64,000 nt of DNA. Origin: Flavobacteriaceae bacterium. GTDB lineage: Bacteria > Bacteroidota > Bacteroidia > Flavobacteriales > Flavobacteriaceae. The stretch is from contig QXZA01000024.1 in assembly GCA_009886625.1 (NCBI GenBank), forward strand, positions 62,001-126,000, in the 5' to 3' direction. Made by a program: the position numbers and the translations under genes. Positions within the stretch are counted from its first letter, which is position 1. Each line of letters begins with the position of its first letter. Shown here in pieces: positions 1 through 64,000 of the stretch. The notes under the pieces were generated by a model that worked only from the letters and a program-made list of their open reading frames with translations, was not told the DNA's origin and made no database searches.

Positions 1-56
1 TTGGTATTGAGGATGTACGAGATTTAATTGCAGATTTAGAACAAGCCATAGGATAA
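1..56 (+). CDS. Cys/Met metabolism PLP-dependent enzyme, C-terminal end only
   Basis: Only the last 17 codons of an upstream gene are visible, read from base 3 and ending with TAA at 54-56. The residues GIEDVRDLIADLEQAI match the usual C-terminal helix of the cystathionine gamma-synthase / methionine gamma-lyase / O-acetylhomoserine sulfhydrylase family. The exact member cannot be told from the tail. The next gene starts two bases after the stop, so the two are probably cotranscribed. Confidence 0.5.
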   Translation, partial: GIEDVRDLIADLEQAIG

Positions 57-58
57 GA

Positions 59-820
59 ATGAAGCTGGCTAAAAACAAAAACATATATTTTGCTTCCGAC
101 CAGCATTTTGGCGCCCCTACCCGAGAGGCCAGTAAAGTGCGTGAAACGGTTTTTTTGAAGTGGTTGAATCATATTCAAAACGATGCATCAGCTTTGTTTT
201 TAGTAGGAGATTTATTTGATTTTTGGTTTGAATACAAAACAGTAGTTCCCAAAGGCTTTGTCCGAATATTAGGAAAGCTTGCCGAGTTTGTGGATCAAGG
301 AATTCAAGTTCATTTTTTTGTAGGGAATCATGATTTGTGGATGAAAGATTATTTTGAAACAGAATTAGGAATTCCTGTTTATCATAAACCAAAAGAATTT
401 ATTCTTGAAAACACTCATTTTTTTATTGGACATGGAGATGGACTAGGACCAAAGGATATCGGTTATAAGCGAATGAAAAAAATATTCACCAACCCCTTAG
501 CAAAAAGACTTTTTCAAGCGCTTCATCCCGATTGGGGGGTCAAGTTAGGGCAGTATTTTTCTGTTAAAAATAAACTGCTTTCGGGCTCAGATGACATTTC
601 TTTTTTAGGAGATAAAAATGAATGGTTAGCCTTGTATACTAAAAGGAAACTAGAACAAAAACATTTCGACTATTTTATTTTTGGGCATCGCCATCTTCCC
701 ATGGAAATTAAATTAAATGAAAAGGCTACCTATGTGAATTTAGGAGATTGGATTACTCACTTTACCTATGGAATGTTTAATGGAAAAAAAGTTGTCTTAA
801 AAAAATGGGAAACTTCCTGA
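59..820 (+). CDS. lpxH: UDP-2,3-diacylglucosamine diphosphatase (LpxH)
   Basis: Calcineurin-like metallophosphoesterase of 253 residues. It cleaves UDP-2,3-diacylglucosamine to lipid X at the cytoplasmic membrane face, a step of lipid A synthesis. All metal-binding blocks are visible in order: D-x-H at residues 14-16 (SDQHFG), GDLFDFW near 48, GNHDLW near 91, GHGDG near 125 and FGHRH near 210. The GDxFDxW and GNHD blocks with the late GHxH are typical of LpxH rather than of general phosphodiesterases. The ATG lies two bases after the upstream stop, and hflX follows after one base, so this sits inside a transcription unit. No ribosome-binding site is evident, as expected in this phylum. Confidence 0.88.
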   Translation: MKLAKNKNIYFASDQHFGAPTREASKVRETVFLKWLNHIQNDASALFLVGDLFDFWFEYKTVVPKGFVRILGKLAEFVDQGIQVHFFVGNHDLWMKDYFETELGIPVYHKPKEFILENTHFFIGHGDGLGPKDIGYKRMKKIFTNPLAKRLFQALHPDWGVKLGQYFSVKNKLLSGSDDISFLGDKNEWLALYTKRKLEQKHFDYFIFGHRHLPMEIKLNEKATYVNLGDWITHFTYGMFNGKKVVLKKWETS

Positions 821-821
821 T

Positions 822-2030
822 ATGATAGAAGAAAAATCACTTAATGTTGAAAAAGCTGTCTTAGTGGGGATTATTAATTCCCGTCAAGATGTTATACAGT
901 CAAAAGAATATTTGGATGAATTAGCCTTTCTCGCCTTTACTGCAGGAGGAGAAGTAATGAATCGGTTTACTCAAAAAATAGATTTCCCAAATCCAAAGAC
1001 TTTTATTGGATCAGGAAAAATGCAAGAGGTTTTAGATTATGTAAAAGAGAATGATATTTCATCTGTAATTTTTGATGATGAATTAACTCCTGCTCAGCAA
1101 GGGAATATTGAAAAAACATTGAAGGTTAAAGTATTGGATCGGACTGGTTTGATACTTGATATTTTTGCCCAACGTGCACAGACTAGCTACGCTAGAACCC
1201 AAGTGGAACTGGCACAATATGAATATTTACTCCCCAGACTGAAAGGACTATGGACTCACTTGGAGAGACAGCGAGGGGGAATCGGAATGCGAGGACCAGG
1301 GGAAACTGAAATTGAGACAGACCGGAGGATCGTAAGAGATAAAATCTCTCTTTTAAAAAAGAAACTTATTACCATTGATAAGCAAATGGCAACCCAACGA
1401 GGAAATCGTGGAGCTTTGGTTCGTGTTGCTTTAGTTGGGTATACCAATGTGGGAAAATCTACCTTGATGAATGTGATTGCAAAAAGCAATGTTTTTGCAG
1501 AGAATAAACTTTTTGCAACCCTAGACACAACTGTTCGTAAAGTTGTCATAGGTAATCTCCCTTTTTTGATGAGCGACACTGTAGGGTTTATCAGAAAACT
1601 TCCTACACAATTAGTGGAGTCTTTTAAGAGTACTTTGGACGAGGTACAAGAAGCCGATCTGCTATTGCATGTAGTAGATATTTCTCATCCTAATTTTGAA
1701 GATCACATTGATTCTGTAAATCAAATTTTAAAAGAAATAAACAGTTTAGACAAACCTACGCTCATGGTGTTTAATAAAATTGATGCTTATGAAGCTGAGC
1801 CATGGGACAAAACAGAATTAATTGAACAAAGAGAAGCAAAACATTTTAGTTTATCTGAGTGGGAACAAACTTGGATGCACAGAATGAACGGTCAAGCACT
1901 ATTTATTTCAGCATTAAATAAAGATAATTTAGAGGGATTTAGAGAAAGGGTTTATAAAGAAATTAGAGAAATCCATGTTACCCGATTTCCATACAATCAT
2001 TTCCTTTATCCGGAAGGTCTTGAGGAATAA
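822..2030 (+). CDS. hflX: GTPase HflX
   Basis: Ribosome-associated GTPase of 402 residues, a normal length for the family; HflX binds 50S subunits and splits stalled ribosomes. The N-terminal HflX domain (about residues 25-110) is followed by the glycine-rich linker RGGIGMRGPGETEIE near 150, typical of HflX. The G domain has the P-loop GYTNVGKSTL near 206, the G3 motif DTVGF near 252 and the G4 motif NKID near 318. The ATG is one base after the lpxH stop, so it is probably translated from the same mRNA. Confidence 0.93.
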   Translation: MIEEKSLNVEKAVLVGIINSRQDVIQSKEYLDELAFLAFTAGGEVMNRFTQKIDFPNPKTFIGSGKMQEVLDYVKENDISSVIFDDELTPAQQGNIEKTLKVKVLDRTGLILDIFAQRAQTSYARTQVELAQYEYLLPRLKGLWTHLERQRGGIGMRGPGETEIETDRRIVRDKISLLKKKLITIDKQMATQRGNRGALVRVALVGYTNVGKSTLMNVIAKSNVFAENKLFATLDTTVRKVVIGNLPFLMSDTVGFIRKLPTQLVESFKSTLDEVQEADLLLHVVDISHPNFEDHIDSVNQILKEINSLDKPTLMVFNKIDAYEAEPWDKTELIEQREAKHFSLSEWEQTWMHRMNGQALFISALNKDNLEGFRERVYKEIREIHVTRFPYNHFLYPEGLEE

Positions 2031-2064
2031 GTGCTTAAATTAATATATTGTAAAAAAATCAACG

Positions 2065-2994
2065 ATGAAAAAATTAGTAATCTTCTTATTTGCTGTAATT
2101 CTGATTTCTTGTGAGAAAGAGGAAGCCGAGTTAAGTGCAAAGTTGTCTATTGAAAAGGCATTAGGAATTGTTGCATCAAAATCTCCACTGGGAGGGGAAG
2201 CCCTTTTTTTTCAAAATATTCGTTATGGAAATGAAACCAGAAATGTCTTAGATATTTTGGTTCCAAATGAAGGGGTGTCAAAAGGGGTAGTTTTGTTTTT
2301 TCACGGGGGAGGCTTTGTGGCTGGGGATAAAGAGGACGCATATGATGACTTATTAAGAGCAACCCTTAATTCTCTTATAGAAAACAAAATTACCATTGTT
2401 AGTGCGAATTACACCTTTATTAATACCCCAGGAAGTAATGGAGTTATTTCTGCTTTGGAAGATGGGACAGCAGCAATAAATTTCATCAAAAGCCAATTAA
2501 ACACCTTACAAATTCCCACGAATAAAATCGTTTTAGCTGGGGTTTCTGCAGGAGCGGGAATAGCACAATGGAACGGATTTCAAGAGTCGAGTAATGCTCA
2601 AGTTCAAGGAGTTATGGCTATAGCAGCTCAGAGCACTTATGATCTATATGAATGGGAAAATGTATTTCCAGGATTTTCATTAGATGATTTAAGAGAAATG
2701 AGTCCAGTTTTACAAACTCTTTTTTCTCAGTTTTACAACGGTGAACCCACACAAGAAAACTTGGATGCTTTAGACTATAGAGGCTTCATGGATGCAACAG
2801 ATCCTCCACTTTATGTTTTTAATCAAGCTGGAGATGAATTGATTAATAGCAAAGGACAATTAGATTTTGATGTGTTGTATCACAGTTTTAGACATAGTGA
2901 TTATTTACGCAGCAAAGCAATAGAAGTTGGATTACCTTTCTCTGGCATCTATGCAGAAAATCTTGAGGAATTTGTACTACGGGTGTTGAAATAA
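2065..2994 (+). CDS. Alpha/beta-hydrolase lipoprotein (carboxylesterase-like)
   Basis: Secreted lipoprotein of 309 residues. The N-terminus is a lipoprotein signal with the lipidation cysteine at residue 16 (ILISC). The hydrolase core carries the oxyanion-hole motif FFHGGGF near residue 80 and the nucleophile elbow GVSAGAG near 160, typical of the hormone-sensitive-lipase / carboxylesterase groups. A late aspartate (AGDELI) and a histidine (FRHSDY) are plausible remaining triad members. Substrate is unknown. It stands 34 bases after hflX and is followed by a 293-base gap with no clear gene. I see no signs of damage. Confidence 0.75.
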   Translation: MKKLVIFLFAVILISCEKEEAELSAKLSIEKALGIVASKSPLGGEALFFQNIRYGNETRNVLDILVPNEGVSKGVVLFFHGGGFVAGDKEDAYDDLLRATLNSLIENKITIVSANYTFINTPGSNGVISALEDGTAAINFIKSQLNTLQIPTNKIVLAGVSAGAGIAQWNGFQESSNAQVQGVMAIAAQSTYDLYEWENVFPGFSLDDLREMSPVLQTLFSQFYNGEPTQENLDALDYRGFMDATDPPLYVFNQAGDELINSKGQLDFDVLYHSFRHSDYLRSKAIEVGLPFSGIYAENLEEFVLRVLK

Positions 2995-3023
2995 TCCTGC
3001 TTCAATTGAATCGAATTACCCAA

Positions 3024-3267
3024 TCAAAATACATTGTAAGAATTTTCTTTCTTTAATCTTTTGCCAAAATCAGCTATTCCTGCACGAGCAAAAGAAAATT
3101 TTTCGCCGCTGATCGTAAATAAACTTTCAGATTTCTCGATTTAATCCTCTCTATCAGAACAATAGTTTGAAGTCAGAAACAAGAGGATAAATGCAGAGTA
3201 AGTTCTTGGCATTGTATAGCATTAGGACAATTAAAAGCAATAAAAATTTATGTATTGAAATTTTCAT
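3024..3267 (-). pseudogene. Possible decayed short exported gene
   Basis: The gap between the esterase and the SDR gene holds two adjacent short open pieces on the minus strand. The first starts at ATG 3267 and reads a hydrophobic, signal-peptide-like stretch (MKISIHKFLLLLIVLMLYN) before a TGA at 3154-3156. The second, open from about 3140 down to a TGA at 3024-3026, reads a protein-like segment containing GEKFSFARAGIADFGKRL. Together they look like remnants of one small secreted protein, but I do not recognise it and chance is not excluded. Confidence 0.2.
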
Positions 3268-3287
3268 CCTGTCCTTTTTTTAAGTCT

Positions 3288-4040
3288 TTACTTTTTTCGA
3301 TTCGAAATATAGGCATTTGCTTGCCTAGTAGGAAGCAAAACTAGGTCAGCTACATTTACATGTTTAGGTACCTGAGTCATATATAGAATTCCGTCAGCTA
3401 CATCTTTAGCAGTCAAAGCTTCAATTCCTTCATAGACTTTAGCTGCTCGTTCCTGGTTCCCTTTAAAGCGCACCTCAGAAAATTCAGTATGAACCAATCC
3501 TGGATGAATGGCACTTACTTTAATTCCATCTTTGTTTAAATCAATACGCAAACCTTGAGTAAATGCATCTACAGCAAATTTGCTGCTGCAATATACACTT
3601 CCATTGGGATAGACTTCTTTTCCTGCTATAGATCCAAGATTTACAATGTGTCCTTTTTGGTTTTTAATCATCTTAGGGAGTAATGCTTTGGTGACATACA
3701 TAAGTCCTTTTACGTTTCCGTCAATCATTGCATCCCAATCATCTAAAGTTGCTGTTTGTACAGGGTCTAGTCCATGTGCATTTCCAGCATTATTGATTAA
3801 AATGTCCACATTTTTCCATTCATCTGGAAGCGTTTCAAATGCATCAAAAACAGCTTTACGATCTCTTACATCAAAAGTAAGAATATGGCTTTGAGTTGAT
3901 AAATTAAGGGATAATTCTTTAAGCTTTTCTTTTCTTCTGCCGCACAAAATGAGTTTTGCTCCGTGCTTTGAAAATGATTCTGCAGTGGCCCATCCTATTC
4001 CACTACTGGCTCCTGTAATTACTACAATTTTGTTTTTCAT
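3288..4040 (-). CDS. SDR-family oxidoreductase (YdfG-like)
   Basis: Classical short-chain dehydrogenase of 250 residues, the usual length. The cofactor motif TGASSGIG is at residues 9-16, followed by the arginine-rich GRRKEK segment that favours NADPH. The NNAG motif is near 85, the catalytic serine sits in LGSIAG near 140, and the active-site YCSSK is near 152. The closest known type is YdfG, an NADP-dependent 3-hydroxy acid / serine dehydrogenase, but the substrate cannot be fixed from sequence. It lies 10 bases downstream of the aldo/keto reductase gene on the same strand, so the two oxidoreductases form a small operon. Confidence 0.82.
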   Translation of the reverse strand: MKNKIVVITGASSGIGWATAESFSKHGAKLILCGRRKEKLKELSLNLSTQSHILTFDVRDRKAVFDAFETLPDEWKNVDILINNAGNAHGLDPVQTATLDDWDAMIDGNVKGLMYVTKALLPKMIKNQKGHIVNLGSIAGKEVYPNGSVYCSSKFAVDAFTQGLRIDLNKDGIKVSAIHPGLVHTEFSEVRFKGNQERAAKVYEGIEALTAKDVADGILYMTQVPKHVNVADLVLLPTRQANAYISNRKK

Positions 4041-4050
4041 TTAGTTTTAT

Positions 4051-4953
4051 TTAAGGTAAAGGCTCTCCCATGCTTGCTTCCAATAATAAAAACCAATCCA
4101 TTTGTTCTAAAGGGATGTCGAGTGCTGCTATGCTTTGTGCTAAGCGTTTTGCTGAGGTAGTTCCCACTACAGGATAGATTTTTGCTGGAGGATATACTAA
4201 CCAAGCTAAGAGTAATTGATCCTCTTTACAATTGTATTTTTCACATAGCGAGCGCATGCATTTTGAAATACGTTCTTTTTTAGCCCCATTTTCTTTAAAG
4301 TAGCTTCCCAATGGGCTCCACGCCATAGCTCCAATTTCATGTATTTTCATATGGTCTAGTGTTCCATCAAAAAATCCATTTTCATGGGTTAGTGAACATT
4401 CCAACTGGTTCCATTCTAGCGCAACCTCTTTTTGTATTAATTGCATCTGAGAGGGAGTGAAATTTGAAACACCCAATTGTTTTATTTTTCCTTCTTGCTT
4501 TAATTCTTGAGTTATTTTAGCTATGGTTTCAGCATGCATCATAGGACTAGGACGATGAAGGAGGAGAACATCCAAATAGTCTGTGTTTAAGTTACGCAAA
4601 GAGTTTTCAACGCTCATTCTGATGTGTTCTGCAGAATAATCGTAATGTTTAACAGCTAAAGGTCTTGCTTCACAAGGCATTTGAATTCCACATTTGGAAA
4701 TAAAAAAAACTTCATCTCTCTTTACAGAACTGCTTTTAAAAGCAGATCCAAAGGCAGCTTCGGTGGTATATCCTCCATAAATATCGGCATGGTCAAAGGT
4801 GTTTATTCCTAGATCAACAGTTTCTTCTAGAAGGGATTGCATTTCATTTTTTGAGAATTTACTTCCCCACTCTCCCCAGGTCATCGTACCCGAAATGATT
4901 CTTGAAAAGGCTTTCACAGGCTTTAATTTTTTGTATATATTGTTAAAATTCAT
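4051..4953 (-). CDS. Aldo/keto reductase (YdhF-like)
   Basis: NADPH-dependent aldo/keto reductase of 300 residues forming a TIM barrel. The catalytic tetrad is visible: Asp and Tyr in FDHADIYGGY near residue 55, Lys in FISKCG near 86, and His in LLHRPSP near 132. The C-terminal VVGTTSAKRL segment binds the cofactor phosphate. The overall pattern, including the early GTMTWG, resembles Escherichia coli YdhF. Substrate is unknown. It is the first gene of a two-gene unit with the SDR gene. A divergent intergenic space of about 220 bases separates it from the Bat operon. Confidence 0.82.
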   Translation of the reverse strand: MNFNNIYKKLKPVKAFSRIISGTMTWGEWGSKFSKNEMQSLLEETVDLGINTFDHADIYGGYTTEAAFGSAFKSSSVKRDEVFFISKCGIQMPCEARPLAVKHYDYSAEHIRMSVENSLRNLNTDYLDVLLLHRPSPMMHAETIAKITQELKQEGKIKQLGVSNFTPSQMQLIQKEVALEWNQLECSLTHENGFFDGTLDHMKIHEIGAMAWSPLGSYFKENGAKKERISKCMRSLCEKYNCKEDQLLLAWLVYPPAKIYPVVGTTSAKRLAQSIAALDIPLEQMDWFLLLEASMGEPLP

Positions 4954-5171
4954 CGTATTAAATAAATCAATCCGTTTTTAATTATACCTGAACTTGATTT
5001 AGTAACGTTTAATATACACATTAAGGTTAATTACATTAAATTCACCACTAAAATAGCAACATTTGAGGGCTTCTAAATTTTAGCATAACTCAACTTTTAA
5101 CCAATTGTTAACAACATACTGAAAATATATTTTTCAAATTTGCTATTCGAAAAAAAATGTAGAAAATTCCT

Positions 5172-6179
5172 ATGGAAAACAGTAATAATGAAATGATTGA
5201 CATTAAGGCAATCAATGAAAAGATAGAAAAAGAGAGTGCATTTGTCGACTTACTCACTTTTGAGATGAATAAAGTAATTGTGGGTCAGAAAGACATGGTA
5301 GAACGTCTACTGATTGGTTTATTGGGAAGAGGGCATGTCCTTTTAGAAGGAGTTCCTGGATTAGCAAAAACCCTAGCAATTAACACCTTAAGTCAGGCTG
5401 TCAAAGGGAGTTTTAGCCGGATACAGTTTACCCCCGATTTGCTTCCTGCGGATGTCGTGGGAACGATGATTTATAATATTAAAGAGAATGATTTTTCAAT
5501 AAAGAAAGGTCCCATTTTCGCCAATTTTGTTTTAGCTGATGAGATTAACAGAGCTCCTGCCAAGGTTCAATCTGCACTTTTGGAAGCGATGCAAGAGAAA
5601 CAAGTCACTATTGGAGATACTACCTTCAAACTTCAAGCCCCTTTTTTAGTGATGGCAACACAAAATCCTGTAGAACAGGAGGGAACATACCCATTACCAG
5701 AAGCCCAAGTGGATCGATTTATGCTCAAAACAGTAATTGATTATCCAAAACTGGACGAAGAGCAATTAATCGTAAGAAATAATTTAAGTAATAATCACGT
5801 AAAAGTAAACCCTGTGGTTACTACTAAACAAATCTTAACAGCTCAAGAAACGGTGAGACAAGTTTATATGGACGAAAAAATTGAAAGCTATATATTGAAT
5901 TTGATTTTTGCTACGCGTTATCCAGAAAATTACAATTTGGGCTCTATAAAGCCTTTAATTAGCTTTGGTGCTTCACCTAGGGGAAGTATTAATTTAGCAA
6001 CTGCTGCTAAATGTCACGCTTTTCTGAAACATAGAGGATATGTGATTCCTGAAGACGTTCGTGCCGTTATATATGATGTTTTACGTCATAGAATAGGTCT
6101 TACTTATGAAGCCGAAGCCGAAAATATTACTTCAGAAGATTTGATTACACAAATCATTAATGAGGTTGAAGTACCTTAG
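5172..6179 (+). CDS. moxR: MoxR-family AAA+ ATPase, first gene of the Bat operon
   Basis: AAA+ ATPase of 335 residues, normal for the MoxR family. Walker A reads GVPGLAKT near residue 60 and Walker B reads LADEINRAP near 121, followed by the sensor-1 segment ATQNPVEQEGTYPLPEAQ typical of MoxR proteins. MoxR ATPases act as chaperones that load cofactors or assemble complexes together with VWA-domain partners. Here seven partner genes follow on the same strand, the canonical BatI (Bacteroides aerotolerance) order. The intergenic region upstream is A+T-rich; a near-match to the -7 consensus (CAAATTTG, 5135-5142) is present but weak. Confidence 0.92.
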   Translation: MENSNNEMIDIKAINEKIEKESAFVDLLTFEMNKVIVGQKDMVERLLIGLLGRGHVLLEGVPGLAKTLAINTLSQAVKGSFSRIQFTPDLLPADVVGTMIYNIKENDFSIKKGPIFANFVLADEINRAPAKVQSALLEAMQEKQVTIGDTTFKLQAPFLVMATQNPVEQEGTYPLPEAQVDRFMLKTVIDYPKLDEEQLIVRNNLSNNHVKVNPVVTTKQILTAQETVRQVYMDEKIESYILNLIFATRYPENYNLGSIKPLISFGASPRGSINLATAAKCHAFLKHRGYVIPEDVRAVIYDVLRHRIGLTYEAEAENITSEDLITQIINEVEVP

Positions 6180-6220
6180 AACACCAATCTTTTTTAGTTA
6201 GATTACAACCATAGAGTCGA

Positions 6221-7087
6221 ATGGATACAAAAGCGCTACTTAAAAAAGTTCGCAAAATTGAGATTAAAACACGTCGCTTGAGCGATCATGTTTTTGGAGG
6301 GGAATATCATTCCACCTTCAAAGGGCGTGGGATGACCTTTAGTGAAGTTAGACAATATCAGTTTGGAGATGATGTTCGAGCTATCGATTGGAATGTTACG
6401 GCTCGTTACAATGAACCTTTTGTTAAAGTTTTTGAGGAGGAACGTGAATTGACCTTGATGCTAGTGGTTGATGTTAGTGGCTCAGAAAGTTTCGGAACAA
6501 AGACACAATTTAAAAGAGAAATTTTGACTGAAATTGCTGCAACACTAGCCTTTTCTGCCCTTCAAAATAATGACAAAGTAGGATTGGTTTTATTTTCAGA
6601 TCAAATAGAATTATTTATCCCTCCCAAAAAAGGACGTTCCCATATTCTGAGAATTATTAGAGAGTTATTGGAGTTTGAGCCCAAGAGTAGGCTAACCAAT
6701 ATCTCCATAGCTTTGGAATTTTTATCTGGAGTTTTGAAAAAGAAAGCTATTGTCTTCATGCTCTCAGACTTTATGGATAATGGCTATAAAAAAACCTTAC
6801 GGATTACAGCAAAGAAACACGATCTTACTGGAATCCGGGTATATGACCCAGTGGAAACAAAGCTTCCCAAATTGGGAATTGTCCCCATGCGAGATGCAGA
6901 AACGGGTGCGATACGGTGGATCAATACTCATTCTAGAAAAGTTACTCTACAGTATGAGAAGTATTACATGGAACGTACAGCGCAATTTCAAGAACTTTTT
7001 CAGAAGAATGGAGCGGGTACATTAAGCTGTAGTGTAGAAGAAAGTTATGTTAAGAAATTGTTGGGATACTTTAAAGCAAGAATATAA
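6221..7087 (+). CDS. DUF58 domain protein of the Bat operon
   Basis: Protein of 288 residues with the DUF58 signature near the N-terminus (FSEVRQYQFGDDVRAIDWN, residues about 48-66), followed by a VWA-like fold with LVVDVSGSES near 85. DUF58 proteins nearly always sit beside MoxR ATPases and are thought to be their partners. No transmembrane segment or signal peptide is visible, so it is probably cytoplasmic. The start ATG is 41 bases after moxR, and the next gene's ATG follows the stop by one base. Family assignment is secure; molecular function is not known. Confidence 0.88.
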   Translation: MDTKALLKKVRKIEIKTRRLSDHVFGGEYHSTFKGRGMTFSEVRQYQFGDDVRAIDWNVTARYNEPFVKVFEEERELTLMLVVDVSGSESFGTKTQFKREILTEIAATLAFSALQNNDKVGLVLFSDQIELFIPPKKGRSHILRIIRELLEFEPKSRLTNISIALEFLSGVLKKKAIVFMLSDFMDNGYKKTLRITAKKHDLTGIRVYDPVETKLPKLGIVPMRDAETGAIRWINTHSRKVTLQYEKYYMERTAQFQELFQKNGAGTLSCSVEESYVKKLLGYFKARI

Positions 7088-7088
7088 T

Positions 7089-8714
7089 ATGAGACAATAT
7101 TGTTCCGTTTTATTTTCATTTTTTATCGCTGTGTATGTGAATGCGCAAGACAAAGCGGAGCTCAATGTTGCAATAGATTCAACAGAGGTCAAAATAGGAG
7201 CTCAACTTAACTATACACTTCAAGTTAAGGCGGATAGTACGGCACAAGTTATTTTTCCAGAGCAAGCTATTTTTAGTCCGTTTGAGCTTTTGGAAGAAAG
7301 TCCAATTGACACCCTGCGAATTCAATCCCATTATTTATACACTAAAAAATACGCCTTAATTCATTTTGATTCAGGGAATTATTTTATTCCTCAGCAGGAG
7401 GTATTGGTAAACGGTTTTTCTAAAATAGCCGACCTAATCCCTGTTCGAGTTAATCCTGTTGTAGTGGATACAACAAAACAAAAATTGTTTGATATCAAGC
7501 CTTTGACTCAGGTGGACAAAAACTATGATGTTTTGATTTCAAGAGTCTTGTGGGGATTGGTTTTTGCACTCATACTAATTGGAATATCCTACACCTATTT
7601 ATTTCAAAAAAGAAGAAAAGAGTTAAGAGAAAAAGCCCTTCCCCCTTTTGATAGAGCAATCGAAGAGCTCAAGGCCTTAGAGTCTGAGAAGCCTGCTTTA
7701 CAAGACGAATACAAATTGTATTACTCTAGATTGACTGATGTTGTTCGACGTTATCTGGAAGAGGAAGCAAAAATTGATGCTCTAGAAAGCACTTCTGATG
7801 AGTTGCTTAGTAAACTTGAATTGAGAAGAGATGCTGGGACGTTAGATTTAGATTTAGCAACATTAAAAAGTTTGAGAGCAGTTTTACAGACAGCTGATTT
7901 AGTAAAATTTGCTAAATCGATGCCTGAATATAGAATTGCAAATGACGATCGTAGGGCGGTAGAACATGTGGTTAAAGAAACGAAAGAAGCACTCCCAGAG
8001 CCCACAGAGGAAGAGTTGAAAGAGAAGGAAGCGTACAGAGAGTTTTTAGCCAAAAAGAGAAGAAAAGAGCAATGGATCTGGGGACTTTTTGGGACAGGGA
8101 TATTAGCAGTTCTAGCATTGGTGGTATCCATGCTTGTCTATGGTTTTTATCCTGTTAGAGACACACTCTTTAAGTATCCTACAAAACTATTATACAGTGG
8201 ACAATGGGTAAAAAGTCAATATGGAACTCCACCCCTAAAAATTGAAACTCCTGACGTTTTGGAACGTATTCCAAATGAGCTAAGTTTAATTCAACAGTTT
8301 AGTTTAGGAACTTTAGACAGTCCATTTTATATTGATTTAAAGTTTGATTTTCCAGTGCAGCAGCCCAAAAAAGAAGAGCCAAATTCAGATCCTCAGCAAG
8401 CCAATGCAGAGAAAGCACAAGCATTAGTTTCTTCAATAATTTCAAATTTCGAATCTAATGGTGCTGTCAATATTCTGATGAAGAATGATGAGCTCACACT
8501 TCCATCGGGGGTTCCAGCAGCAAAAATTTATGGAACTTTAGATTATCCAAAAAAAGGGCAAGACCAAAGAGTTCGTTGTAACTTTAATGCACTATTGTTC
8601 ACATTTGAAGAAGGGACAATCATTCTTACCCTGATGTATGAAAAAGAGGATCGTTATGCCCCTGAAATTGAACAACAAATTATCAATAGTATTGAACTGA
8701 TTAAAGAACTCTAA
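7089..8714 (+). CDS. Exported two-TM protein of the Bat operon, function unknown
   Basis: Protein of 541 residues. I chose the ATG at 7089, one base after the DUF58 stop, because it gives a clean signal peptide ending at VYVNAQ; an upstream in-frame start would add a non-hydrophobic 14-residue leader inside the preceding gene. Order of parts: signal peptide 1-20, a periplasmic BatD-like beta domain to about 145, a TM helix at about 149-172, a cytoplasmic charged helical region (DRAIEELKALE, YSRLTDVVRRYLEEEA) resembling the DUF4381-type tail, a second TM at about 329-354, and a C-terminal domain of about 185 residues outside. Its place between DUF58 and batA is usual for flavobacterial Bat operons. 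The C-terminal domain is not one I recognise. Confidence 0.75.
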   Translation: MRQYCSVLFSFFIAVYVNAQDKAELNVAIDSTEVKIGAQLNYTLQVKADSTAQVIFPEQAIFSPFELLEESPIDTLRIQSHYLYTKKYALIHFDSGNYFIPQQEVLVNGFSKIADLIPVRVNPVVVDTTKQKLFDIKPLTQVDKNYDVLISRVLWGLVFALILIGISYTYLFQKRRKELREKALPPFDRAIEELKALESEKPALQDEYKLYYSRLTDVVRRYLEEEAKIDALESTSDELLSKLELRRDAGTLDLDLATLKSLRAVLQTADLVKFAKSMPEYRIANDDRRAVEHVVKETKEALPEPTEEELKEKEAYREFLAKKRRKEQWIWGLFGTGILAVLALVVSMLVYGFYPVRDTLFKYPTKLLYSGQWVKSQYGTPPLKIETPDVLERIPNELSLIQQFSLGTLDSPFYIDLKFDFPVQQPKKEEPNSDPQQANAEKAQALVSSIISNFESNGAVNILMKNDELTLPSGVPAAKIYGTLDYPKKGQDQRVRCNFNALLFTFEEGTIILTLMYEKEDRYAPEIEQQIINSIELIKEL

Positions 8715-8716
8715 AA

Positions 8717-9721
8717 ATGTTTGAAGGTATCTATTTTGCAAATCCTGATTACCTCTGGTTGTTATTATTACCTCCAGGGATGATCTTTTGGCATATAGTA
8801 ACATTTAGAAAGGCACAAGCTGAGTTAAAAATGCCTACCCTTTCAAGTTTTCAGCAACATTCGTCTTTTTGGTCTTTTGTACGTCCATTACTTTTTGTTT
8901 TTAGAATCCTTGCCATGACCTTGATTATTTTGGCCATAGCACGTCCACAAACTGTAGATGTTTCTACAAGAACAAAAACAAATAAGGGAATCGATATAGT
9001 AATGGCAATTGATGTTTCTTCAAGTATGCTAGCACAGGATTTAAAGCCAGATAGATTAAGCGCTTTGAAAAGAGTAGCCTCTGCCTTTGTCGATGATCGT
9101 TTATCAGACCGAATTGGATTGGTGGTTTATGCAGGGGAGAGTTATACAAAGACACCGATAACAAGTGATAAGGGAATTATAAAAGGAGCATTAAGAGAGA
9201 TTTCATTCCAAGGACTTATTGAAGATGGAACTGCAATTGGAATGGGTCTTGCAACCTCAGTAAATCGACTTAAAGACAGCCGAGCAAAAAGTAAAGTTAT
9301 TATTTTATTGACCGATGGGGTGAATAATTCTGGGTTTATCGATCCTAAAATTGCAACAGAACTCGCCGTAGAATTTGGAATAAAAACCTACACTATTGGA
9401 TTGGGAAGTAATGGAACGGCAAGAGCTCCTGTTGGAATATTGCCCAATGGAAGTTTTCAGTATGCAATGACAAAAGTTGAGATTGATGAAGCCTTACTCA
9501 AAGAAATTGCAACAGCTACGGGTGGAATCTATTTTAGGGCTACTGATAACAAAAAATTGGAAGAAATATATGCTGAAATTAATAAGTTAGAGAAGACTGA
9601 AGTTGAAGAGTTTAAGTATTACAATTATGAGGAGAAATACCGTTTCCTTGTATTACTTGCTTTGGCATTGATTGCAATTGAATGGATCGGAAGAAATACC
9701 GTGTTTAAAAGTTTTATTTAA
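8717..9721 (+). CDS. batA: BatA, VWA-domain membrane protein
   Basis: Membrane-anchored VWA protein of 334 residues. Two N-terminal TM helices (about residues 10-27 and 55-75) and one at the C-terminus (about 308-325) flank a von Willebrand A domain. The MIDAS metal site is intact: DVSSSM near residue 99, a conserved threonine near SYTKTPIT, and the LTDGVNNSG segment. The arrangement and position before a second VWA gene identify it as BatA. It begins two bases after the previous stop, and batB begins one base after its own stop, so translation is probably coupled. Confidence 0.9.
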   Translation: MFEGIYFANPDYLWLLLLPPGMIFWHIVTFRKAQAELKMPTLSSFQQHSSFWSFVRPLLFVFRILAMTLIILAIARPQTVDVSTRTKTNKGIDIVMAIDVSSSMLAQDLKPDRLSALKRVASAFVDDRLSDRIGLVVYAGESYTKTPITSDKGIIKGALREISFQGLIEDGTAIGMGLATSVNRLKDSRAKSKVIILLTDGVNNSGFIDPKIATELAVEFGIKTYTIGLGSNGTARAPVGILPNGSFQYAMTKVEIDEALLKEIATATGGIYFRATDNKKLEEIYAEINKLEKTEVEEFKYYNYEEKYRFLVLLALALIAIEWIGRNTVFKSFI

Positions 9722-9722
9722 G

Positions 9723-10763
9723 ATGTATCAGATTGACGCTTACGAATACATTTATTTCCTAACAATACTTCCTGTATTTTGGTTAGCCTATTTCCTTGTT
9801 CTTCGCTGGAAAAGAAAGACACAAGCTAAATTTGCAACAGCTGAACTTCTGAATGTTTTGAGTCCTAACCGTTCTAAATTTAAACCAGGCTTAAAAATGA
9901 TAATGCTGAGTTTGACCATCGCTTTTATGGTTTTAGGATTAATGAACCCTAAAATTGGAACTCAGCTTGAAACAGTAAAACGAGAAGGTGTTGATATAGT
10001 TTTTGCAATTGATGTTTCTAAAAGTATGTTGGCGGAAGACATTGCTCCTAATCGTCTAGAAAAATCAAAACGATTGGTTTCTGCAATTTTAAATCAACTA
10101 GCAAGTGACCGAGTAGGGATAATTGCCTATGCGGCTCAAGCTGTACCTCAATTGCCAATCACAACAGATTATAGCGCTGCCAAGATGTTTTTACAAGCCT
10201 TAAACACAGACATGCTATCTTCTCAAGGAACTGCTTTAGATAGCGCTATAGACCTATCTGGAACATTTTTTGATGATGAAGATCAAACCAATCGGGTGAT
10301 TTTTTTAATTTCAGATGGAGAAGATCATTCCGAAGACGCTTCAAGTGCAGCTTCAAGAGCAGCGGCTATGGGAATAAAAATTTTCACATTTGGTGTGGGA
10401 ACTGAAGCAGGTGCTCCCATCCCTATCAAAAGAAATAATGTAGTAGAATCCTATAAAAAAGATTTTAACGGAGAAGTGGTTGTTACCAAACGGAATCAAG
10501 AAATTTTACAAACTATAGCCGATGCAACCGAGGGACAATATCAGAATGGAAATGATACTCAGGCAGTATTAGACTTTGTGACTGAACAGCTTAAAGCAAT
10601 GGATAAAAAGGAATTTGAAGCCAAAAAATTTGTGAGCTATAAAGATCGGTTTCAACCTTTTTTAATTGGGGCTTTATTTTTTCTTTTAATCGACTTATTT
10701 TTGTACGAAACGAAAACAAAATGGGTTCAAAAATTGAATTTATTTAATGAGAATGAGGGATAG
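9723..10763 (+). CDS. batB: BatB, VWA-domain membrane protein
   Basis: Second VWA protein, 346 residues. I set the start at ATG 9723, one base after batA, because the longer in-frame start overlaps batA and adds no recognisable sequence. TM helices lie at about 9-27 and 58-77 and near the C-terminus (FLIGALFFLLIDLFLY). The MIDAS motif DVSKSM is near residue 97 and the ISDGEDHSE segment near 200. It is paralogous to BatA. The 3' end overlaps the batC start by 17 bases, which suggests translational coupling. Confidence 0.9.
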   Translation: MYQIDAYEYIYFLTILPVFWLAYFLVLRWKRKTQAKFATAELLNVLSPNRSKFKPGLKMIMLSLTIAFMVLGLMNPKIGTQLETVKREGVDIVFAIDVSKSMLAEDIAPNRLEKSKRLVSAILNQLASDRVGIIAYAAQAVPQLPITTDYSAAKMFLQALNTDMLSSQGTALDSAIDLSGTFFDDEDQTNRVIFLISDGEDHSEDASSAASRAAAMGIKIFTFGVGTEAGAPIPIKRNNVVESYKKDFNGEVVVTKRNQEILQTIADATEGQYQNGNDTQAVLDFVTEQLKAMDKKEFEAKKFVSYKDRFQPFLIGALFFLLIDLFLYETKTKWVQKLNLFNENEG

Positions 10764-11577
10764 ATTTTTAATAGGATTCGTGTATTGCTTTTTCACAGTG
10801 AGTTTTGCTCAAGAAGGGAAAGTAACCAATCATATATATGAAGGAAATGAAGAGGCTCAAAATGAAGCCTACATCAAAGCTGAAAAATCCTATCGAAAAG
10901 CCCTTTCTTTAGCTCCCGAAAAAGCAGTGGCACTTTACAACCTTGGGAACACTCATTTTTTAGATAAAAAATACGACGAAGCTTCCCAGCGTTTCTTCCA
11001 AACGCAAAAGTTTGCCAATTCTAAAGAAGACAAGCATAGAGCATTCCATAATATGGGAAATGTTTATATGCAGAAAAAAGAATATAAAAAAGCGGTAGAG
11101 GCCTATAAAAATGCTTTGCGAAATAACCCAGCCGATGAGGAAACACGCTATAATTATGCTTTAGCTAAAGAGCTATTAGAAAACGAAAAGCCCCCAGAGG
11201 AACAAGAGCAGGACGACAAGAAAGATCAAGACCAGCAGGATAAAGATCAACAAGACGAGCAAGAAAAAGATCAAGACCAAGAGGGAGATCAAGAAAACAA
11301 AGACGAACAAGATCAAGATCAAAAAGGAGATGAGGGTGATGAATCTGACAAGGAGGGTGAGCCAAAGAATGAAGGAGATCAAAAGATAGATCAGAAACCC
11401 AATGAGGGAAAAAACAAATCTGAAGAAAAAAAGCAACCTCCAAAACAAGGACAGCTTTCTCCTCAGCAAGTTCAAAGCCTGTTAGAAGCCATGAACAATC
11501 AGGAAAAGAAAGTACAAGATAAAGTCAATGCAAAAAAAGTAAAAGGAGTTCCTGTTAGAGGTAAAAAAGATTGGTAA
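10747..11577 (+). CDS. batC: BatC, TPR protein with a highly charged tail
   Basis: Exported TPR protein of 276 residues. A signal peptide ends near YCFFTVSFAQ; a second ATG six bases downstream is equally possible. Three or so TPR units cover about residues 40-150 (AVALYNLGNTHF, AFHNMGNVYMQKKEYKKA, RNNPADEETRYNYALAKELL). Then comes an extreme low-complexity region of Asp, Gln, Lys and Glu (about 150-230), ending in a short conserved-looking SPQQVQSLLEAMNNQEKKVQ segment also seen in other BatC proteins. The tail is likely disordered. It overlaps batB by 17 bases. Confidence 0.85.
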   Translation: MRMRDRFLIGFVYCFFTVSFAQEGKVTNHIYEGNEEAQNEAYIKAEKSYRKALSLAPEKAVALYNLGNTHFLDKKYDEASQRFFQTQKFANSKEDKHRAFHNMGNVYMQKKEYKKAVEAYKNALRNNPADEETRYNYALAKELLENEKPPEEQEQDDKKDQDQQDKDQQDEQEKDQDQEGDQENKDEQDQDQKGDEGDESDKEGEPKNEGDQKIDQKPNEGKNKSEEKKQPPKQGQLSPQQVQSLLEAMNNQEKKVQDKVNAKKVKGVPVRGKKDW

Positions 11578-11579
11578 TT

Positions 11580-13352
11580 ATGACGCGACTTTTAGCATCT
11601 CGTTTTTGGGTAGGCCTTATGTTGTTGACCACTTTTATAGCTCAAGCACAAGTAAGTTTTGATGCCAAAGTGAGTAGGAAACGTTTGGGATTAAATGAAC
11701 GATTACGCGTTGATTTTGAGATGAATCAGAATGGAGATAACTTTATACCTCCAGCCTTTACAGGATTTCGTGTGGTGAGTGGTCCCCAGCAAGCAGTAAG
11801 CAGGTCATGGGTAAATGGAGTTCAAAGTTTCTCAAAGACCTACACTTATTTTTTAACTCCAAAATTAAAAGGTAAAATTACTTTAGATCAAGCCCAAATT
11901 ACTATCAATGGGGAAGTGTATAAAACCTCTCCTATTTTGATAGAAGTAACAGCCGCTGTAGAAAAACCCAATGACCCCAATAACATTGACTATATCACTG
12001 ACGAAAACATTAAGTTGGTTGCAGAAATTTCTAATGCAAATCCATATTTAAATGAAGGAATAGCAGTAGTGTACAAACTCTATTTCAGAAATCCTATCTC
12101 CATTTCAGATGTACAAGAATTAGAATCTCCCAGCTATGGTGATTTTTGGAGTCATTTAATTAAAATCGGACAAGTTCGGGTAAACCCTAAAGGTGTCTAT
12201 AAGGGTGAGCCTTACAATGAAGTTGTATGGAGAAAGGTGGTGCTTTATCCACAAAAAACAGGGAAACTGAATATAGAACCTTTGACGTTAAACTTGAGCT
12301 TGAGTGTACCCAGTAACCGAAGAGATCTTTTTGGAAGAAGAATTCTGACACAGGGACAAAAAACCATTACTGCAGGGAGAAGAGTAATAAACGTTAAAGC
12401 TTTACCAGAAAATAATAAACCAGCCGGATTTACCGGTGCAGTAGGTCAGTTTGATTTTGATGTACTCTTAGATAAAAATGCTTTAAAAGCCTCAGAATCT
12501 TTTCAAGCGTTGCTAAAAGTAAGAGGAAACGGAAATTTGAAATTATTTACTCTCCCTGAAATAAACGTTCCCAATACCCTTGAAGTATATGAGCCAGAAC
12601 ACAAAGAAAACGTAAAGATCAAACTTTCAGGAATGGAAGGAACAATTGAAGATACATACACCATTGTACCACAATATCAAGGGAAGTATCCTATTCCACC
12701 TATTCAGTTTTCATATTTTGATCCTAAAACAAAGAGCTATAAAACGGTTCGTTCACAAGACTTATTGGTCGATGTATTTGATGGACCTATTGCAGGGAAC
12801 GCACAAGAGGAGAAAATAACTACCCCTAAACAATTAGTTCAAGCTGTGGATACTACTTTCCGTTTTATTCAATTAGACACAAGATTGAGTTTAATTCGTA
12901 AGGTTTCATTTTGGAAAAGTACACTCTTTTGGGGACTTATGGTTCTTCCTTTATTGCTTTTGGTTATTGCGTTTTTATTAAAGCGATTTGTTTTTGAGAA
13001 AACAGAAGATGGTGCCACTAGTAGGCAGCGAGAGGCACAACGCTTAGCTAAAAAACATCTGGGTTCTGCCAAAAAAGCGTTCCACGATCAGGTTGCTTTT
13101 TATGAGGCCTTAGAACGTGCTTTACATAACTATTTGAAGGCTAAATTGAAAATCGAGACTACAGAATTAAGCAAGGATAAGATTGAACGTTTACTATTGG
13201 ATAAAAAAGTAAATCAACAAATTGCTCAAGACTTTGTTGCGGTTATTCAGAATTGTGAATTGGCTCGATATGCACGTGGGTCCTCTGTCAGTATTAAAGG
13301 AGATTATGAAAAAGCAAGTAGTGCTATTGCAAGTATAGATCGACAGTTATGA
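11580..13352 (+). CDS. batD: BatD, large exported protein (oxygen-tolerance family)
   Basis: BatD-family protein of 590 residues. The ATG at 11580 lies two bases after the batC stop and opens a signal peptide ending FIAQAQ; a TTG three codons earlier is inside batC and unlikely. A long periplasmic beta-rich region (about 20-445) contains the conserved GPQQAVSRSWVNG segment near 66 and repeated Ig-like strands. A TM helix lies at about 449-470, followed by a cytoplasmic helical tail of about 120 residues. BatD proteins are linked to aerotolerance but have no known enzyme activity. batE overlaps the end by four bases. Confidence 0.88.
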   Translation: MTRLLASRFWVGLMLLTTFIAQAQVSFDAKVSRKRLGLNERLRVDFEMNQNGDNFIPPAFTGFRVVSGPQQAVSRSWVNGVQSFSKTYTYFLTPKLKGKITLDQAQITINGEVYKTSPILIEVTAAVEKPNDPNNIDYITDENIKLVAEISNANPYLNEGIAVVYKLYFRNPISISDVQELESPSYGDFWSHLIKIGQVRVNPKGVYKGEPYNEVVWRKVVLYPQKTGKLNIEPLTLNLSLSVPSNRRDLFGRRILTQGQKTITAGRRVINVKALPENNKPAGFTGAVGQFDFDVLLDKNALKASESFQALLKVRGNGNLKLFTLPEINVPNTLEVYEPEHKENVKIKLSGMEGTIEDTYTIVPQYQGKYPIPPIQFSYFDPKTKSYKTVRSQDLLVDVFDGPIAGNAQEEKITTPKQLVQAVDTTFRFIQLDTRLSLIRKVSFWKSTLFWGLMVLPLLLLVIAFLLKRFVFEKTEDGATSRQREAQRLAKKHLGSAKKAFHDQVAFYEALERALHNYLKAKLKIETTELSKDKIERLLLDKKVNQQIAQDFVAVIQNCELARYARGSSVSIKGDYEKASSAIASIDRQL

Positions 13353-14149
13353 GAAGGACTAACATATTTACATCGTTTTTACAGCTTTCAAGAAATTTTA
13401 TTCTAGGAATTCTCTTGATGAATTCCTTCATCTTAAGTGCTCAAGGTGCTTCAAAGGAAAGTTTTGAAGCTGGGAATGCAGCCTATAATGAAGGTGATTT
13501 TACAAAGGCCATTTCATTTTATGAGCAGACTCTTGAGATGGGCCAGCATAGTGCTGCCTTATATTTCAATTTGGGGAATGCCTATTATCGGTTAAATAAA
13601 GTAGCTGAAAGTATTTTTTACTTTGAAAAAGCAAAACAACTAGATCCTGACAATGAGGATATCAAGGTGAATAGTACTTTTGCTAAAAACATGACTATAG
13701 ACGCAATAGAGGCTATTCCAGAGTCTCAGTTGGCCCGAATACAGAAAGGTATTTTTAGATTATTTTCATTAACAGCTTGGTCAGTGTTTGCCCTAATTTG
13801 GTTATGGTTATTTACTTTATTTTTTATTGCATATTTATTTGTTAAAGCAACAAATTCAAAACGAATTTTCTTCTTTTTGTCTATACTTTCTTTAGTGCTC
13901 TTTGCGGGCAGCCTATCCATTTCTTTTACATTAGATCAACAACAAAAAGAAACCCAGTACGCAATTCTTTTTTCAAACAATATTGACATCTGGTCAGAAC
14001 CCAATCAAAGAGGTGAAATTCAGTTTACACTTCATGAAGGAACTAAAATTCAGTTGCTTGAAGCACTTGATGAATGGAACAAAATTCGAATTGCGAATGG
14101 TTCAGAGGGATGGATTAAAAACGTAGAATTTAAAAGTTTAAACAATTAA
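13349..14149 (+). CDS. batE: BatE, TPR and SH3-like membrane protein
   Basis: Protein of 266 residues and the last gene of the operon, overlapping batD by four bases (ATGA). Parts in order: a hydrophobic export signal (FILGILLMNSFILSAQG), two TPR units (about 35-110: NAAYNEGDFTKAISFYEQ, LYFNLGNAYYRLNKVAESI), two TM helices (about 137-160 and 172-190), and a C-terminal bacterial SH3-like domain with NIDIWSEPNQRGEIQFTLHE and a final GSEGWIKN. This is the standard BatE plan. The stop TAA shares bases with the stop of the convergent cvpA-like gene. Confidence 0.87.
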   Translation: MRRTNIFTSFLQLSRNFILGILLMNSFILSAQGASKESFEAGNAAYNEGDFTKAISFYEQTLEMGQHSAALYFNLGNAYYRLNKVAESIFYFEKAKQLDPDNEDIKVNSTFAKNMTIDAIEAIPESQLARIQKGIFRLFSLTAWSVFALIWLWLFTLFFIAYLFVKATNSKRIFFFLSILSLVLFAGSLSISFTLDQQQKETQYAILFSNNIDIWSEPNQRGEIQFTLHEGTKIQLLEALDEWNKIRIANGSEGWIKNVEFKSLNN

Positions 14150-14661
14150 ATTTGAACAATTTGTTGTTCTTGTAGAGTTTGATTTTGTATAACCCAATCA
14201 AATAAAAAATCACCTAATTTTTTTAGAAAAGGATAGGCGATTGATTCTTCCAGTATAGCAGGTGACATCAGGGTCATAAAACTATTAATTTCTTTGAAAA
14301 CAAGGGTTAATGCACTCAATATCACACACCATTTAATGACTCCAAAAAGACCACCAATCAAGCGGTTAAGTCCACCCAGTGCAACAATTTTAAGTGCTTT
14401 AGTTAGCATTTTAGCTAAGAGTGAAATGGCATAAATAATTCCTATGAATAGAAGGATAAAGCTTACAGCTTGAATTATTTTAGGATTCCAATCGACATAA
14501 CTAGAGAGATATTTTCCTATATAAGAAGAAAACTTGAAGGCTCCAATGATGCCTAAAAACAAGGCAATCATTCCAGATATTTCTATTACAAAACCCTTAG
14601 TGAGCCCTCTAGAAAGAGAATAAGCTAATAAGAGTCCAACAATAACATCAATTGTATTCAT
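14146..14661 (-). CDS. CvpA family membrane protein
   Basis: Protein of 171 residues with four TM helices, starting MNTIDVIVGLLLAYSLSRGLTKGF. The N-terminal D-(I/V)-x(6)-G-x(7)-GF pattern and the NRLIGGLFG motif near residue 100 are typical of CvpA (colicin V production) proteins; in flavobacteria this is the usual partner next to pheS. The role in this phylum is unknown. It converges on batE and the two stop codons share the palindrome TTAA, leaving no room for a terminator. Confidence 0.82.
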   Translation of the reverse strand: MNTIDVIVGLLLAYSLSRGLTKGFVIEISGMIALFLGIIGAFKFSSYIGKYLSSYVDWNPKIIQAVSFILLFIGIIYAISLLAKMLTKALKIVALGGLNRLIGGLFGVIKWCVILSALTLVFKEINSFMTLMSPAILEESIAYPFLKKLGDFLFDWVIQNQTLQEQQIVQI

Positions 14662-14759
14662 AAAGCGAATGTACTATTTTAGGGTATAAAACACCTAATT
14701 TTCTTGGAGAAGAACCTTTGAAAAAGCAAGTAATACTAATGATTTATGCTGCTTAGCTG

Positions 14760-14767
14760 TATCTTTG
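14760..14767 (+). promoter_or_regulatory. -7 promoter element, leaderless-type
   Basis: TATCTTTG matches the Bacteroidetes -7 consensus TAnnTTTG exactly. It ends only three bases before the ATG at 14771, so transcription would start about at the start codon. No good -33 TTTG at 17-23 bases upstream is visible. Confidence 0.45.
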
Positions 14768-14770
14768 TGT

Positions 14771-15136
14771 ATGGCAAAAAACGGGAGAGACCCACAATTG
14801 AAAGAACGATGGGATAATTTGGTTGAGTTTTTAACTACTACTTTTTCAGATGGAGAAGCACTTGATGTGGAAGGAGTACTTTATTTGATAGGCCTACAGG
14901 AATTTGGAAAACCTCACCAACGATTTAAAAAAGAAGACAATGTAAATTTAATCCATATAGGAGTTTGCACTATTCTAGAACCTTTTGGATATTACCGATT
15001 TGACTTTATTGATGAAGATGGCTGGCCTCATTTTGAATTGGTAGAGCCCTTACCTAATTTAAAAGCTGGGGAGCAAAGTGTTTTAATTAAAAGTGCTATT
15101 GTAGATTACTTCCTCAAGCAGGAGGTCATTTCATAA
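14771..15136 (+). CDS. Conserved hypothetical protein upstream of pheS
   Basis: Protein of 121 residues, soluble and acidic, with no signal peptide or TM helix. I chose ATG 14771 over a TTG two codons upstream. It begins MAKNGRDPQLKERWDNLVEF and contains DVEGVLYLIGLQEFGKPHQ near residue 33 and YYRFDFIDEDGWPHFE near 75. I know this as a conserved protein next to pheS in flavobacteria, but no function is assigned. pheS follows after 20 bases. Confidence 0.75.
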   Translation: MAKNGRDPQLKERWDNLVEFLTTTFSDGEALDVEGVLYLIGLQEFGKPHQRFKKEDNVNLIHIGVCTILEPFGYYRFDFIDEDGWPHFELVEPLPNLKAGEQSVLIKSAIVDYFLKQEVIS

Positions 15137-15144
15137 AACTGCTT

Positions 15145-15152
15145 TATTTTTG
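15145..15152 (+). promoter_or_regulatory. -7 promoter element, leaderless-type, before pheS
   Basis: TATTTTTG matches TAnnTTTG and ends four bases before the pheS ATG (15157). It lies in the 20-base gap after the upstream gene, so pheS may have its own leaderless start in addition to readthrough. Confidence 0.4.
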
Positions 15153-15156
15153 TACT

Positions 15157-16176
15157 ATGATTGATCGTATTAAAGAATATTTAGAACAAGTAAATGCTTT
15201 TGAAAGCAATGATGTTCAAGCTATAGAAGATTTTCGAGTAAGCTATGCTGGGAAAAAAGGCATTCTTAACTCACTATTTGCATCCTTTAGAGAAGTACCA
15301 GCAGATGAAAAAAAAGCTTTTGGACAAGAACTAAATATTCTAAAGGCAGCTGTGGCTGATAAAGTAAAAGAACTCCAATCTCAGCAGTTAAGCAGTAACG
15401 GTGGTTCTGCCAGGATCAGTGATCCAACACGAACACCATTTCCAATTCAAACAGGAAATCGCCATCCTCTTTCTGTGGTTAAAAATAGAATTATCGATAT
15501 TTTCACTCAAATTGGATTTACAATCTCTGAAGGGCCAGAAATTGAAGACGACTGGCACAATTTTACTGCTTTGAATTTACCTGAATATCACCCTGCCAGA
15601 GACATGCAGGATACTTTTTTTATTCAGACTGATCCAGATATCCTATTACGCACTCACACTTCATCTGTTCAGGTTCGGTATATGGAAAAAAATCAACCTC
15701 CTATTCGTACCATTTCGCCTGGGAGAGTATTTCGTAATGAAGCGATTTCTTCCAGAGCACATTGTATTTTTCATCAAGTGGAGGGCTTATATATTGCTAA
15801 AAATGTCTCTTTTGCAGACCTAAAACAAACCTTACAGTATTTTACAGAATCTTTATTTGGAAATTCTAAAATTCGATTAAGACCTTCTTATTTTCCGTTT
15901 ACAGAACCTAGCGCTGAGGTTGATATTTATTGGGGGTTAGAAACTGAAACTGACTACAGGATTACAAAAGGAACCGGATGGCTTGAGATTATGGGGTGTG
16001 GTATGGTTGATCCTAATGTATTAGAAAATTGCGGCATCGATCCCAATGAATACTCTGGTTTTGCTTTTGGAATGGGAATCGAAAGAATTGCAATGTTGTT
16101 GTATCAAATAAGTGATATTAGACTCTTTTTTGAAAACGATGTTCGTTTTCTGAAACAATTCAAGGCAACACTCTAG
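15157..16176 (+). CDS. pheS: Phenylalanyl-tRNA synthetase alpha subunit
   Basis: Alpha subunit of 339 residues, the usual length. It catalyses Phe-tRNA(Phe) formation with the beta subunit, whose gene is not in the window. An N-terminal coiled-coil tRNA-binding region (1-100) is followed by the class II catalytic core: SEGPEIEDDWHNFTALN (about 125-141), motif 2 in FRNEAISSRAHCIFHQVEG (about 192-210), and motif 3 GFAFGMGIERIAML near 305. The start ATG is supported by the family's N-terminus (IDRIKEYLEQV). The stop shares the palindrome CTAG with the convergent gpsA stop. Confidence 0.95.
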   Translation: MIDRIKEYLEQVNAFESNDVQAIEDFRVSYAGKKGILNSLFASFREVPADEKKAFGQELNILKAAVADKVKELQSQQLSSNGGSARISDPTRTPFPIQTGNRHPLSVVKNRIIDIFTQIGFTISEGPEIEDDWHNFTALNLPEYHPARDMQDTFFIQTDPDILLRTHTSSVQVRYMEKNQPPIRTISPGRVFRNEAISSRAHCIFHQVEGLYIAKNVSFADLKQTLQYFTESLFGNSKIRLRPSYFPFTEPSAEVDIYWGLETETDYRITKGTGWLEIMGCGMVDPNVLENCGIDPNEYSGFAFGMGIERIAMLLYQISDIRLFFENDVRFLKQFKATL

Positions 16177-17180
16177 TCTAATTTTTTAGAAAGCTTTTTG
16201 AAGGTCTTCTTTGGACTTTTTTTAAGAGATAAAATTTGATATACTGTATCAATGATAGGGGTATTGGATCCAATTTTTTTACTCACTTTAAATGCAGACT
16301 CACTTGCATAATAACCTTCTGCTATCATACTCATTTCAATTTGAGCTCCCTTTACAGTATAGCCTCTTCCTATCATATTACCAAAACGTCTGTTTCTACT
16401 AAACAGCGAATATGCAGTAACCAATAAATCACCTAAATAGGCAGAGTGATTAATGTTTCGTTTGTTTTTACTTATCTTTTTTATGAAGCGATTCATCTCA
16501 CGACTAGAATTACTAATCAAAACACTCTGAAAATTATCACCATATCCCAAACCATGAGCAATTCCTGATGCTAGAGCATATACATTTTTTAAGGTTGCTG
16601 CATACTCAATGCCAACAACGTCATTTGAAATTTTCATTTGCAAATAGGAGGTCCCTAATAACTGATGCAATTGAGTAGCTTTTACTTTATTTTTTGAAGC
16701 TAAAGTCAAGTAGGATAGGCGCTCTAGTGCTATTTCTTCAGCGTGTGAGGGGCCTCCAATAACAACAAATTGTTCCCAAGGTAGCTGATAGTGTTGGTGT
16801 AAATGTTCACCAACAATTAGCTGGGATTCTGGAATAAATCCTTTCACCCCAGATACAATAATCTTGTCTTTTAAGGGTTGGTTAATTTTCTTTAATTCAC
16901 TTTCTAGATAAACAGAAGGAATTGCTATAACCAACCATTCTGATTTTGAAACAACCTCATTGATGTCATTACTGACAGTTATTCTACGAGGTCTAAATTT
17001 AACTTCAGACAGATAGTTTGGATTTCTAGAGGAACTTTTAGTTTTCTTTGCTTGCTCTTGATTACGTACATACCAATTGACATGCAGTTTACTATCCGTC
17101 AAAATTTTGACAAGTGCAGTAGCCCAGCTACCACTTCCAAGCACACCAATAGTTGCTTTTGGAGAAATGATTTTTAGCAT
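16173..17180 (-). CDS. gpsA: NAD(P)H-dependent glycerol-3-phosphate dehydrogenase
   Basis: GpsA of 335 residues, which reduces dihydroxyacetone phosphate to sn-glycerol 3-phosphate for phospholipid synthesis. The Rossmann motif GVLGSGSWATAL is at residues 13-24; VVSGVKGF and GGPSHAEEIA (about 145-155) and the catalytic-lysine region GIEYAATLKNVYALASG (about 190-206) are intact. It lies 24 bases downstream of a small membrane protein gene on the same strand. It ends in a four-base overlap with pheS. Confidence 0.93.
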   Translation of the reverse strand: MLKIISPKATIGVLGSGSWATALVKILTDSKLHVNWYVRNQEQAKKTKSSSRNPNYLSEVKFRPRRITVSNDINEVVSKSEWLVIAIPSVYLESELKKINQPLKDKIIVSGVKGFIPESQLIVGEHLHQHYQLPWEQFVVIGGPSHAEEIALERLSYLTLASKNKVKATQLHQLLGTSYLQMKISNDVVGIEYAATLKNVYALASGIAHGLGYGDNFQSVLISNSSREMNRFIKKISKNKRNINHSAYLGDLLVTAYSLFSRNRRFGNMIGRGYTVKGAQIEMSMIAEGYYASESAFKVSKKIGSNTPIIDTVYQILSLKKSPKKTFKKLSKKLD

Positions 17181-17204
17181 TTTAGTGTTGATGTGGGTAG
17201 CGTT

Positions 17205-17639
17205 TTATAGCCAATTACTCCAAGGAATTCTACTTAACAAAAGGAGTAATCCCAAACTGTAGAAAAGCCCAATTCGTAAAAACTTTTTAGCCGATAAAGA
17301 TTGTCTTTTGTGCATTGACCATCCCATAGTAATAAGTACAATAGCTAAAATATTAGTGACAGGATGTTCAACTAAATACAAGCGTGTTTCAGCATTTTTC
17401 ATAATTCCCATTCCCATTTCAGACCATTGATCAAACCAAGGGGAAACAAAATAAAGGATTAAGCCAATAAGCAACTGAATGTGAGAAAAAATAAGACCAA
17501 AAAGACTTATTCTAAGATCTTTAGCACCAAAATCTCTCCCTGATGACTTACCAACAAAAGCATTAATGATAGCAACTACTAAAATTAGTAATACTAGATA
17601 AGCCCAATAAGAATGAATTGTTTTTAAAACTGCGTACAT
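17205..17639 (-). CDS. Small four-helix membrane protein
   Basis: Protein of 144 residues with four hydrophobic helices (about 10-27, 46-64, 90-106, 122-138). Homologues in flavobacteria are often labelled 'cytochrome B', with conserved His residues such as TIHSYWAYLVLLIL near the start, FSHIQLLIGLILYF near 50 and VEHPVTNILAIVL near 90. Three spaced histidines in helices would be compatible with haem or quinone chemistry, but that is inference. It is upstream of gpsA on the same strand. Confidence 0.65.
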   Translation of the reverse strand: MYAVLKTIHSYWAYLVLLILVVAIINAFVGKSSGRDFGAKDLRISLFGLIFSHIQLLIGLILYFVSPWFDQWSEMGMGIMKNAETRLYLVEHPVTNILAIVLITMGWSMHKRQSLSAKKFLRIGLFYSLGLLLLLSRIPWSNWL

Positions 17640-17735
17640 GATTTTAATTTTTTATAAAAATACTTCATTTTGATTGAAGTTTCATTTTCAGCCTAAATAA
17701 CTTACATTTAAAAGATAAAATAGAATGTACATCTT

Positions 17736-18758
17736 ATGAAAAAAATACTATTCTTGTCTCTGTTAATCGCTTTTGGTTGTAAGCAAATTGAAACCTCAGA
17801 TCAAACGTCAACGCCAACATTTGGAATTGTTATTCATGGCGGTGCAGGAACAATTTTAAGAGTTAATATGACACCAGAAAGAGAGGCGGCCTATCGTGAA
17901 GTTTTGGCCGAGGCTATTCAAGTGGGTCACACTATTCTTAAAAATGGGGGAAGCAGTCAGGAAGCTGTTGAAAAAACAATTCATATAATGGAAGATTCTC
18001 CACTCTTTAACGCAGGTAAAGGTGCTGTGCTCACTTCGGATGAAACGATAGAATTAGACGCCTCTTTTATGCACGGAGCACAACTTGATGCTGGAGCTAT
18101 TTCTGGAGTCAAGACAATTAGACATCCCATATCTGCTGCAATTAAAGTCATGGAAAATTCTCCACATGTCATGCTTTCTGGAGTAGGGGCAGATGCTTTT
18201 GCTGCATCACAAGGACTGGAAATAGTAGCACCAGAATACTTTTTTACCGAACGAAGAATTAATTCATTAAAAAGAGTAAAGGAAGCAGAAGCCAAAAAAG
18301 AATCGATTTCCTCTACAGAAGAAGCATTTGTTCAGCACCAACGTTATGGAACTGTAGGCTGTGTAGCTTTGGATTTAGAAGGAAATTTAGCGGCAGGAAC
18401 TTCGACTGGTGGAATGACTAACAAAAAGTGGAATCGAATTGGTGATGCTCCTATCATCGGTGCAGGTACTTATGCAAATAATGCTACTTGTGCTATTTCT
18501 GCAACAGGATGGGGAGAGTTTTTTATCCGTTCTGTAGTAGCACATGATATTTCAGCTTTGATGGAATATAAAGGATTGAGTATACAAGAAGCAGCACACA
18601 CGGTAATTCATGATAAAGTGGGTGGCCTTGGGGGAGACGGTGGAGTTGTAGGGATTGATTCAAAAGGAAATGTAGCAATGGAAATGAATACTCCAGGCAT
18701 GTATCGCGCTCATATGGATGCTGAAGGAAAATTGAATGTGAAAATTTATAAGGACTAA
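17736..18758 (+). CDS. iaaA: Isoaspartyl peptidase / L-asparaginase, lipoprotein form
   Basis: Ntn-hydrolase of 340 residues that hydrolyses beta-aspartyl dipeptides and asparagine after self-cleavage. The N-terminus has a lipoprotein signal with the cysteine at residue 15 (IAFGC), so the enzyme is probably anchored at the periplasmic side or the cell surface. The alpha subunit starts with FGIVIHGGAGTI; the autocleavage site is before the nucleophile Thr in RYGTVGCVALD (about 205), and GTSTGGMTNKKWNRIGDAPIIG follows, split here by the family's substrate loop. The start of the next gene overlaps the stop by one base (TAATG). Confidence 0.9.
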   Translation: MKKILFLSLLIAFGCKQIETSDQTSTPTFGIVIHGGAGTILRVNMTPEREAAYREVLAEAIQVGHTILKNGGSSQEAVEKTIHIMEDSPLFNAGKGAVLTSDETIELDASFMHGAQLDAGAISGVKTIRHPISAAIKVMENSPHVMLSGVGADAFAASQGLEIVAPEYFFTERRINSLKRVKEAEAKKESISSTEEAFVQHQRYGTVGCVALDLEGNLAAGTSTGGMTNKKWNRIGDAPIIGAGTYANNATCAISATGWGEFFIRSVVAHDISALMEYKGLSIQEAAHTVIHDKVGGLGGDGGVVGIDSKGNVAMEMNTPGMYRAHMDAEGKLNVKIYKD

Positions 18759-19081
18759 TGAAATCGAATTATTATTCAGTAATTTTTTCAAACACGCTAT
18801 CTGAGCTTGACGACGATAGATATTATGAGTTTTCAAACCAAATGTTAGAATTGGTTCAAAAGGCAGACGGATTTTTAGGTGTGGAATCTTACAGAGAGCA
18901 TTCGGGTAGAGGTGTAACAATCAGTTATTGGCAATCGTTACTTGCCATAAAAAAGTGGAAAGAGAATACACAACATCTTCTAGCTCAACGTTATGGTAAG
19001 GAGATTGCCTATTCTCAATTTACCACCAGAATTTGCGAAGTTCAACGCGAGTACACTTTTGAAAAAGGGAAAGAAAATTAA
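18758..19081 (+). CDS. ABM-type (antibiotic biosynthesis monooxygenase fold) protein
   Basis: Small protein of 107 residues with a ferredoxin-like ABM fold pattern: YYSVIFSNTL, LVQKADGFLGVESYRE (about 33-48) and VTISYWQSLLAIKKWKE (about 53-69). Proteins of this kind include haem-degrading and quinone monooxygenases as well as many of unknown role. It is coupled to the asparaginase gene by a one-base stop/start overlap and is followed by dinB 16 bases later. Function is not predictable from the sequence. Confidence 0.65.
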   Translation: MKSNYYSVIFSNTLSELDDDRYYEFSNQMLELVQKADGFLGVESYREHSGRGVTISYWQSLLAIKKWKENTQHLLAQRYGKEIAYSQFTTRICEVQREYTFEKGKEN

Positions 19082-19097
19082 GGTTTAATAGACAAGA

Positions 19098-20198
19098 ATG
19101 GAGGAGGCGCTAATTTTTGATTCCACTCGAAAAATTATTCATGTTGACATGGATGCCTTTTTTGCAGCTGTAGAACAGTTAGACCATCCTGAGTGGCGAG
19201 GAAAAGCACTTGCTGTGGGAGGGGGTGGAGATCGAGGTGTTGTATCGGCTGCAAGCTATGAAGCAAGAAAGTATGGAGTGCGAAGTGCAATGAGTGGAGT
19301 TCTTGCCAAACGACTTTGTCCTCATTTAATTTTTGCACCCTCTCGATTTGAACGTTATAAAGAGATCTCTGGGATTGTCCGTTCTGTTTTTATCGAATAC
19401 ACTTCTTTAGTAGAGCCCTTATCTCTAGACGAAGCTTTTCTAGATGTTTCGGAATACCCTTCTGCTAGTTTAATTGCTCAAGAGATTAGAGAAAAGATTC
19501 ATTCAAAGACAGGATTAACAGCCTCTGCGGGTATATCTATCAATAAGTTTTTAGCTAAAATTGCAAGTGATTGGAATAAACCTAATGGTCAGAAGACCAT
19601 TCCTCCAGAGGAAGTACTCCCATTTTTAGAAGAATTGGATGTCAAAAAGTTTCATGGTATTGGTGCAAAGACTAAACTTAAAATGTATGGTTTAGGAATT
19701 TATACAGGGAAAGATTTAAAATCAAAAACGGAAACTTTTTTGGAGCAACATTTTGGAAAATCTGGAGGACATTACTTTAAATTTGTCAGAGGGATTCACA
19801 ATAGTCCTGTAAAACCACATAGGGCGCCGAAATCTGTCGGTGCAGAAAGAACTTTTACTACCAATTTAAGTAGCGAACTTTTTTTGGAAGATAAGCTAAA
19901 ATCAATTGCTGAATTATTAGAAAAGCGAACCAAAAAAAATAAGGTAGCAGGGAAAACCATTACACTTAAAATAAAATACAGTGACTTTGTGCAACAAACT
20001 AGGAGTAAAACAGGTGGACTATATTTGTCCTCCAAAGAATTAATTTTTGAAGAAGCTAAAAAACTACTGTATCAAGAAAAACTCTTAAATTCTGTCAGAC
20101 TCATAGGGATTTCCTTGTCGAATTTAAATACATCCCAAAAGAAGCCCACTAAACCCAAAATAGTCATTAAAGAGGCGCAATTAAGCTTACCCTTTTAA
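19098..20198 (+). CDS. dinB: DNA polymerase IV
   Basis: Y-family translesion polymerase of 366 residues. Catalytic motifs are present: HVDMDAFFAAVEQ near residue 14, the SYEARKYGVRSAM segment near 52, and SLDEAFLDVS near 112, giving the two-metal carboxylates. A little-finger domain covers about 240-345. The C-terminal QLSLPF fits the sliding-clamp binding motif QLSLPF-type. The end overlaps the convergent pyk gene by four bases sharing the palindrome TTAA. Confidence 0.93.
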   Translation: MEEALIFDSTRKIIHVDMDAFFAAVEQLDHPEWRGKALAVGGGGDRGVVSAASYEARKYGVRSAMSGVLAKRLCPHLIFAPSRFERYKEISGIVRSVFIEYTSLVEPLSLDEAFLDVSEYPSASLIAQEIREKIHSKTGLTASAGISINKFLAKIASDWNKPNGQKTIPPEEVLPFLEELDVKKFHGIGAKTKLKMYGLGIYTGKDLKSKTETFLEQHFGKSGGHYFKFVRGIHNSPVKPHRAPKSVGAERTFTTNLSSELFLEDKLKSIAELLEKRTKKNKVAGKTITLKIKYSDFVQQTRSKTGGLYLSSKELIFEEAKKLLYQEKLLNSVRLIGISLSNLNTSQKKPTKPKIVIKEAQLSLPF

Positions 20199-21622
20199 AT
20201 GGTAGAGACGCGAAGAGTGTTCACCATTCCTTTAGTTTCTATTGGCATTGCTGTTAAATTAACAATCATATCTTCTTTTTCAACATACCCCGCTTTGAAT
20301 GCCATTTCGTTGATCTCTTCAACAGTCATATCAGTACTGTTAAGATTATTGTAGTAAAAAGTTTTTACTCCCCAAAGAAGACTGAGACGATTTAATATTT
20401 GTGTATTGGAAGTGTAAACTAAAACATGTGCACTAGGGCGCCATGCCGAAATTTGAAATGCAGTATAACCACTATTGGTTAATGTACATATGGCTTTGGC
20501 TTCAATATCATTGGCAATATGTGCCGCATGATAGCAAATAGATTTAGTGATAAATCGTTTGGTTCGTATTGTTGGTGCATCTTGTGGAACTTTAATTAAG
20601 CTTGAGCTTTCAACCGAAGTTAAAATATTTGTCATGGTTCGAATTACTTCCACAGGATATTGACCCACAGAAGTTTCTCCAGAAAGCATCACAGCGTCTG
20701 CTCCGTCCATTACAGAGTTAGCAACGTCATTTACTTCTGCTCGTGTGGGAGTTAGACTATCGATCATGGTTTCCATCATCTGAGTTGCAATAATAATTGG
20801 AATGCGCGCCTTTTTAGCTAAATGGACAAGTCGTTTTTGAATCAAAGGGACTTCATGTGCTGGAACTTCAACACCAAGATCTCCACGTGCTACCATGAGA
20901 CCATCACAATAGGAGATGATTTTGTCAATATTTTCTATTGCTTCAGGCTTTTCAATCTTAGCTATAATAGGAATTTTCTTATCAGTATGCTTTGCCATTA
21001 ACTCTGTTAAGTCAATCAAATCTTGACTAAATCTTACAAATGATAGAGCAATCCAATCAACATCTTGCGTAAATATGAATTCGGCATCTTGAATATCTTT
21101 TTTAGTGAGCGCAGGCAGGGAGATTTTTGTGTTTGGTAAATTTACCCCTTTGTTTGATTTGAATGCCCCTCCTTGAATAACTGTAGCATCAACTTGGTTG
21201 TTTTTGTTGGTTGCTAGCACTTCAAAAATTAGCTTACCATCATCAAGAAGTATGCGTTCACCAGGGGAAACATCTTTTGGGAAGCTTTTATAATTCATGT
21301 AGGCTTTTTTAGCATTTCCTACAAAAGGAGCATCAGTCAAAAAAGTAACTTCATCTCCAGGATTTACAAAAGCACCTTCTTCTATTTTTCCAACACGCAA
21401 TTTTGGACCTTGAAGATCGGCCAAAATAGACGTGTTAGTATTTAATTTTTTATCAACTTTTCGAATTATTTCAATACGATCTGAAACGTCACTATAGTCT
21501 GCATGTGAAAAATTAATTCGAAAAACATTTACACCTTCGAGGATCATTTTTTCAATTACATCTTCTGAAGAGGATGCTGGGCCTAAGGTTGCAACTATTT
21601 TAGTTTTTTTTATAAAATTCAT
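20195..21622 (-). CDS. pyk: Pyruvate kinase
   Basis: Glycolytic pyruvate kinase of 475 residues, converting phosphoenolpyruvate and ADP to pyruvate and ATP. Family motifs are clear: KIVATLGPASS at the start, RINFSHAD near 36, the active-site signature IPIIAKIEKPEAIENID near 215, MVARGDLGVEVP near 243 and IATQMMETMID near 278. The C-terminal allosteric domain is complete. Its ATG overlaps by one base the stop of the IPExxxVDY gene, so the three genes rnc, IPExxxVDY and pyk form an operon, the common order in flavobacteria. Confidence 0.95.
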   Translation of the reverse strand: MNFIKKTKIVATLGPASSSEDVIEKMILEGVNVFRINFSHADYSDVSDRIEIIRKVDKKLNTNTSILADLQGPKLRVGKIEEGAFVNPGDEVTFLTDAPFVGNAKKAYMNYKSFPKDVSPGERILLDDGKLIFEVLATNKNNQVDATVIQGGAFKSNKGVNLPNTKISLPALTKKDIQDAEFIFTQDVDWIALSFVRFSQDLIDLTELMAKHTDKKIPIIAKIEKPEAIENIDKIISYCDGLMVARGDLGVEVPAHEVPLIQKRLVHLAKKARIPIIIATQMMETMIDSLTPTRAEVNDVANSVMDGADAVMLSGETSVGQYPVEVIRTMTNILTSVESSSLIKVPQDAPTIRTKRFITKSICYHAAHIANDIEAKAICTLTNSGYTAFQISAWRPSAHVLVYTSNTQILNRLSLLWGVKTFYYNNLNSTDMTVEEINEMAFKAGYVEKEDMIVNLTAMPIETKGMVNTLRVSTI

Positions 21623-22095
21623 TAATCAAAGATTGAGTTTAGTTGAGTTTTAAGTTGATCTACAGGGATGGAATAGACTAACGAAATAGGTGACCAGCTT
21701 TTCAAATGGCTTGTAATGGCTTCTATACTGATGCTATTTGTAGATTTTATAAAAAAATCAACGGTTTTAAATTCAGTTATTAAAGATACTTCATTTCTAA
21801 GAGGGATATCAAATAAAGATGTAGAATTTAGATTTTGTTTATCCTTTTCCTCTAAACTCTTATTCGAAAACAATGAACAATTTAAGTCCATGGTTTCGTC
21901 TTTCCATTCAAAATGGATAAAAGGAGTTTTGATTTTTTTGTAAAATAAGTCTTTTTTAGTTCTCACAAAACGTGCACCTATACTTTGGTTTAAATAAAAA
22001 GCAATCTGATGTGTTTCTAAAGAAGTATGTATGCCAATTACTTCTTCATCCTGCAACTCTTCTTCCATTTCCAGATGATAAACTTTTCTATGCAT
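21622..22095 (-). CDS. IPExxxVDY family protein
   Basis: Protein of 157 residues. I chose ATG 22095, which overlaps the rnc stop by eight bases; a longer in-frame reading lies wholly within rnc and is only basic shadow sequence. Family members have a conserved IPExxxVDY motif; here the matching segment is LITEFKTVDFF (about 104-114), a variant with Thr for Pro and Phe for Tyr. The N-terminal IGIHTSLETHQIAFYLNQ and FVRTKKDLFY segments also fit the family. Function is unknown. The position between rnc and pyk supports the call. Confidence 0.78.
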   Translation of the reverse strand: MHRKVYHLEMEEELQDEEVIGIHTSLETHQIAFYLNQSIGARFVRTKKDLFYKKIKTPFIHFEWKDETMDLNCSLFSNKSLEEKDKQNLNSTSLFDIPLRNEVSLITEFKTVDFFIKSTNSISIEAITSHLKSWSPISLVYSIPVDQLKTQLNSIFD

Positions 22096-22831
22096 CCTTT
22101 TTTGTCTTTGAAGGTTTGAGAATAGAAGCAGCAATTTTTGCGGCCTTTTCTTCAGCCTTTTTCTTTGAAACAGCTCGTGCTTTAGCAATTGATTTATTGT
22201 CTAAATAAATTTGACTGGTATAGTTGATGTTAGGGTCTAAACCATCATCACTTTCTGTTTTGAATAATAACTCCTTCTTGTTTTTTTGTGACCATTCAAA
22301 TAAAAGACTCTTGTAGCTCAACACCATATTTTGGAGTTCATCCATATCAATATAGGGTGTGAGCATATATTTTAAGACATAGTTTTTGGTTTTATTATAT
22401 CCTTTGTCAATAAAAAGGGCACCAACTAAAGATTCGATTAAATTTCCATGAATATTTTCTCCAAAGGTTTTGTGATGGCTAGAGATATCTGCAAGTTCAA
22501 TGAGTCCCATTTCTTTTCCAATGTAATTTAACTGAGTTCGGCTAACAATTTTTGCACGAAGTTTGGTTAATTCACCTTCTTTGGCTTCGGGATGAAAAGT
22601 GAAAAGATATTCGGCAATAATGGTACTGAGTAAGGCATCGCCCAAAAACTCTAAACGTTCAAAATTAACTGTTTTTCCTTCACTGTCTTTAAGATTAACA
22701 GAGCTATGAGTGAATGCTTTTTGATAAAGTTCTTCTTTATGTGTTTTAATGTTCAGCTTTTTTCGAAGCAGTGCAAAAAAATTCCCGGATGTTGCCATTC
22801 GGGAATTTCGTATGTAGTTAATGATTTTCAC
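22088..22831 (-). CDS. rnc: Ribonuclease III
   Basis: RNase III of 247 residues that cuts double-stranded RNA in rRNA and mRNA processing. The signature ERLEFLGDALLSTII (about 59-73) with catalytic Glu/Asp and the second acidic site GNLIESLVGALFIDKGY (about 128-144) are intact; a dsRNA-binding domain occupies about 175-240. The start is probably GTG at 22831, since its N-terminus (MKIINYIRNSR) resembles flavobacterial RNase III, while the first ATG (22798) would remove those residues. fabF lies nine bases upstream on the same strand. Confidence 0.92.
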   Translation of the reverse strand: MKIINYIRNSRMATSGNFFALLRKKLNIKTHKEELYQKAFTHSSVNLKDSEGKTVNFERLEFLGDALLSTIIAEYLFTFHPEAKEGELTKLRAKIVSRTQLNYIGKEMGLIELADISSHHKTFGENIHGNLIESLVGALFIDKGYNKTKNYVLKYMLTPYIDMDELQNMVLSYKSLLFEWSQKNKKELLFKTESDDGLDPNINYTSQIYLDNKSIAKARAVSKKKAEEKAAKIAASILKPSKTKKDA

Positions 22832-22840
22832 ACCATTAAA

Positions 22841-24091
22841 TTAGTTCATTTTTTTGAATAAAACACAAGCGTTATGCCCTCCAAAGCCAAAAGTGTTAGA
22901 GAGTGCAATGTCTACGTTTCTTTTTTGAGCTTTTCCAAAAGTAAAGTTGATTTTAGAATCAATATTTTTGTCTGGATTTTTGTGATTTATAGTAGGAGGT
23001 ACTATACTGTGTTTTATTGCCATGATGGAAGCAATTGCTTCAACGGCTCCTGCAGCACCTAAGAGATGACCTGTCATGGATTTTGTTGAATTAATATTCA
23101 TACAATATGCGTGCTCCTTGAATACCTTAATGATTGCATTTGATTCGGCAATATCTCCTAAAGGAGTAGAAGTTCCATGCATGTTGATTATATCAATATC
23201 TGTAGGGAGTACGTTAGCATCTTTCAAGCAATTTTCCATGACTTTAGTTGCACCTAAGCCTTCAGGATGTGGTGCTGTCATGTGATGCGCATCAGCCGAA
23301 AGTCCCCCTCCAGCAATTTCTGCATAGATGGTTGCACCTCGGGCTACAGCATGTTCGTAAGTTTCTAAAATCAGTGCTCCAGCTCCTTCACCTAATACAA
23401 AACCATCACGTTCTTTATCAAAAGGGCGAGAGGCTGTAGTTGGATCATCATTTCGAGTCGATAAGGCATGCATGGCGTTAAACCCACCAATTCCTGCTTT
23501 AGTTACTCCTGCTTCAGAGCCTCCAGTTACCATAACGTCTGCGTAACCTAATCGGATGTAATTAAGCGCATCTATCATTGCATTTGAGGCAGATGCACAT
23601 GCAGATACCGTTGCAAAGTTTGGTCCTCTAAATCCATACTTAATAGAAATCAATCCAGGTGCGATGTCTGCGATCATTTTTGGAATGAAAAAAGGATTAA
23701 ATCGAGGATTTTCGTTTAGAGAAGCAAAATTAAGCACTTCGTTTTGGAAGGTTTCAAGCCCCCCTATACCTGCACCCCAAATCACACCAACACGATCTTT
23801 GTCAATCGTATCGATAGGAAGCTGAGCATCTTCAAGCGCTTCAGCAACGCTCACTAAAGCATATTGCGCAAAGCGATCGTATTTTCTAGCCTCTTTTCTG
23901 TCAAAATGTTCTAAAGGATCAAATCCCTTCAGTTCACATGCAAATTGAGTTTTGAATAAAGTAGGATCAAAGTATGTAATAGGAGCAGCCCCACTGGTAC
24001 CAGATAATAAACCCTCCCAATATTCTGAGAGGGTATTTCCAATTGGCGTAAGCGCCCCCAATCCGGTAACAACGACACGTCTTGGTTCCAT
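22841..24091 (-). CDS. fabF: Beta-ketoacyl-ACP synthase II
   Basis: FabF of 416 residues, the elongation condensing enzyme of type II fatty acid synthesis. The nucleophile Cys lies in VSACASASNAM near residue 165, and the two catalytic histidines are in NMHGTSTPLGD near 305 and SMTGHLLGAAG near 340. The N-terminus RRVVVTGLGALTPIG is diagnostic. It follows acpP by nine bases, giving the classic acpP-fabF-rnc order. Confidence 0.95.
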   Translation of the reverse strand: MEPRRVVVTGLGALTPIGNTLSEYWEGLLSGTSGAAPITYFDPTLFKTQFACELKGFDPLEHFDRKEARKYDRFAQYALVSVAEALEDAQLPIDTIDKDRVGVIWGAGIGGLETFQNEVLNFASLNENPRFNPFFIPKMIADIAPGLISIKYGFRGPNFATVSACASASNAMIDALNYIRLGYADVMVTGGSEAGVTKAGIGGFNAMHALSTRNDDPTTASRPFDKERDGFVLGEGAGALILETYEHAVARGATIYAEIAGGGLSADAHHMTAPHPEGLGATKVMENCLKDANVLPTDIDIINMHGTSTPLGDIAESNAIIKVFKEHAYCMNINSTKSMTGHLLGAAGAVEAIASIMAIKHSIVPPTINHKNPDKNIDSKINFTFGKAQKRNVDIALSNTFGFGGHNACVLFKKMN

Positions 24092-24100
24092 GGCACTAAT

Positions 24101-24334
24101 TTAGTCTGCTTGTTCGATAAATTGGATGGCTTGACCCACAGTAGCAATATTTTCAGCTTGGTCATCTGGAATTTGAATATCAAATTCTTTTTCGAATTCC
24201 ATGATCAATTCCACTGTGTCTAAGGAGTCGGCTCCTAAGTCATTTGTAAAGCTTGCTTCTGCAACAACTTCGTTTTCGTCAACCCCTAGTTTGTCAACTA
24301 TGATTGCCTTTACTTTTGAGGAAATGTCTGACAT
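24101..24334 (-). CDS. acpP: Acyl carrier protein
   Basis: Acidic protein of 77 residues with the phosphopantetheine attachment serine in [16 protein letters not shown] (Ser near residue 37). Length and motif are standard for AcpP. It is the first gene of the acpP-fabF-rnc-IPExxxVDY-pyk unit and has a good -7 promoter box 30 bases upstream. Confidence 0.96.
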
Positions 24335-24364
24335 AATTAATTTTCGTTTGAATTAAAGTGTCAA

Positions 24365-24372
24365 CAAAAATA
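24365..24372 (-). promoter_or_regulatory. -7 promoter element for acpP operon
   Basis: On the minus strand this reads TATTTTTG, an exact match to TAnnTTTG. It lies 30 bases before the acpP ATG in the divergent gap shared with purN. No clear -33 element is visible. Confidence 0.45.
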
Positions 24373-24484
24373 TAAAACTTTAGAGGATTACACTAGATTG
24401 CTCTAAAATAATAAGTTTAATTTTGAAATCAAAGTTAGACTAATACATGGCAACCCTTGATATAGACATGTCTAAAGTATATAG

Positions 24485-25051
24485 ATGATTAAAAAGATTA
24501 TTTTATTTGCTTCGGGAAGTGGAACAAATGTGGAAAATATTTGTCGTTTTTTCGAACACGATGACAATGTAGAAATTGTAAAAGTCTTCACAAACAACCC
24601 AAAAGCAGGTGTTTTGAATCGTATCAAATCTTTTGATGTGGTGTTTGAAGTTTTTGACAAAACGAGTTTTACAAATGGGAGACTTTTGAGTGAAATTAAA
24701 ACCATAAGCCCAGACCTGATCATACTTGCGGGCTTTTTATGGAAAATTGGGGTGGACTGGGTTCAAGCTTTTCCTTCAAAAATCATTAATATACATCCCG
24801 CTCTTTTGCCTAAATATGGAGGAAAAGGTATGTATGGAAGCCATGTTCATAAAGCAGTAAAGGAAAACAAGGAGACCGAAACTGGGATTACTATCCACTT
24901 TGTAAATGAAGAGTATGATAAAGGGGATTTTATTTTTCAAGAAAAAGTATCATTAAATCCCGAAGATAACGAAGATGATATTGCAACAAAGATTCATGGT
25001 TTGGAACAACAGCACTTTCCAAAAGTAATTGCTTCTCTACTATATAAGTAA
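24485..25051 (+). CDS. purN: Phosphoribosylglycinamide formyltransferase
   Basis: PurN of 188 residues, transferring formyl from 10-formyltetrahydrofolate to GAR in purine synthesis. The N-terminal FASGSGTNVENI phosphate-binding loop (about 8-19), the catalytic INIHPALLPKYGG segment (about 101-113) and TGITIHFVNEEYDKG (about 134-148) supply the Asn, His and Asp catalytic residues. It opens divergently from acpP. rnhA starts 10 bases after its stop. Confidence 0.93.
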   Translation: MIKKIILFASGSGTNVENICRFFEHDDNVEIVKVFTNNPKAGVLNRIKSFDVVFEVFDKTSFTNGRLLSEIKTISPDLIILAGFLWKIGVDWVQAFPSKIINIHPALLPKYGGKGMYGSHVHKAVKENKETETGITIHFVNEEYDKGDFIFQEKVSLNPEDNEDDIATKIHGLEQQHFPKVIASLLYK

Positions 25052-25061
25052 GACAAAACCT

Positions 25062-25541
25062 ATGGCTATTTATTTATACACAGACGGATCTTCATTGGGT
25101 AATCCTGGACCCGGAGGTTATGGTTTAAGGTTGGAATGGGAAGGAATGTCTTATGTTAAAGAATTCTCTCAAGGCTTTGTACGAACAACTAACAATCGAA
25201 TGGAGTTAATGGCGGTTATTGTGGGTTTGGAGTTGTTGAAAAAGCAACCTTTGGAAGTTGTGGTTTATTCAGATTCTAAATATGTCATTGATTCTGTTGA
25301 GAAAAAATGGGTTTTTGGTTGGGAGAAAAAAGCATTTAAGGATAAAAAGAATAGTGATTTGTGGAAACGTTTCTTGATTATTTATCGAAAACATAAAGTT
25401 CACTTTCAGTGGATTAAAGGGCACAACCAACATCCTCAAAATGAACGATGTGACCAGTTAGCGGTTGCAGCTGCCAAAGGGAAAAATTTAATTCCCGACA
25501 CTGCTTTTGAGAGAATGGAAAGAGAAAAAAGCAGAGACTAA
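25062..25541 (+). CDS. rnhA: Ribonuclease HI
   Basis: RNase HI of 159 residues, removing RNA from RNA-DNA hybrids. The four catalytic carboxylates are visible: Asp in YTDGSSLGNPGPGGYG near residue 7, Glu in TNNRMELMAV near 47, Asp in YSDSKYVIDS near 72, and Asp in NERCDQLAV near 136. I set the start at ATG 25062 because the longer reading overlaps purN. Confidence 0.93.
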   Translation: MAIYLYTDGSSLGNPGPGGYGLRLEWEGMSYVKEFSQGFVRTTNNRMELMAVIVGLELLKKQPLEVVVYSDSKYVIDSVEKKWVFGWEKKAFKDKKNSDLWKRFLIIYRKHKVHFQWIKGHNQHPQNERCDQLAVAAAKGKNLIPDTAFERMEREKSRD

Positions 25542-25604
25542 ACAAGTTGTTTATAGTCTTTAATAAATGTTTGTTTTTATTACAAAAAGGCGCTTAGACT
25601 TTTT

Positions 25605-25612
25605 TACTTTTG
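25605..25612 (+). promoter_or_regulatory. -7 promoter element, leaderless-type, PfkB kinase gene
   Basis: TACTTTTG matches TAnnTTTG exactly and ends four bases before the ATG at 25617, the same spacing as at pheS. Transcription would begin at or next to the start codon. Confidence 0.5.
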
Positions 25613-25616
25613 TAAG

Positions 25617-26546
25617 ATGAATAACAAAATTTTAGTTATGGGTACAATGGCCTATGACGCAATTGAAACTCCCTTTGGAAAAACTGGAAGAATACTAGGT
25701 GGATGCGCTACATATATAGGACTTGCTGCATCACAATTTGATACCCAATGTGGATTAGTCTCAGTAATAGGAGATGATTTTGAAGACACACATATAGATC
25801 TATTAAAAGGAGTAGGTTTAGATTTAGCTGGAGTGGTTTCCATTCCAGGAGAAAAAACTTTCTTTTGGAGCGGTAAATATCACAATGATCTTAATTCAAG
25901 AACAACTCTTGAGACTCAGCTCAATGTTTTGACTAAGTTTAAGCCAATTGTTCCAGATCATTTTAAAGATGCAAGTATCGTATTATTAGGAAATCTAGAT
26001 CCCAATCTACAACTTGAAGTTTTGGATCAAATGGAAACTAAGCCTTCTTTAGTGGTCATGGATACTATGAATTTTTGGATAGAGAGTTATCGGGATAAGT
26101 TGGATGAGGTTATTGGTAGAGTAGATGTGATTTCCATAAACGATGAAGAAGCTAGACAAATAACAGAGACTCATTCGCTGGTTGAAGCTGCTCAAAAGCT
26201 ACATGTTATGGGCCCCAGTTATGTAATTATAAAGAAGGGAGAACACGGTGCTTTACTTTTCCATGATCAAAAAATATTTTGTGCACCTGCATTACCTCTA
26301 GAAGAAGTTTTTGATCCTACTGGAGCAGGAGATAGTTTTATCGGTGGATTTGTGGGCCATTTGTCTCAGTCCGCAAGAATAAGTTTTGAAGAAATGAAAG
26401 CAGCAACAATTATGGGATCTGCTATGGCCTCATTTACTGTACAAAAATTTGGAACAAAATCATTGGAAGAGTTAACGCCCTCTTCTTTAAAAGAGAGAAT
26501 AATTGCCTTTAAGTCATTAACAGAATTTGAAATTGAATTAACATAA
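25617..26546 (+). CDS. PfkB-family carbohydrate kinase
   Basis: Ribokinase-like kinase of 309 residues. The N-terminal motif GGCATYIGLAASQF (about 29-42) and the C-terminal PfkB signature DPTGAGDSFIGGFVGHL (about 233-249), with the catalytic Asp in GAGD, are intact. The substrate is unknown; the early AYDAIETPFGKTGRILGG pattern is typical of a flavobacterial group often found just before purF. Here purF follows after 14 bases, so a link with purine or ribose metabolism is possible but unproven. Confidence 0.8.
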   Translation: MNNKILVMGTMAYDAIETPFGKTGRILGGCATYIGLAASQFDTQCGLVSVIGDDFEDTHIDLLKGVGLDLAGVVSIPGEKTFFWSGKYHNDLNSRTTLETQLNVLTKFKPIVPDHFKDASIVLLGNLDPNLQLEVLDQMETKPSLVVMDTMNFWIESYRDKLDEVIGRVDVISINDEEARQITETHSLVEAAQKLHVMGPSYVIIKKGEHGALLFHDQKIFCAPALPLEEVFDPTGAGDSFIGGFVGHLSQSARISFEEMKAATIMGSAMASFTVQKFGTKSLEELTPSSLKERIIAFKSLTEFEIELT

Positions 26547-26560
26547 CACAATAACTTCTC

Positions 26561-28459
26561 ATGAGCGACGCTATTAAGCACGAGTGTGGAATTGCCCTAA
26601 TCCAGTTAAAAAAACCTTTGTCATTTTATAAAGAGAAGTATGGTAGTGCACTTTATGGAATAAATAAAATGTACCTCTTGATGGAAAAGCAACACAACAG
26701 AGGTCAAGATGGAGCGGGTTTTGCAAGTATAAAATATGACATGCAGCCAGGTCAACGTTACATTAGCAGGGTTCGTTCAGCAGCACAACAACCTATTCAA
26801 GATATTTTTAAAACAATTAACGATCGAGTTCAGAGTCAAATAGGCTTAGACCCAGATTTGCTATCACATCCTGAACGATTAAAACAATCGGTACCCTATG
26901 TAGGGGAGTTAATGTTAGGACATGTGCGTTATGGAACTTTTGGAAAGAACAATATCGAAAGTGTTCATCCTTTTTTAAGGCAAAATAATTGGATGCATAG
27001 GAATTTAATTGTTGCTGGAAATTTTAATCTGACAAATGTTAACGAGCTATTTGAAAATTTAGTAGATCTAGGTCAGCATCCAAAAGAGAAAGCAGATACG
27101 GTTACCGTAATGGAAAAAATCGGACACTTTTTGGATGATGCAGTGGCCAAGATTTATAAAAAACTCAAAAAAGAAGGTTATACGAAAGCGGAGGCCTCTC
27201 CTCTTATTGCAGAGCGTCTCAATATTGCTAAAATTTTAAGGAAAGCCTCAAAAAATTGGGACGGTGGTTATGCTATGGCAGGCCTGTTAGGTCATGGAGA
27301 TTCATTTGTGATTAGAGACCCCAATGGGATTAGACCCGCTTATTATTACAATGATGATGAAATTTTGGTCGTTGCTTCAGAACGTCCTGTGATTCAAACT
27401 GTTTTTAATGTTCCTTTTGAATCTATTAAAGAGTTAGAACCAGGTCAAGCATTGATCACCAAGAAATCAGGCGAATCAGAAACCTCAGAAATACTTGAGC
27501 CCAAAGAAAAAAAGGCATGTTCTTTTGAGCGAATTTATTTCTCAAGAGGAAGTGATGCTGCTATTTATCAGGAAAGAAAAAATTTAGGGCGTTCCCTTTT
27601 TACTTTAGTTCATAATGCCATTAAAGGAGATTTAGAAAACACAGTTTTCTCTTTTATTCCTAACACTGCTGAAACTTCATTCTATGGAATGATTGGTGCT
27701 GTACAAGATCATGTTAGAGAGCAACTCAAGGTTGAATTGAGTAAAACAGGGACTCCAGATGTGGAGAAGCTAACCAAGATGTTAAGTCAAAAACCTAGAA
27801 TTGAAAAGATTGCAATCAAAGATGCCAAATTAAGAACATTTATTACTGAAGATTCAGGAAGAGATGATTTGGTTGCCCATGTTTACGACATTACTTATGG
27901 TGTGGTAAAAAGTACTGATAATTTGGTTATCATAGACGATAGTATTGTCAGAGGAACTACCCTTCAAAAAAGTATTTTACAGATGCTGGATAGATTGGGA
28001 CCAAAGAAAATTGTGGTAGTCTCAAGTGCACCTCAAATTCGTTATCCTGACTGTTATGGGATTGATATGGCACGACTAGAAGAATTTATCGCATTTAGAG
28101 CGGCTCTTGAATTGCATAAAGATCAAGGCACTCATGATGAGGTGATTCAATCTGTTTATCACAATTGTGTTAAAAGTAAATCGGACAAAGTCGTTGAGCC
28201 ACCAAATTATGTGAAAGCGATTTATGATCCTTTCACTGACGAACAGATTTCAGAAAAGATTGGTCAGATGCTCAAAAACGATAGTATAAAAGCTGATGTT
28301 GAAGTGATTTTCCAAAAAGTAAGTGGCCTCCATGAAGCTTGTCCAGACAACTTAGGAGATTGGTATTTTACTGGTGATTATCCAACTGCTGGAGGCTGTA
28401 GAGTAGTGAATCAGGCGTTTATCAATTTTGTAGATAAGAACAAGGATAGAGCCTACTAA
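26561..28459 (+). CDS. purF: Amidophosphoribosyltransferase (long Bacteroidetes form)
   Basis: Class II glutamine amidotransferase fused to a phosphoribosyltransferase, 632 residues, longer than the about 500 of Escherichia coli PurF. It makes phosphoribosylamine, the first step of purine synthesis. The N-terminal nucleophile is Cys9 in KHECGIALI, so an eight-residue propeptide must be removed. NRGQDGAGFASIK (about 48-60) and GHVRYGTFGKNN (about 123-134) line the glutaminase site; the PRPP loop is VIIDDSIVRGTTLQKS (about 457-472). The gene is followed by a 340-base gap with two terminator-bearing repeats. Confidence 0.9.
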   Translation: MSDAIKHECGIALIQLKKPLSFYKEKYGSALYGINKMYLLMEKQHNRGQDGAGFASIKYDMQPGQRYISRVRSAAQQPIQDIFKTINDRVQSQIGLDPDLLSHPERLKQSVPYVGELMLGHVRYGTFGKNNIESVHPFLRQNNWMHRNLIVAGNFNLTNVNELFENLVDLGQHPKEKADTVTVMEKIGHFLDDAVAKIYKKLKKEGYTKAEASPLIAERLNIAKILRKASKNWDGGYAMAGLLGHGDSFVIRDPNGIRPAYYYNDDEILVVASERPVIQTVFNVPFESIKELEPGQALITKKSGESETSEILEPKEKKACSFERIYFSRGSDAAIYQERKNLGRSLFTLVHNAIKGDLENTVFSFIPNTAETSFYGMIGAVQDHVREQLKVELSKTGTPDVEKLTKMLSQKPRIEKIAIKDAKLRTFITEDSGRDDLVAHVYDITYGVVKSTDNLVIIDDSIVRGTTLQKSILQMLDRLGPKKIVVVSSAPQIRYPDCYGIDMARLEEFIAFRAALELHKDQGTHDEVIQSVYHNCVKSKSDKVVEPPNYVKAIYDPFTDEQISEKIGQMLKNDSIKADVEVIFQKVSGLHEACPDNLGDWYFTGDYPTAGGCRVVNQAFINFVDKNKDRAY

Positions 28460-28530
28460 CACTTTGTCGATAATTTTAGCGTTTAAACGAGTTAATCAGT
28501 TGTCACGTTCTAGTTATATCATCTTTGAAG

Positions 28531-28607
28531 AACCAGAACATAAGTAGGTTAAGTTCATGGTAAGATTTGGGGCAAAAAGGAGGAATTTATTCCTCCTTTT
28601 TATTTTT
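28531..28607 (+). repeat. 77-bp intergenic element, copy 1
   Basis: Direct repeat beginning AACCAGAACATAAGTAGGTT and ending in a T-rich tract. The first part can fold as a hairpin (CCAGAAC with GTTCATGG, one bulge, loop ATAAGTAGGTTAA). The second part is a terminator with a perfect 12-bp stem. The unit is nearly identical to copy 2 for about 45 bases before the terminators diverge. Confidence 0.85.
28574..28601 (+). terminator. Intrinsic terminator in repeat copy 1
   Basis: Perfect 12-bp stem AAAAAGGAGGAA with TTCCTCCTTTTT around a TTTA loop, the 3' arm forming the T tract. It is nearly symmetrical and could stop transcription from both purF and sodA. Confidence 0.85.
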
Positions 28608-28702
28608 AAAATCTTCTATAACTCCCCCACAACACTTTAACCTATAAAAAAACATTTTAACGATTTTAAAAGCCGTCAATGGCAAGTAAAAGTATTTTAT
28701 GC

Positions 28703-28779
28703 AACCAGAACATAAGTAGGTTAAGTTCATGGTAAGATCTGGGGCAAAAGGGAGGGATTTATTTCTCCCTTTTATTTTA
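28703..28779 (+). repeat. 77-bp intergenic element, copy 2
   Basis: Second direct copy, 172 bases after copy 1. The first 45 bases differ from copy 1 at one position (C for T at 28739). The terminator arms have changed from GGAGG/CCTCC to GGGAG/CTCCC, keeping the pairing. Confidence 0.85.
28746..28773 (+). terminator. Intrinsic terminator in repeat copy 2
   Basis: Stem AAAAGGGAG with CTCCCTTTT plus inner G-T, G-T and A-T pairs around a TTTA loop, with flanking T and A tracts. It probably serves the convergent purF and sodA genes. Confidence 0.8.
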
Positions 28780-28799
28780 CAATAAATTCAAAGTAAAGT

Positions 28800-29408
28800 T
28801 TACACACCCTTAGCATAAAGCTCACTCACTTTATTCCAATCGATTACATTAAAAAAGGCTTGAATATAATCTGGACGTCTGTTTTGGTAGTTCAAATAAT
28901 AAGCATGTTCCCAAACATCAACACCTAGTATAGGAGTTCCTCCACAACCAATATCTGGCATTAAAGGGTTGTCTTGGTTTGCAGTGGCACAAACTTTTAC
29001 AGAACCATCTGCATGGACACATAACCAAGCCCATCCTGAACCAAATTGTGTAGCCGCTGCTTTTGAAAATTCACTTTTGAAATTTTCAAAAGAACCATAG
29101 GCCGAGTCAATTGCTTCTGCAAGCGCTCCAGAGGGCACACCTCCGCCATTGGGAGACATTATAGTCCAAAAAAGTCTATGATTGTAAAAACCACCTCCAT
29201 TGTTTCGTACCGCTTTGTTGTCTAGGTCTAATCCTGTAAGAATTTCTTCAATGGATTGATCTGCTAAAGGGCTATCTGCAATGGCATTGTTTAGGTTGGT
29301 GGTGTAACCATTGTGATGTTTACTGTGGTGTATTTCCATAGTACGTGCATCAATATTGGGTTCTAATGCATCATAAGCATAAGAAAGTGAGGGTAATTCA
29401 AAAGCCAT
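28800..29408 (-). CDS. sodA: Superoxide dismutase, Mn-type
   Basis: Fe/Mn-family SOD of 202 residues that dismutates superoxide in the cytoplasm. Metal ligands are visible: His in [11 protein letters not shown] near residue 27, His in [11 protein letters not shown] near 77, and Asp/His in [18 protein letters not shown] near 164-168. The Gly-rich GGGFYNH and the Gln in ANQDNPLM near 145 are the pattern of manganese (or cambialistic) enzymes, whereas iron enzymes carry the Gln in the N-terminal domain. A -7 box lies 24 bases upstream. Confidence 0.93.
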
Positions 29409-29432
29409 AATTTTTTGTTTTTAAGATTTAGA

Positions 29433-29440
29433 CAAAATTA
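29433..29440 (-). promoter_or_regulatory. -7 promoter element for sodA
   Basis: On the minus strand this reads TAATTTTG, matching TAnnTTTG, 24 bases before the sodA ATG. Confidence 0.45.
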
Positions 29441-29506
29441 AAATTTCTTTTTTTAAAAAGAGCTTAACTTTTGAAAAGCCTTACTTTTATTACACTTTAA
29501 AGTATT

Positions 29507-32500
29507 TTGAAACAAATAAATTTTCATATAATCAACGCAGCTGCGGGTTCAGGTAAAACCTATACTTTGGTGTTGCGATATTTAACACGTCTTTTAGGAT
29601 CTGAAAGCCATAAACCCTATCGAAAACTTCTTGCTTTGACATTTACTAACAAAGCAGTTAATGAAATGAAGGAAAGGATTCTGGCCACCTTATTGGACCT
29701 CTCTAAGAATTCACCTAATGAAAAAAATATTGAAGAGACATTGTGTTCTCTCCTAAAGATTGAGCCACAGGAACTAGCACGCAGAGCTAATCAGAGGCTA
29801 CATCAAATATTATTTGAGTATGGTAGTTTTGATATTATCACCTTAGATAAGTTTACGTATAGAATTATTCGAAGTTTCTCTAAAGAGCTTCAACTACCCT
29901 ATGGATTTGAGGTGGTCATTGATCCTTCTTCTCTTTTGGAAGAGACAGTAAATTCAATTATTGATGAGGTTGGAAAGGAAGCGTCTTTGACGCAACTTTT
30001 GACTGACTTCAGTATGGATAAAGTAAATCAAGAGCAAAGTTGGAATATTCAAAAAGATTTGGATGATTTTGCGTCAATTTTATTGAATGAAAATGATCGT
30101 GTTGCTTTAGCCGATTTAAAGAAAAAATCAATGGCTGAGCACAAAGAAGATCAACGGATTCTTCTTGAAGAACAAAGAAAAGCTAGGAATCAAATTCGAA
30201 AAATTGCAGAGGATACTTTAGCATTAATTCAAGAAAAAGGGCTTGAAGAAAAGAACTTTTTGAGAGGAACATTACCTAAACATTTTCAAAAAGCGAAAGA
30301 AGGAGATTATTTGAACCTATATAAAAATCGATTAGAGCTTGACTTTGTTGAAGATAAACCTCTCTACAAAAAAGATATCGAAGTCACTAAAAAAGAGCTG
30401 ATTGATGGAATTCGGCCGCAATTACTTAATGCGTATCTACGAGTAAAAAAAAACGTAGGAATTTTCTTACTCACAAAACGAACATTAAAATCTTTGACTC
30501 CAAGAAGCTTACTTCAATTGATGGAAGAACGTTTAGAGTCTCTTCAGAACGAAAAAGAGGTTCGTCTTTTAGGTCAGTTTAATAATAAAATAAGCAAGCT
30601 AGTTCAGGGAACAGATGCTCCATTTATTTATGAGCGATTGGGAGAACGTTATCAGCATTATTTTTTAGACGAATTTCAGGACACTTCTCAGTTACAATGG
30701 TCCAATTTAGTTCCTTTAATTTCAAATGCATTAGAGAGTGAATCTGTAGAAGGAGAGCAAGGGTCATTACTAATTGTGGGTGACCCAAAGCAAGCTATTT
30801 ATCGATGGAGGGGTGGAGATATTCAACAGTTTGTTGACTTATTGAGTCAAACCAATATTCCTTTTCAAGTAAAGCCGCAAGTAGAAAATTTAGAGATCAA
30901 TTACCGTTCAGGAAAAACGATAGTTGAGTTTAACAATAATTTGTTTCTTACACTTTCAGCGTTATTTGAAGGACAGGAATTTAAGAGGATTTATGGTATT
31001 GGAAGCCAGCAAAAAAATCAGCTAGAAGGGGGATATGTTCGAATTGAAGCCTTGCCTAAAGGAGGTTTAAAAGAAGAAAATACGGAACCCTATGTAGTAA
31101 AAACCTTAGAGGCAGTAGACCGTGCAATGGAGTTAAAGTACAAAGCAAAAGAAATTGCAGTTCTAGTCCGAAAAAGGGATCAAGCTTCTTCTATTGGAGC
31201 GGGTTTAACTCAAGCAGGGTACTCCATCCTTTCATCAGAGTCTTTGGTGGTGGGACAGTCAAAAAAAGTTCAAGTAGTCCTAGCCATTCTAAAACTCACC
31301 ATTCAACCTAATGATCCTGTTTTGCATAAGCTTATTTTGGATGCGTTTTGGGAATTTAGTCCTGATTCTAATGTTGAATACCATACGTATATTCAAACTT
31401 ATGTTTTGCTTTCCACAACTTCTTTTTTTAAAGAATTAGAAAAAGAATTTTTATTTAATTTCTCTTTTAAAAAGAGTGCAAAAAGTTCTGTTTTGGAAGC
31501 CACAGAATACATCATGGAGCAATTTGTATTCTTATTACCCCCCAATGATCCTTTCTTAAATACTTTTCTAGAGGATGTATTTGAATTTTATTCAACACGT
31601 TCTCAAACAATATCAGCTTATTTAAAGTATTGGGAACGACAAGAAGAGAAGCTTAGAATTAACACACCAGCGGGTATGGATGCGATACATCTTATGACAA
31701 TTCACCAAGCCAAAGGCCTTGAATTTCCTGTCGTAATTTTACCCTTTATGGATACCCCAATCCATCCAAATCTTAAAGAAAAATTATGGTACCCTTTAAA
31801 AGAAGAACCATTATCAGAAATTCAATGGGGTTGGATAACGGCTTCAAAGGAAATCCAATTGTATGGAGAAACAGGTCAATCACTTTATGATCAATATGTA
31901 TTATTCCAAAAACAGGATGCAGTAAATGTGTTGTATGTAGCCACTACAAGAGCAAAGGAACAATTGTATATTATCACCCAAGAAATTTCTTCAGAAGGGA
32001 CTTCTACCTATTCTCATTTGTTTAACAATTTTGTAAAGCAACAGGGGAAACAATTAGATGCAACTACACCCTTTGAATTAGGTATTTCAATCAATAAAAA
32101 AGAAGTTGAAAAGAAGAAAAATATAGGTTTTGAATCTAGAAAGTTTGAAGTAAATCACGTTGTGTCGTCTCATTGGAAAAAAAGACTGTTAGCCCATAAA
32201 ACTCTAAATGTTGAAGTTAAAACAGCTCAGATTAAAGGACTTTTGATTCACGAAATTCTCGCAAAGATATTTCATACTGAAATGCTTGACCAAGTACTAG
32301 AAGAGACCTTTGAAAGAAATATAAAAGCCAAGGAATATCAATTGTTCATAACGAAGAAAGTTAAAGAAGTCATATCACATCCAATGATATCAAGTTATTT
32401 TGAAAGGGATCAAAAGGTATTATGTGAACAAGATGTATTGGTTCCTAAGGGCCCTACATTAAGGCCAGATAGAGTTAATTTAATAAGTGATGGTAGTGCA

Positions 32501-32656
32501 ATTATAATAGATTATAAAACGGGAGTACCCAAAGAGGCAGATAGACGTCAAATTGATGCGTATGAAAAAATCTATCAAGATCTCGGGTATTCCCCTATTG
32601 AAAAGTTTTTAGTCTATATCAATGAGGAAGTTATAATTGAAAAAAGAATTATTTAG
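29507..32656 (+). CDS. AddA/RecB-like UvrD helicase-nuclease
   Basis: Superfamily 1 helicase of 1049 residues with a C-terminal nuclease domain, an AddA-type subunit for double-strand break end processing. The P-loop AAAGSGKTYTLVLRYL (about 10-25), LTFTNKAVNEMKERI, the DEFQDTSQLQW Walker B box (about 387-397), GDPKQAIYRWRGGD (about 425-438) and the late TIHQAKGLEFPVVILP and VATTRAKEQLYI motifs are intact. The nuclease motif reads RPDRVNL then IIIDYKTG near 1005. An in-frame stop lies at 29498 and the P-loop begins about ten residues in, so the start must be TTG 29507 (or ATT just before). Its AddB-like partner lies beyond a broken OmpA gene. Confidence 0.85.
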   Translation: MKQINFHIINAAAGSGKTYTLVLRYLTRLLGSESHKPYRKLLALTFTNKAVNEMKERILATLLDLSKNSPNEKNIEETLCSLLKIEPQELARRANQRLHQILFEYGSFDIITLDKFTYRIIRSFSKELQLPYGFEVVIDPSSLLEETVNSIIDEVGKEASLTQLLTDFSMDKVNQEQSWNIQKDLDDFASILLNENDRVALADLKKKSMAEHKEDQRILLEEQRKARNQIRKIAEDTLALIQEKGLEEKNFLRGTLPKHFQKAKEGDYLNLYKNRLELDFVEDKPLYKKDIEVTKKELIDGIRPQLLNAYLRVKKNVGIFLLTKRTLKSLTPRSLLQLMEERLESLQNEKEVRLLGQFNNKISKLVQGTDAPFIYERLGERYQHYFLDEFQDTSQLQWSNLVPLISNALESESVEGEQGSLLIVGDPKQAIYRWRGGDIQQFVDLLSQTNIPFQVKPQVENLEINYRSGKTIVEFNNNLFLTLSALFEGQEFKRIYGIGSQQKNQLEGGYVRIEALPKGGLKEENTEPYVVKTLEAVDRAMELKYKAKEIAVLVRKRDQASSIGAGLTQAGYSILSSESLVVGQSKKVQVVLAILKLTIQPNDPVLHKLILDAFWEFSPDSNVEYHTYIQTYVLLSTTSFFKELEKEFLFNFSFKKSAKSSVLEATEYIMEQFVFLLPPNDPFLNTFLEDVFEFYSTRSQTISAYLKYWERQEEKLRINTPAGMDAIHLMTIHQAKGLEFPVVILPFMDTPIHPNLKEKLWYPLKEEPLSEIQWGWITASKEIQLYGETGQSLYDQYVLFQKQDAVNVLYVATTRAKEQLYIITQEISSEGTSTYSHLFNNFVKQQGKQLDATTPFELGISINKKEVEKKKNIGFESRKFEVNHVVSSHWKKRLLAHKTLNVEVKTAQIKGLLIHEILAKIFHTEMLDQVLEETFERNIKAKEYQLFITKKVKEVISHPMISSYFERDQKVLCEQDVLVPKGPTLRPDRVNLISDGSAIIIDYKTGVPKEADRRQIDAYEKIYQDLGYSPIEKFLVYINEEVIIEKRII

Positions 32657-32765
32657 TGATTTAAATAAATCTCTATCTTTGAATAGGTTTTACTAAAACA
32701 TTGATCCCCTAAATTAAGTAATTCAACTCTATTATGATATTCATTCACCCCTCAAATTTTTGTAA

Positions 32766-33934
32766 AAACAAATACATATCATCTTATCTTCATTTTTACA
32801 TAGCATTAGTGCCAATGCCCAAAATGAAGATCATCCATGGCAGCTATTTGTAGGTGTTAACTCGGTAGACACTTTTCCTACAGGTAGAGTTGGTGCAGGA
32901 GATCTCTTTGAAGAGTTTGTTAATTTGGATCATTGGAATCTAGCCGTTTATCCTAGTGTTAAAAAATATATGAGTTCTGGATTTTCTTTTGGAACGCGTT
33001 TCAGTTTAAATAAAATCACCTCCTACGGAAATCAAATAGCCTCTGATAACTACTACAATATTGATTGAGTAATCTCCAATAACTTAAAGAGTATTTTTAA
33101 AATTGATCGTTTGATGCCATTTTTGAAAATAGGAGGAGGATACGTGATTTTTAATGAACAAGGAGCAGGCTATTTTAATTTAGGGGTAGGGATAGAATAT
33201 TGGTTGGGAGAAAAGAAAAAAACTGGAATTATTCCAGAATCGCTTTATAAAAATACTGGAGAGACCAATGGAATAAAACATTTTCAACATATGTTGGGTG
33301 TTTCCTTCATTTTAGGAAAAGATACAGATAGTGACGGAGACGGAATCATTGACAAAGTAGATAAATGCCCTGAAGTTCCTGGACTTCTTGAATTTGAAGG
33401 CTGTCCAGATCAAGATGGAGATGGGATTCCAGATTTGGATGATGAATGTCCAGAAATTCCAGGTATCATTGATTTTAATGGATGCCCAGATACTGACCAA
33501 GATGGTGTTCAAGATAATGAAGATAATTGTACAGAAATTGCAGGGCCAATTGATAATGAGGGCTGCCTAAGAATAACGGCAAAAGAGATAAGCAGATTAC
33601 AAGAAATAGGTCAAGTCATTTACTTTGAAACAAATCAGGATGTTTTAACAAAAGAGTCCACCGATTCTCTTGATGAGGTCTTTTCTATTTTAATACAGTA
33701 TCCAAGTATTAGTTTTGGAATTGTGGGACATACCGATAGTATTGGAAAAGTTGCGAATAACCAATTGCTTTCCGAACAGAGAGCGGCTGCTGTATTACGT
33801 TATCTAGTTGAAAAAGAAATTTCTTCTAGTAAATAGAAAGCACGGAATATGGAGAAACCAGACCATTAAAAACAAATAGTACTCAAGAGGGAAGGCGTTT
33901 CAATCGACGAGTAGAATTTATTATTAAGCAATAA
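32766..33934 (+). pseudogene. OmpA-family outer-membrane protein, broken
   Basis: Remnant of a typical flavobacterial OmpA-like porin. Readable parts in one frame: a signal-peptide end SISANAQ, then HPWQLFVGVNSVDTFPTG and a beta-barrel region, TSP3 repeats (DTDSDGDGIIDKVDKCPEVPG from about 33322) and the OmpA peptidoglycan-binding domain (VIYFETNQDVLTKES to the end). Lesions: no start codon in frame (TAA at 32763-32765 where the start should be), an in-frame TGA at 33066-33068, and a one-base loss near 33833 after which EYGETRPLKTNS and FNRRVEFIIKQ continue in another frame to TAA 33932-33934. It interrupts the two nuclease genes. Confidence 0.85.
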
Positions 33935-33982
33935 AATCCAATTAAAAGAAGGATAGCTTAACCCGATTTTTTACATTTAGGG

Positions 33983-36703
33983 ATGCAAACTTTTTTAGAC
34001 GATGTTGCTAAAATAATTATTGCTTCTCACGATGAATTGAATCGTGTTAAGATTATTGTTCCTAGTATTCGATCCATTACATTTTTAAAAGAATCTTTAA
34101 AAAAACAGCTCAATACCCCAAAAATAGCACCTGAAATAATTAGTATTAAGCACTTTATAAAAGAGCTTTCGGGTCTTGATAGAATTTCAAATGTGGCATT
34201 ACTCTACACTTTTTTTGAAGTATATCTTGAACATACACCCAAGGCCAAGCAAGATACAATGGATCAGTTTTTTAATTGGGCGCCTACTTTAATTCAAGAA
34301 TTTAGTGAGATTGATTCTCAACTAGTTGATCCTAATACTTTGTTTGAATTTATGGGAGCTCTAGGGGAGATTGAACAATGGGATTCTAAGGAGAAAGAAA
34401 ATTTAATAGAACGCCACTTGGATTTTCAAAAGGAAATACCCCAACTCTATAAATTACTTTATCAGCATTTATTGAATCAACAAGAGGGATATGCAGGAAT
34501 GCAACTAAGAGAGGCGGTTAGAAATTTAACTTTCTACACTGAACAAGAACTACCATTCCATTATTTCATTGGTTTTAATGCCTTAACTAAAGGAGAGGAA
34601 ACAATAATTCAAGAGCTTTTAGCTACAGATATTGCTGAGGTTATTTGGGATGTAGACCAAGAATTTTTTGATGATTCCTTTCACGGAGCAGGTCATTTTA
34701 TTCGACAATATTATTCAGATTGGAAGGCATTAAAAACAAAGAGTAAAACCTCCTTTTCAACCTTTTTTTCAAAGGAAAAACAGATTGAATTTTTTAGTGT
34801 TGCAAAGAATACCACCCAAGCAAAAGTCGCAGTTCAATTAGCGGCAAATTTATTTGAAGAAAATCCAAAGGAGTCCACGGTTATCTCATTTGGAGATGAA
34901 AGTTTATTACATCCCACACTATCTTCTCTGCCATCAAAAGAATTGCCTTGGAACATCACAATGGGGTATCCATTGAAAAAATCAGCTTTTGCAGACATTT
35001 TCTTTACTCTTTTTGAATTATTAGAGCAACATAAAGAGTCCAGTTACCCTTTGTATATTTTGAAAGAGTTGATGCAAATCGGTTTTGTAGATTCAATTTT
35101 TAAGGAGAATGGCCAAATTGTAAAAAAACTCTTGGCGGAGTTTGAAAAATCTAACAGGCAATTTATACCCAGTGAAATTTTAACTCAGGGAGAAGAAATT
35201 AGAAAAATAATATTTAGTCCTTTTGAAACTACATCACTGTTTTTAAATCGTATTCATACATTGATATGCTCGTTTCAAGAATTAGATATGATCAAAGATC
35301 AAGACGTGATTCAACTGCATTACATTGATCGTTTTAAAGCACTATGGGAAGAAATATCTCGGCTTCATGACAGTAGACCTTATATGTCCACTCTTGGCCA
35401 TATTAAGATGGTGTTTGAGCTCTTATTAGAAAAAGAAACCCTTGACTTTTCTGGTGATGCTCTTTCCAATCTTCAAATCATGGGTCTTTTGGAAACACGA
35501 TTGTTGGATTTTGATAATGTGATTATTACTCATGTTAATGAAGGGATTATTCCTTTCGGAAAAACACCTGTTTCTTGGATTCCATTTGATGTCAGAAAGA
35601 AGTTTGAAATGAATACTTTCATTGAACAAGATCATCTTTATGCCTATCATTTCTTTAGATTGTTGCAACGTGCCAAAAAAGTTTTCTTGTTATATAATGC
35701 AACTCCGGAAGGCTTGTTTTCTGGAGAGAAAAGTCGGTTTTTAGTTCAATTAGAATACTTTAAATGTCCAAAGCATAGATTAACATTAAGGCAGGTAGAA
35801 CTTCCAATTGAACAACAGCCGATTTCCATACAACAAGCAATTAAAACAAAAGTAGTTTTAGAGCAACTTGATAGCATTGCTCAAGAAGGCTTTTCACCTT
35901 CTTCTTTGACTCAATACATTCGCAATCCATATCTGTTTTATGAACAAAGAATGCTTAAAATACGTCCTTTAAACACCCTAGAGACAAGCTTAAGTGCAAT
36001 GGATAAAGGAACGATAATCCATAAGGTTTTAGAGGTTCTTTATTTGCCATTTTTAAACAAAGAAGTTTTAGAAACAGATTTCGATTTAATGTTAGAACAA
36101 TTACCAGCAACATTAAAAGAAAATTTTGACAGTTTGTATAAAAATGATGATTCCAGAACTGGGAAAAATTTTATTATTTACAGGGTAATGGAACAGATTT
36201 TGAAATCATATATCTTAAATGAACAAAAGCAAGTTTCAAAAGGGAATTCATTGAAAATAGTGGGTTTAGAACATGAATTTTCAAAGCCTGTTTGGATCGA
36301 GAAGCTGCAAAAGAATATTGTATTTAAAGGAACAGTAGATCGTATTGATTTTTTCAATGGTGTACTTCGTTTTGTTGATTATAAGACTGGAAATGTGACT
36401 AAAAACGATTTAGCCATAGGGACGTGGGATGAAGTTTCCAAAGACTCAAAAAAGAGCACACTCTTTCAAGTGCTGTTATATAGCTATATTTTGAAAAAAG
36501 AATTTTCTTGTCAAGAGTGTGTAGCTGGAGTTGTTCCGTTAAAGAATTTTGAAAATAATTTTTTAGTGGCCTCAAAAAAAATCAGCCATACTTCAAAAAG
36601 TCCATTATTAATAAATGAAGAGATTTGTGATGTATTTGAAAATGAGTTGTTTGCTTTAATGGAAGAAATATTTGACCCTAGCTATCCTTTTATTTCCAAA
36701 TAA
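33983..36703 (+). CDS. AddB-like PD-(D/E)XK nuclease
   Basis: Protein of 906 residues, the likely partner of the AddA-like helicase upstream. The N-terminal part has a degenerate helicase-like fold without a clear P-loop (LNRVKIIVPSIRSITFLK). The C-terminal nuclease domain carries FSPSSLTQYIRNPYLFYEQ (about 637-655), a MDKGTIIHKVLEVLY block and the catalytic GTVDRIDFFN / FVDYKTGN motifs near 785-805. The four-cysteine iron-sulphur pattern of some AddB proteins is not evident. A TACATTTA box ends close to its ATG, suggesting its own promoter after the pseudogene. Confidence 0.8.
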   Translation: MQTFLDDVAKIIIASHDELNRVKIIVPSIRSITFLKESLKKQLNTPKIAPEIISIKHFIKELSGLDRISNVALLYTFFEVYLEHTPKAKQDTMDQFFNWAPTLIQEFSEIDSQLVDPNTLFEFMGALGEIEQWDSKEKENLIERHLDFQKEIPQLYKLLYQHLLNQQEGYAGMQLREAVRNLTFYTEQELPFHYFIGFNALTKGEETIIQELLATDIAEVIWDVDQEFFDDSFHGAGHFIRQYYSDWKALKTKSKTSFSTFFSKEKQIEFFSVAKNTTQAKVAVQLAANLFEENPKESTVISFGDESLLHPTLSSLPSKELPWNITMGYPLKKSAFADIFFTLFELLEQHKESSYPLYILKELMQIGFVDSIFKENGQIVKKLLAEFEKSNRQFIPSEILTQGEEIRKIIFSPFETTSLFLNRIHTLICSFQELDMIKDQDVIQLHYIDRFKALWEEISRLHDSRPYMSTLGHIKMVFELLLEKETLDFSGDALSNLQIMGLLETRLLDFDNVIITHVNEGIIPFGKTPVSWIPFDVRKKFEMNTFIEQDHLYAYHFFRLLQRAKKVFLLYNATPEGLFSGEKSRFLVQLEYFKCPKHRLTLRQVELPIEQQPISIQQAIKTKVVLEQLDSIAQEGFSPSSLTQYIRNPYLFYEQRMLKIRPLNTLETSLSAMDKGTIIHKVLEVLYLPFLNKEVLETDFDLMLEQLPATLKENFDSLYKNDDSRTGKNFIIYRVMEQILKSYILNEQKQVSKGNSLKIVGLEHEFSKPVWIEKLQKNIVFKGTVDRIDFFNGVLRFVDYKTGNVTKNDLAIGTWDEVSKDSKKSTLFQVLLYSYILKKEFSCQECVAGVVPLKNFENNFLVASKKISHTSKSPLLINEEICDVFENELFALMEEIFDPSYPFISK

Positions 36704-36844
36704 AATAAAACTATTTTTATTTGTTCTTCTCATTTTAAGTCTCATTAGAGGTTTGATTATTTTTTCACTAATTTTACTGAACAAGACCAAATACTATTTT
36801 CTATATAATTTTAAATTTTAATAACAGTTTAGAACCAAACACCT

Positions 36845-37783
36845 ATGTCTACCAAAGATGATTTTGAGAAAATAGATACTAATAAAGATGGCGTTATTTC
36901 TGAAGAAGAGTTTGCAAATGCAAAGAAATCTGCTGGAATTGAAAAAGAAAAGCTTAGCTGGTTTTTAAAACTCATTACCCTTGGTGATCGATTTGATATT
37001 AAAGATTTCTTTGATAGGTTTAAAAAATCAATTGTTGAGTTCGTCATTTTGGTTTTTGGTGTAACCGTTTCTTTTGGAATTGAACAACAAGGTGGAGTTT
37101 CTGATAATCGTTCTGATGGAATTGAAAACTTGACCAATTTGAGAGAAGAGATAGACAAAATCATCTATTATACTGATGAGTATACTGAAAACTTAAGTTG
37201 GATTGTAGACTTTTACAACAAGCAATATCAGAAATGGGAGCAAAACAATGATGATGTGTTTATCGACTTCATGGAAGATGAAGAAGAACCCGATGGAAAA
37301 TATTATTTTGCTCCAATGAGTTTGTATGGAAATCGAAATCCATTTAATCCTGAAAGGGTCATTTTTGATGCAATAAAGTTGGATGGAACTTTTAGGCTAT
37401 TACCCAAGGAGGTAGGTCTAGAAATGACTAAGATATATGATGGAGTTGAGCTAGGTTATTTGATTGAAAATACCGGCAAAATTGAAGAACGATTTGTAAA
37501 TCAATTTAAAGATAGAATTGCAAATAGATGGGTATATGATCTTCCTTTTGTGGATATCGATGACAACAACTTTTGGCTTGAAAACAGAAAATATATTCAG
37601 AATGATAAGTTCATGAAATACATTTTATATCAGCGTTTGGATTTGTGGCAATATCAAGTTTTTGATCAACTTGAAAACTATAAAGCAAAGTTAATTGAAA
37701 GTACTAAAATGCTTGACTCTGTCATTGCGGTTAGAGATAGCGAATACGAATTTATCTGGTGGGTATTAAATCCTAAAGATTAG
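36845..37783 (+). CDS. EF-hand membrane protein, DUF6090-like
   Basis: Protein of 312 residues. An EF-hand calcium loop, DTNKDGVISEEEF, occupies residues 12-24 with canonical ligands. One TM helix follows (about 60-80: FVILVFGVTVSFGIEQ), then an outside domain whose start NLREEIDKIIYYTDEYTENL and length resemble DUF6090-type flavobacterial membrane proteins, which usually begin directly with the TM segment. The added EF-hand is unusual for that group. The 3' end overlaps the convergent crtI gene by 11 bases. Function unknown. Confidence 0.65.
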   Translation: MSTKDDFEKIDTNKDGVISEEEFANAKKSAGIEKEKLSWFLKLITLGDRFDIKDFFDRFKKSIVEFVILVFGVTVSFGIEQQGGVSDNRSDGIENLTNLREEIDKIIYYTDEYTENLSWIVDFYNKQYQKWEQNNDDVFIDFMEDEEEPDGKYYFAPMSLYGNRNPFNPERVIFDAIKLDGTFRLLPKEVGLEMTKIYDGVELGYLIENTGKIEERFVNQFKDRIANRWVYDLPFVDIDDNNFWLENRKYIQNDKFMKYILYQRLDLWQYQVFDQLENYKAKLIESTKMLDSVIAVRDSEYEFIWWVLNPKD

Positions 37784-39239
37784 CCTCGCTAATCAACTCT
37801 GACACTAATTTACCTGAAATTAATGCTGGGGGTACTCCTGGTCCAGGAACAGTAAGTTGTCCTGTGAAATACAAGTTTTTTACTTTTTTGCTCTTTAATT
37901 TAGGTCTTAAAAACGCAGTTTGTAATAAAGTGTTTGCTAAACCGTAAGCGTTGCCTTTATATGAATTGTATTCTTCAATAAAATCATTAACACAAAAGGA
38001 TTCACAAAAAAGCATTTCTTTTTTTAACGATTGTTGGGTCAGCTTTTCTAACCGATCCATAACAATGTTTAAATATTTTTCCCGGATTTCTGGCGTATCT
38101 TCTATTCCTGGAGCAATAGGAATTAATAAAAAACAAGCATCTTTTCCTTCTGGTGCCATTTTAGGATCCGATACAGAGGGAAAGTTTGCATAAAATAGAG
38201 GATTTTCTGGCCATTCTGGTTGATCGTAAATCACCCGTGCATGTTCATCAAAATCAACATCAAAAAAGAGTGTATGATGGGCAAGGTTTTTCACCTTTTT
38301 GTCTAAGCCAATATAGAAAAGTAAAGAGGAAGGTGCGAATATTTTTTTATCCCAATAAGCTTCGCTATAAGCTCTGTGTTCAGGTTCTAAAAGAGTTTCG
38401 GAATGATGATAATCTGCACCCGAGAGTACAACGTCAGCTTGGACTTGTTTCCCATTAACTTGGATTCCAGTGGCTGTACCTGTATTGTCTACATTAATTT
38501 TGTCTATAGCGGAATTAGTATGAAAAGTTACACTTAAAGATTTTGCTAATGAAACCATAGCTTCCACGATGCTGTACATTCCGTTTTCTGGATGCCATGT
38601 TCCCAATCCAAAATCAGCAAAATTCATAAAATTGTAAAAGGAAGGTGTATTGGAGGGCTTTGCTCCCAAAAATAAAACAGGAAATTGTAGTATTTGTCTC
38701 AACTTAGGACTTTTGAAGTCTTTGTACACATCCCTTTTAATATTACTTAAAAAATAATTTACTTTTTTAATAGTAGTGGGTGTAATCAATTCTAATGGAG
38801 ACAAACCTGGACGATAAACTAAATCTTTGATGGCAATTTCATAATTGTCTTTAGCGCTAGTGATAAACTTTTTTAATTTTTGACTGCTACCTGCTTCCTC
38901 TTTTTCAAAAATCGTATAGATTTTTTCTAACGAATCCCCAATAGGAATAATTTCATTTTCACCGAAAACAACTTGATAGCCTGGATCTAATCGATTGAGG
39001 GTATAAAAGTCTTTAGTGCTTTTTCCGAAGTCATTATAAAAGGATTCAAAAACATCAGGCATCCAATACCATGAAGGACCCATGTCAAAAGTGAAGCCGT
39101 CTTTTTTTAACTGTCTCGCACGCCCTCCTAGTGTATCGTTTTTTTCAAATACATGAACATCAAAGCCTTTTTTAGCAAGGTAAGAGGCAGCCGATAGGGA
39201 AGAAAACCCTGAGCCTATAATTACAATCTTTTTTTTCAT
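37773..39239 (-). CDS. crtI: Phytoene desaturase
   Basis: FAD-dependent desaturase of 488 residues that converts phytoene to lycopene. The dinucleotide-binding motif IIGSGFSSLSAASYL is at residues 6-20, followed by FEKNDTLGGRARQ and FDMGPSWYWMP. The C-terminal NLYFTGQLTVPGPGVPPALISG segment, whose first part is typical, is the carotenoid-oxidoreductase signature. The sequence matches flavobacterial CrtI rather than CrtD. Unusually there is no crtB next to it; it stands alone with its own -7 box (CAAAGGTA on the plus strand, 39247-39254). Confidence 0.9.
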   Translation of the reverse strand: MKKKIVIIGSGFSSLSAASYLAKKGFDVHVFEKNDTLGGRARQLKKDGFTFDMGPSWYWMPDVFESFYNDFGKSTKDFYTLNRLDPGYQVVFGENEIIPIGDSLEKIYTIFEKEEAGSSQKLKKFITSAKDNYEIAIKDLVYRPGLSPLELITPTTIKKVNYFLSNIKRDVYKDFKSPKLRQILQFPVLFLGAKPSNTPSFYNFMNFADFGLGTWHPENGMYSIVEAMVSLAKSLSVTFHTNSAIDKINVDNTGTATGIQVNGKQVQADVVLSGADYHHSETLLEPEHRAYSEAYWDKKIFAPSSLLFYIGLDKKVKNLAHHTLFFDVDFDEHARVIYDQPEWPENPLFYANFPSVSDPKMAPEGKDACFLLIPIAPGIEDTPEIREKYLNIVMDRLEKLTQQSLKKEMLFCESFCVNDFIEEYNSYKGNAYGLANTLLQTAFLRPKLKSKKVKNLYFTGQLTVPGPGVPPALISGKLVSELISEANL

Positions 39240-39246
39240 AGCCCTA

Positions 39247-39254
39247 CAAAGGTA
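39247..39254 (-). promoter_or_regulatory. -7 promoter element for crtI
   Basis: On the minus strand this reads TACCTTTG, an exact TAnnTTTG match, ending seven bases before the crtI ATG; the expected start of transcription is at or just before the codon. Confidence 0.45.
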
Positions 39255-39307
39255 TTATAAAAGACGGGTTTGAATTGGAAGATTGGTATTGAAAAATAAC
39301 AAAAAAA

Positions 39308-40051
39308 TCAATTTATTTCTGGACTTGCTGCCCAAGTGATTCCTCTGGTAATAATTTCCCAAACTTGTGGAATGTCAAAGTCTTCTTTGTTATGGCCTAA
39401 AGATGAGTAAAATATGCGCCCTTTTCCATAAGGTTTGGTCCATACTACAGGGATTTCAATTCCTTCAATCCAAGCATCGTGTTCACCTGTAAATTGGGTA
39501 GTCGCCAGTATTGTAATGGCAGGATCGACATGCATATAATACTGCTCACTATGCAAAGTAAAATCTTTTATATCCATTACTAAGGGGTTTTTTGGTGCAG
39601 TAATATTAACAGTATAGTCCACTTGCCCTCCGGGATGTTTAACAAACTGCCCCCCTATCATATACTGATATTCTGTGTTATTTCTAAAAGCATCTCCCAA
39701 ACCTCCGTGACATCCAGCAAGACCCACACCTCCCTTAACAGCTTTTTGTAAAGCACGGGATTCACTTCCACTCATTTCACTCATTGTAATATGCTGAATG
39801 ATTAAGTCAACTTGACGCATCACGCCCTCATTGGTGTAGATTTTAGTAGATTCAGAAAGAGTGACCTTGGCTTTTTTATCTTTTAACCAAGCGGCTATTT
39901 TATTAGCGAAAATTTCGGGTTGGTGCCCTTTCCATCCTCCATAAACAATTAGAATATTTTTATCTTTCAAAGAACTGAGGTTCAGCTGTGCATTCAAAGA
40001 GAAAGAAAATGAAAAGACAAGGGCGAGGCAATAAAGAGTCAAATATTTCAA
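39308..40051 (-). CDS. ThuA-domain exported protein
   Basis: Protein of 247 residues with a signal peptide ending SFSLNAQ and a ThuA-like (glutamine amidotransferase-fold) domain: NILIVYGGWKGHQPE near 33, LADCHGG-type segment GLAGCHGGLGDAF near 112, and the terminal RIFYSSLGHNKEDF. ThuA-domain proteins are linked to sugar metabolism, and exported versions are common in flavobacteria, but substrate is unknown. The only in-frame start before the signal peptide is TTG at 40051. It lies between crtI and a potassium channel on the same strand. Confidence 0.75.
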   Translation of the reverse strand: MKYLTLYCLALVFSFSFSLNAQLNLSSLKDKNILIVYGGWKGHQPEIFANKIAAWLKDKKAKVTLSESTKIYTNEGVMRQVDLIIQHITMSEMSGSESRALQKAVKGGVGLAGCHGGLGDAFRNNTEYQYMIGGQFVKHPGGQVDYTVNITAPKNPLVMDIKDFTLHSEQYYMHVDPAITILATTQFTGEHDAWIEGIEIPVVWTKPYGKGRIFYSSLGHNKEDFDIPQVWEIITRGITWAASPEIN

Positions 40052-40078
40052 GGTATATATTTTAACCCTAAGATATAT

Positions 40079-40777
40079 TTATTTTTCTTCTTTTGAATTA
40101 AAAATTTCAGTAACAAAAGATGCACTGATAATCCCTGTTGGAATAGCAACCACACCAATTCCTACTAACGAAATTATCGAAGCAAAAACTTTCCCCCAAA
40201 GAGTGATTGGAACTATATCTCCGTATCCAACAGTTGCAAGTGAAACAGTTGCCCACCATATGGAGGCCGTTATACTTGAGAATACTTCAGGTTGAGCGTC
40301 ATGCTCTAAAAAATAGATTGCTGATGCAGAGAAAAGTATGGTAAGTAAAGAAAGAAATAAAGTGAAATACAGTTCGTTTTTTACTGACCCAAGTGCTTTA
40401 ATAAAAAGTTTTAATGATTTACTTTCTCTCCCCAATTTAAATATTCTTGAAAGTCGGAACAGACGAAGAATTCTGAAGAAACGACCATCTAAAAGAACAA
40501 ACTCCTTGATGTAAAAGGGGAGAATTGAGACTAAATCAATTATACCAAAAAAACTAAACACATATTTTTTAACCCCTTTCCATTGCGCTTCTCTAAAGTT
40601 GATATATATCCTAAAAAGATATTCAAAAGAAAAAATTGAAATTGAAATCAGTTCAAAATAATAAAAGAATTTTTCAAATTTAAGCTTGATTGAGTCGTGT
40701 GATTCAAGAATCATTGCAAGAATATTTACAATAATTAAAATATAAATGAAAATATCAAAGCGCCTGAATTTCTTCAT
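40079..40777 (-). CDS. Voltage-gated potassium channel
   Basis: Six-TM ion channel of 232 residues. The voltage sensor S4 reads RFFRILRLFRLSRIFKLGR (about 98-116) with arginines every third residue, and the selectivity filter TVGYGD lies in SLATVGYGDIVP (about 180-191). It resembles bacterial Kv channels of the KvAP/Kch type; a cytoplasmic regulatory domain is absent. It shares the strand with the ThuA gene (27-base gap) and is divergent from the carotenoid operon. Confidence 0.88.
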   Translation of the reverse strand: MKKFRRFDIFIYILIIVNILAMILESHDSIKLKFEKFFYYFELISISIFSFEYLFRIYINFREAQWKGVKKYVFSFFGIIDLVSILPFYIKEFVLLDGRFFRILRLFRLSRIFKLGRESKSLKLFIKALGSVKNELYFTLFLSLLTILFSASAIYFLEHDAQPEVFSSITASIWWATVSLATVGYGDIVPITLWGKVFASIISLVGIGVVAIPTGIISASFVTEIFNSKEEK

Positions 40778-40934
40778 AGTGTTTAATTTATTTTTTATTG
40801 ACTATAATGTTTATAAATATAAAACAATATTACAATCAAATAAATAACTGAAAATGAATTCATTAAAATTATTTTATTCCTACACCATATCTTTTTATAT
40901 AAGTCAGATTAGAAAAACTTCTACAAAATAGGTT

Positions 40935-40962
40935 TTTGTATAACTTTTTTTATTTATCTTTA
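40935..40962 (+). promoter_or_regulatory. Promoter of the crtA-crtD-cruF operon
   Basis: TTTG at 40935-40938 and TATCTTTA at 40955-40962 form a -33/-7 pair with 16 bases between, the last base of the -7 box being A instead of G. Transcription would begin about 40969, giving a leader of about 150 bases. Confidence 0.5.
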
Positions 40963-40974
40963 AACAAGTTTAAA
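40959..40974. promoter_or_regulatory. Operator-like palindrome over the -7 box
   Basis: TTTAAACAAGTTTAAA is a perfect 7-bp inverted repeat with a two-base centre. It overlaps the -7 box and the predicted start point, a classic place for a repressor site. Confidence 0.5.
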
Positions 40975-40988
40975 TTCAATTTGGTTTC

Positions 40989-41053
40989 AAACGTCTCTGC
41001 GATTACTTCCATAAGTTAGGTTCTAAAATCCAATGCAGAGACGTTTTCTTTTT
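40989..41053 (+). promoter_or_regulatory. Leader hairpin / attenuator-like structure
   Basis: A perfect 12-bp stem (AAACGTCTCTGC with GCAGAGACGTTT) encloses a 34-base loop and is followed by TCTTTTTAG, resembling an intrinsic terminator. It lies in the leader between the promoter and the ATG at 41118. Confidence 0.6.
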
Positions 41054-41117
41054 AGCCCTAGTTTCATTCTTTTAAAACCGTTAAATTAGTCCCCTGACTA
41101 ATATCAATTTGTTATTT

Positions 41118-41807
41118 ATGCAAAACTTAACTTCTGTTACCTTTTTTTCATTTACTAAAAATAAATTTTGGGCCTTTAAACAAATGGGTATCGCTCCTTT
41201 TTTATTGGACAATGTAAAAGGATTGCTTTTTTTTAAGTTCTTGGGAACAGGAGGTGGGAAAGGCTTTAGTCTTTGGCCAGATTTCTCTACTTATGCTTTT
41301 ATGGGAGTTTGGGAACATAAGAAAGATTACGAGAATTTCATTTTACAAAATCCAGTTTTTTCACAATATCAAAAACGAGCCACAACCCAAAGGGATTTGA
41401 TTTTAACTTCAGTGAAAAGTCATGGTAAATGGAGTGGAATTAATCCTTTCCAAAAATCAGAAACAACGATTTCTGAAGTTGCTTCCACAAAAAAGGCTGT
41501 AGTAATTACAAGAGCAACCTTAAATTGGTCACGCCTTATATCCTTTTGGCGTTCTGTACCAGCAGCGAGTAAAGCTATTGAGAAGGCAAGGGGAATTCAA
41601 TATTATAAAGGCATAGGAGAGTGGCCTTTTATTCAACAAGCTACGATTAGTATATGGGATGATTTTGATGCAGTTAACTCATTCGCTTATAAAGGAAAAG
41701 ATCATGCGAGTATTGTTAAAAAAACGATACAGAAAAAATGGTATAAAGAGGATTTATTTTCTCGTTTTTATTTAGTTTCCGATAAAACTAGTTCATTGAA
41801 TTCATGA
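41118..41807 (+). CDS. CrtA-type carotenoid 2-hydroxylase / monooxygenase
   Basis: Protein of 229 residues in the spheroidene monooxygenase (CrtA) family. I chose ATG 41118 over a TTG three codons upstream. Family blocks: TFFSFTKNKFWAFKQMG near the start, FLGTGGGKGFSLWPD (about 45-59), SHGKWSGINPF (about 104-114), ITRATLNWSRLISFWRSVP (about 133-151) and KGIGEWPFIQQATISIWDD (about 167-185). In flavobacteria a CrtA-related enzyme is known that hydroxylates C2' on the way to myxol, so that is the likely role. It overlaps crtD by four bases (ATGA). Confidence 0.82.
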   Translation: MQNLTSVTFFSFTKNKFWAFKQMGIAPFLLDNVKGLLFFKFLGTGGGKGFSLWPDFSTYAFMGVWEHKKDYENFILQNPVFSQYQKRATTQRDLILTSVKSHGKWSGINPFQKSETTISEVASTKKAVVITRATLNWSRLISFWRSVPAASKAIEKARGIQYYKGIGEWPFIQQATISIWDDFDAVNSFAYKGKDHASIVKKTIQKKWYKEDLFSRFYLVSDKTSSLNS

Positions 41808-43270
41808 AAAAAGCAATTGTGATTGGGTCTGGAGTTGCGGGTTTAGCGACAAGTATTCGTCTAGCTTTGAAAGGGTATCAAACCCACGTTTTTGAGATTA
41901 ATTCCTATCCAGGGGGGAAACTGTCTGCATTTGAAATCGATGGATATCGGTTTGATGCAGGACCTTCATTATTTACAATGCCTCATTTTGTTACAGAACT
42001 CTTTGAGAAAGCGGGTGAAGCCCCTGATCTATATTTTAAGTATCATAAAAAAAAGATTGCTTGTAATTACTTTTGGACGGATAAAACAAAGTTCAGCGCC
42101 TATTCAGACAAAGCTGATTTTCTTGACGAAATAGAAAATACTTTTGGGGAACCAAAGAAAAATGTTGAAGCGTATTTAAACAAAGCAAAAAAGAAGTACG
42201 ACCTTATTTCTTCATTATTTCTTGAGCAATCGCTACATAAATTAAAAGCGTATTTGTCAGTGGACACGCTTAAAGCGATGCTTCAACTGCCTGTTTTTGA
42301 ACTTCAAAAAACCTTACATCAAGCCAATGATAAAGCTTTTTCGTCTTCAAAATTAGTTCAACTTTTTGATCGATATGCAACTTACAATGGTTCAGATCCC
42401 TATAAAACCTCTGGGATAATGACATTGATTCAACATTTGGAGGGAGCTTATGGAACTTTTGTGCCTGAAGGTGGAATGATTGCTATTACAAATGCACTTT
42501 ATGAGTTAGCAATAAGATCTGGAGTCAGTTTCGATTTTGAAACTCCAGTCGATGAGATTATTATCAAACAAAATTCAGCAGTTGGAGTACAGGCAAATGG
42601 CACTTTTTATAATGCTGATATTGTGGTGTCAAATATGGATATTTATCCTACTTATACAAAATTACTCCCGTCGCAAAAACAACCAAAAAAGCAATTGTCT
42701 CAAGAAAGATCTAGTGCTGCAGTTATTTTCTATTGGGGAATAAAACACAGCTTTGAAGCGCTTGAATTACACAATATTTTTTTCTCTGAGGATTATAAAA
42801 AAGAGTTTGATGCAATATTTAATTCCCAAACGGTTTCAGAGGACCCTACAATTTATGTGAACATTACATCAAAAGATGTTCCAGGTGATGCTCCAGAAGG
42901 TTGTGAAAACTGGTTTGTGATGATCAATACTCCGGCAGATAAAGGACAAGATTGGGAGGCATTAGTCTCAAAGTTAAGAACGTTTATAATTTCAAAGTTG
43001 TCAAAGGAATTGGAAATTGATTTAAAGCCGCTTATTGTTTGTGAAACGATACTTACGCCCCCATTGATAGAAAGCAAAACACAATCCCATCAAGGTGCGT
43101 TATATGGTTCTTCAAGTAATAATTCTATGGCGGCATTTTTAAGACATCCGAATTTTTCCAATCGTCTAAAAAACCTTTATTTTTGTGGTGGAAGTGTGCA
43201 TCCAGGGGGAGGAATACCTCTGTGTTTACTTTCAGCCAAAATAGTGGATGAATTGATAACTAAAGCATAA
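41804..43270 (+). CDS. crtD: Carotenoid 3,4-desaturase (CrtD)
   Basis: CrtI-family FAD oxidoreductase of 488 residues. The N-terminus has IGSGVAGLATSIRLALKG (about 6-23) and FEINSYPGGKLSAFEIDG; the C-terminus has NLYFCGGSVHPGGGIPLCLL. Compared with the CrtI in this window it has SLFTMPHFV in place of SWYWMPDVF and sits next to cruF, so it is better called the 1-hydroxycarotenoid 3,4-desaturase CrtD, used for saproxanthin and myxol. Start and stop are coupled: it overlaps the crtA-type gene by four bases, and cruF follows after one. Confidence 0.82.
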   Translation: MKKAIVIGSGVAGLATSIRLALKGYQTHVFEINSYPGGKLSAFEIDGYRFDAGPSLFTMPHFVTELFEKAGEAPDLYFKYHKKKIACNYFWTDKTKFSAYSDKADFLDEIENTFGEPKKNVEAYLNKAKKKYDLISSLFLEQSLHKLKAYLSVDTLKAMLQLPVFELQKTLHQANDKAFSSSKLVQLFDRYATYNGSDPYKTSGIMTLIQHLEGAYGTFVPEGGMIAITNALYELAIRSGVSFDFETPVDEIIIKQNSAVGVQANGTFYNADIVVSNMDIYPTYTKLLPSQKQPKKQLSQERSSAAVIFYWGIKHSFEALELHNIFFSEDYKKEFDAIFNSQTVSEDPTIYVNITSKDVPGDAPEGCENWFVMINTPADKGQDWEALVSKLRTFIISKLSKELEIDLKPLIVCETILTPPLIESKTQSHQGALYGSSSNNSMAAFLRHPNFSNRLKNLYFCGGSVHPGGGIPLCLLSAKIVDELITKA

Positions 43271-43271
43271 A

Positions 43272-43925
43272 ATGAACAGGTTTTCGCTTTTAACAAAACA
43301 AAATATAGCTATAGGTTTGATATGGCTATTCCATGTATCAGGAATTGTAGGAATCATTTATAGTGATCCAACTTGGTTTATTCAAGCAACTCCTCTAAAT
43401 CTCTTGATCAGTTTTGTATTGCTCTTAATAAATACACATTTAAAGAAGAAAACTGTTTTTTTGCTTTTACTGTGTTTTGTTACGGGTATGGTAGCTGAAA
43501 TTATAGGTGTAAAATTTGGTTTTCTTTTTGGAAACTACACCTATGGTGAAGCACTTGGGTATAAAGTAATGGAAGTGCCTTTAATGATTGGTGTTAATTG
43601 GAGTATATTAATTTTTATTACAGGATTTATTGCTCAGTTTTTTTCAAACTCTCTTTGGAAAAGAGTCTTGATAGGGGTATGCCTTATGTTATTTTTAGAT
43701 TTAGTAATGGAACCCATTGCCCCTAAATTAGATTTTTGGACTTTTGAGGGTGGCTTGGCCTCTTTTCATAATTATTTTGGATGGGCAATAGTTGCACTAC
43801 CGCTTCAGTGGGCCTTTCATAAATCAAGTGTCAAAATAGAGGGTCCTTACCCATTTCACTTATATTTACTTCAGTTTTTATTTTTCACGATCCTTCTATT
43901 GAAATTCAATACCACTAGATTATAA
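43272..43925 (+). CDS. cruF: Carotenoid 1,2-hydratase CruF
   Basis: Membrane protein of 217 residues with about six to seven TM helices, matching the CruF (carotenoid biosynthesis protein, DUF422) family: GVKFGFLFGNYTYGEALG (about 75-92), VPLMIGVNWSILIF, LDLVMEPIAPKLDFWTFEGG (about 138-157) and YFGWAIVALPLQ. CruF adds water to the C1',2' double bond of the acyclic end of gamma-carotene-type carotenoids. Its place after CrtD supports the prediction. Confidence 0.85.
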   Translation: MNRFSLLTKQNIAIGLIWLFHVSGIVGIIYSDPTWFIQATPLNLLISFVLLLINTHLKKKTVFLLLLCFVTGMVAEIIGVKFGFLFGNYTYGEALGYKVMEVPLMIGVNWSILIFITGFIAQFFSNSLWKRVLIGVCLMLFLDLVMEPIAPKLDFWTFEGGLASFHNYFGWAIVALPLQWAFHKSSVKIEGPYPFHLYLLQFLFFTILLLKFNTTRL

Positions 43926-43935
43926 TTCACACAAG

Positions 43936-44460
43936 ATGAAAAAAAATTTAATTTTTATATTTCTTTTATTAGCCTTGTGTTTTTCATGTATTTCTAATTC
44001 TTCAAATCAGACAGTTTCTGCTACTACAGAGGCTTTAGAGGATGAAACAGAAGATTTAGTATATGATTTTTCTTTAAATGAATATCCAGCCGCTTTTTTG
44101 AAGGAAGAACAACTTGATGAATGGGAAGACTTTGAGAGATTATATAATTCAATGAAACGATTGTCTGAATTGAACTTGAATGATGTTCAAGTGGATCTCT
44201 TGGCGCTTTCAACAAGAATAAAGAATATTTCGAAAAGCAAATTCCCAGGAGATCTTGAAGTCCCTCAGCTGCGAAGTCGATTAAAAGTTGTGGAAATGCA
44301 AGCTCAAAAAGCAAGATATTTCACACGCTACTACAAAAAAGATTCTTTGGTTCCCACAATTGAAAAACTTTACACTGCGTATAATGCTTTCCTATCTAGA
44401 ATGTTGAGTTTGAAAGAGGAATCTTCTGCTGTTTCTTCAGAAACAGCGAGTATAGATTAG
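43936..44460 (+). CDS. Small lipoprotein, unknown function
   Basis: Protein of 174 residues with a lipoprotein signal and lipidation cysteine at residue 18 (FSCIS). The mature part is acidic and helical (DEWEDFERLYNSMKRLSEL, about 64-82; LRSRLKVVEMQAQKARYF, about 114-131), without catalytic motifs I recognise. It follows cruF by 10 bases and could belong to that operon. The stop overlaps the convergent gene by four bases. Confidence 0.65.
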   Translation: MKKNLIFIFLLLALCFSCISNSSNQTVSATTEALEDETEDLVYDFSLNEYPAAFLKEEQLDEWEDFERLYNSMKRLSELNLNDVQVDLLALSTRIKNISKSKFPGDLEVPQLRSRLKVVEMQAQKARYFTRYYKKDSLVPTIEKLYTAYNAFLSRMLSLKEESSAVSSETASID

Positions 44461-44909
44461 AATAGAGGGTCGGTTTCTTTTTCTGCTTGAAAATTTGTAA
44501 CCAGCTCCTGATTTTTTTCTGCAGCTTCCAAAAGCCTGCTTAAATTGTTTTGAATGCTTGAAAATTCACTTTTGAATCCCATTATATTTTGATAAATCTC
44601 GATCAACATTTTATCTACCTCAATGCATTTTTCTAGTGCAGTAGCTTTCAAGGTGTCAATGGAAGATATTAACAACTGATTGAAATTAAATCCACTCACT
44701 TCAAGATCTTCATAAGACATTCCGAGGGTTTGAATTTCACTAAACGCCTGTTGAAAAAAACGATTTCTCAGGAGTGCCTCTTGATTAAAATAACGTTTTT
44801 CTTCAGAGGTGTTTGCATGGTCAGCAGCCTTTAAATAACGAAGCTTTGCACTTTTTAAATGCGTTAGTAGCTTTTCAAGTTGAGCGATATATTGGTTTTG
44901 TTTTCCCAT
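44457..44909 (-). CDS. Hypothetical helical protein
   Basis: Protein of 150 residues. ATG 44909 (MGKQNQYIAQLEKLLTHLKS) is preferred to a TTG nine codons upstream. It is rich in heptad-like Leu/Lys/Glu and probably all helical or coiled coil, with no signal peptide. I recognise no domain. It is convergent with the lipoprotein gene, with shared stop bases. Confidence 0.6.
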   Translation of the reverse strand: MGKQNQYIAQLEKLLTHLKSAKLRYLKAADHANTSEEKRYFNQEALLRNRFFQQAFSEIQTLGMSYEDLEVSGFNFNQLLISSIDTLKATALEKCIEVDKMLIEIYQNIMGFKSEFSSIQNNLSRLLEAAEKNQELVTNFQAEKETDPLF

Positions 44910-44968
44910 GTAGACGATACTACTTAAAGTTAACAAAATGTATTTTCGATTTCTAGAGGGAGTTAATT

Positions 44969-45763
44969 TTATATTAACAGATTATTGACAGTATAATTGA
45001 ATCCAGTATGGGTCATTATTTTTTCACCTTTAATGATTCTAATAATAGCATTTTCGTCATGAAATTCAGGCTTGGGGAGCTTAAGTTTTTTTGCCATGAA
45101 AGTATAGTACTTTTTTCTCTGAGGATGATGAGGAGAAACAAGATTATATATTCCGTCTATTTTAGTTTCTTCTAATAGCTTCATTATACCCCGTACAGCA
45201 TCAATTTGATGAATGAAATTTATACACCCCTCAGGATTTGAAATTTTCCTATTCTGCAATTGAATTATAGGATTTCTGTCTTCCCCTACCAATCCACCAA
45301 GACGAATTATCACAGATGGAATATTGTGATTCATGAGGCTCTGTTCAACTTTACATAAGGCTTTGGAAGATTCTGTATCAGGATTGGTTAGCGAAGTTTC
45401 ATCAAATTCGCCTGCGTTTTTACCATATACAGAAGTGCTACTCAAAAATAGGATACAAGATATAGAGCTATTCTCAACGTGATTTAGGAGTGTTTTTATT
45501 TTTTGATCATAAAAAGGAGCGTTCTTTTTTCGTTCGGGTGGGATGGAAAGAATTATGGTGTTTAATTCATCAAAAAACGAAAGGTCTCCTGTGATTTTAT
45601 TTGGCAACACTTCGAGTTTATAAGCATTGATACCGTTTTCGCTAAGCAAGCGGACACCTGTTTCATTCCTTCTTGTTCCGAACACAGTATATCCTTTTTG
45701 TTTTAAAGTTTTTCCCAAAGGAATCCCCAACCAACCGCAACCTATAATTCCAATCGAATTCAT
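44969..45763 (-). CDS. NAD-dependent epimerase/dehydratase-like protein (YeeZ type)
   Basis: Atypical SDR of 264 residues. I chose ATG 45763, which puts the cofactor motif IGIIGCGWLGIPLGK at residues 4-18; the upstream TTG would add 15 residues with no match. The SSTSVYGKNAGEFDETSLT segment (about 107-125) holds the catalytic-type Ser and Tyr and VIRLGGLVGEDRNP follows near 150. GxGxxG-CGWLG starts are typical of the YeeZ/NmrA-like group. Substrate unknown. Confidence 0.7.
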   Translation of the reverse strand: MNSIGIIGCGWLGIPLGKTLKQKGYTVFGTRRNETGVRLLSENGINAYKLEVLPNKITGDLSFFDELNTIILSIPPERKKNAPFYDQKIKTLLNHVENSSISCILFLSSTSVYGKNAGEFDETSLTNPDTESSKALCKVEQSLMNHNIPSVIIRLGGLVGEDRNPIIQLQNRKISNPEGCINFIHQIDAVRGIMKLLEETKIDGIYNLVSPHHPQRKKYYTFMAKKLKLPKPEFHDENAIIRIIKGEKIMTHTGFNYTVNNLLI

Positions 45764-45868
45764 CCATCCTAAAATACTGATATATTCTGACTTTAATGCT
45801 TCAAACAATAGTTATTCTTTACTCTGAAAAAAAAACACTACATTTAAGAAACTTCAAAATAAACAATT

Positions 45869-46333
45869 ATGCCAGTAAAAAGTTTTCAAGGAGAGAGAGC
45901 TCAAAAAGTGAGAATAACTCCCAGCAAAATAACGGTTTCAGATATAATGACGCATCAGCTAATTGTTTTTAAACCAGAAGACACAATTCATGAAGTGATG
46001 GCAGCTTTCATAAAACATCGAATTTCAGGAGGCCCCGTTGTGAATGAGGAGGGCCAGCTGGTTGGTGTTATTTCTGAAGCAGATTGTATGAAGGAAATTT
46101 CAGATAGCCGTTATTTTAATATGCCTATTTTAGACAAATCAGTATCTTATTTCATGACCAAAGGGGTGGATACAATTGAATCAAACATGAGTGTTTTTGA
46201 TGCGGCAGCTTTGTTTTCAAAATCGAGTAGACGCAGATATCCAGTAATGGAAGGGAAACGTTTAGTTGGTCAAGTGAGTAGAAAAGACATTGTAATTGCG
46301 GCTCTTAATATGAAGAGTAATACTTGGCGTTAA
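45869..46333 (+). CDS. CBS-domain protein
   Basis: Cytosolic protein of 154 residues made of two CBS domains (about 20-78: VSDIMTHQLIVFKPEDTIHE and GPVVNEEGQLVGVISEAD; about 88-147: FMTKGVDTIESNMSVFDAA and RYPVMEGKRLVGQVSRKD). Such pairs bind adenosine nucleotides and regulate other proteins. A TACATTTA promoter-like box lies at 45839-45846. It converges on the HDAC-family gene, with stops sharing TTAA. Confidence 0.85.
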   Translation: MPVKSFQGERAQKVRITPSKITVSDIMTHQLIVFKPEDTIHEVMAAFIKHRISGGPVVNEEGQLVGVISEADCMKEISDSRYFNMPILDKSVSYFMTKGVDTIESNMSVFDAAALFSKSSRRRYPVMEGKRLVGQVSRKDIVIAALNMKSNTWR

Positions 46334-47247
46334 GTATAAATTTCTTTTGCAACACGGTAGGTATTAGCATGCGCTTCTATAATAATTTTTATGTCTTTAG
46401 AGTACCCTCCCCCCATACTACACTGTACAGGAATATCTCTTTGTTTACATTGGTTTAGGACATAAGTATCTCTTTTTTTACACCCTTCTGCACTCATTCC
46501 CAAGCGACCCAATTTATCTGAAGCCAATACATCAACACCGCAGAGATAAAAAACAAAGTCAGGGTTGACTTTTTCAAATAGGGAGGGAATGATTTTTTCT
46601 AATTGAGACAAATAACTTTGATCATCAGTTCCATCTTCTAGTGCGATATCTAAATCACTTTTTTCTTTTCTAAAGGGATAATTCTTAGCCCCATGAATAG
46701 ATAGGGTAAATACAGATGGATTATTTTCAAAAATAGCTGCAGTTCCATTTCCTTGATGTACATCTAAGTCTAAGATTAATATTTTTTTTGCCTGATTTGT
46801 ATCAAGTAAGTATTGAGCAGCAATGGCTTGATCGTTCAACAAACAAAAGGCTTCGCCACGGTCATAAAAGGCATGGTGTGTCCCTCCTGCAATATTCATT
46901 GCAATTCCAGTTTTGAAAGCTTTTTCACATCCCATTATTGTTCCACCAGCAATAATAAATTCTCTTTTGACGAGCGCTTCGGAAAGGGGAAATCCAATAC
47001 TTCTCACTTCACTTTTTGAAAGGGACAAGTCAGATAAACGTTCTACATATTTTGCATCATGGACCTGTAAAACGGTTCTCAAAGTCACGGGTGCTGGCAC
47101 AAAGAAATCACTTGGTTCACAGGTGCCTTCGTGCACAAGTTGTTGAGGGAGTAATTCATATTTTTCCATTGGAAAACGATGGTTTTCCGGAAGTGGGAGT
47201 CTATATATAGGATCGTACGCTATTGGGATATAGGAAGTCAATTCCAT
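46330..47247 (-). CDS. Histone deacetylase / AcuC-family amidohydrolase
   Basis: Zinc-dependent deacetylase fold protein of 305 residues. Active-site parts: AGGTHHAFYDRGEAFCLLND (about 120-139) with the paired histidines, ILDLDVHQGNGTAAIF (about 155-170) with zinc-binding Asp and His, LSIHGAKNYPF near 180, and a late SMGGGYSKD. Bacterial members act on acetylpolyamines or acetylated proteins; the real substrate is unknown. It starts with a one-base overlap of the metG stop and forms a unit with it. Confidence 0.88.
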   Translation of the reverse strand: MELTSYIPIAYDPIYRLPLPENHRFPMEKYELLPQQLVHEGTCEPSDFFVPAPVTLRTVLQVHDAKYVERLSDLSLSKSEVRSIGFPLSEALVKREFIIAGGTIMGCEKAFKTGIAMNIAGGTHHAFYDRGEAFCLLNDQAIAAQYLLDTNQAKKILILDLDVHQGNGTAAIFENNPSVFTLSIHGAKNYPFRKEKSDLDIALEDGTDDQSYLSQLEKIIPSLFEKVNPDFVFYLCGVDVLASDKLGRLGMSAEGCKKRDTYVLNQCKQRDIPVQCSMGGGYSKDIKIIIEAHANTYRVAKEIYT

Positions 47248-49301
47248 TAATGTATAGATAGTCCCGTTTTTGTCTCTTTGTTTTCTGGATTCACAAAGAC
47301 AAAGCTTCCTGTGACATTTTCTCCTAACAAAATCATACCATTGCTTTCAATTCCTTTCAGTGTCCTTGGGTGTAAATTTGTCAGTAAGGTTACTTGTTTT
47401 CCAATCAAATCTTCAGGACTAAAATCTTCTGCAATTCCAGAAACTACTGTTCGTTGTTCTTGTCCTAAATCAACTGTAAGCCGCATTAATTTCTTTGTTT
47501 TTCTTACCTTTTCTGCTACAATTATTTTCGCTACTTTAAGATCTAATGATTTAAAATCATCTAAAGAGGTAGTGGGTTTTATAGGAGCAATTTTTAAAGA
47601 ATCTATTTTATTTTCTGCAACACTAGCTTTTAATTTCATGCGTTGTTGCTCCATTTGATCATTTTCAATTTTTTGAAAAAGTAAAGAAGCTGTTCCAATT
47701 TGATGTCCAGGATCTATTAATGTGGAAACCTTTGTGACTTGAACCCAAGCTTGATTTTTTGGATCTAGGAGAAGCATTTTAGATAACTTTTTTGCAGTAA
47801 AAGGAAGTATAGGCTCACTTAATATACTCAGCCCAGCTGCAATTTGCAGAGCAGTATGCATAATAGTTTTTACTCTTTCTGGATCTGTTTTTATTAACTT
47901 CCATGGTTCAGCATCTGCCAAGTATTTATTTCCTAAGCGAGCTAATTGCATCAAAAGTTGACTAGCCTCTCTAAAGTGATAATGTTCTATAGCATTTCCA
48001 ATTTTTTTTGGAATCAATGCCATTTCCTCAAGAACTGTGTTATCCTGTTCTGTTAAGTTTCCTGGAGCTGGAACTTTTCCCTCGTAGTATTTATGGGTAA
48101 GAACAACAACTCGATTTATGAAATTCCCATAAATTGCTACCAACTCGTTGTTATTTCTTGCTTGAAATTCATCCCAAGTAAAGTCGTTGTCTTTGGTTTC
48201 GGGGGCGTTGGAAGTAAGTACATAACGAAGAACATCCTGTTGGTAAGGAAATTCTTTTAAATATTCATGTAACCAAACTGCCCAGTTTTTAGAAGTTGAG
48301 ATTTTTTCACCTTCTAAATTTAAAAATTCATTGGCTGGGACATTTTCAGGTAAAATATAATCACCATGCGCATGAAGAATAATTGGGAAAATAATACAAT
48401 GAAAAACAATATTGTCTTTTCCGATAAAGTGAACTAATTGAGTGTCTTTGTCTTTCCAGTAAGGTTCCCAATCCTTGCCCTTTTGTTGTGCCCATTCTTT
48501 TGTAGAGGAAATGTATCCAATGGGAGCATCAAACCATACATACAATACTTTACCCTCTCCACCTTCTGCAGGTACAGGGATTCCCCAGTCCAAATCACGT
48601 GTTACGGCTCTAGGCTGTAATCCATTATCAACCCAAGACTTTACTTGACCATAAACATTGGGTTTCCAGTCTTTTTTATGTCCTTCTAAAATCCACTTTT
48701 GAATAAAATCTTCATATCGATTTAAGGGTAAGTACCAATGCTTGGTTTCTCTTAAAGCAGGCTTTCCACCACTAATAGTTGATTTTGGTTCAATTAATTC
48801 TGTTGCACTAAGACTGCTTCCGCAACTTTCACATTGATCACCATAAGCTTCTGGGTGCTGACAAATAGGGCAGGTACCTGTAACAAAACGATCGGCAAGA
48901 AATTCTTGTGCTTCTTCATCAAACAATTGTTCGGATTCCTTTAGTTCAAAAATAGATTTAGCATCTAAATTTTTAAAAACTTCTTGAGCGGTATCAAAAT
49001 GTATTTTTCTTGAAGTCCTAGAATAATTATCAAAACCAATACCAAATTCTTGAAAAGAATCTCTAATGACTTGGTCGTATTGGTCAATGATCTCCTTAGG
49101 GGTTTTTCCTTCTTTCTTTGCTTTAAGTGAAATTGCTACACCATGTTCATCACTCCCACAGATAAAGAGGACATCTTTTCCAATACCGCGAAGGTATCGA
49201 GTATAGATATCCGCTGGGACATAAACACCAGCAAGGTGTCCAATATGAATAGGGCCGTTAGTGTAGGGGAGTGCCGCAGTTACAGTATAGCGTTTTGGCA
49301 T
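47247..49301 (-). CDS. metG: Methionyl-tRNA synthetase
   Basis: MetRS of 684 residues. I set the start at ATG 49301 (MPKRYTVTAALPYTNGPIHIG), since the longer reading needs a TTG. The HIGH motif lies in GPIHIGHLAG (about 16-25), the zinc-binding cysteines in CPICQHPEAYGDQCESCG (about 144-161), and the KMSKS-like motif in GEKISTSKNWAVW near 335. A C-terminal tRNA-binding OB domain (DLKVAKIIVAEKVRKTKKLM, about 586-605) is fused. A TATTTTTG box lies 22 bases upstream. Confidence 0.95.
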   Translation of the reverse strand: MPKRYTVTAALPYTNGPIHIGHLAGVYVPADIYTRYLRGIGKDVLFICGSDEHGVAISLKAKKEGKTPKEIIDQYDQVIRDSFQEFGIGFDNYSRTSRKIHFDTAQEVFKNLDAKSIFELKESEQLFDEEAQEFLADRFVTGTCPICQHPEAYGDQCESCGSSLSATELIEPKSTISGGKPALRETKHWYLPLNRYEDFIQKWILEGHKKDWKPNVYGQVKSWVDNGLQPRAVTRDLDWGIPVPAEGGEGKVLYVWFDAPIGYISSTKEWAQQKGKDWEPYWKDKDTQLVHFIGKDNIVFHCIIFPIILHAHGDYILPENVPANEFLNLEGEKISTSKNWAVWLHEYLKEFPYQQDVLRYVLTSNAPETKDNDFTWDEFQARNNNELVAIYGNFINRVVVLTHKYYEGKVPAPGNLTEQDNTVLEEMALIPKKIGNAIEHYHFREASQLLMQLARLGNKYLADAEPWKLIKTDPERVKTIMHTALQIAAGLSILSEPILPFTAKKLSKMLLLDPKNQAWVQVTKVSTLIDPGHQIGTASLLFQKIENDQMEQQRMKLKASVAENKIDSLKIAPIKPTTSLDDFKSLDLKVAKIIVAEKVRKTKKLMRLTVDLGQEQRTVVSGIAEDFSPEDLIGKQVTLLTNLHPRTLKGIESNGMILLGENVTGSFVFVNPENKETKTGLSIH

Positions 49302-49322
49302 AATAATCTCTTCAGTTTTTTT

Positions 49323-49330
49323 CAAAAATA
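49323..49330 (-). promoter_or_regulatory. -7 promoter element for metG
   Basis: On the minus strand this reads TATTTTTG, matching TAnnTTTG, 22 bases before the metG ATG. Confidence 0.4.
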
Positions 49331-49392
49331 AGCAAATATCTCCCCATTTATATGAGAACGTCTTATCTTTAATTGTTTCAAATTTTTTCCTA

Positions 49393-49754
49393 ATGGCACA
49401 ACATAACCTCTTTGGTCAAGAAGCCGAATCAAAAGCACTTAACTTTTTAACAAATAAAGGCTATATGCTGTTAGAAAAAAATTACCGTTTTGGAAAAGCA
49501 GAAATTGATTTATTAATGAAGGATGATAATATTCTGGTTTGTGTGGAAGTAAAAGCGCGTACCTCGCACTTTTTCGGCTCTCCTGAGAGTTTTTATCATC
49601 AAAAAAAGTCAATCTTTTGGTGGGCGCTGTGAACCATTATATTGAAAGTCATAATATCGATTTCGAAGTACGTTTTGACGTAATTGCCTTCACCCTAAAT
49701 AATCAACAATGGAAATGTAAACACATAGAAAACGTCTTTTATGCTTGGGAATAA
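49393..49754 (+). pseudogene. YraN-family endonuclease-like protein, frameshifted
   Basis: UPF0102/YraN family, a small PD-(D/E)XK-like protein. The first frame reads MAQHNLFGQEAESKALNFL, KAEIDLLMKDDNILVCVEVK and FFGSPESF as in intact members. Near 49590-49602, at a T/A-rich run before AAAAAAA, the frame shifts; the rest (KKVNLLVGAVNHYIESH, FEVRFDVIAFTLNNQ, VFYAWE) continues in another frame to TAA 49752-49754. One missing base explains this. It could be real loss or a homopolymer sequencing error. Confidence 0.85.
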
Positions 49755-49761
49755 TGTTTTA

Positions 49762-49794
49762 TTTGTAACATTTTGTTTTAAATAATTACTTTTG
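49762..49794 (+). promoter_or_regulatory. Promoter of the ACT-like gene
   Basis: TTTG at 49762-49765 and TACTTTTG at 49787-49794, with 21 bases between, match the Bacteroidetes -33/-7 consensus. The ATG follows at 49810. Confidence 0.55.
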
Positions 49795-49809
49795 TTAAAA
49801 ATTTTTTAG

Positions 49810-50472
49810 ATGAAGACCATTGCTTCCACTGTTGCTTCCTACGTGAAAACAAAGCCTTATTTGACTGCAGCTCTAGCTGACGGGATTATTAATTTGACTT
49901 CTTTAGCACGTCAAATCAAACCACAAATAGAAGCCTCATTAAAAAAGTCTGTAAATCAAGGTGCGATTGTAATGTCATTAAAACGCGTATCTGATGAAGC
50001 TGAATTTACGACAGACTCTTCCAAAATTTTAAGTGTCTTAAAAAATATGGGAGATATTACAGTGCGTTCCTCATTGGTTGATTACAGTTTTTCAATTTCG
50101 GATACGCTTCTTTTGAATCAAGCAAATTTATTGAAAGAGATAGAGCATAAAAAGGAAGTGTTTTATACCTCCTCGAGGGGTGTTGCGGAATCCAATATTA
50201 TAGTAAGTCAAAATATCGCAGCTTTGGTTGATCGTTTGTTTGAAAAAGAAATATGCCATTCCAAAGCAGAGAATTTGTCTTCAATTACAATTAAACTCCC
50301 AACTGAAAATGTTACAATTCCGGGAATATATTATTTTATATTTCAACGTCTTTCTTGGGAAGGAATCAATGTGTATGAGGTAATTTCTACCTCAAATGAA
50401 TTTACCATATTGATTCATGAAGATCAAGTAAATATGGCCTTTGAAGAAATTAAGAATTTGAAATCGTTGTAG
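49810..50472 (+). CDS. ACT-like regulatory protein (aspartate-kinase-related)
   Basis: Soluble protein of 220 residues. The C-terminal half (about 140-218: SSITIKLPTENVTIPGIYYF, WEGINVYEVISTSNEFTILI, MAFEEIKNL) has the pattern of an ACT domain such as those at the end of aspartate kinases; flavobacterial homologues are sometimes labelled aspartate kinase although no kinase domain is present. The N-terminal half is helical. Ligand unknown. Its end overlaps the convergent mfd by 23 bases. Confidence 0.65.
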   Translation: MKTIASTVASYVKTKPYLTAALADGIINLTSLARQIKPQIEASLKKSVNQGAIVMSLKRVSDEAEFTTDSSKILSVLKNMGDITVRSSLVDYSFSISDTLLLNQANLLKEIEHKKEVFYTSSRGVAESNIIVSQNIAALVDRLFEKEICHSKAENLSSITIKLPTENVTIPGIYYFIFQRLSWEGINVYEVISTSNEFTILIHEDQVNMAFEEIKNLKSL

Positions 50473-53400
50473 GGCTAGCAAAGCTTTTCAACAGTGATGT
50501 CAGGGTTTGAATTTCATTAATTGATTGAATCGCCAAGAGTAATTTCAACCCATTAGGAGTGTTCTTCTCTTTTAATTTTATCCTATCGGGAGTTTTTTGA
50601 ATTTCACTGAGTAGATAGGTAAATGTTTCCGTTTGAAAGAAATTGCTCTGTTGATCGGAAATAAAATAACAAATACAACTCCCTCTCTTTATAATCAAAC
50701 GTTCTATCCCTAGTTGAGTCGCTACCCATTTCAGTTTCATGCTTTCTAAGAGTTCAACGGCGGGATCAGGGAGGGGTCCAAAACGATCGGTAAGTTTCTT
50801 TTCATATTCAATCAGTTCATCGTTATTTTTCACCTGACTTAATTCTTGATATAGCGAAAGGCGTTCTTTTACGATATTGATATAATCATCAGGGATAAAC
50901 AATTCTAAATCAGTATCAATTTGCACTTCTTTGACATAGGATTTAATCTGATCATTTCCTTCGTCATCTTGGTAGAGTTCTTTAAACTCATTTTCTTTGA
51001 GTTCGTCGATAGCTTCTTGGAGAATTTTTTGATAGGTTTCAAACCCCATTTCATTAATAAAACCACTTTGTTCTCCACCCAATAAGTCTCCTGCACCTCT
51101 AATTTCTAAATCCTTCATTGCGATTTGAATCCCCGATCCAATAGCAGAAAATTGTTCAATAGTTTTAATTCGTTTTTGAGCATCGCTACTCATGGCACTA
51201 TGGGGGGGTGTAATGAAATAACAAAAAGCTTTTTTATTACTTCTCCCTACACGTCCTCGCATTTGATGAAGATCGCTTAAACCAAAATTATTGGCATTAT
51301 TAATAAAAATGGTATTGGCATTAGGAACGTCTAATCCATTTTCAATTATGGTAGTGGCAATGAGAATATCAAAATCTCCTTGCATAAAACTTAATAAAGT
51401 CTTCTCTAGTTTGGCTCCTTCCATTTGTCCATGACCTATTGCAATTCGTGCATCAGGAACCAAGCGTTGAATTAAACCAGAAACTTCTGCTATATTTTCT
51501 ACTCGGTTATGAATAAAAAAGACTTGACCTCCACGCTGTAATTCATACATAATACCGTCTCGAATTAGCATTTCACTAAAGCGAACTACTTCACTTTGAA
51601 TAGGAAAACGATTGGGAGGCGGGGTGGCGATCACAGATAAATCTCGTGCTGCCATTAAGCTAAATTGTAGGGTTCTTGGGATGGGCGTGGCTGTCAAGGT
51701 CAGTACATCGATATTCGCTTTTAAGGATCGAATTTTTTCTTTAACGGCAACACCAAATTTTTGTTCCTCATCTACTATAAGCAAACCTAAATCCTTAAAA
51801 ACTACATTTTTGTTTACCAATTGATGTGTCCCAATTAGGATGTCAATTTTTCCTTCGGATAGATCTTCTAAAATCTTGTTCTTTTCCTTGGTGGTACGAA
51901 AGCGATTTAAATAATCAACACGAACAGGGAGTTCTTTGAGTCGAGAAGAAAAGGTTTTAAAATGTTGAAAAGCAAGGATGGTCGTGGGGACAAGAACAAT
52001 TACCTGTTTACTATTGTCTGCTGCTTTAAAAGCTGCTCTGATGGCTACCTCTGTTTTTCCAAAACCTACATCACCGCAAACCAATCGATCCATAGGTTGT
52101 TGTGATTCCATGTCAGCCTTAATGGCTTGGGTAGTTTTTTCTTGATCAGGGGTGTCTTCATACATAAAAGAGGCTTCAAGTTCCCATTGTAGATAACTGT
52201 CAGGATCAAAAGCAAAACCTATTTTTTGTCTTCTTTTAGCATACAATTCAATCAGGTTAAAAGCGATTTCTTTAACCTTGGTTTTCGTTTTTTTCTTCAA
52301 GGCTTTCCATGCCTTGGATCCTAGTTTATATATCTTAGGGACAGATCCGTCTTTCCCATTATATTTACTGATTTTGTGAAGGGAGTGAATACTCAAATAA
52401 AGAATATCCCTCTCTCCATAGATTAGCTTTATAGCTTCTTGCCATTTACTTTCAACCTCAATTCGTTGTAGCCCTCCAAACCTTCCAATTCCGTGGTCAA
52501 TATGGGTAACATAGTCACCCACTTCCATTTGAGTTAATTCTTTGAGGTTTAACGCTTGCTTTCGAGTAGTATCTGATTTGAGCTGGTATTTGTGGTAACG
52601 TTCAAAAATTTGATGATCCGAAAAACAGGCCCATTTCGCCTCTATATCCTCAAAGCCTTCATAGATGGAAAGCACTTTAGTTTTGTAGTGTACCGTTTTC
52701 TCTAACTCTTGGAAAATATCGTGAAATCGTTTTGTTTGTTGTTCATTGCTACAAAAAAGGGTGTTTTCATAACCTCTATTATTGTTTTCGTTGAGGTGGG
52801 CAATAAGAAGATCAAACTGTTTATTGAATGCAGGTTGGGGACTTTGCTTTACATGAATTTGAGATGCAATTGGAATTTCTTCAGTTCGTTCCAAAACAAA
52901 AACGGATTTACCAAGACTGTCTTTAATCCATTCTTCTCTATTCATAAATAGGGTCTCAGGTGGATATTGAGTAGTCACCTCTTTTGCGTTATAAATAGCC
53001 GAAGCTTTTTCAAAAAGCTCTTCAAGTCGAGCTGTAGTTTTGTCAAAATTGGAAAAGAGAAAGCTGCTGTTTGAGGGGAAAAACTCCAAAATGGATTTCC
53101 GTTTATCAGTTAAATCATTATTGGAAGTGTCAGGCAATAACTCTACAGCATCAAAAGCACTAATGGAACGTTGGGTTTCTACATCAAAACTGTTAAGTCT
53201 TTCCACAGTATCATCAAAAAACTCAATCCGATAAGGGTATTGATAGGCAAAAGAAAAAACATCAATGATTCCACCACGTACAGCAAATTCGCCAGGGCTA
53301 GTAACAAAATCCACCCTCTGGAACCCCATTTCGAATAAACTTTCGTTGATGAGGCTCAAAGAAAGCACGGTGTCTTTAATTATTTTAAATGTGATTCGCT

Positions 53401-53698
53401 TGAGTGTATGTTGCGAAATTATTTTTTCAAAAACCGCTTTAGGATAGCTGATGATAATTCGCGGCTTTTTAGAGCCACTTATTTTTTTGAGCACCTCAGA
53501 ACGCAATAATACATTGGCATTGTCTGTGGTTTCTTGTGCATAGGCCTGTCGGTAGCTTGCGGGAAAATACAGCACATCAGACGGGTTTAAAAGCCGTTCT
53601 AAATCATTTAGAACATAGGCAGCGTGTTCAGCATTATCAATAATTAAAAGAAGGTGGTGTTGGTTTTTTTGAAAGGCAGCGGCAATTCGAAAAGACAA
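50450..53698 (-). CDS. mfd: Transcription-repair coupling factor Mfd
   Basis: Mfd removes stalled RNA polymerase and recruits UvrA to lesions. The reading from TTG 53698 has 1082 residues. It shows the UvrB-like N-terminal part (ALAVRGGII-type segment EFAVRGGIIDVFSF), the CarD-like polymerase-binding domain (VGDYVTHIDHGIGRFGG), Walker A GDVGFGKTEVAIRAAF, the DEEQKFGV box, LTATPIPRTLQFS, and the C-terminal TRCF domain. The family-like sequence extends upstream in frame (CVHLKGFVGSGLSF) to a TGA at 53867-53869 with no ATG, GTG or TTG, so the true start is uncertain; an ATT at 53809 would give the family's usual length of about 1119. Confidence 0.93.
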   Translation of the reverse strand: MSFRIAAAFQKNQHHLLLIIDNAEHAAYVLNDLERLLNPSDVLYFPASYRQAYAQETTDNANVLLRSEVLKKISGSKKPRIIISYPKAVFEKIISQHTLKRITFKIIKDTVLSLSLINESLFEMGFQRVDFVTSPGEFAVRGGIIDVFSFAYQYPYRIEFFDDTVERLNSFDVETQRSISAFDAVELLPDTSNNDLTDKRKSILEFFPSNSSFLFSNFDKTTARLEELFEKASAIYNAKEVTTQYPPETLFMNREEWIKDSLGKSVFVLERTEEIPIASQIHVKQSPQPAFNKQFDLLIAHLNENNNRGYENTLFCSNEQQTKRFHDIFQELEKTVHYKTKVLSIYEGFEDIEAKWACFSDHQIFERYHKYQLKSDTTRKQALNLKELTQMEVGDYVTHIDHGIGRFGGLQRIEVESKWQEAIKLIYGERDILYLSIHSLHKISKYNGKDGSVPKIYKLGSKAWKALKKKTKTKVKEIAFNLIELYAKRRQKIGFAFDPDSYLQWELEASFMYEDTPDQEKTTQAIKADMESQQPMDRLVCGDVGFGKTEVAIRAAFKAADNSKQVIVLVPTTILAFQHFKTFSSRLKELPVRVDYLNRFRTTKEKNKILEDLSEGKIDILIGTHQLVNKNVVFKDLGLLIVDEEQKFGVAVKEKIRSLKANIDVLTLTATPIPRTLQFSLMAARDLSVIATPPPNRFPIQSEVVRFSEMLIRDGIMYELQRGGQVFFIHNRVENIAEVSGLIQRLVPDARIAIGHGQMEGAKLEKTLLSFMQGDFDILIATTIIENGLDVPNANTIFINNANNFGLSDLHQMRGRVGRSNKKAFCYFITPPHSAMSSDAQKRIKTIEQFSAIGSGIQIAMKDLEIRGAGDLLGGEQSGFINEMGFETYQKILQEAIDELKENEFKELYQDDEGNDQIKSYVKEVQIDTDLELFIPDDYINIVKERLSLYQELSQVKNNDELIEYEKKLTDRFGPLPDPAVELLESMKLKWVATQLGIERLIIKRGSCICYFISDQQSNFFQTETFTYLLSEIQKTPDRIKLKEKNTPNGLKLLLAIQSINEIQTLTSLLKSFASPTTISNS

Positions 53699-53915
53699 TC
53701 CCGATCCAACAAAACCTTTGAGGTGGACACACTTCGTCTCAAAAAAGGCCGATTCAATGGCTTTTTGTGAGTCTAAGATATCAAAAACGGCTAAAGTCGC
53801 GTTGATAATTTTTTTTGACGAAGGTAAGGATTTGGTTTTTATGGGGATTAATTTGGTTAATAACTGTCAATAACTCTATTCTTCTTCCCTTAAATTATTT
53901 GTTAATTTCGTTTGA

Positions 53916-56900
53916 ATGTATTTAATCTTTGATACCGAAACCACCGGATTGCCCAAGCGCTGGAATGCGCCCTTAAGCGACAGTGAAAACTGGCCGCGCT
54001 GTATTCAAATTGCTTGGCAAATTCACGATGCGAAAGGGGAGGTGGTTGCTCATGAAGATTATTTAATTCACCCCGACGGTTTTACCATTCCCTTTGACTC
54101 TGAACAGGTACACGGGATTTCCACCGCCCTGGCAGAGGATCAAGGAATTCCTTTAGAAGAAGTGCTGGAAAAATTTCACACAGCGCTTGATCAAGTAGAT
54201 TATGTGGTGGGACACAATGTGTCTTTTGATCGAAACATTATGGGTGCTGAGTACCTGAGATCTGGTTTGGAAGATGTACTTGAAAACAAGGCTGTTATAA
54301 ATACCTGTACCGAAGAAACGGCTCAGTTGTGTCAATTGCCTGGAGGTCGAGGGGGAAAATTCAAATTGCCCACGCTTTCAGAATTGTATCGCTTTCTTTT
54401 TCAAGAAAGTTTTATGGAGGCTCATAATGCTACAGCCGATGTAGAAGCGACCTCTAGGGCGTTTTTGGAACTTCTACGTCAAGATAAAATTCACCCCAAA
54501 GCTTTTGATAATCAAGCGGTACAGACCGCCAAGCTAAAAGAAGTTACTTCTCCTTTTGATTTAATTGGCCTGACGCATCAGAACCTTAAGGGAGCTTCCT
54601 TAAAATTTAAAGAAAAGGCAAGGCCGGAGTCCCCAACAGCTTCTACATCTTTAGATCCCTTAGTGGCGGATGCGCCTTTTGTCCACCTGCACAATCATTC
54701 TCAGTTTTCAGTTTTACAAGCAACCTCACGAGTTAGCCAGCTGGTGGAAGCTACAGCTACTCATAAAATGCCTGCAGTAGCAATTACAGATCATGCTAAC
54801 TTAATGGGTGCTTTTCATTTTATAAAAGCAATCAAAGCGCATAACAAGGCATTAGAACCGGAAGAACAACAAATTAAGCCCATCATTGGATGTGAGTTTT
54901 ATGTTTGTGATGATCACACAGATCGATCTCGAAGAGATGATGGTTATCAAATGGTTTTCTTGGCAAAAAACAAAAAGGGTTACCACAATTTGGCAAAAAT
55001 GACTTCCATGGCCTATGTAAATGGATTTTATTACGTTCCTAGAATTGATCGTGAGATTATAAAGCAGTACAAGGATGATTTGATTGTATTGTCTGGAAAT
55101 ATGTATGGTGAAATTGCTTCAAAGATATTGAACCTAGGTGATCGTCAAGCAGAGGAGGCGCTACAATGGTGGCATTCGGAATTTAAAGACGATTTTTATA
55201 TTGAACTCATGCGACATGACGAAGAGGGAGAAGATCGTGCCAATAGTGTTTTAGTAAAGCTTGCACAGCAATATGACATTCCTCTGATTGCAACCAACAA
55301 TACTTATTATACCAAAAAAGAGGAAGCCAACGCACATGATATTTTATTGTGTGTTAAGGAAGGAGAAAAGCAGGCAACTCCAATTGGTCGTGGTAGAGGT
55401 TTTCGACATGGTTTCCCCAACCATGAATATTATTATAAGTCGCCAGAAGAAATGAAGGCCTTATTCAATGACCTTCCTGAGGCGATACTGAATATTGAAG
55501 CTTTAGTCGCTAAAATTGAGCCTTTTGATTTAGCCCGTGAGGTGTTGTTGCCCAAGTTTGAAATCCCAGAGAGCTATCAAGTTCCAGATGATCCTGATGG
55601 TAAGAAAGGAGAGAATTCTTATTTATATTTTTTGACCTATCAAGGGGCTGAAAAAAGATATGGAATTCTGAATGAAGAGATCAAAGAAAGGATAGATTTT
55701 GAACTTAGTGTAATTGCTAAAACAGGATATCCTGGATATTTTCTAATCGTTCAAGATTTGATTGCTGCTGCCAGAGAATTGAATGTTTCTGTAGGTCCTG
55801 GAAGAGGATCTGCTGCAGGATCTGTTGTTGCTTATTGCTTGAAGATTACCAATATTGACCCTATCAAGTATGATCTACTTTTTGAGCGTTTCCTTAATCC
55901 TGATAGGGTAAGTATGCCCGATATCGATATTGATTTTGATGACGAGGGCAGGACTAGAGTCATGGATTATGTGATCAATAAATACGGTTCTAATCAAGTG
56001 GCACAAATTATCACTTATGGAACCATGGCAGCCAAATCTTCCATTAGAGATACTGCTCGTGTTTTGGACTTACCTCTAGGAGAAGCGGATCGAATTGCTA
56101 AGCTGTTACCCAACATGAAGCTTGGGAAAATTTTTGGTCTAAACGATCAGGAATTGAAAAAGAGTTTAAGAGCAGATGAGCTTTTGAAAGTCAATGAAAT
56201 AAAAAACTTGGCCGATGAGGACAATTTGTCTGGAGAAACCATTCAGCAAGCAATAGTTTTGGAAGGATCCCTGCGCAACACGGGAACTCATGCCTGTGGA
56301 GTGATCATTACTCCAGATGATATTACTCAATTTGTCCCTGTTGCTACAGCGAAAGATTCGGACTTATATGTAACCCAATTTGACAACTCTGTGGTTGAAG
56401 ATGCAGGTCTATTAAAAATGGATTTTTTAGGACTCAAAACCTTAACCTTGATTAAGGACACTGTAGAGTTGGTAAAATTCAAGCACAATATTGACTTGGA
56501 TCCAGACGCATTCCCACTTGATGATGAAAAAACCTACGAATTGTTTCAAAGGGGAGATACCGTTGGAATTTTTCAATACGAATCTGCCGGGATGCAAAAG
56601 TATCTCAAGGAATTAAAACCTACTGTTTTTGCTGATTTGATTGCAATGAATGCCCTCTACCGTCCAGGACCTTTGGAATACATTCCAAGTTTTGTGGATC
56701 GTAAAAATGGAAATGAAGAGATCAGTTATGACCTTCCAGTGATGGCAGAATACCTGGAAGAAACCTATGGAATTACAGTTTATCAAGAGCAAGTAATGCT
56801 TTTGTCTCAAAAGTTAGCCGGCTTTTCTAAGGGTGATGCTGATGTGTTGAGAAAGGCAATGGGAAAAAAAATATTTGCCTTACTGCAAAAATTGAAACCC

Positions 56901-58235
56901 CAATTCATTGATGGAGGAAAAAAGAATGGACATCCAGAAGAAATATTAGAGAAAATTTGGAAAGATTGGGAAGCCTTTGCAGCTTATGCTTTTAATAAAT
57001 CACATTCTACTTGTTATGCTTGGATTGGGTATCAGACGGCTTACTTAAAAGCACATTATCCTGCAGAATACATGGCAGCTGTTCTCTCAAACAACATGAG
57101 TGATATTAAGCAGGTTACCTTTTTTATGGAAGAATGTCGTCGACTTGGACTTAAGGTTTTGGGTCCCGATGTAAACGAATCGTTTTACAAATTTGCAGTG
57201 AATGACGAGCATGCCATTCGTTTTGGAATGGGAGCTATAAAAGGTGTTGGGAAAGGGGCAGTAGAGACCATAATCGAGCATCGTAAAGACCAACCTTATG
57301 AATCAATTTTTGATTTGGTAAAACGGATCGACTTGAGAGCAGCAAATAAAAAGGCGTTTGAAAATCTAGCTTTGGCAGGAGGATTTGATTCGTTTCCAAA
57401 TGTAAAAAGAGCCCAGTATTTTAATCCTGATGGAGATGGAATTACATTTTTAGAAAAGGCATTGCGATTTGGCTCCAAATACCAAGAAAATTTGAACTCC
57501 TCCCAAACTAGTTTGTTTAGTGAGGAAACGACCAGTACATATCAGGACTTAAGCATTCCTGATTGTGAGGCGTGGACTAATTTGATACGTTTGAAGAAAG
57601 AAAAAGAGGTGGTTGGAATATATATTTCCTCTCACCCTTTAGATGATTTTACTCACGAAATTGAACATTTTATTACACTCTCCTTAAATCAATTAGGGGA
57701 TTTGGATCGGCTTGTTAATCGGGAATTTTCTGTAGGAGGGATTGTAAATGAGATTCAGCATTTAGAAAGCAGAAATGGAAAGGGATGGGCACGTTTTATC
57801 GTTGAGGATTTTACTGATCAGTATGAGTTTAGAATTTTTGGAGAGGACTATTTAAAATACAGGCATTTCCTAGTTGTTAATCAGTTTATTCGATTGCGAT
57901 TAATGATTCGTGAGGGGTGGACCAATCGAGAGACTGGGAAAGTGGGTGCGCCACGTATGCAATATTTGCATTTTGAGATGCTACAGAATACCGTTGAAAA
58001 TAATACAAAGAAACTAACGTTACAACTCGAAATCTCCAAGCTTAAGAATGAAGATGTAATCCAGTTACAGGATGAATTAAAATCCTTTAAGGGAGACAAG
58101 CCACTGTTGTTTAATGTATACGACTCTGAGAAAAAGGTAAAATTGACATTGAATAGTAAAAAGCAGAAAGTCAGAATTACTCCTGAGTTACTCAAATTAT
58201 TGGATAAAAAACAATGGCATTATAAGTTGAATTGA
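53916..58235 (+). CDS. dnaE: DNA polymerase III alpha subunit with N-terminal exonuclease
   Basis: Replicative polymerase of 1439 residues. An N-terminal DEDDh exonuclease (about 1-195) is fused, with Asp6 and Glu8 in FDTETTGL, the VGHNVSFD block near 93, and the HNATADVEAT block near 170. The PHP domain follows (VHLHNHSQFSVLQ, about 257-269). Polymerase motifs: GPGRGSAAGSVVAY near 625 and the catalytic PDIDIDFDD near 667. An OB-fold lies near the end. This fused form is the standard Bacteroidetes DnaE. The ATG is divergent from mfd. Confidence 0.94.
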   Translation: MYLIFDTETTGLPKRWNAPLSDSENWPRCIQIAWQIHDAKGEVVAHEDYLIHPDGFTIPFDSEQVHGISTALAEDQGIPLEEVLEKFHTALDQVDYVVGHNVSFDRNIMGAEYLRSGLEDVLENKAVINTCTEETAQLCQLPGGRGGKFKLPTLSELYRFLFQESFMEAHNATADVEATSRAFLELLRQDKIHPKAFDNQAVQTAKLKEVTSPFDLIGLTHQNLKGASLKFKEKARPESPTASTSLDPLVADAPFVHLHNHSQFSVLQATSRVSQLVEATATHKMPAVAITDHANLMGAFHFIKAIKAHNKALEPEEQQIKPIIGCEFYVCDDHTDRSRRDDGYQMVFLAKNKKGYHNLAKMTSMAYVNGFYYVPRIDREIIKQYKDDLIVLSGNMYGEIASKILNLGDRQAEEALQWWHSEFKDDFYIELMRHDEEGEDRANSVLVKLAQQYDIPLIATNNTYYTKKEEANAHDILLCVKEGEKQATPIGRGRGFRHGFPNHEYYYKSPEEMKALFNDLPEAILNIEALVAKIEPFDLAREVLLPKFEIPESYQVPDDPDGKKGENSYLYFLTYQGAEKRYGILNEEIKERIDFELSVIAKTGYPGYFLIVQDLIAAARELNVSVGPGRGSAAGSVVAYCLKITNIDPIKYDLLFERFLNPDRVSMPDIDIDFDDEGRTRVMDYVINKYGSNQVAQIITYGTMAAKSSIRDTARVLDLPLGEADRIAKLLPNMKLGKIFGLNDQELKKSLRADELLKVNEIKNLADEDNLSGETIQQAIVLEGSLRNTGTHACGVIITPDDITQFVPVATAKDSDLYVTQFDNSVVEDAGLLKMDFLGLKTLTLIKDTVELVKFKHNIDLDPDAFPLDDEKTYELFQRGDTVGIFQYESAGMQKYLKELKPTVFADLIAMNALYRPGPLEYIPSFVDRKNGNEEISYDLPVMAEYLEETYGITVYQEQVMLLSQKLAGFSKGDADVLRKAMGKKIFALLQKLKPQFIDGGKKNGHPEEILEKIWKDWEAFAAYAFNKSHSTCYAWIGYQTAYLKAHYPAEYMAAVLSNNMSDIKQVTFFMEECRRLGLKVLGPDVNESFYKFAVNDEHAIRFGMGAIKGVGKGAVETIIEHRKDQPYESIFDLVKRIDLRAANKKAFENLALAGGFDSFPNVKRAQYFNPDGDGITFLEKALRFGSKYQENLNSSQTSLFSEETTSTYQDLSIPDCEAWTNLIRLKKEKEVVGIYISSHPLDDFTHEIEHFITLSLNQLGDLDRLVNREFSVGGIVNEIQHLESRNGKGWARFIVEDFTDQYEFRIFGEDYLKYRHFLVVNQFIRLRLMIREGWTNRETGKVGAPRMQYLHFEMLQNTVENNTKKLTLQLEISKLKNEDVIQLQDELKSFKGDKPLLFNVYDSEKKVKLTLNSKKQKVRITPELLKLLDKKQWHYKLN

Positions 58236-58306
58236 GGGCATTGATAAAACCCATTCCTACATAAGTAAATTTGATTTTAGCTGAACAGAGTGTTCTTTAA
58301 AATAAG

Positions 58307-58314
58307 TACATTTG
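58307..58314 (+). promoter_or_regulatory. -7 promoter element for trxA
   Basis: TACATTTG matches TAnnTTTG, 22 bases before the trxA ATG at 58337. Confidence 0.45.
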
Positions 58315-58336
58315 TAAATATTAAATAAGATATAAA

Positions 58337-58654
58337 ATGGCATTAGAAATTACCGATGCAACTTTTGATGAAGTTGTATTAAAATCAGACAAACCTGTAT
58401 TAGTAGATTTTTGGGCAGCATGGTGTGGTCCATGTAGAATGGTAGGTCCCATCATTGAAGAATTAAGCAATGATTATACAGGAAAAGCGGTAGTAGGAAA
58501 AGTTGATGTGGATGCAAATCAAGAATTTGCAGCAAAATACGGCGTTAGAAATATTCCAACAGTTCTAGTTTTTGATAAAGGAGAACTAGTAGGAAGACAT
58601 GTAGGCGTATCACCAAAAACAACTTATGCAGAGGCGATTGACGCAATAATCTAA
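58337..58654 (+). CDS. trxA: Thioredoxin
   Basis: Thioredoxin of 105 residues with the redox motif WCGPC at residues 29-33 and the conserved cis-proline in RNIPTVLVF near 74. It lacks a signal peptide, so it is cytoplasmic. A hairpin terminator follows directly. Confidence 0.95.
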   Translation: MALEITDATFDEVVLKSDKPVLVDFWAAWCGPCRMVGPIIEELSNDYTGKAVVGKVDVDANQEFAAKYGVRNIPTVLVFDKGELVGRHVGVSPKTTYAEAIDAII

Positions 58655-58657
58655 GAA

Positions 58658-58682
58658 ATAAGTTTATTTAAATAAAACTTAT
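58658..58682 (+). terminator. Probable trxA terminator
   Basis: ATAAGTTTATTT and AAATAAAACTTAT pair with one bulge, followed by CTCTTTT. It is A+T-rich but lies four bases after the trxA stop. Confidence 0.5.
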
Positions 58683-58700
58683 CTCTTTTAACAAGTTTTA

Positions 58701-58731
58701 TTTGGCAAATTCAAAATGGGGCGTATATTTG
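58701..58731 (+). promoter_or_regulatory. Promoter of tRNA-Asp
   Basis: TTTG (58701-58704), 19 bases, then TATATTTG (58724-58731) is a perfect match to the Bacteroidetes consensus. The predicted start lies a few bases before the mature tRNA. Confidence 0.7.
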
Positions 58732-58744
58732 CACACGCTAATTA

Positions 58745-58818
58745 GGTCTGGTAGTTCAGTTGGTTAGAATACATGCCTGTCACGCATGGGGTCGCGGGTT
58801 CGAGTCCCGTCCAGACCG
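58745..58818 (+). tRNA. tRNA-Asp (anticodon GTC)
   Basis: A 74-base cloverleaf. The acceptor stem pairs GGTCTGG with CCAGACC, with discriminator G. D stem GTTC/GAAT, anticodon stem CATGC/GCATG with loop CTGTCAC and anticodon GTC at 58779-58781, T arm GCGGG TTCGAGT CCCGT. CCA is not encoded. Confidence 0.95.
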
Positions 58819-58882
58819 CTCTTTTAAAGAAGTTGTGTGTTGTTAAATTGGAACAAATTTCAATGTTTTCAACCAGTGAGAA

Positions 58883-58911
58883 GCTTTCCAGTGAAATGGA
58901 GGGCTTTTTTT
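58883..58911 (+). terminator. tRNA-Asp terminator
   Basis: GCTTTCCA pairs with TGGAGGGC (two G-T pairs) around a six-base loop, followed by seven T residues. Confidence 0.7.
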
Positions 58912-58920
58912 GTTTTACTA

Positions 58921-58941
58921 ATTGGCAACATATTGGCAACA
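58921..58941. repeat. Tandem direct repeat near tRNA-Asp
   Basis: ATTGGCAACA occurs twice, separated by one T. Tandem short repeats next to a tRNA can be recombinase arm sites, but there is no further support. Confidence 0.6.
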
Positions 58942-59108
58942 AATCATATGTTTTTCACATCAATATCTAAAAGCTGAATCTTCTAAAGCACTCCTATCCC
59001 AAACACAGGGGCATGGGTTTTAGAAAACGGTTTTTCTATTGAAACAGCGGGTTGAGATTTGATATGTAACAATTAGCATTAACACTCATAAGAAAATATA
59101 TTTTTAGC

Positions 59109-59294
59109 TTAGAAATTTAAATTTGGAATTATCTCAACTGTTAGATTTTTTATAAAAATCTTATAATAATATTCATTACTTTCTAAAGAAGTTCCTGTTA
59201 GATTTGATCCCTCATTAAATATTTGAAAGCTCTTAGGCAGTCCATCATCTAACTTAATCATTATTTTATTCTCACCACATTTTTTCATAAACAT
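59109..59294 (-). CDS. Small hypothetical ORF
   Basis: A possible 61-residue protein beginning MFMKKCGENKIMIKLDDGL and ending with a beta-strand-like YYYKIFIKNLTVEIIP. ATG 59294 is used; a TTG six codons earlier is possible. I recognise no family, and it overlaps no other gene, so it may be real or chance. Confidence 0.25.
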   Translation of the reverse strand: MFMKKCGENKIMIKLDDGLPKSFQIFNEGSNLTGTSLESNEYYYKIFIKNLTVEIIPNLNF

Positions 59295-59318
59295 TCGCTT
59301 TTTTGAATCCAAATAGGT

Positions 59319-59326
59319 TAAATTTG
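59319..59326 (+). promoter_or_regulatory. -7 promoter element for the giant TSP3 gene
   Basis: TAAATTTG matches TAnnTTTG. A TTTG at 59302-59305 is upstream with a short 13-base spacer. The start codon follows 30 bases later. Confidence 0.45.
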
Positions 59327-59356
59327 TCTCTCATGAACTAATTAATTACCGATGCT

Positions 59357-62300
59357 TTGGGGGATTTAAAGAATTTACTAACTGTAATTATTATAATATG
59401 TTCGCTCCCTCTAAGCGCGCAAGAAATAATACTAAATTCAGATTTTAAAAATACACAGATTCGTTCTCAGCGAGTCGAATTGGCTGTAGCAATAAACCCA
59501 AGTGAAAGCTTTGCTGGAGACTTAAAGATTTCTTTTGGAACAAGTACGACTTCTTTAACCACTCATTTGGTAGCTTCGATCTCAGACCAAGATAATTTTA
59601 CTTCTTACGAAAACAATACAAGAACTTTTATTTTCGACCAAGAAAATTTAACAGCAAACACAAGGTATTATTACAAGTGGTCACTTGAAACAACAACTGC
59701 TGGGACTATTGAAGAAGAAATTAAGAATATTACAACTCCAAGTGGTTTTGCAGTACTCCCCTATCAAAATTTTGAAATTCCAGAGGTAGGCTTGATTCCA
59801 GGAGATACGATAGGATACATCAAATATGAGGACACAGACGGTACTTGGACCAAAGTGCAAACCTATTACAAAACTACTTTAGGTCTTAAAGAAAACGGTA
59901 GTCTTTGGGCATGGGGAAGAAATTCAAGAAAGTTAGTAGTTAATCCAGCAAGTGAATCTGAGGTTGTATACGAGCCCATTCAAGTCATGACTCCTCCCAG
60001 TCCAGAACAGATTGATGCGGATAATGATGGATTTTTGAATATTGATGAAGAATTAAACAACCAGTCTGATCCTAATGATCCTCTAAGCCAGCCATTAGAT
60101 AGTGATGGAGATAGATTTTCAGATGCTCTCGAAATACTTTTGGGAAATAATCCATATGATGGTTATGTGACACAGGAAGAAGACATTAGAATAAATAAAT
60201 TCTTTGTCGAAGAATTATTTGATTCCGCAAATCAAATTTTATTTCATGATTTTGCAGTCTCAAGAACCGCAGTTCTTGCAATTGATAAAACTTCAAGGCA
60301 TCTATACTACTGGGGGGATGGCAATGGAAATATAAATCTTAACTCTCGGGTTTATGATGATCACATTCAAAACAGTCAACACCTTATCGACGAACCCGAC
60401 TCAAATGTACTTCCGTTAAATTATTCACTGGCTGACTTACTGTCAGGAAATACAATTATAAGTAACTTTCCTGAGGTAATTGATACTTTATTGAGGTGGG
60501 ATAAAGTGGCGATATCGAATAATTTTGTAAACCCTAAAATACCTAATATTAACAATCTTGGTGAAGTATACGATACTACAGCTGCTGGGATTACAGAAGA
60601 TGGAGAATTGTATATCTGGGGTGTTATTGATGGGCTGATGTTACCAAATTATTTGAATGTAAGTAATGGGATGACCTGGAAAGATGTTAGGGTAGGTGAT
60701 GCTATTATTGCATTGGCCGACAATGGGACAATCCATGAGATAGGAATGAATATCCCAACTTCTGCGAATGCATCTAACAAGGATAGGGACAATGATGGTG
60801 TTGCAGATATCGATGATGCTTTTGAATGGGACCCAGCCTTTCAATATGATAATGATGATGACGGGTTTCCAAACAAAATAGAGGATCAAGTAGGTACTGA
60901 TAAAAATAATCCTGATACTGATGGTGACGGTGTTATGGATGCGGAAGACCAACTTCCTTTAGATAGTAATTATTCTAAGGACTCTGATTTTGATGGATTA
61001 CCTGATGAACTAGATCCTAATGATGATAATTGGGATAGTGACGGTGATGGCGTGCCAGATGGGGAAGATGCTGATCCCTCTGATAGTTCCAAAAGATGGG
61101 ATTGCGATAAGGATGGTATAAGTGATGAAGAGGAATGGCAGAGAAATGCAGACCCTTGTATCTTAGATACAGATGGTGACGGTGTTGATGACAAAGATGA
61201 TAAATACCCTAGAACGTGGTATTACCAGTATGATAGTGATGACGACGGTCTGCCAGATGCGTTAGAAACCATAAATGGGACAGATCCAAATAATTCTGAT
61301 AGTGACGGTGATGGATATTTAGATGCTATTGCGGCTTCTAAATTCGATATTTTTAGACAAGCCGCCAATAATTTAGATTGCTCCGAGGGCTGGGAACGTT
61401 GTGATCAATGGCTTTATTTTTGGAGATTTTGGGACATTAAATATGATTGTGACGGAAATGGATGGATTTCTTGGGAAGAATGGGAAGGAATAAGTGACGC
61501 GTGTCAGAACCTTCAACCTAGAGATGAATTTCCAAATAATGCTTTATACACAGCAGATACAGATCGGGATGGGGATCCTGATGAAATTGATGAAGACGAC
61601 GATAATGATGGGTTTAAAGATGTTGTCGAGCTTAATTCCAGTGTAAATACTGACCCTAAAGACTGGCAAAGTCAGCCTGAAGATAATGATGGCGATCGCA
61701 TGGCTGATGTTATCGAAGTTTCTTTAGGTTTAGATCCATTTAACTGGGATACCGATGGAGATGGAGCTGCTGACGGTTGGGATGCATGGCCACTAGACGC
61801 TACAATTTCGTGGGATGATGACAAGGATAGGCTTGAAAATTGGATAGAAGAAAATAGATTAGGCACTGATCCACAAAAAGCTGATACAGATGAAGATGGA
61901 GTGAATGATAATGAGGATTTATTCCCATTAGACCCTAATCAATCCTTTGATAGTGATGGTGATGGTCTGTCTGACAGCTATGAAACCTCCCAGGGAATGG
62001 ATCCAAATTCAAAAGATTCTGATGGGGATGGATATTATGATGCTCCTTGTGACCGAACCAAAGAAATATTTTATACCGATCCTGAAAGTGGCTATTCTTG
62101 GTGGACCGATAACTGGAGAGAATGTGATGGATATTGGGCTCAGAACCCCGATAATAATAATAATTGGCAATTTTATCCCAGTTCTTGGATAGAAGATGTG
62201 TTTCCATCAGATGATACTGAGTGGGCAGATAGTGATTCTGATGGAACAGGGGATAATACAGATCAAGATGATGATAATGATGGAACAATAGATTCTGAGG

Positions 62301-64000
62301 ATGAATTTCCTAATGATTCCAGCGAACAAAAAAATACAGATAAACCTACTATTGCAAATGGATATCTAACGGACTCTAATAATAATGGAATCTTCGGAGA
62401 AGACTATAATAACGATGGGTGGGTAGAGGAAACCACTGGAGACAGAAGAAGGTTTGATTTTGTTGGGGATAATACAGATCTTGATGATGATGGAGATTTA
62501 TTTTTAGATGTTGATGAAATTGCAAGTGGAACAGATCCTTTAGATCCAGATGATTACCCAGGATCAGGATACAGAGATCAAGATGGCGATGGAGTTTCAG
62601 ACATATACGAAATTAATAATAACTCAGATCCAAAAAATTGGGATACAGATGGAGATGGAATCAGTGATGGTTGGAAATATCCTTGTTGGGATTCATCAGA
62701 TAATGCTTATTGGAAACTGTTTCTTGAAATTCCAAGCTTAAGTGCAAGCACAAAAATTGGTGATCAGTATTATATTCAACTCGAAGGGCATAATCAAGAT
62801 TATAATGATAGACTAATTGTAAATTTTGATGGACAAACTTCAAAAACCGGAGCAGAATTATTAGCGTATTTTACAAATGAATTAAATAACATAGGTCAAG
62901 TCCTTTACAATGGTGGAAGTGTTGAATCGTTTAGTGCTCAAGTATCGGGCACAAAAATTATCATAACAGGTAATGATGACAGTATAAATTTTCATTCGGT
63001 GTTCTTTAACACTTTAATAGGAGAGAATAATAAATTAATTCTTTCTAGTCATAATCACCATCAACAACAATGGAAATCAGAAGTCTATAAACAAAGAAAT
63101 ATTTCCTTAAATCAAGGTTGTTCTAATTACTTTAGATTTGGTGCAAATAAAACACAATCTCATAATGACCCTGAATTTAAATTTTTAATTGATGCTTTTC
63201 CCAATAATCCTAACGAATTTTGGGATACAGATGGTGATGGTGTAGGAGATAATTCAGATACAGACATTGATGGTGATGGTTTGAGTAACGAGAATGATCC
63301 ATTACCTTACAACTCTACTCAATCAATTGATACTGACGGTGATGGATATTTGGATAATATTGATCAAGATGATGATGGAGACGGCTGGTTAGATGTAGAT
63401 GAAATCTATAATTCAACTGACCCTCTCAACAATTCATCAATACCCGATTCTGACTCAGATAATGATGGAATTAGCGACGCATATGAAAATTCAATCGGTT
63501 CAGATCCAAATGATTGGGATTCAGACAGTGATGGAATAAGTGATGGTTGGAAAATGCCACACAGCAATAGTGAAAATCATAAAATATATATTGATATACC
63601 TAGTGCTTCTTCAATCATCAATCCAGACACTTACTACATACTATTGGAGGGTTATAATCAAGATCATAATGATTGGAAAAAAATTACTTACGAGGTAAGT
63701 ACCACGATTACAGGAGCTGAATTTTTGAATTATTTTGCAGCGGAATTAAATGAACTTGGATACATTCTTCATGATGGTGGAATTCAAGAAACTTTCCTGG
63801 CATCAGTTGAAAACAAAAGGCTTATCATTGAGCTTCAAGATGATACAAGGAATTTTTATTTCAGTGCATTTAACATTGTTATTGATAATAATATTAGCTA
63901 TTTATTGAAACATGACCATGAATCTCACTCATGGAAATCAAATATTTATAAAACTAGGAGTACAAACAATAGTTGTTGTAATTATTATAAGTTTAACGGC
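59357..64000 (+). CDS. Giant secreted TSP3-repeat protein with RCC1-like motifs (3' end outside the window)
   Basis: One frame stays open from an in-frame TAA at 59339-59341 to the right edge, at least 1548 residues. The start is taken as TTG 59357, giving a signal peptide NLLTVIIIICSLPLSAQ; no ATG is in frame. Parts in order: an N-terminal beta domain (about 25-160); RCC1-like motifs (ENGSLWAWGRN near 177, LYYWGDGNGN near 316, EDGELYIWGV near 413, ADNGTIHEIG near 452); long arrays of TSP3 calcium repeats (DxDxDGxxDxxD, about 475-1115) with one canonical EF-hand loop DCDGNGWISWEE near 698; then two copies of an unrecognised domain (from about 1117 and 1405) separated by more TSP3 repeats. Probably exported to the cell surface; a C-terminal sorting signal would lie beyond the window. 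Confidence 0.85.
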   Translation, partial: MGDLKNLLTVIIIICSLPLSAQEIILNSDFKNTQIRSQRVELAVAINPSESFAGDLKISFGTSTTSLTTHLVASISDQDNFTSYENNTRTFIFDQENLTANTRYYYKWSLETTTAGTIEEEIKNITTPSGFAVLPYQNFEIPEVGLIPGDTIGYIKYEDTDGTWTKVQTYYKTTLGLKENGSLWAWGRNSRKLVVNPASESEVVYEPIQVMTPPSPEQIDADNDGFLNIDEELNNQSDPNDPLSQPLDSDGDRFSDALEILLGNNPYDGYVTQEEDIRINKFFVEELFDSANQILFHDFAVSRTAVLAIDKTSRHLYYWGDGNGNINLNSRVYDDHIQNSQHLIDEPDSNVLPLNYSLADLLSGNTIISNFPEVIDTLLRWDKVAISNNFVNPKIPNINNLGEVYDTTAAGITEDGELYIWGVIDGLMLPNYLNVSNGMTWKDVRVGDAIIALADNGTIHEIGMNIPTSANASNKDRDNDGVADIDDAFEWDPAFQYDNDDDGFPNKIEDQVGTDKNNPDTDGDGVMDAEDQLPLDSNYSKDSDFDGLPDELDPNDDNWDSDGDGVPDGEDADPSDSSKRWDCDKDGISDEEEWQRNADPCILDTDGDGVDDKDDKYPRTWYYQYDSDDDGLPDALETINGTDPNNSDSDGDGYLDAIAASKFDIFRQAANNLDCSEGWERCDQWLYFWRFWDIKYDCDGNGWISWEEWEGISDACQNLQPRDEFPNNALYTADTDRDGDPDEIDEDDDNDGFKDVVELNSSVNTDPKDWQSQPEDNDGDRMADVIEVSLGLDPFNWDTDGDGAADGWDAWPLDATISWDDDKDRLENWIEENRLGTDPQKADTDEDGVNDNEDLFPLDPNQSFDSDGDGLSDSYETSQGMDPNSKDSDGDGYYDAPCDRTKEIFYTDPESGYSWWTDNWRECDGYWAQNPDNNNNWQFYPSSWIEDVFPSDDTEWADSDSDGTGDNTDQDDDNDGTIDSEDEFPNDSSEQKNTDKPTIANGYLTDSNNNGIFGEDYNNDGWVEETTGDRRRFDFVGDNTDLDDDGDLFLDVDEIASGTDPLDPDDYPGSGYRDQDGDGVSDIYEINNNSDPKNWDTDGDGISDGWKYPCWDSSDNAYWKLFLEIPSLSASTKIGDQYYIQLEGHNQDYNDRLIVNFDGQTSKTGAELLAYFTNELNNIGQVLYNGGSVESFSAQVSGTKIIITGNDDSINFHSVFFNTLIGENNKLILSSHNHHQQQWKSEVYKQRNISLNQGCSNYFRFGANKTQSHNDPEFKFLIDAFPNNPNEFWDTDGDGVGDNSDTDIDGDGLSNENDPLPYNSTQSIDTDGDGYLDNIDQDDDGDGWLDVDEIYNSTDPLNNSSIPDSDSDNDGISDAYENSIGSDPNDWDSDSDGISDGWKMPHSNSENHKIYIDIPSASSIINPDTYYILLEGYNQDHNDWKKITYEVSTTITGAEFLNYFAAELNELGYILHDGGIQETFLASVENKRLIIELQDDTRNFYFSAFNIVIDNNISYLLKHDHESHSWKSNIYKTRSTNNSCCNYYKFNG
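62707..63170 (+). repeat. Unrecognised domain, copy A, within the giant gene
   Basis: Coding segment for about 150 residues starting WKLFLEIPSLSAS. Shared blocks with copy B: YYIQLEGHNQDYND, TGAELLAYFTNELNNIG, NGGSVESFSAQV, KIIITGNDD, and a final WKSEVYKQRN then CSNYFRF. It directly follows DGDGISDGWK. Confidence 0.8.
63568..64000 (+). repeat. Unrecognised domain, copy B, within the giant gene (cut by window edge)
   Basis: Second copy, starting HKIYIDIPSASS. Shared blocks: YYILLEGYNQDHND, TGAEFLNYFAAELNELG, HDGGIQETFLASV, RLIIELQDD, WKSNIYKTRS then CCNYYKF. It directly follows DSDGISDGWK, as in copy A. Confidence 0.8.

Follow-up and report, generated by a model that had tools for sequence, protein, structure and literature searches.

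What is the repeated domain encoded at the end of this stretch of DNA, and what might it contribute to the protein that carries it? The stretch (the window: 64,000 nucleotides, G000:C17:62001-126000) closes with two segments that a first-pass annotation, made from the sequence alone, had described as a duplicated domain of a family it did not recognise. Each was said to follow a DGISDGWK sentence of a TSP3 repeat, and conserved Gly, His, Trp and Cys blocks were taken to suggest a folded module, perhaps with a metal site.

The host protein

Both segments lie in the last gene of the window:

59357..64000, + strand: gene of a giant, putative type IX secretion system (T9SS) surface protein, defined by its frame and by Pfam and NCBIfam domains

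The open frame codes for 3,896 amino acids from a TTG start (L009:3358-15048); the window holds the first 1,548 of these, and the gene continues for 7.0 kb beyond the window end to a stop codon at L009:15046-15048. The protein consists of a hydrophobic N-terminus (judged by eye), RCC1-like blades, a TSP3 rod, four copies of the module, an RCC1 propeller, TSP3 repeats and a type B C-terminal sorting domain. The Pfam model TSP3_bac (PF18884) scores 64.6 bits against a cut-off of 25 and covers 16 stretches, which identifies a bacterial TSP3 repeat protein; the sorting domain at the C-terminus is recognised by CHU_C (Pfam, 77.4 bits, cut-off 27) and by TIGR04131 (NCBIfam, 54 bits, cut-off 35). Directly downstream is a gene of the PorP/SprF family (TIGR03519, 179 bits, cut-off 90.6). 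A sorting domain above cut-off and a PorP/SprF partner gene together mark T9SS type B cargo, and the giant protein has both.

The other named neighbour of the giant gene is dnaE, and two further ORFs are, from their sequences, presumably thioredoxin-like and sterol desaturase-like. With these neighbours the giant gene is not encoded among flagellar or tail genes, and no phage genes were noticed across the 19-kb stretch around it. The arrangement recalls the SprB/SprF system: passages in PMC9143113 describe type B cargo such as SprB as bound at the surface by PorP-like partners, and in the giant protein a type B sorting domain is likewise followed by a PorP/SprF gene. Its RCC1 propellers and TSP3 repeats would set the giant protein apart from that system.

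Four copies of one module

The module copies are positioned as follows (the class named is that of the predicted fold, see below):

62711..63097, + strand: core of copy 1, predicted IN-type module, site 1; the last residues include the H-H----WKS block
63098..63190, + strand: tail of copy 1 with the C-NY-F block; variable, low model confidence
63578..63958, + strand: core of copy 2, predicted IN-type module, site 2; AF2 pLDDT 91.5, pTM 0.86
63959..64000, + strand: start of the tail of copy 2 (NNSCCNYYKFNG...), cut by the window end
G000:C17:126412-126801 (would-be window 64412-64801): copy 3, outside the window
G000:C17:127309-127692 (would-be window 65309-65692): copy 4, outside the window

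The duplication is genuine. Copies 1 and 2 align in BLASTP with 62 of 142 residues identical (44%; 114 bits, E 2e-38 for a single comparison), and their Smith-Waterman score of 301 compares with a maximum of 59 in 500 shuffles. However, these two are half of the set, since the gene carries a third and a fourth copy beyond the window. With 500 shuffles per pair, copies 1 and 3 score 211 (shuffle maximum 56), 3 and 4 163 (62), 2 and 3 124 (58) and 1 and 4 96 (49); even the weakest pair, 2 and 4, stands narrowly above its shuffles (59 against 51), so that every pair exceeds all 500. Four copies are also the number found in four of the seven retrieved proteins with an intact frame (the present one, L031, L032 and L098).

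The module core comprises approximately 125 residues. The H-H----WKS block sits at its C-terminal edge and the C-NY-F block lies beyond it, while copy 4 has no His, Trp or Cys block, its core being followed immediately by a TSP3 sentence. Among 20 cores (alignment A2; also A5) the only invariant column is an Asn at the end of a helix; A76 and L83 are nearly invariant, and conserved positions are otherwise mostly hydrophobic or structural.

The modules interrupt TSP3 repeats

Calcium binding by TSP3 repeats is established. In the ordinary repeats of the giant protein a D-x-D-x-DG-x-x-D motif is followed by a few residues and D-x-x-P, and calcium sentences usually succeed one another at a spacing of 22 residues. 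At the four module sites the sentences are instead 194, 182, 189 and 160 residues long, because the module sits between DGxSDG and DxFPxNPNE (DRYPDDENE at site 4). The relevant halves of the host repeats are:

62642..62677, + strand: TSP3 repeat hosting copy 1, first half (DTDGDGISDGWK)
63191..63307, + strand: TSP3 repeat hosting copy 1, second half (DAFPNNPNEFWDTDGDG...), with the repeats that follow it
63518..63553, + strand: TSP3 repeat hosting copy 2, first half (DSDSDGISDGWK)

The DGISDGWK sentences noted earlier are indeed present ahead of both copies (62654-62677 and 63530-63553), but the module interrupts a TSP3 repeat and does not merely come after one.

Two further sentences of the same protein are long (86 and 71 residues); they hold different inserts, found in the same places and with varying length in the six proteins whose TSP3 sentences were segmented (L031 is not covered). 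The 86-residue sentence (window 61298-61555) contains an EF-hand-like stretch (DCDGNGWISWEEW), for which the EF-hand models of Pfam give sub-threshold hits (E 0.004-0.008). The 71-residue sentence (window ~62015-62230) holds a Trp-rich insert with no Pfam match. In a distant orthologue (L036, aa 1638-1823) a TSP3 loop carries a strongly diverged, module-like insert that the profile missed.

Predicted fold

The expectation of a folded module is supported by a confident predicted structure of the ~125-residue core. For the copy 2 core alone (alignment A5, 16 rows) the model reaches the pLDDT and pTM listed above, with strands at 3-7, 18-26 and 35-41, a helix at 47-61, strands at 63-66, 70-79, 82-87, 94-104 and 107-115, and a helix at 119-128. 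When copy 1 is modelled with its flanks (A4, 15 rows) the core is again confident, and residues 168-209, which include the Cys block, fall below pLDDT 50.

In a VIA search with the copy 2 model the top 18 entries are all phage tail proteins (sheath, connector, portal-tail, baseplate), flagellin or FliD: 16 of them lie at Z 5.3-8.5 and the other two at 4.5 and 3.9, with antibodies starting at 3.8. The best, each with Z 8.5 at 2.4 A, are the sheath-tube of cyanophage A-1(L) over 90 residues and the portal-tail of P-SCSP1u over 86, followed by PhiTE, Mu and other phage tail proteins, the flagellins 9atl (6.9) and 4nx9 (6.3), and FliD 9m6h (6.2) and 5h5v (5.9). The same classes head the list for copy 1 (Mu Z 7.3, FliC 4nx9 6.6, FliD 5h5t 6.4), but there the antibodies follow without a break, with Z 4.8 on either side of the border. 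Values of Z 6-8.5 are middling by the tool's own note and in or near a range that unmatched models often reach, and the module structures used as queries are predicted ones. Foldseek ranks FliD first for copy 1 (E 0.018), and in a library of viral structures the first match of that copy is an unnamed phage protein (probability 1.00, E 4.5e-4). For copy 2 Foldseek places antibodies and CD8 first, with no flagellar or sheath protein in the best 50 (E 0.15 and above).

Structure comparison of these models places the predicted fold in the outer-domain class of FliD, FliC and phage sheath proteins. The closest structural matches are domains of phage tail sheaths and portal-tails (PDB 8kee, 8i4m, 9cba, 9khy; Z 7.2-8.5, rmsd 2.4-3.5 A over 86-95 residues), which share only 8-13% identity with the module; the module itself matches no PHROG better than E 0.013. 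With FliD D2-D3 (PDB 5h5t, 9m6h) and the outer domains of flagellins (4nx9, 9n8g) the module has in common the predicted fold and a helix ending in an IN-type Asn; identity is 8-16% over 90-101 residues, and the module has no match to PF07196, the Flagellin_IN family. The hosts also differ: a TSP3 rod in a type IX cargo here, the flagellum there.

The model bears as well on the proposed metal site. A metal-binding or catalytic domain working through its His, Trp and Cys clusters would accord with the HxH, Cys and W common to copies 1 and 2, with the retention of Trp and of Cys in 12 each of 14 site 1-3 modules (from five proteins, the present one included), and with the copy 2 model, in which the HxH ends the last strand within a well-predicted block (mean pLDDT 85). 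Yet neither His nor Cys is present in every copy. The best His column is kept in nine of the same 14 modules, copy 4 has none of the blocks, the Cys block falls outside the core in the poorly modelled stretch, and the one invariant residue of the cores is Asn; furthermore, a site in a relative that has no core (site 3 of L033, see below) retains the Trp and the aromatic tail, with His and Cys absent. We consider a metal or catalytic site very improbable.

Probable kinship with IN-type repeats

By sequence no library names the module. Scans of the whole protein and of single copies against Pfam, NCBIfam and PHROG gave no credible model for the modules, and no strong match of either copy to a named family arose, whereas the same scans of the whole protein return models for TSP3, RCC1-like, sorting-domain and TSP3-protein families. 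To this extent the earlier failure to recognise a family stands, but the predicted fold does resemble a known class. Flagellin_IN (cut-off 22.7 bits) is absent for 20 modules and six stretches at E up to 10, in scans where the HMMER filters discard most matches above E 0.1, and it has no match at E 0.01 in 21 genomes, the present one included. A PDB sequence search gave nothing below E 0.6, E. coli FliD alone compares with the module at E 0.3, viral contigs contained no relative, and tblastn of copy 1 against phage records returned a single match at E 3. Scattered weak hits were treated as chance, the best of them being Coatomer_b_Cpla (E 0.0015), Phage_TTP_12 (E 0.016) and a phage tail PHROG (E 0.013 to 0.017), each with a single module, and DUF3642 (best E 0.015), the only Pfam family to match two of the 20 modules.

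Profile-to-profile comparison is more informative. Against a combined IN profile, built by permissive iteration (inclusion 0.05), the module scores 37.6 (E 7.7e-7), a value reached by none of 200 column permutations (maximum 13.7) and set against 8.6 for the reversed profile; such a permutation test measures ordered similarity and is by itself no proof of common descent. When the IN-type repeats are limited to those in giant Ig-like proteins (L094-L097) of this genus, the match has E 1.5e-6 (0 of 150 permutations); dropping two repeats first detected with the module profile hardly alters it (E 1.6e-6). With flagellar IN sequences only, the match is weak (E 0.0035, probability 9%, 0 of 150 permutations). 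The flagellar and giant-protein IN sets match one another at E 1.5e-10, a value that is partly circular, as a single iterative search supplied both, and that is given no weight here. As controls, four other alignments were drawn from these proteins and reach scores of 7.9-11.5 with the module; the pattern behind one of them (ins71) was loose and its content unchecked. The profile alignments span mainly the strand-strand-helix portion (33-59 columns).

The IN-type signature is a strand, a helix ending in (I/L)N and a V/T-x-A-x-V strand. The module has this signature: in the register of the profile alignment its helix coincides with that of the IN repeats and its invariant Asn falls on the N of the motif. 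The repeats of L094-L097 differ in being shorter (~60 residues), in belonging to another protein type and in lying outside TSP3 loops in the two contexts read.

An alternative is that the module is a truly new domain, whose likeness to FliD and sheath proteins reflects a common beta-alpha-beta arrangement, that is, analogy and not kinship. The middling Z scores, the Foldseek PDB matches with E above 0.01, the missing Pfam match and the low probability of the flagellar-only profile are what this alternative would lead one to expect. Against it, a single structural class tops the ranks for both modelled copies (for copy 2 clearly separated from the antibodies), the profile match to the IN repeats of the same genus is beaten by no permutation, the control alignments fail to match, and the invariant Asn occupies the IN position. 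We think a new domain unlikely, while giving it some weight.

Two side observations concern IN-like sequence elsewhere in these genomes. The giant Ig-like proteins L094, L095, L096 and L097 are open frames of 4,919-5,422 aa with several IN-type repeats each. Within L009 itself, outside the window at aa ~2980-3160, two small stretches between RCC1 blades are IN-like in appearance; they match the IN profile weakly (E 0.0034 and 0.0073), and against the module profile they are not convincing (E 0.074 and 0.23, scores 15.0 and 12.0).

Distribution of the module

A first profile scan of contigs with the four-copy alignment returned no relative. The four-copy profile found modules in seven of 40 genomes, and an enlarged profile (A2) in ten of 38 genomes of the genus, the present genome being counted each time. 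The match in G022 and one extra match in G012 fall in another giant Ig-like protein, so nine of the 38 have a module in this protein type; in G419 there are two matches, one of them read in context. The N-terminus of the giant gene is found in 14 of the 38 genomes: the nine with modules and five others (G002, G006, G008, G421, G425), in which the gene leaves the contig within 1.3 kb. Because these five genes are cut off before the module region, every genome in which the region can be traced (9 of 9) has at least one module. The orthologue at L034 (G004:C3:126000-145999) is broken into several frames, through either gene decay or errors of assembly.

Beyond the genus, the present genome is the sole credible match among 395 genomes of the order and the sole match in a partly overlapping sample of 395 from the phylum. 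These absences are soft, as scoring in large genomes was limited to 10 first-look candidates where there were as many as 37. The one other order-level match, in G108 (E 2.9e-4), has three internal stops and was taken as chance. An HMM search with many matches beside TSP3 repeats had been anticipated as the sign of a new family; in these searches modules were found in one genus, and the family looks lineage-restricted rather than widespread in Bacteroidetes.

Parts of PMC9122927 treat MS024-2A as one genus of the NS5 marine group, and passages of the MS024-2A single-cell paper (PMC2668756) draw attention to domains of adhesion type, TSP3 among them, in the two genomes it covers. No description of the module was found in the open-access literature searched, including searches for TSP3 with flavobacteria.

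A site without the core, and apparent exchange between sites

Site 3 of L033 has no core. Its sentence measures 76 residues as against 189, and what is left is a tail resembling that of filled sites (W-x-x-x-FF-x-x-R ... LFIDKFP).

A tree was built from 26 modules, namely all matches from eight loci with E no higher than 0.001 (those of G419 excluded), with site labels assigned from the flanking sentences before tree building. Site 4 modules form one group (support 84/91, not starred), whereas modules of sites 1 and 2 are intermingled: a single clade is rejected for site 1 (p-AU 0.0006) and for site 2 (p-AU 0.0002), site 3 being undecided (p 0.42). There is one very long branch (L036) among site 1 modules and none such in site 2.

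Site 1 of the present locus (L009) illustrates the pattern. Its flank resembles other site 1 sequences (windowed identity 0.81, 0.77), whereas its core matches site 2 of L098 and L033 (0.73 and 0.71, against 0.31 and 0.41). The tail departs from site 2 of the same two loci (0.26 against 0.38, 0.29 against 0.43), and part of it is nearest to site 2 of L031 and L032 (0.50, 0.44), so the downstream border is not sharp. Cores thus seem, from sequence comparison, to have moved between sites 1 and 2 while the flanks stayed, and we read the module as behaving like an exchangeable cassette on the TSP3 loop.

The same observations bear on the view that the module is purely a structural spacer, lengthening or stiffening the stalk with no ligand of its own. 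The mostly hydrophobic or structural nature of the conserved core positions, and the lack of likeness to any known binding site, are consistent with a spacer. However, cores diverge strongly between species and seem to be swapped between sites while the flanks stay, and at one site in a relative the core is absent, all of which variable display would fit better. A spacer appears to us an improbable, if serious, explanation.

A possible function in surface display

The account we favour, with moderate confidence, is that the module is a divergent elaboration of an IN-motif outer domain, carried as a cassette within the TSP3 repeats of a giant protein at the cell surface. Computation supports the following steps: the four copies, the predicted fold, the insertion point, the core-less site in a relative, a likeness across sites 1 and 2 that is greater for the cores than for their flanks, the type B sorting domain and the PorP/SprF gene directly downstream. 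The module would have a topology of three strands, a helix, five strands and a C-terminal helix, of the IN-type class known from FliD, flagellins and phage tail sheaths, and would be inserted at one defined loop of the TSP3 repeat. The giant protein would be exported through the type IX secretion system, after which its PorP/SprF partner would keep it at the surface. With calcium bound, the TSP3 array may form a stiff rod, from which the modules would jut sideways like the outer domains of a flagellar filament. Their variable surfaces may bind algal or particle surfaces or neighbouring cells, and recombination between loops could renew these binding surfaces.

A surface rod with outward-binding side domains is proposed because of three pieces of background: the binding of type B cargo by PorP-like proteins, the variability of flagellin outer domains (passages in PMC12445082 and PMC10256154 describe these as hypervariable) and the binding of calcium by TSP3 repeats (stated in a passage of PMC2668756). 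Placement of an outer domain on a structural core is, as between flagellin and the module, an analogy. We read the module as an exchangeable and probably adhesive side domain of a type IX-secreted surface rod. For the adhesion step itself, which draws on the apparent exchange, the absence of the core at one site and the strong divergence of cores, we see about an even chance.

A broader reading, which we regard as tentative and rather unlikely, is that TSP3 loops are docking sites for interchangeable display cassettes, that an IN-type domain, common to flagellar caps and phage sheaths, has been recruited to give a T9SS surface rod its variable side arms, and that intragenic recombination between loops creates new surfaces that bind or that evade phage and grazers. 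It concerns marine Bacteroidota in whose genomes the FliD-type IN domain was not found and, if true, would be a bacterial counterpart of surface-antigen cassette variation.

With this analysis a domain that is an orphan by sequence acquires a predicted fold and a location. The results suggest that ocean bacteria carry, on calcium-rod surface proteins, a domain class otherwise seen on flagella and phage sheaths. They also suggest that TSP3 repeats have a permissive loop open to the insertion, loss and exchange of whole domains. The core, at ~125 residues, is a small single-domain target for probing what giant proteins bind.

A last observation concerns the dnaE gene of the window (53916-58235). 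In its product, a DNA polymerase III alpha subunit, the PHP domain is preceded by a fused N-terminal exonuclease domain (PF00929, residues 3-183).
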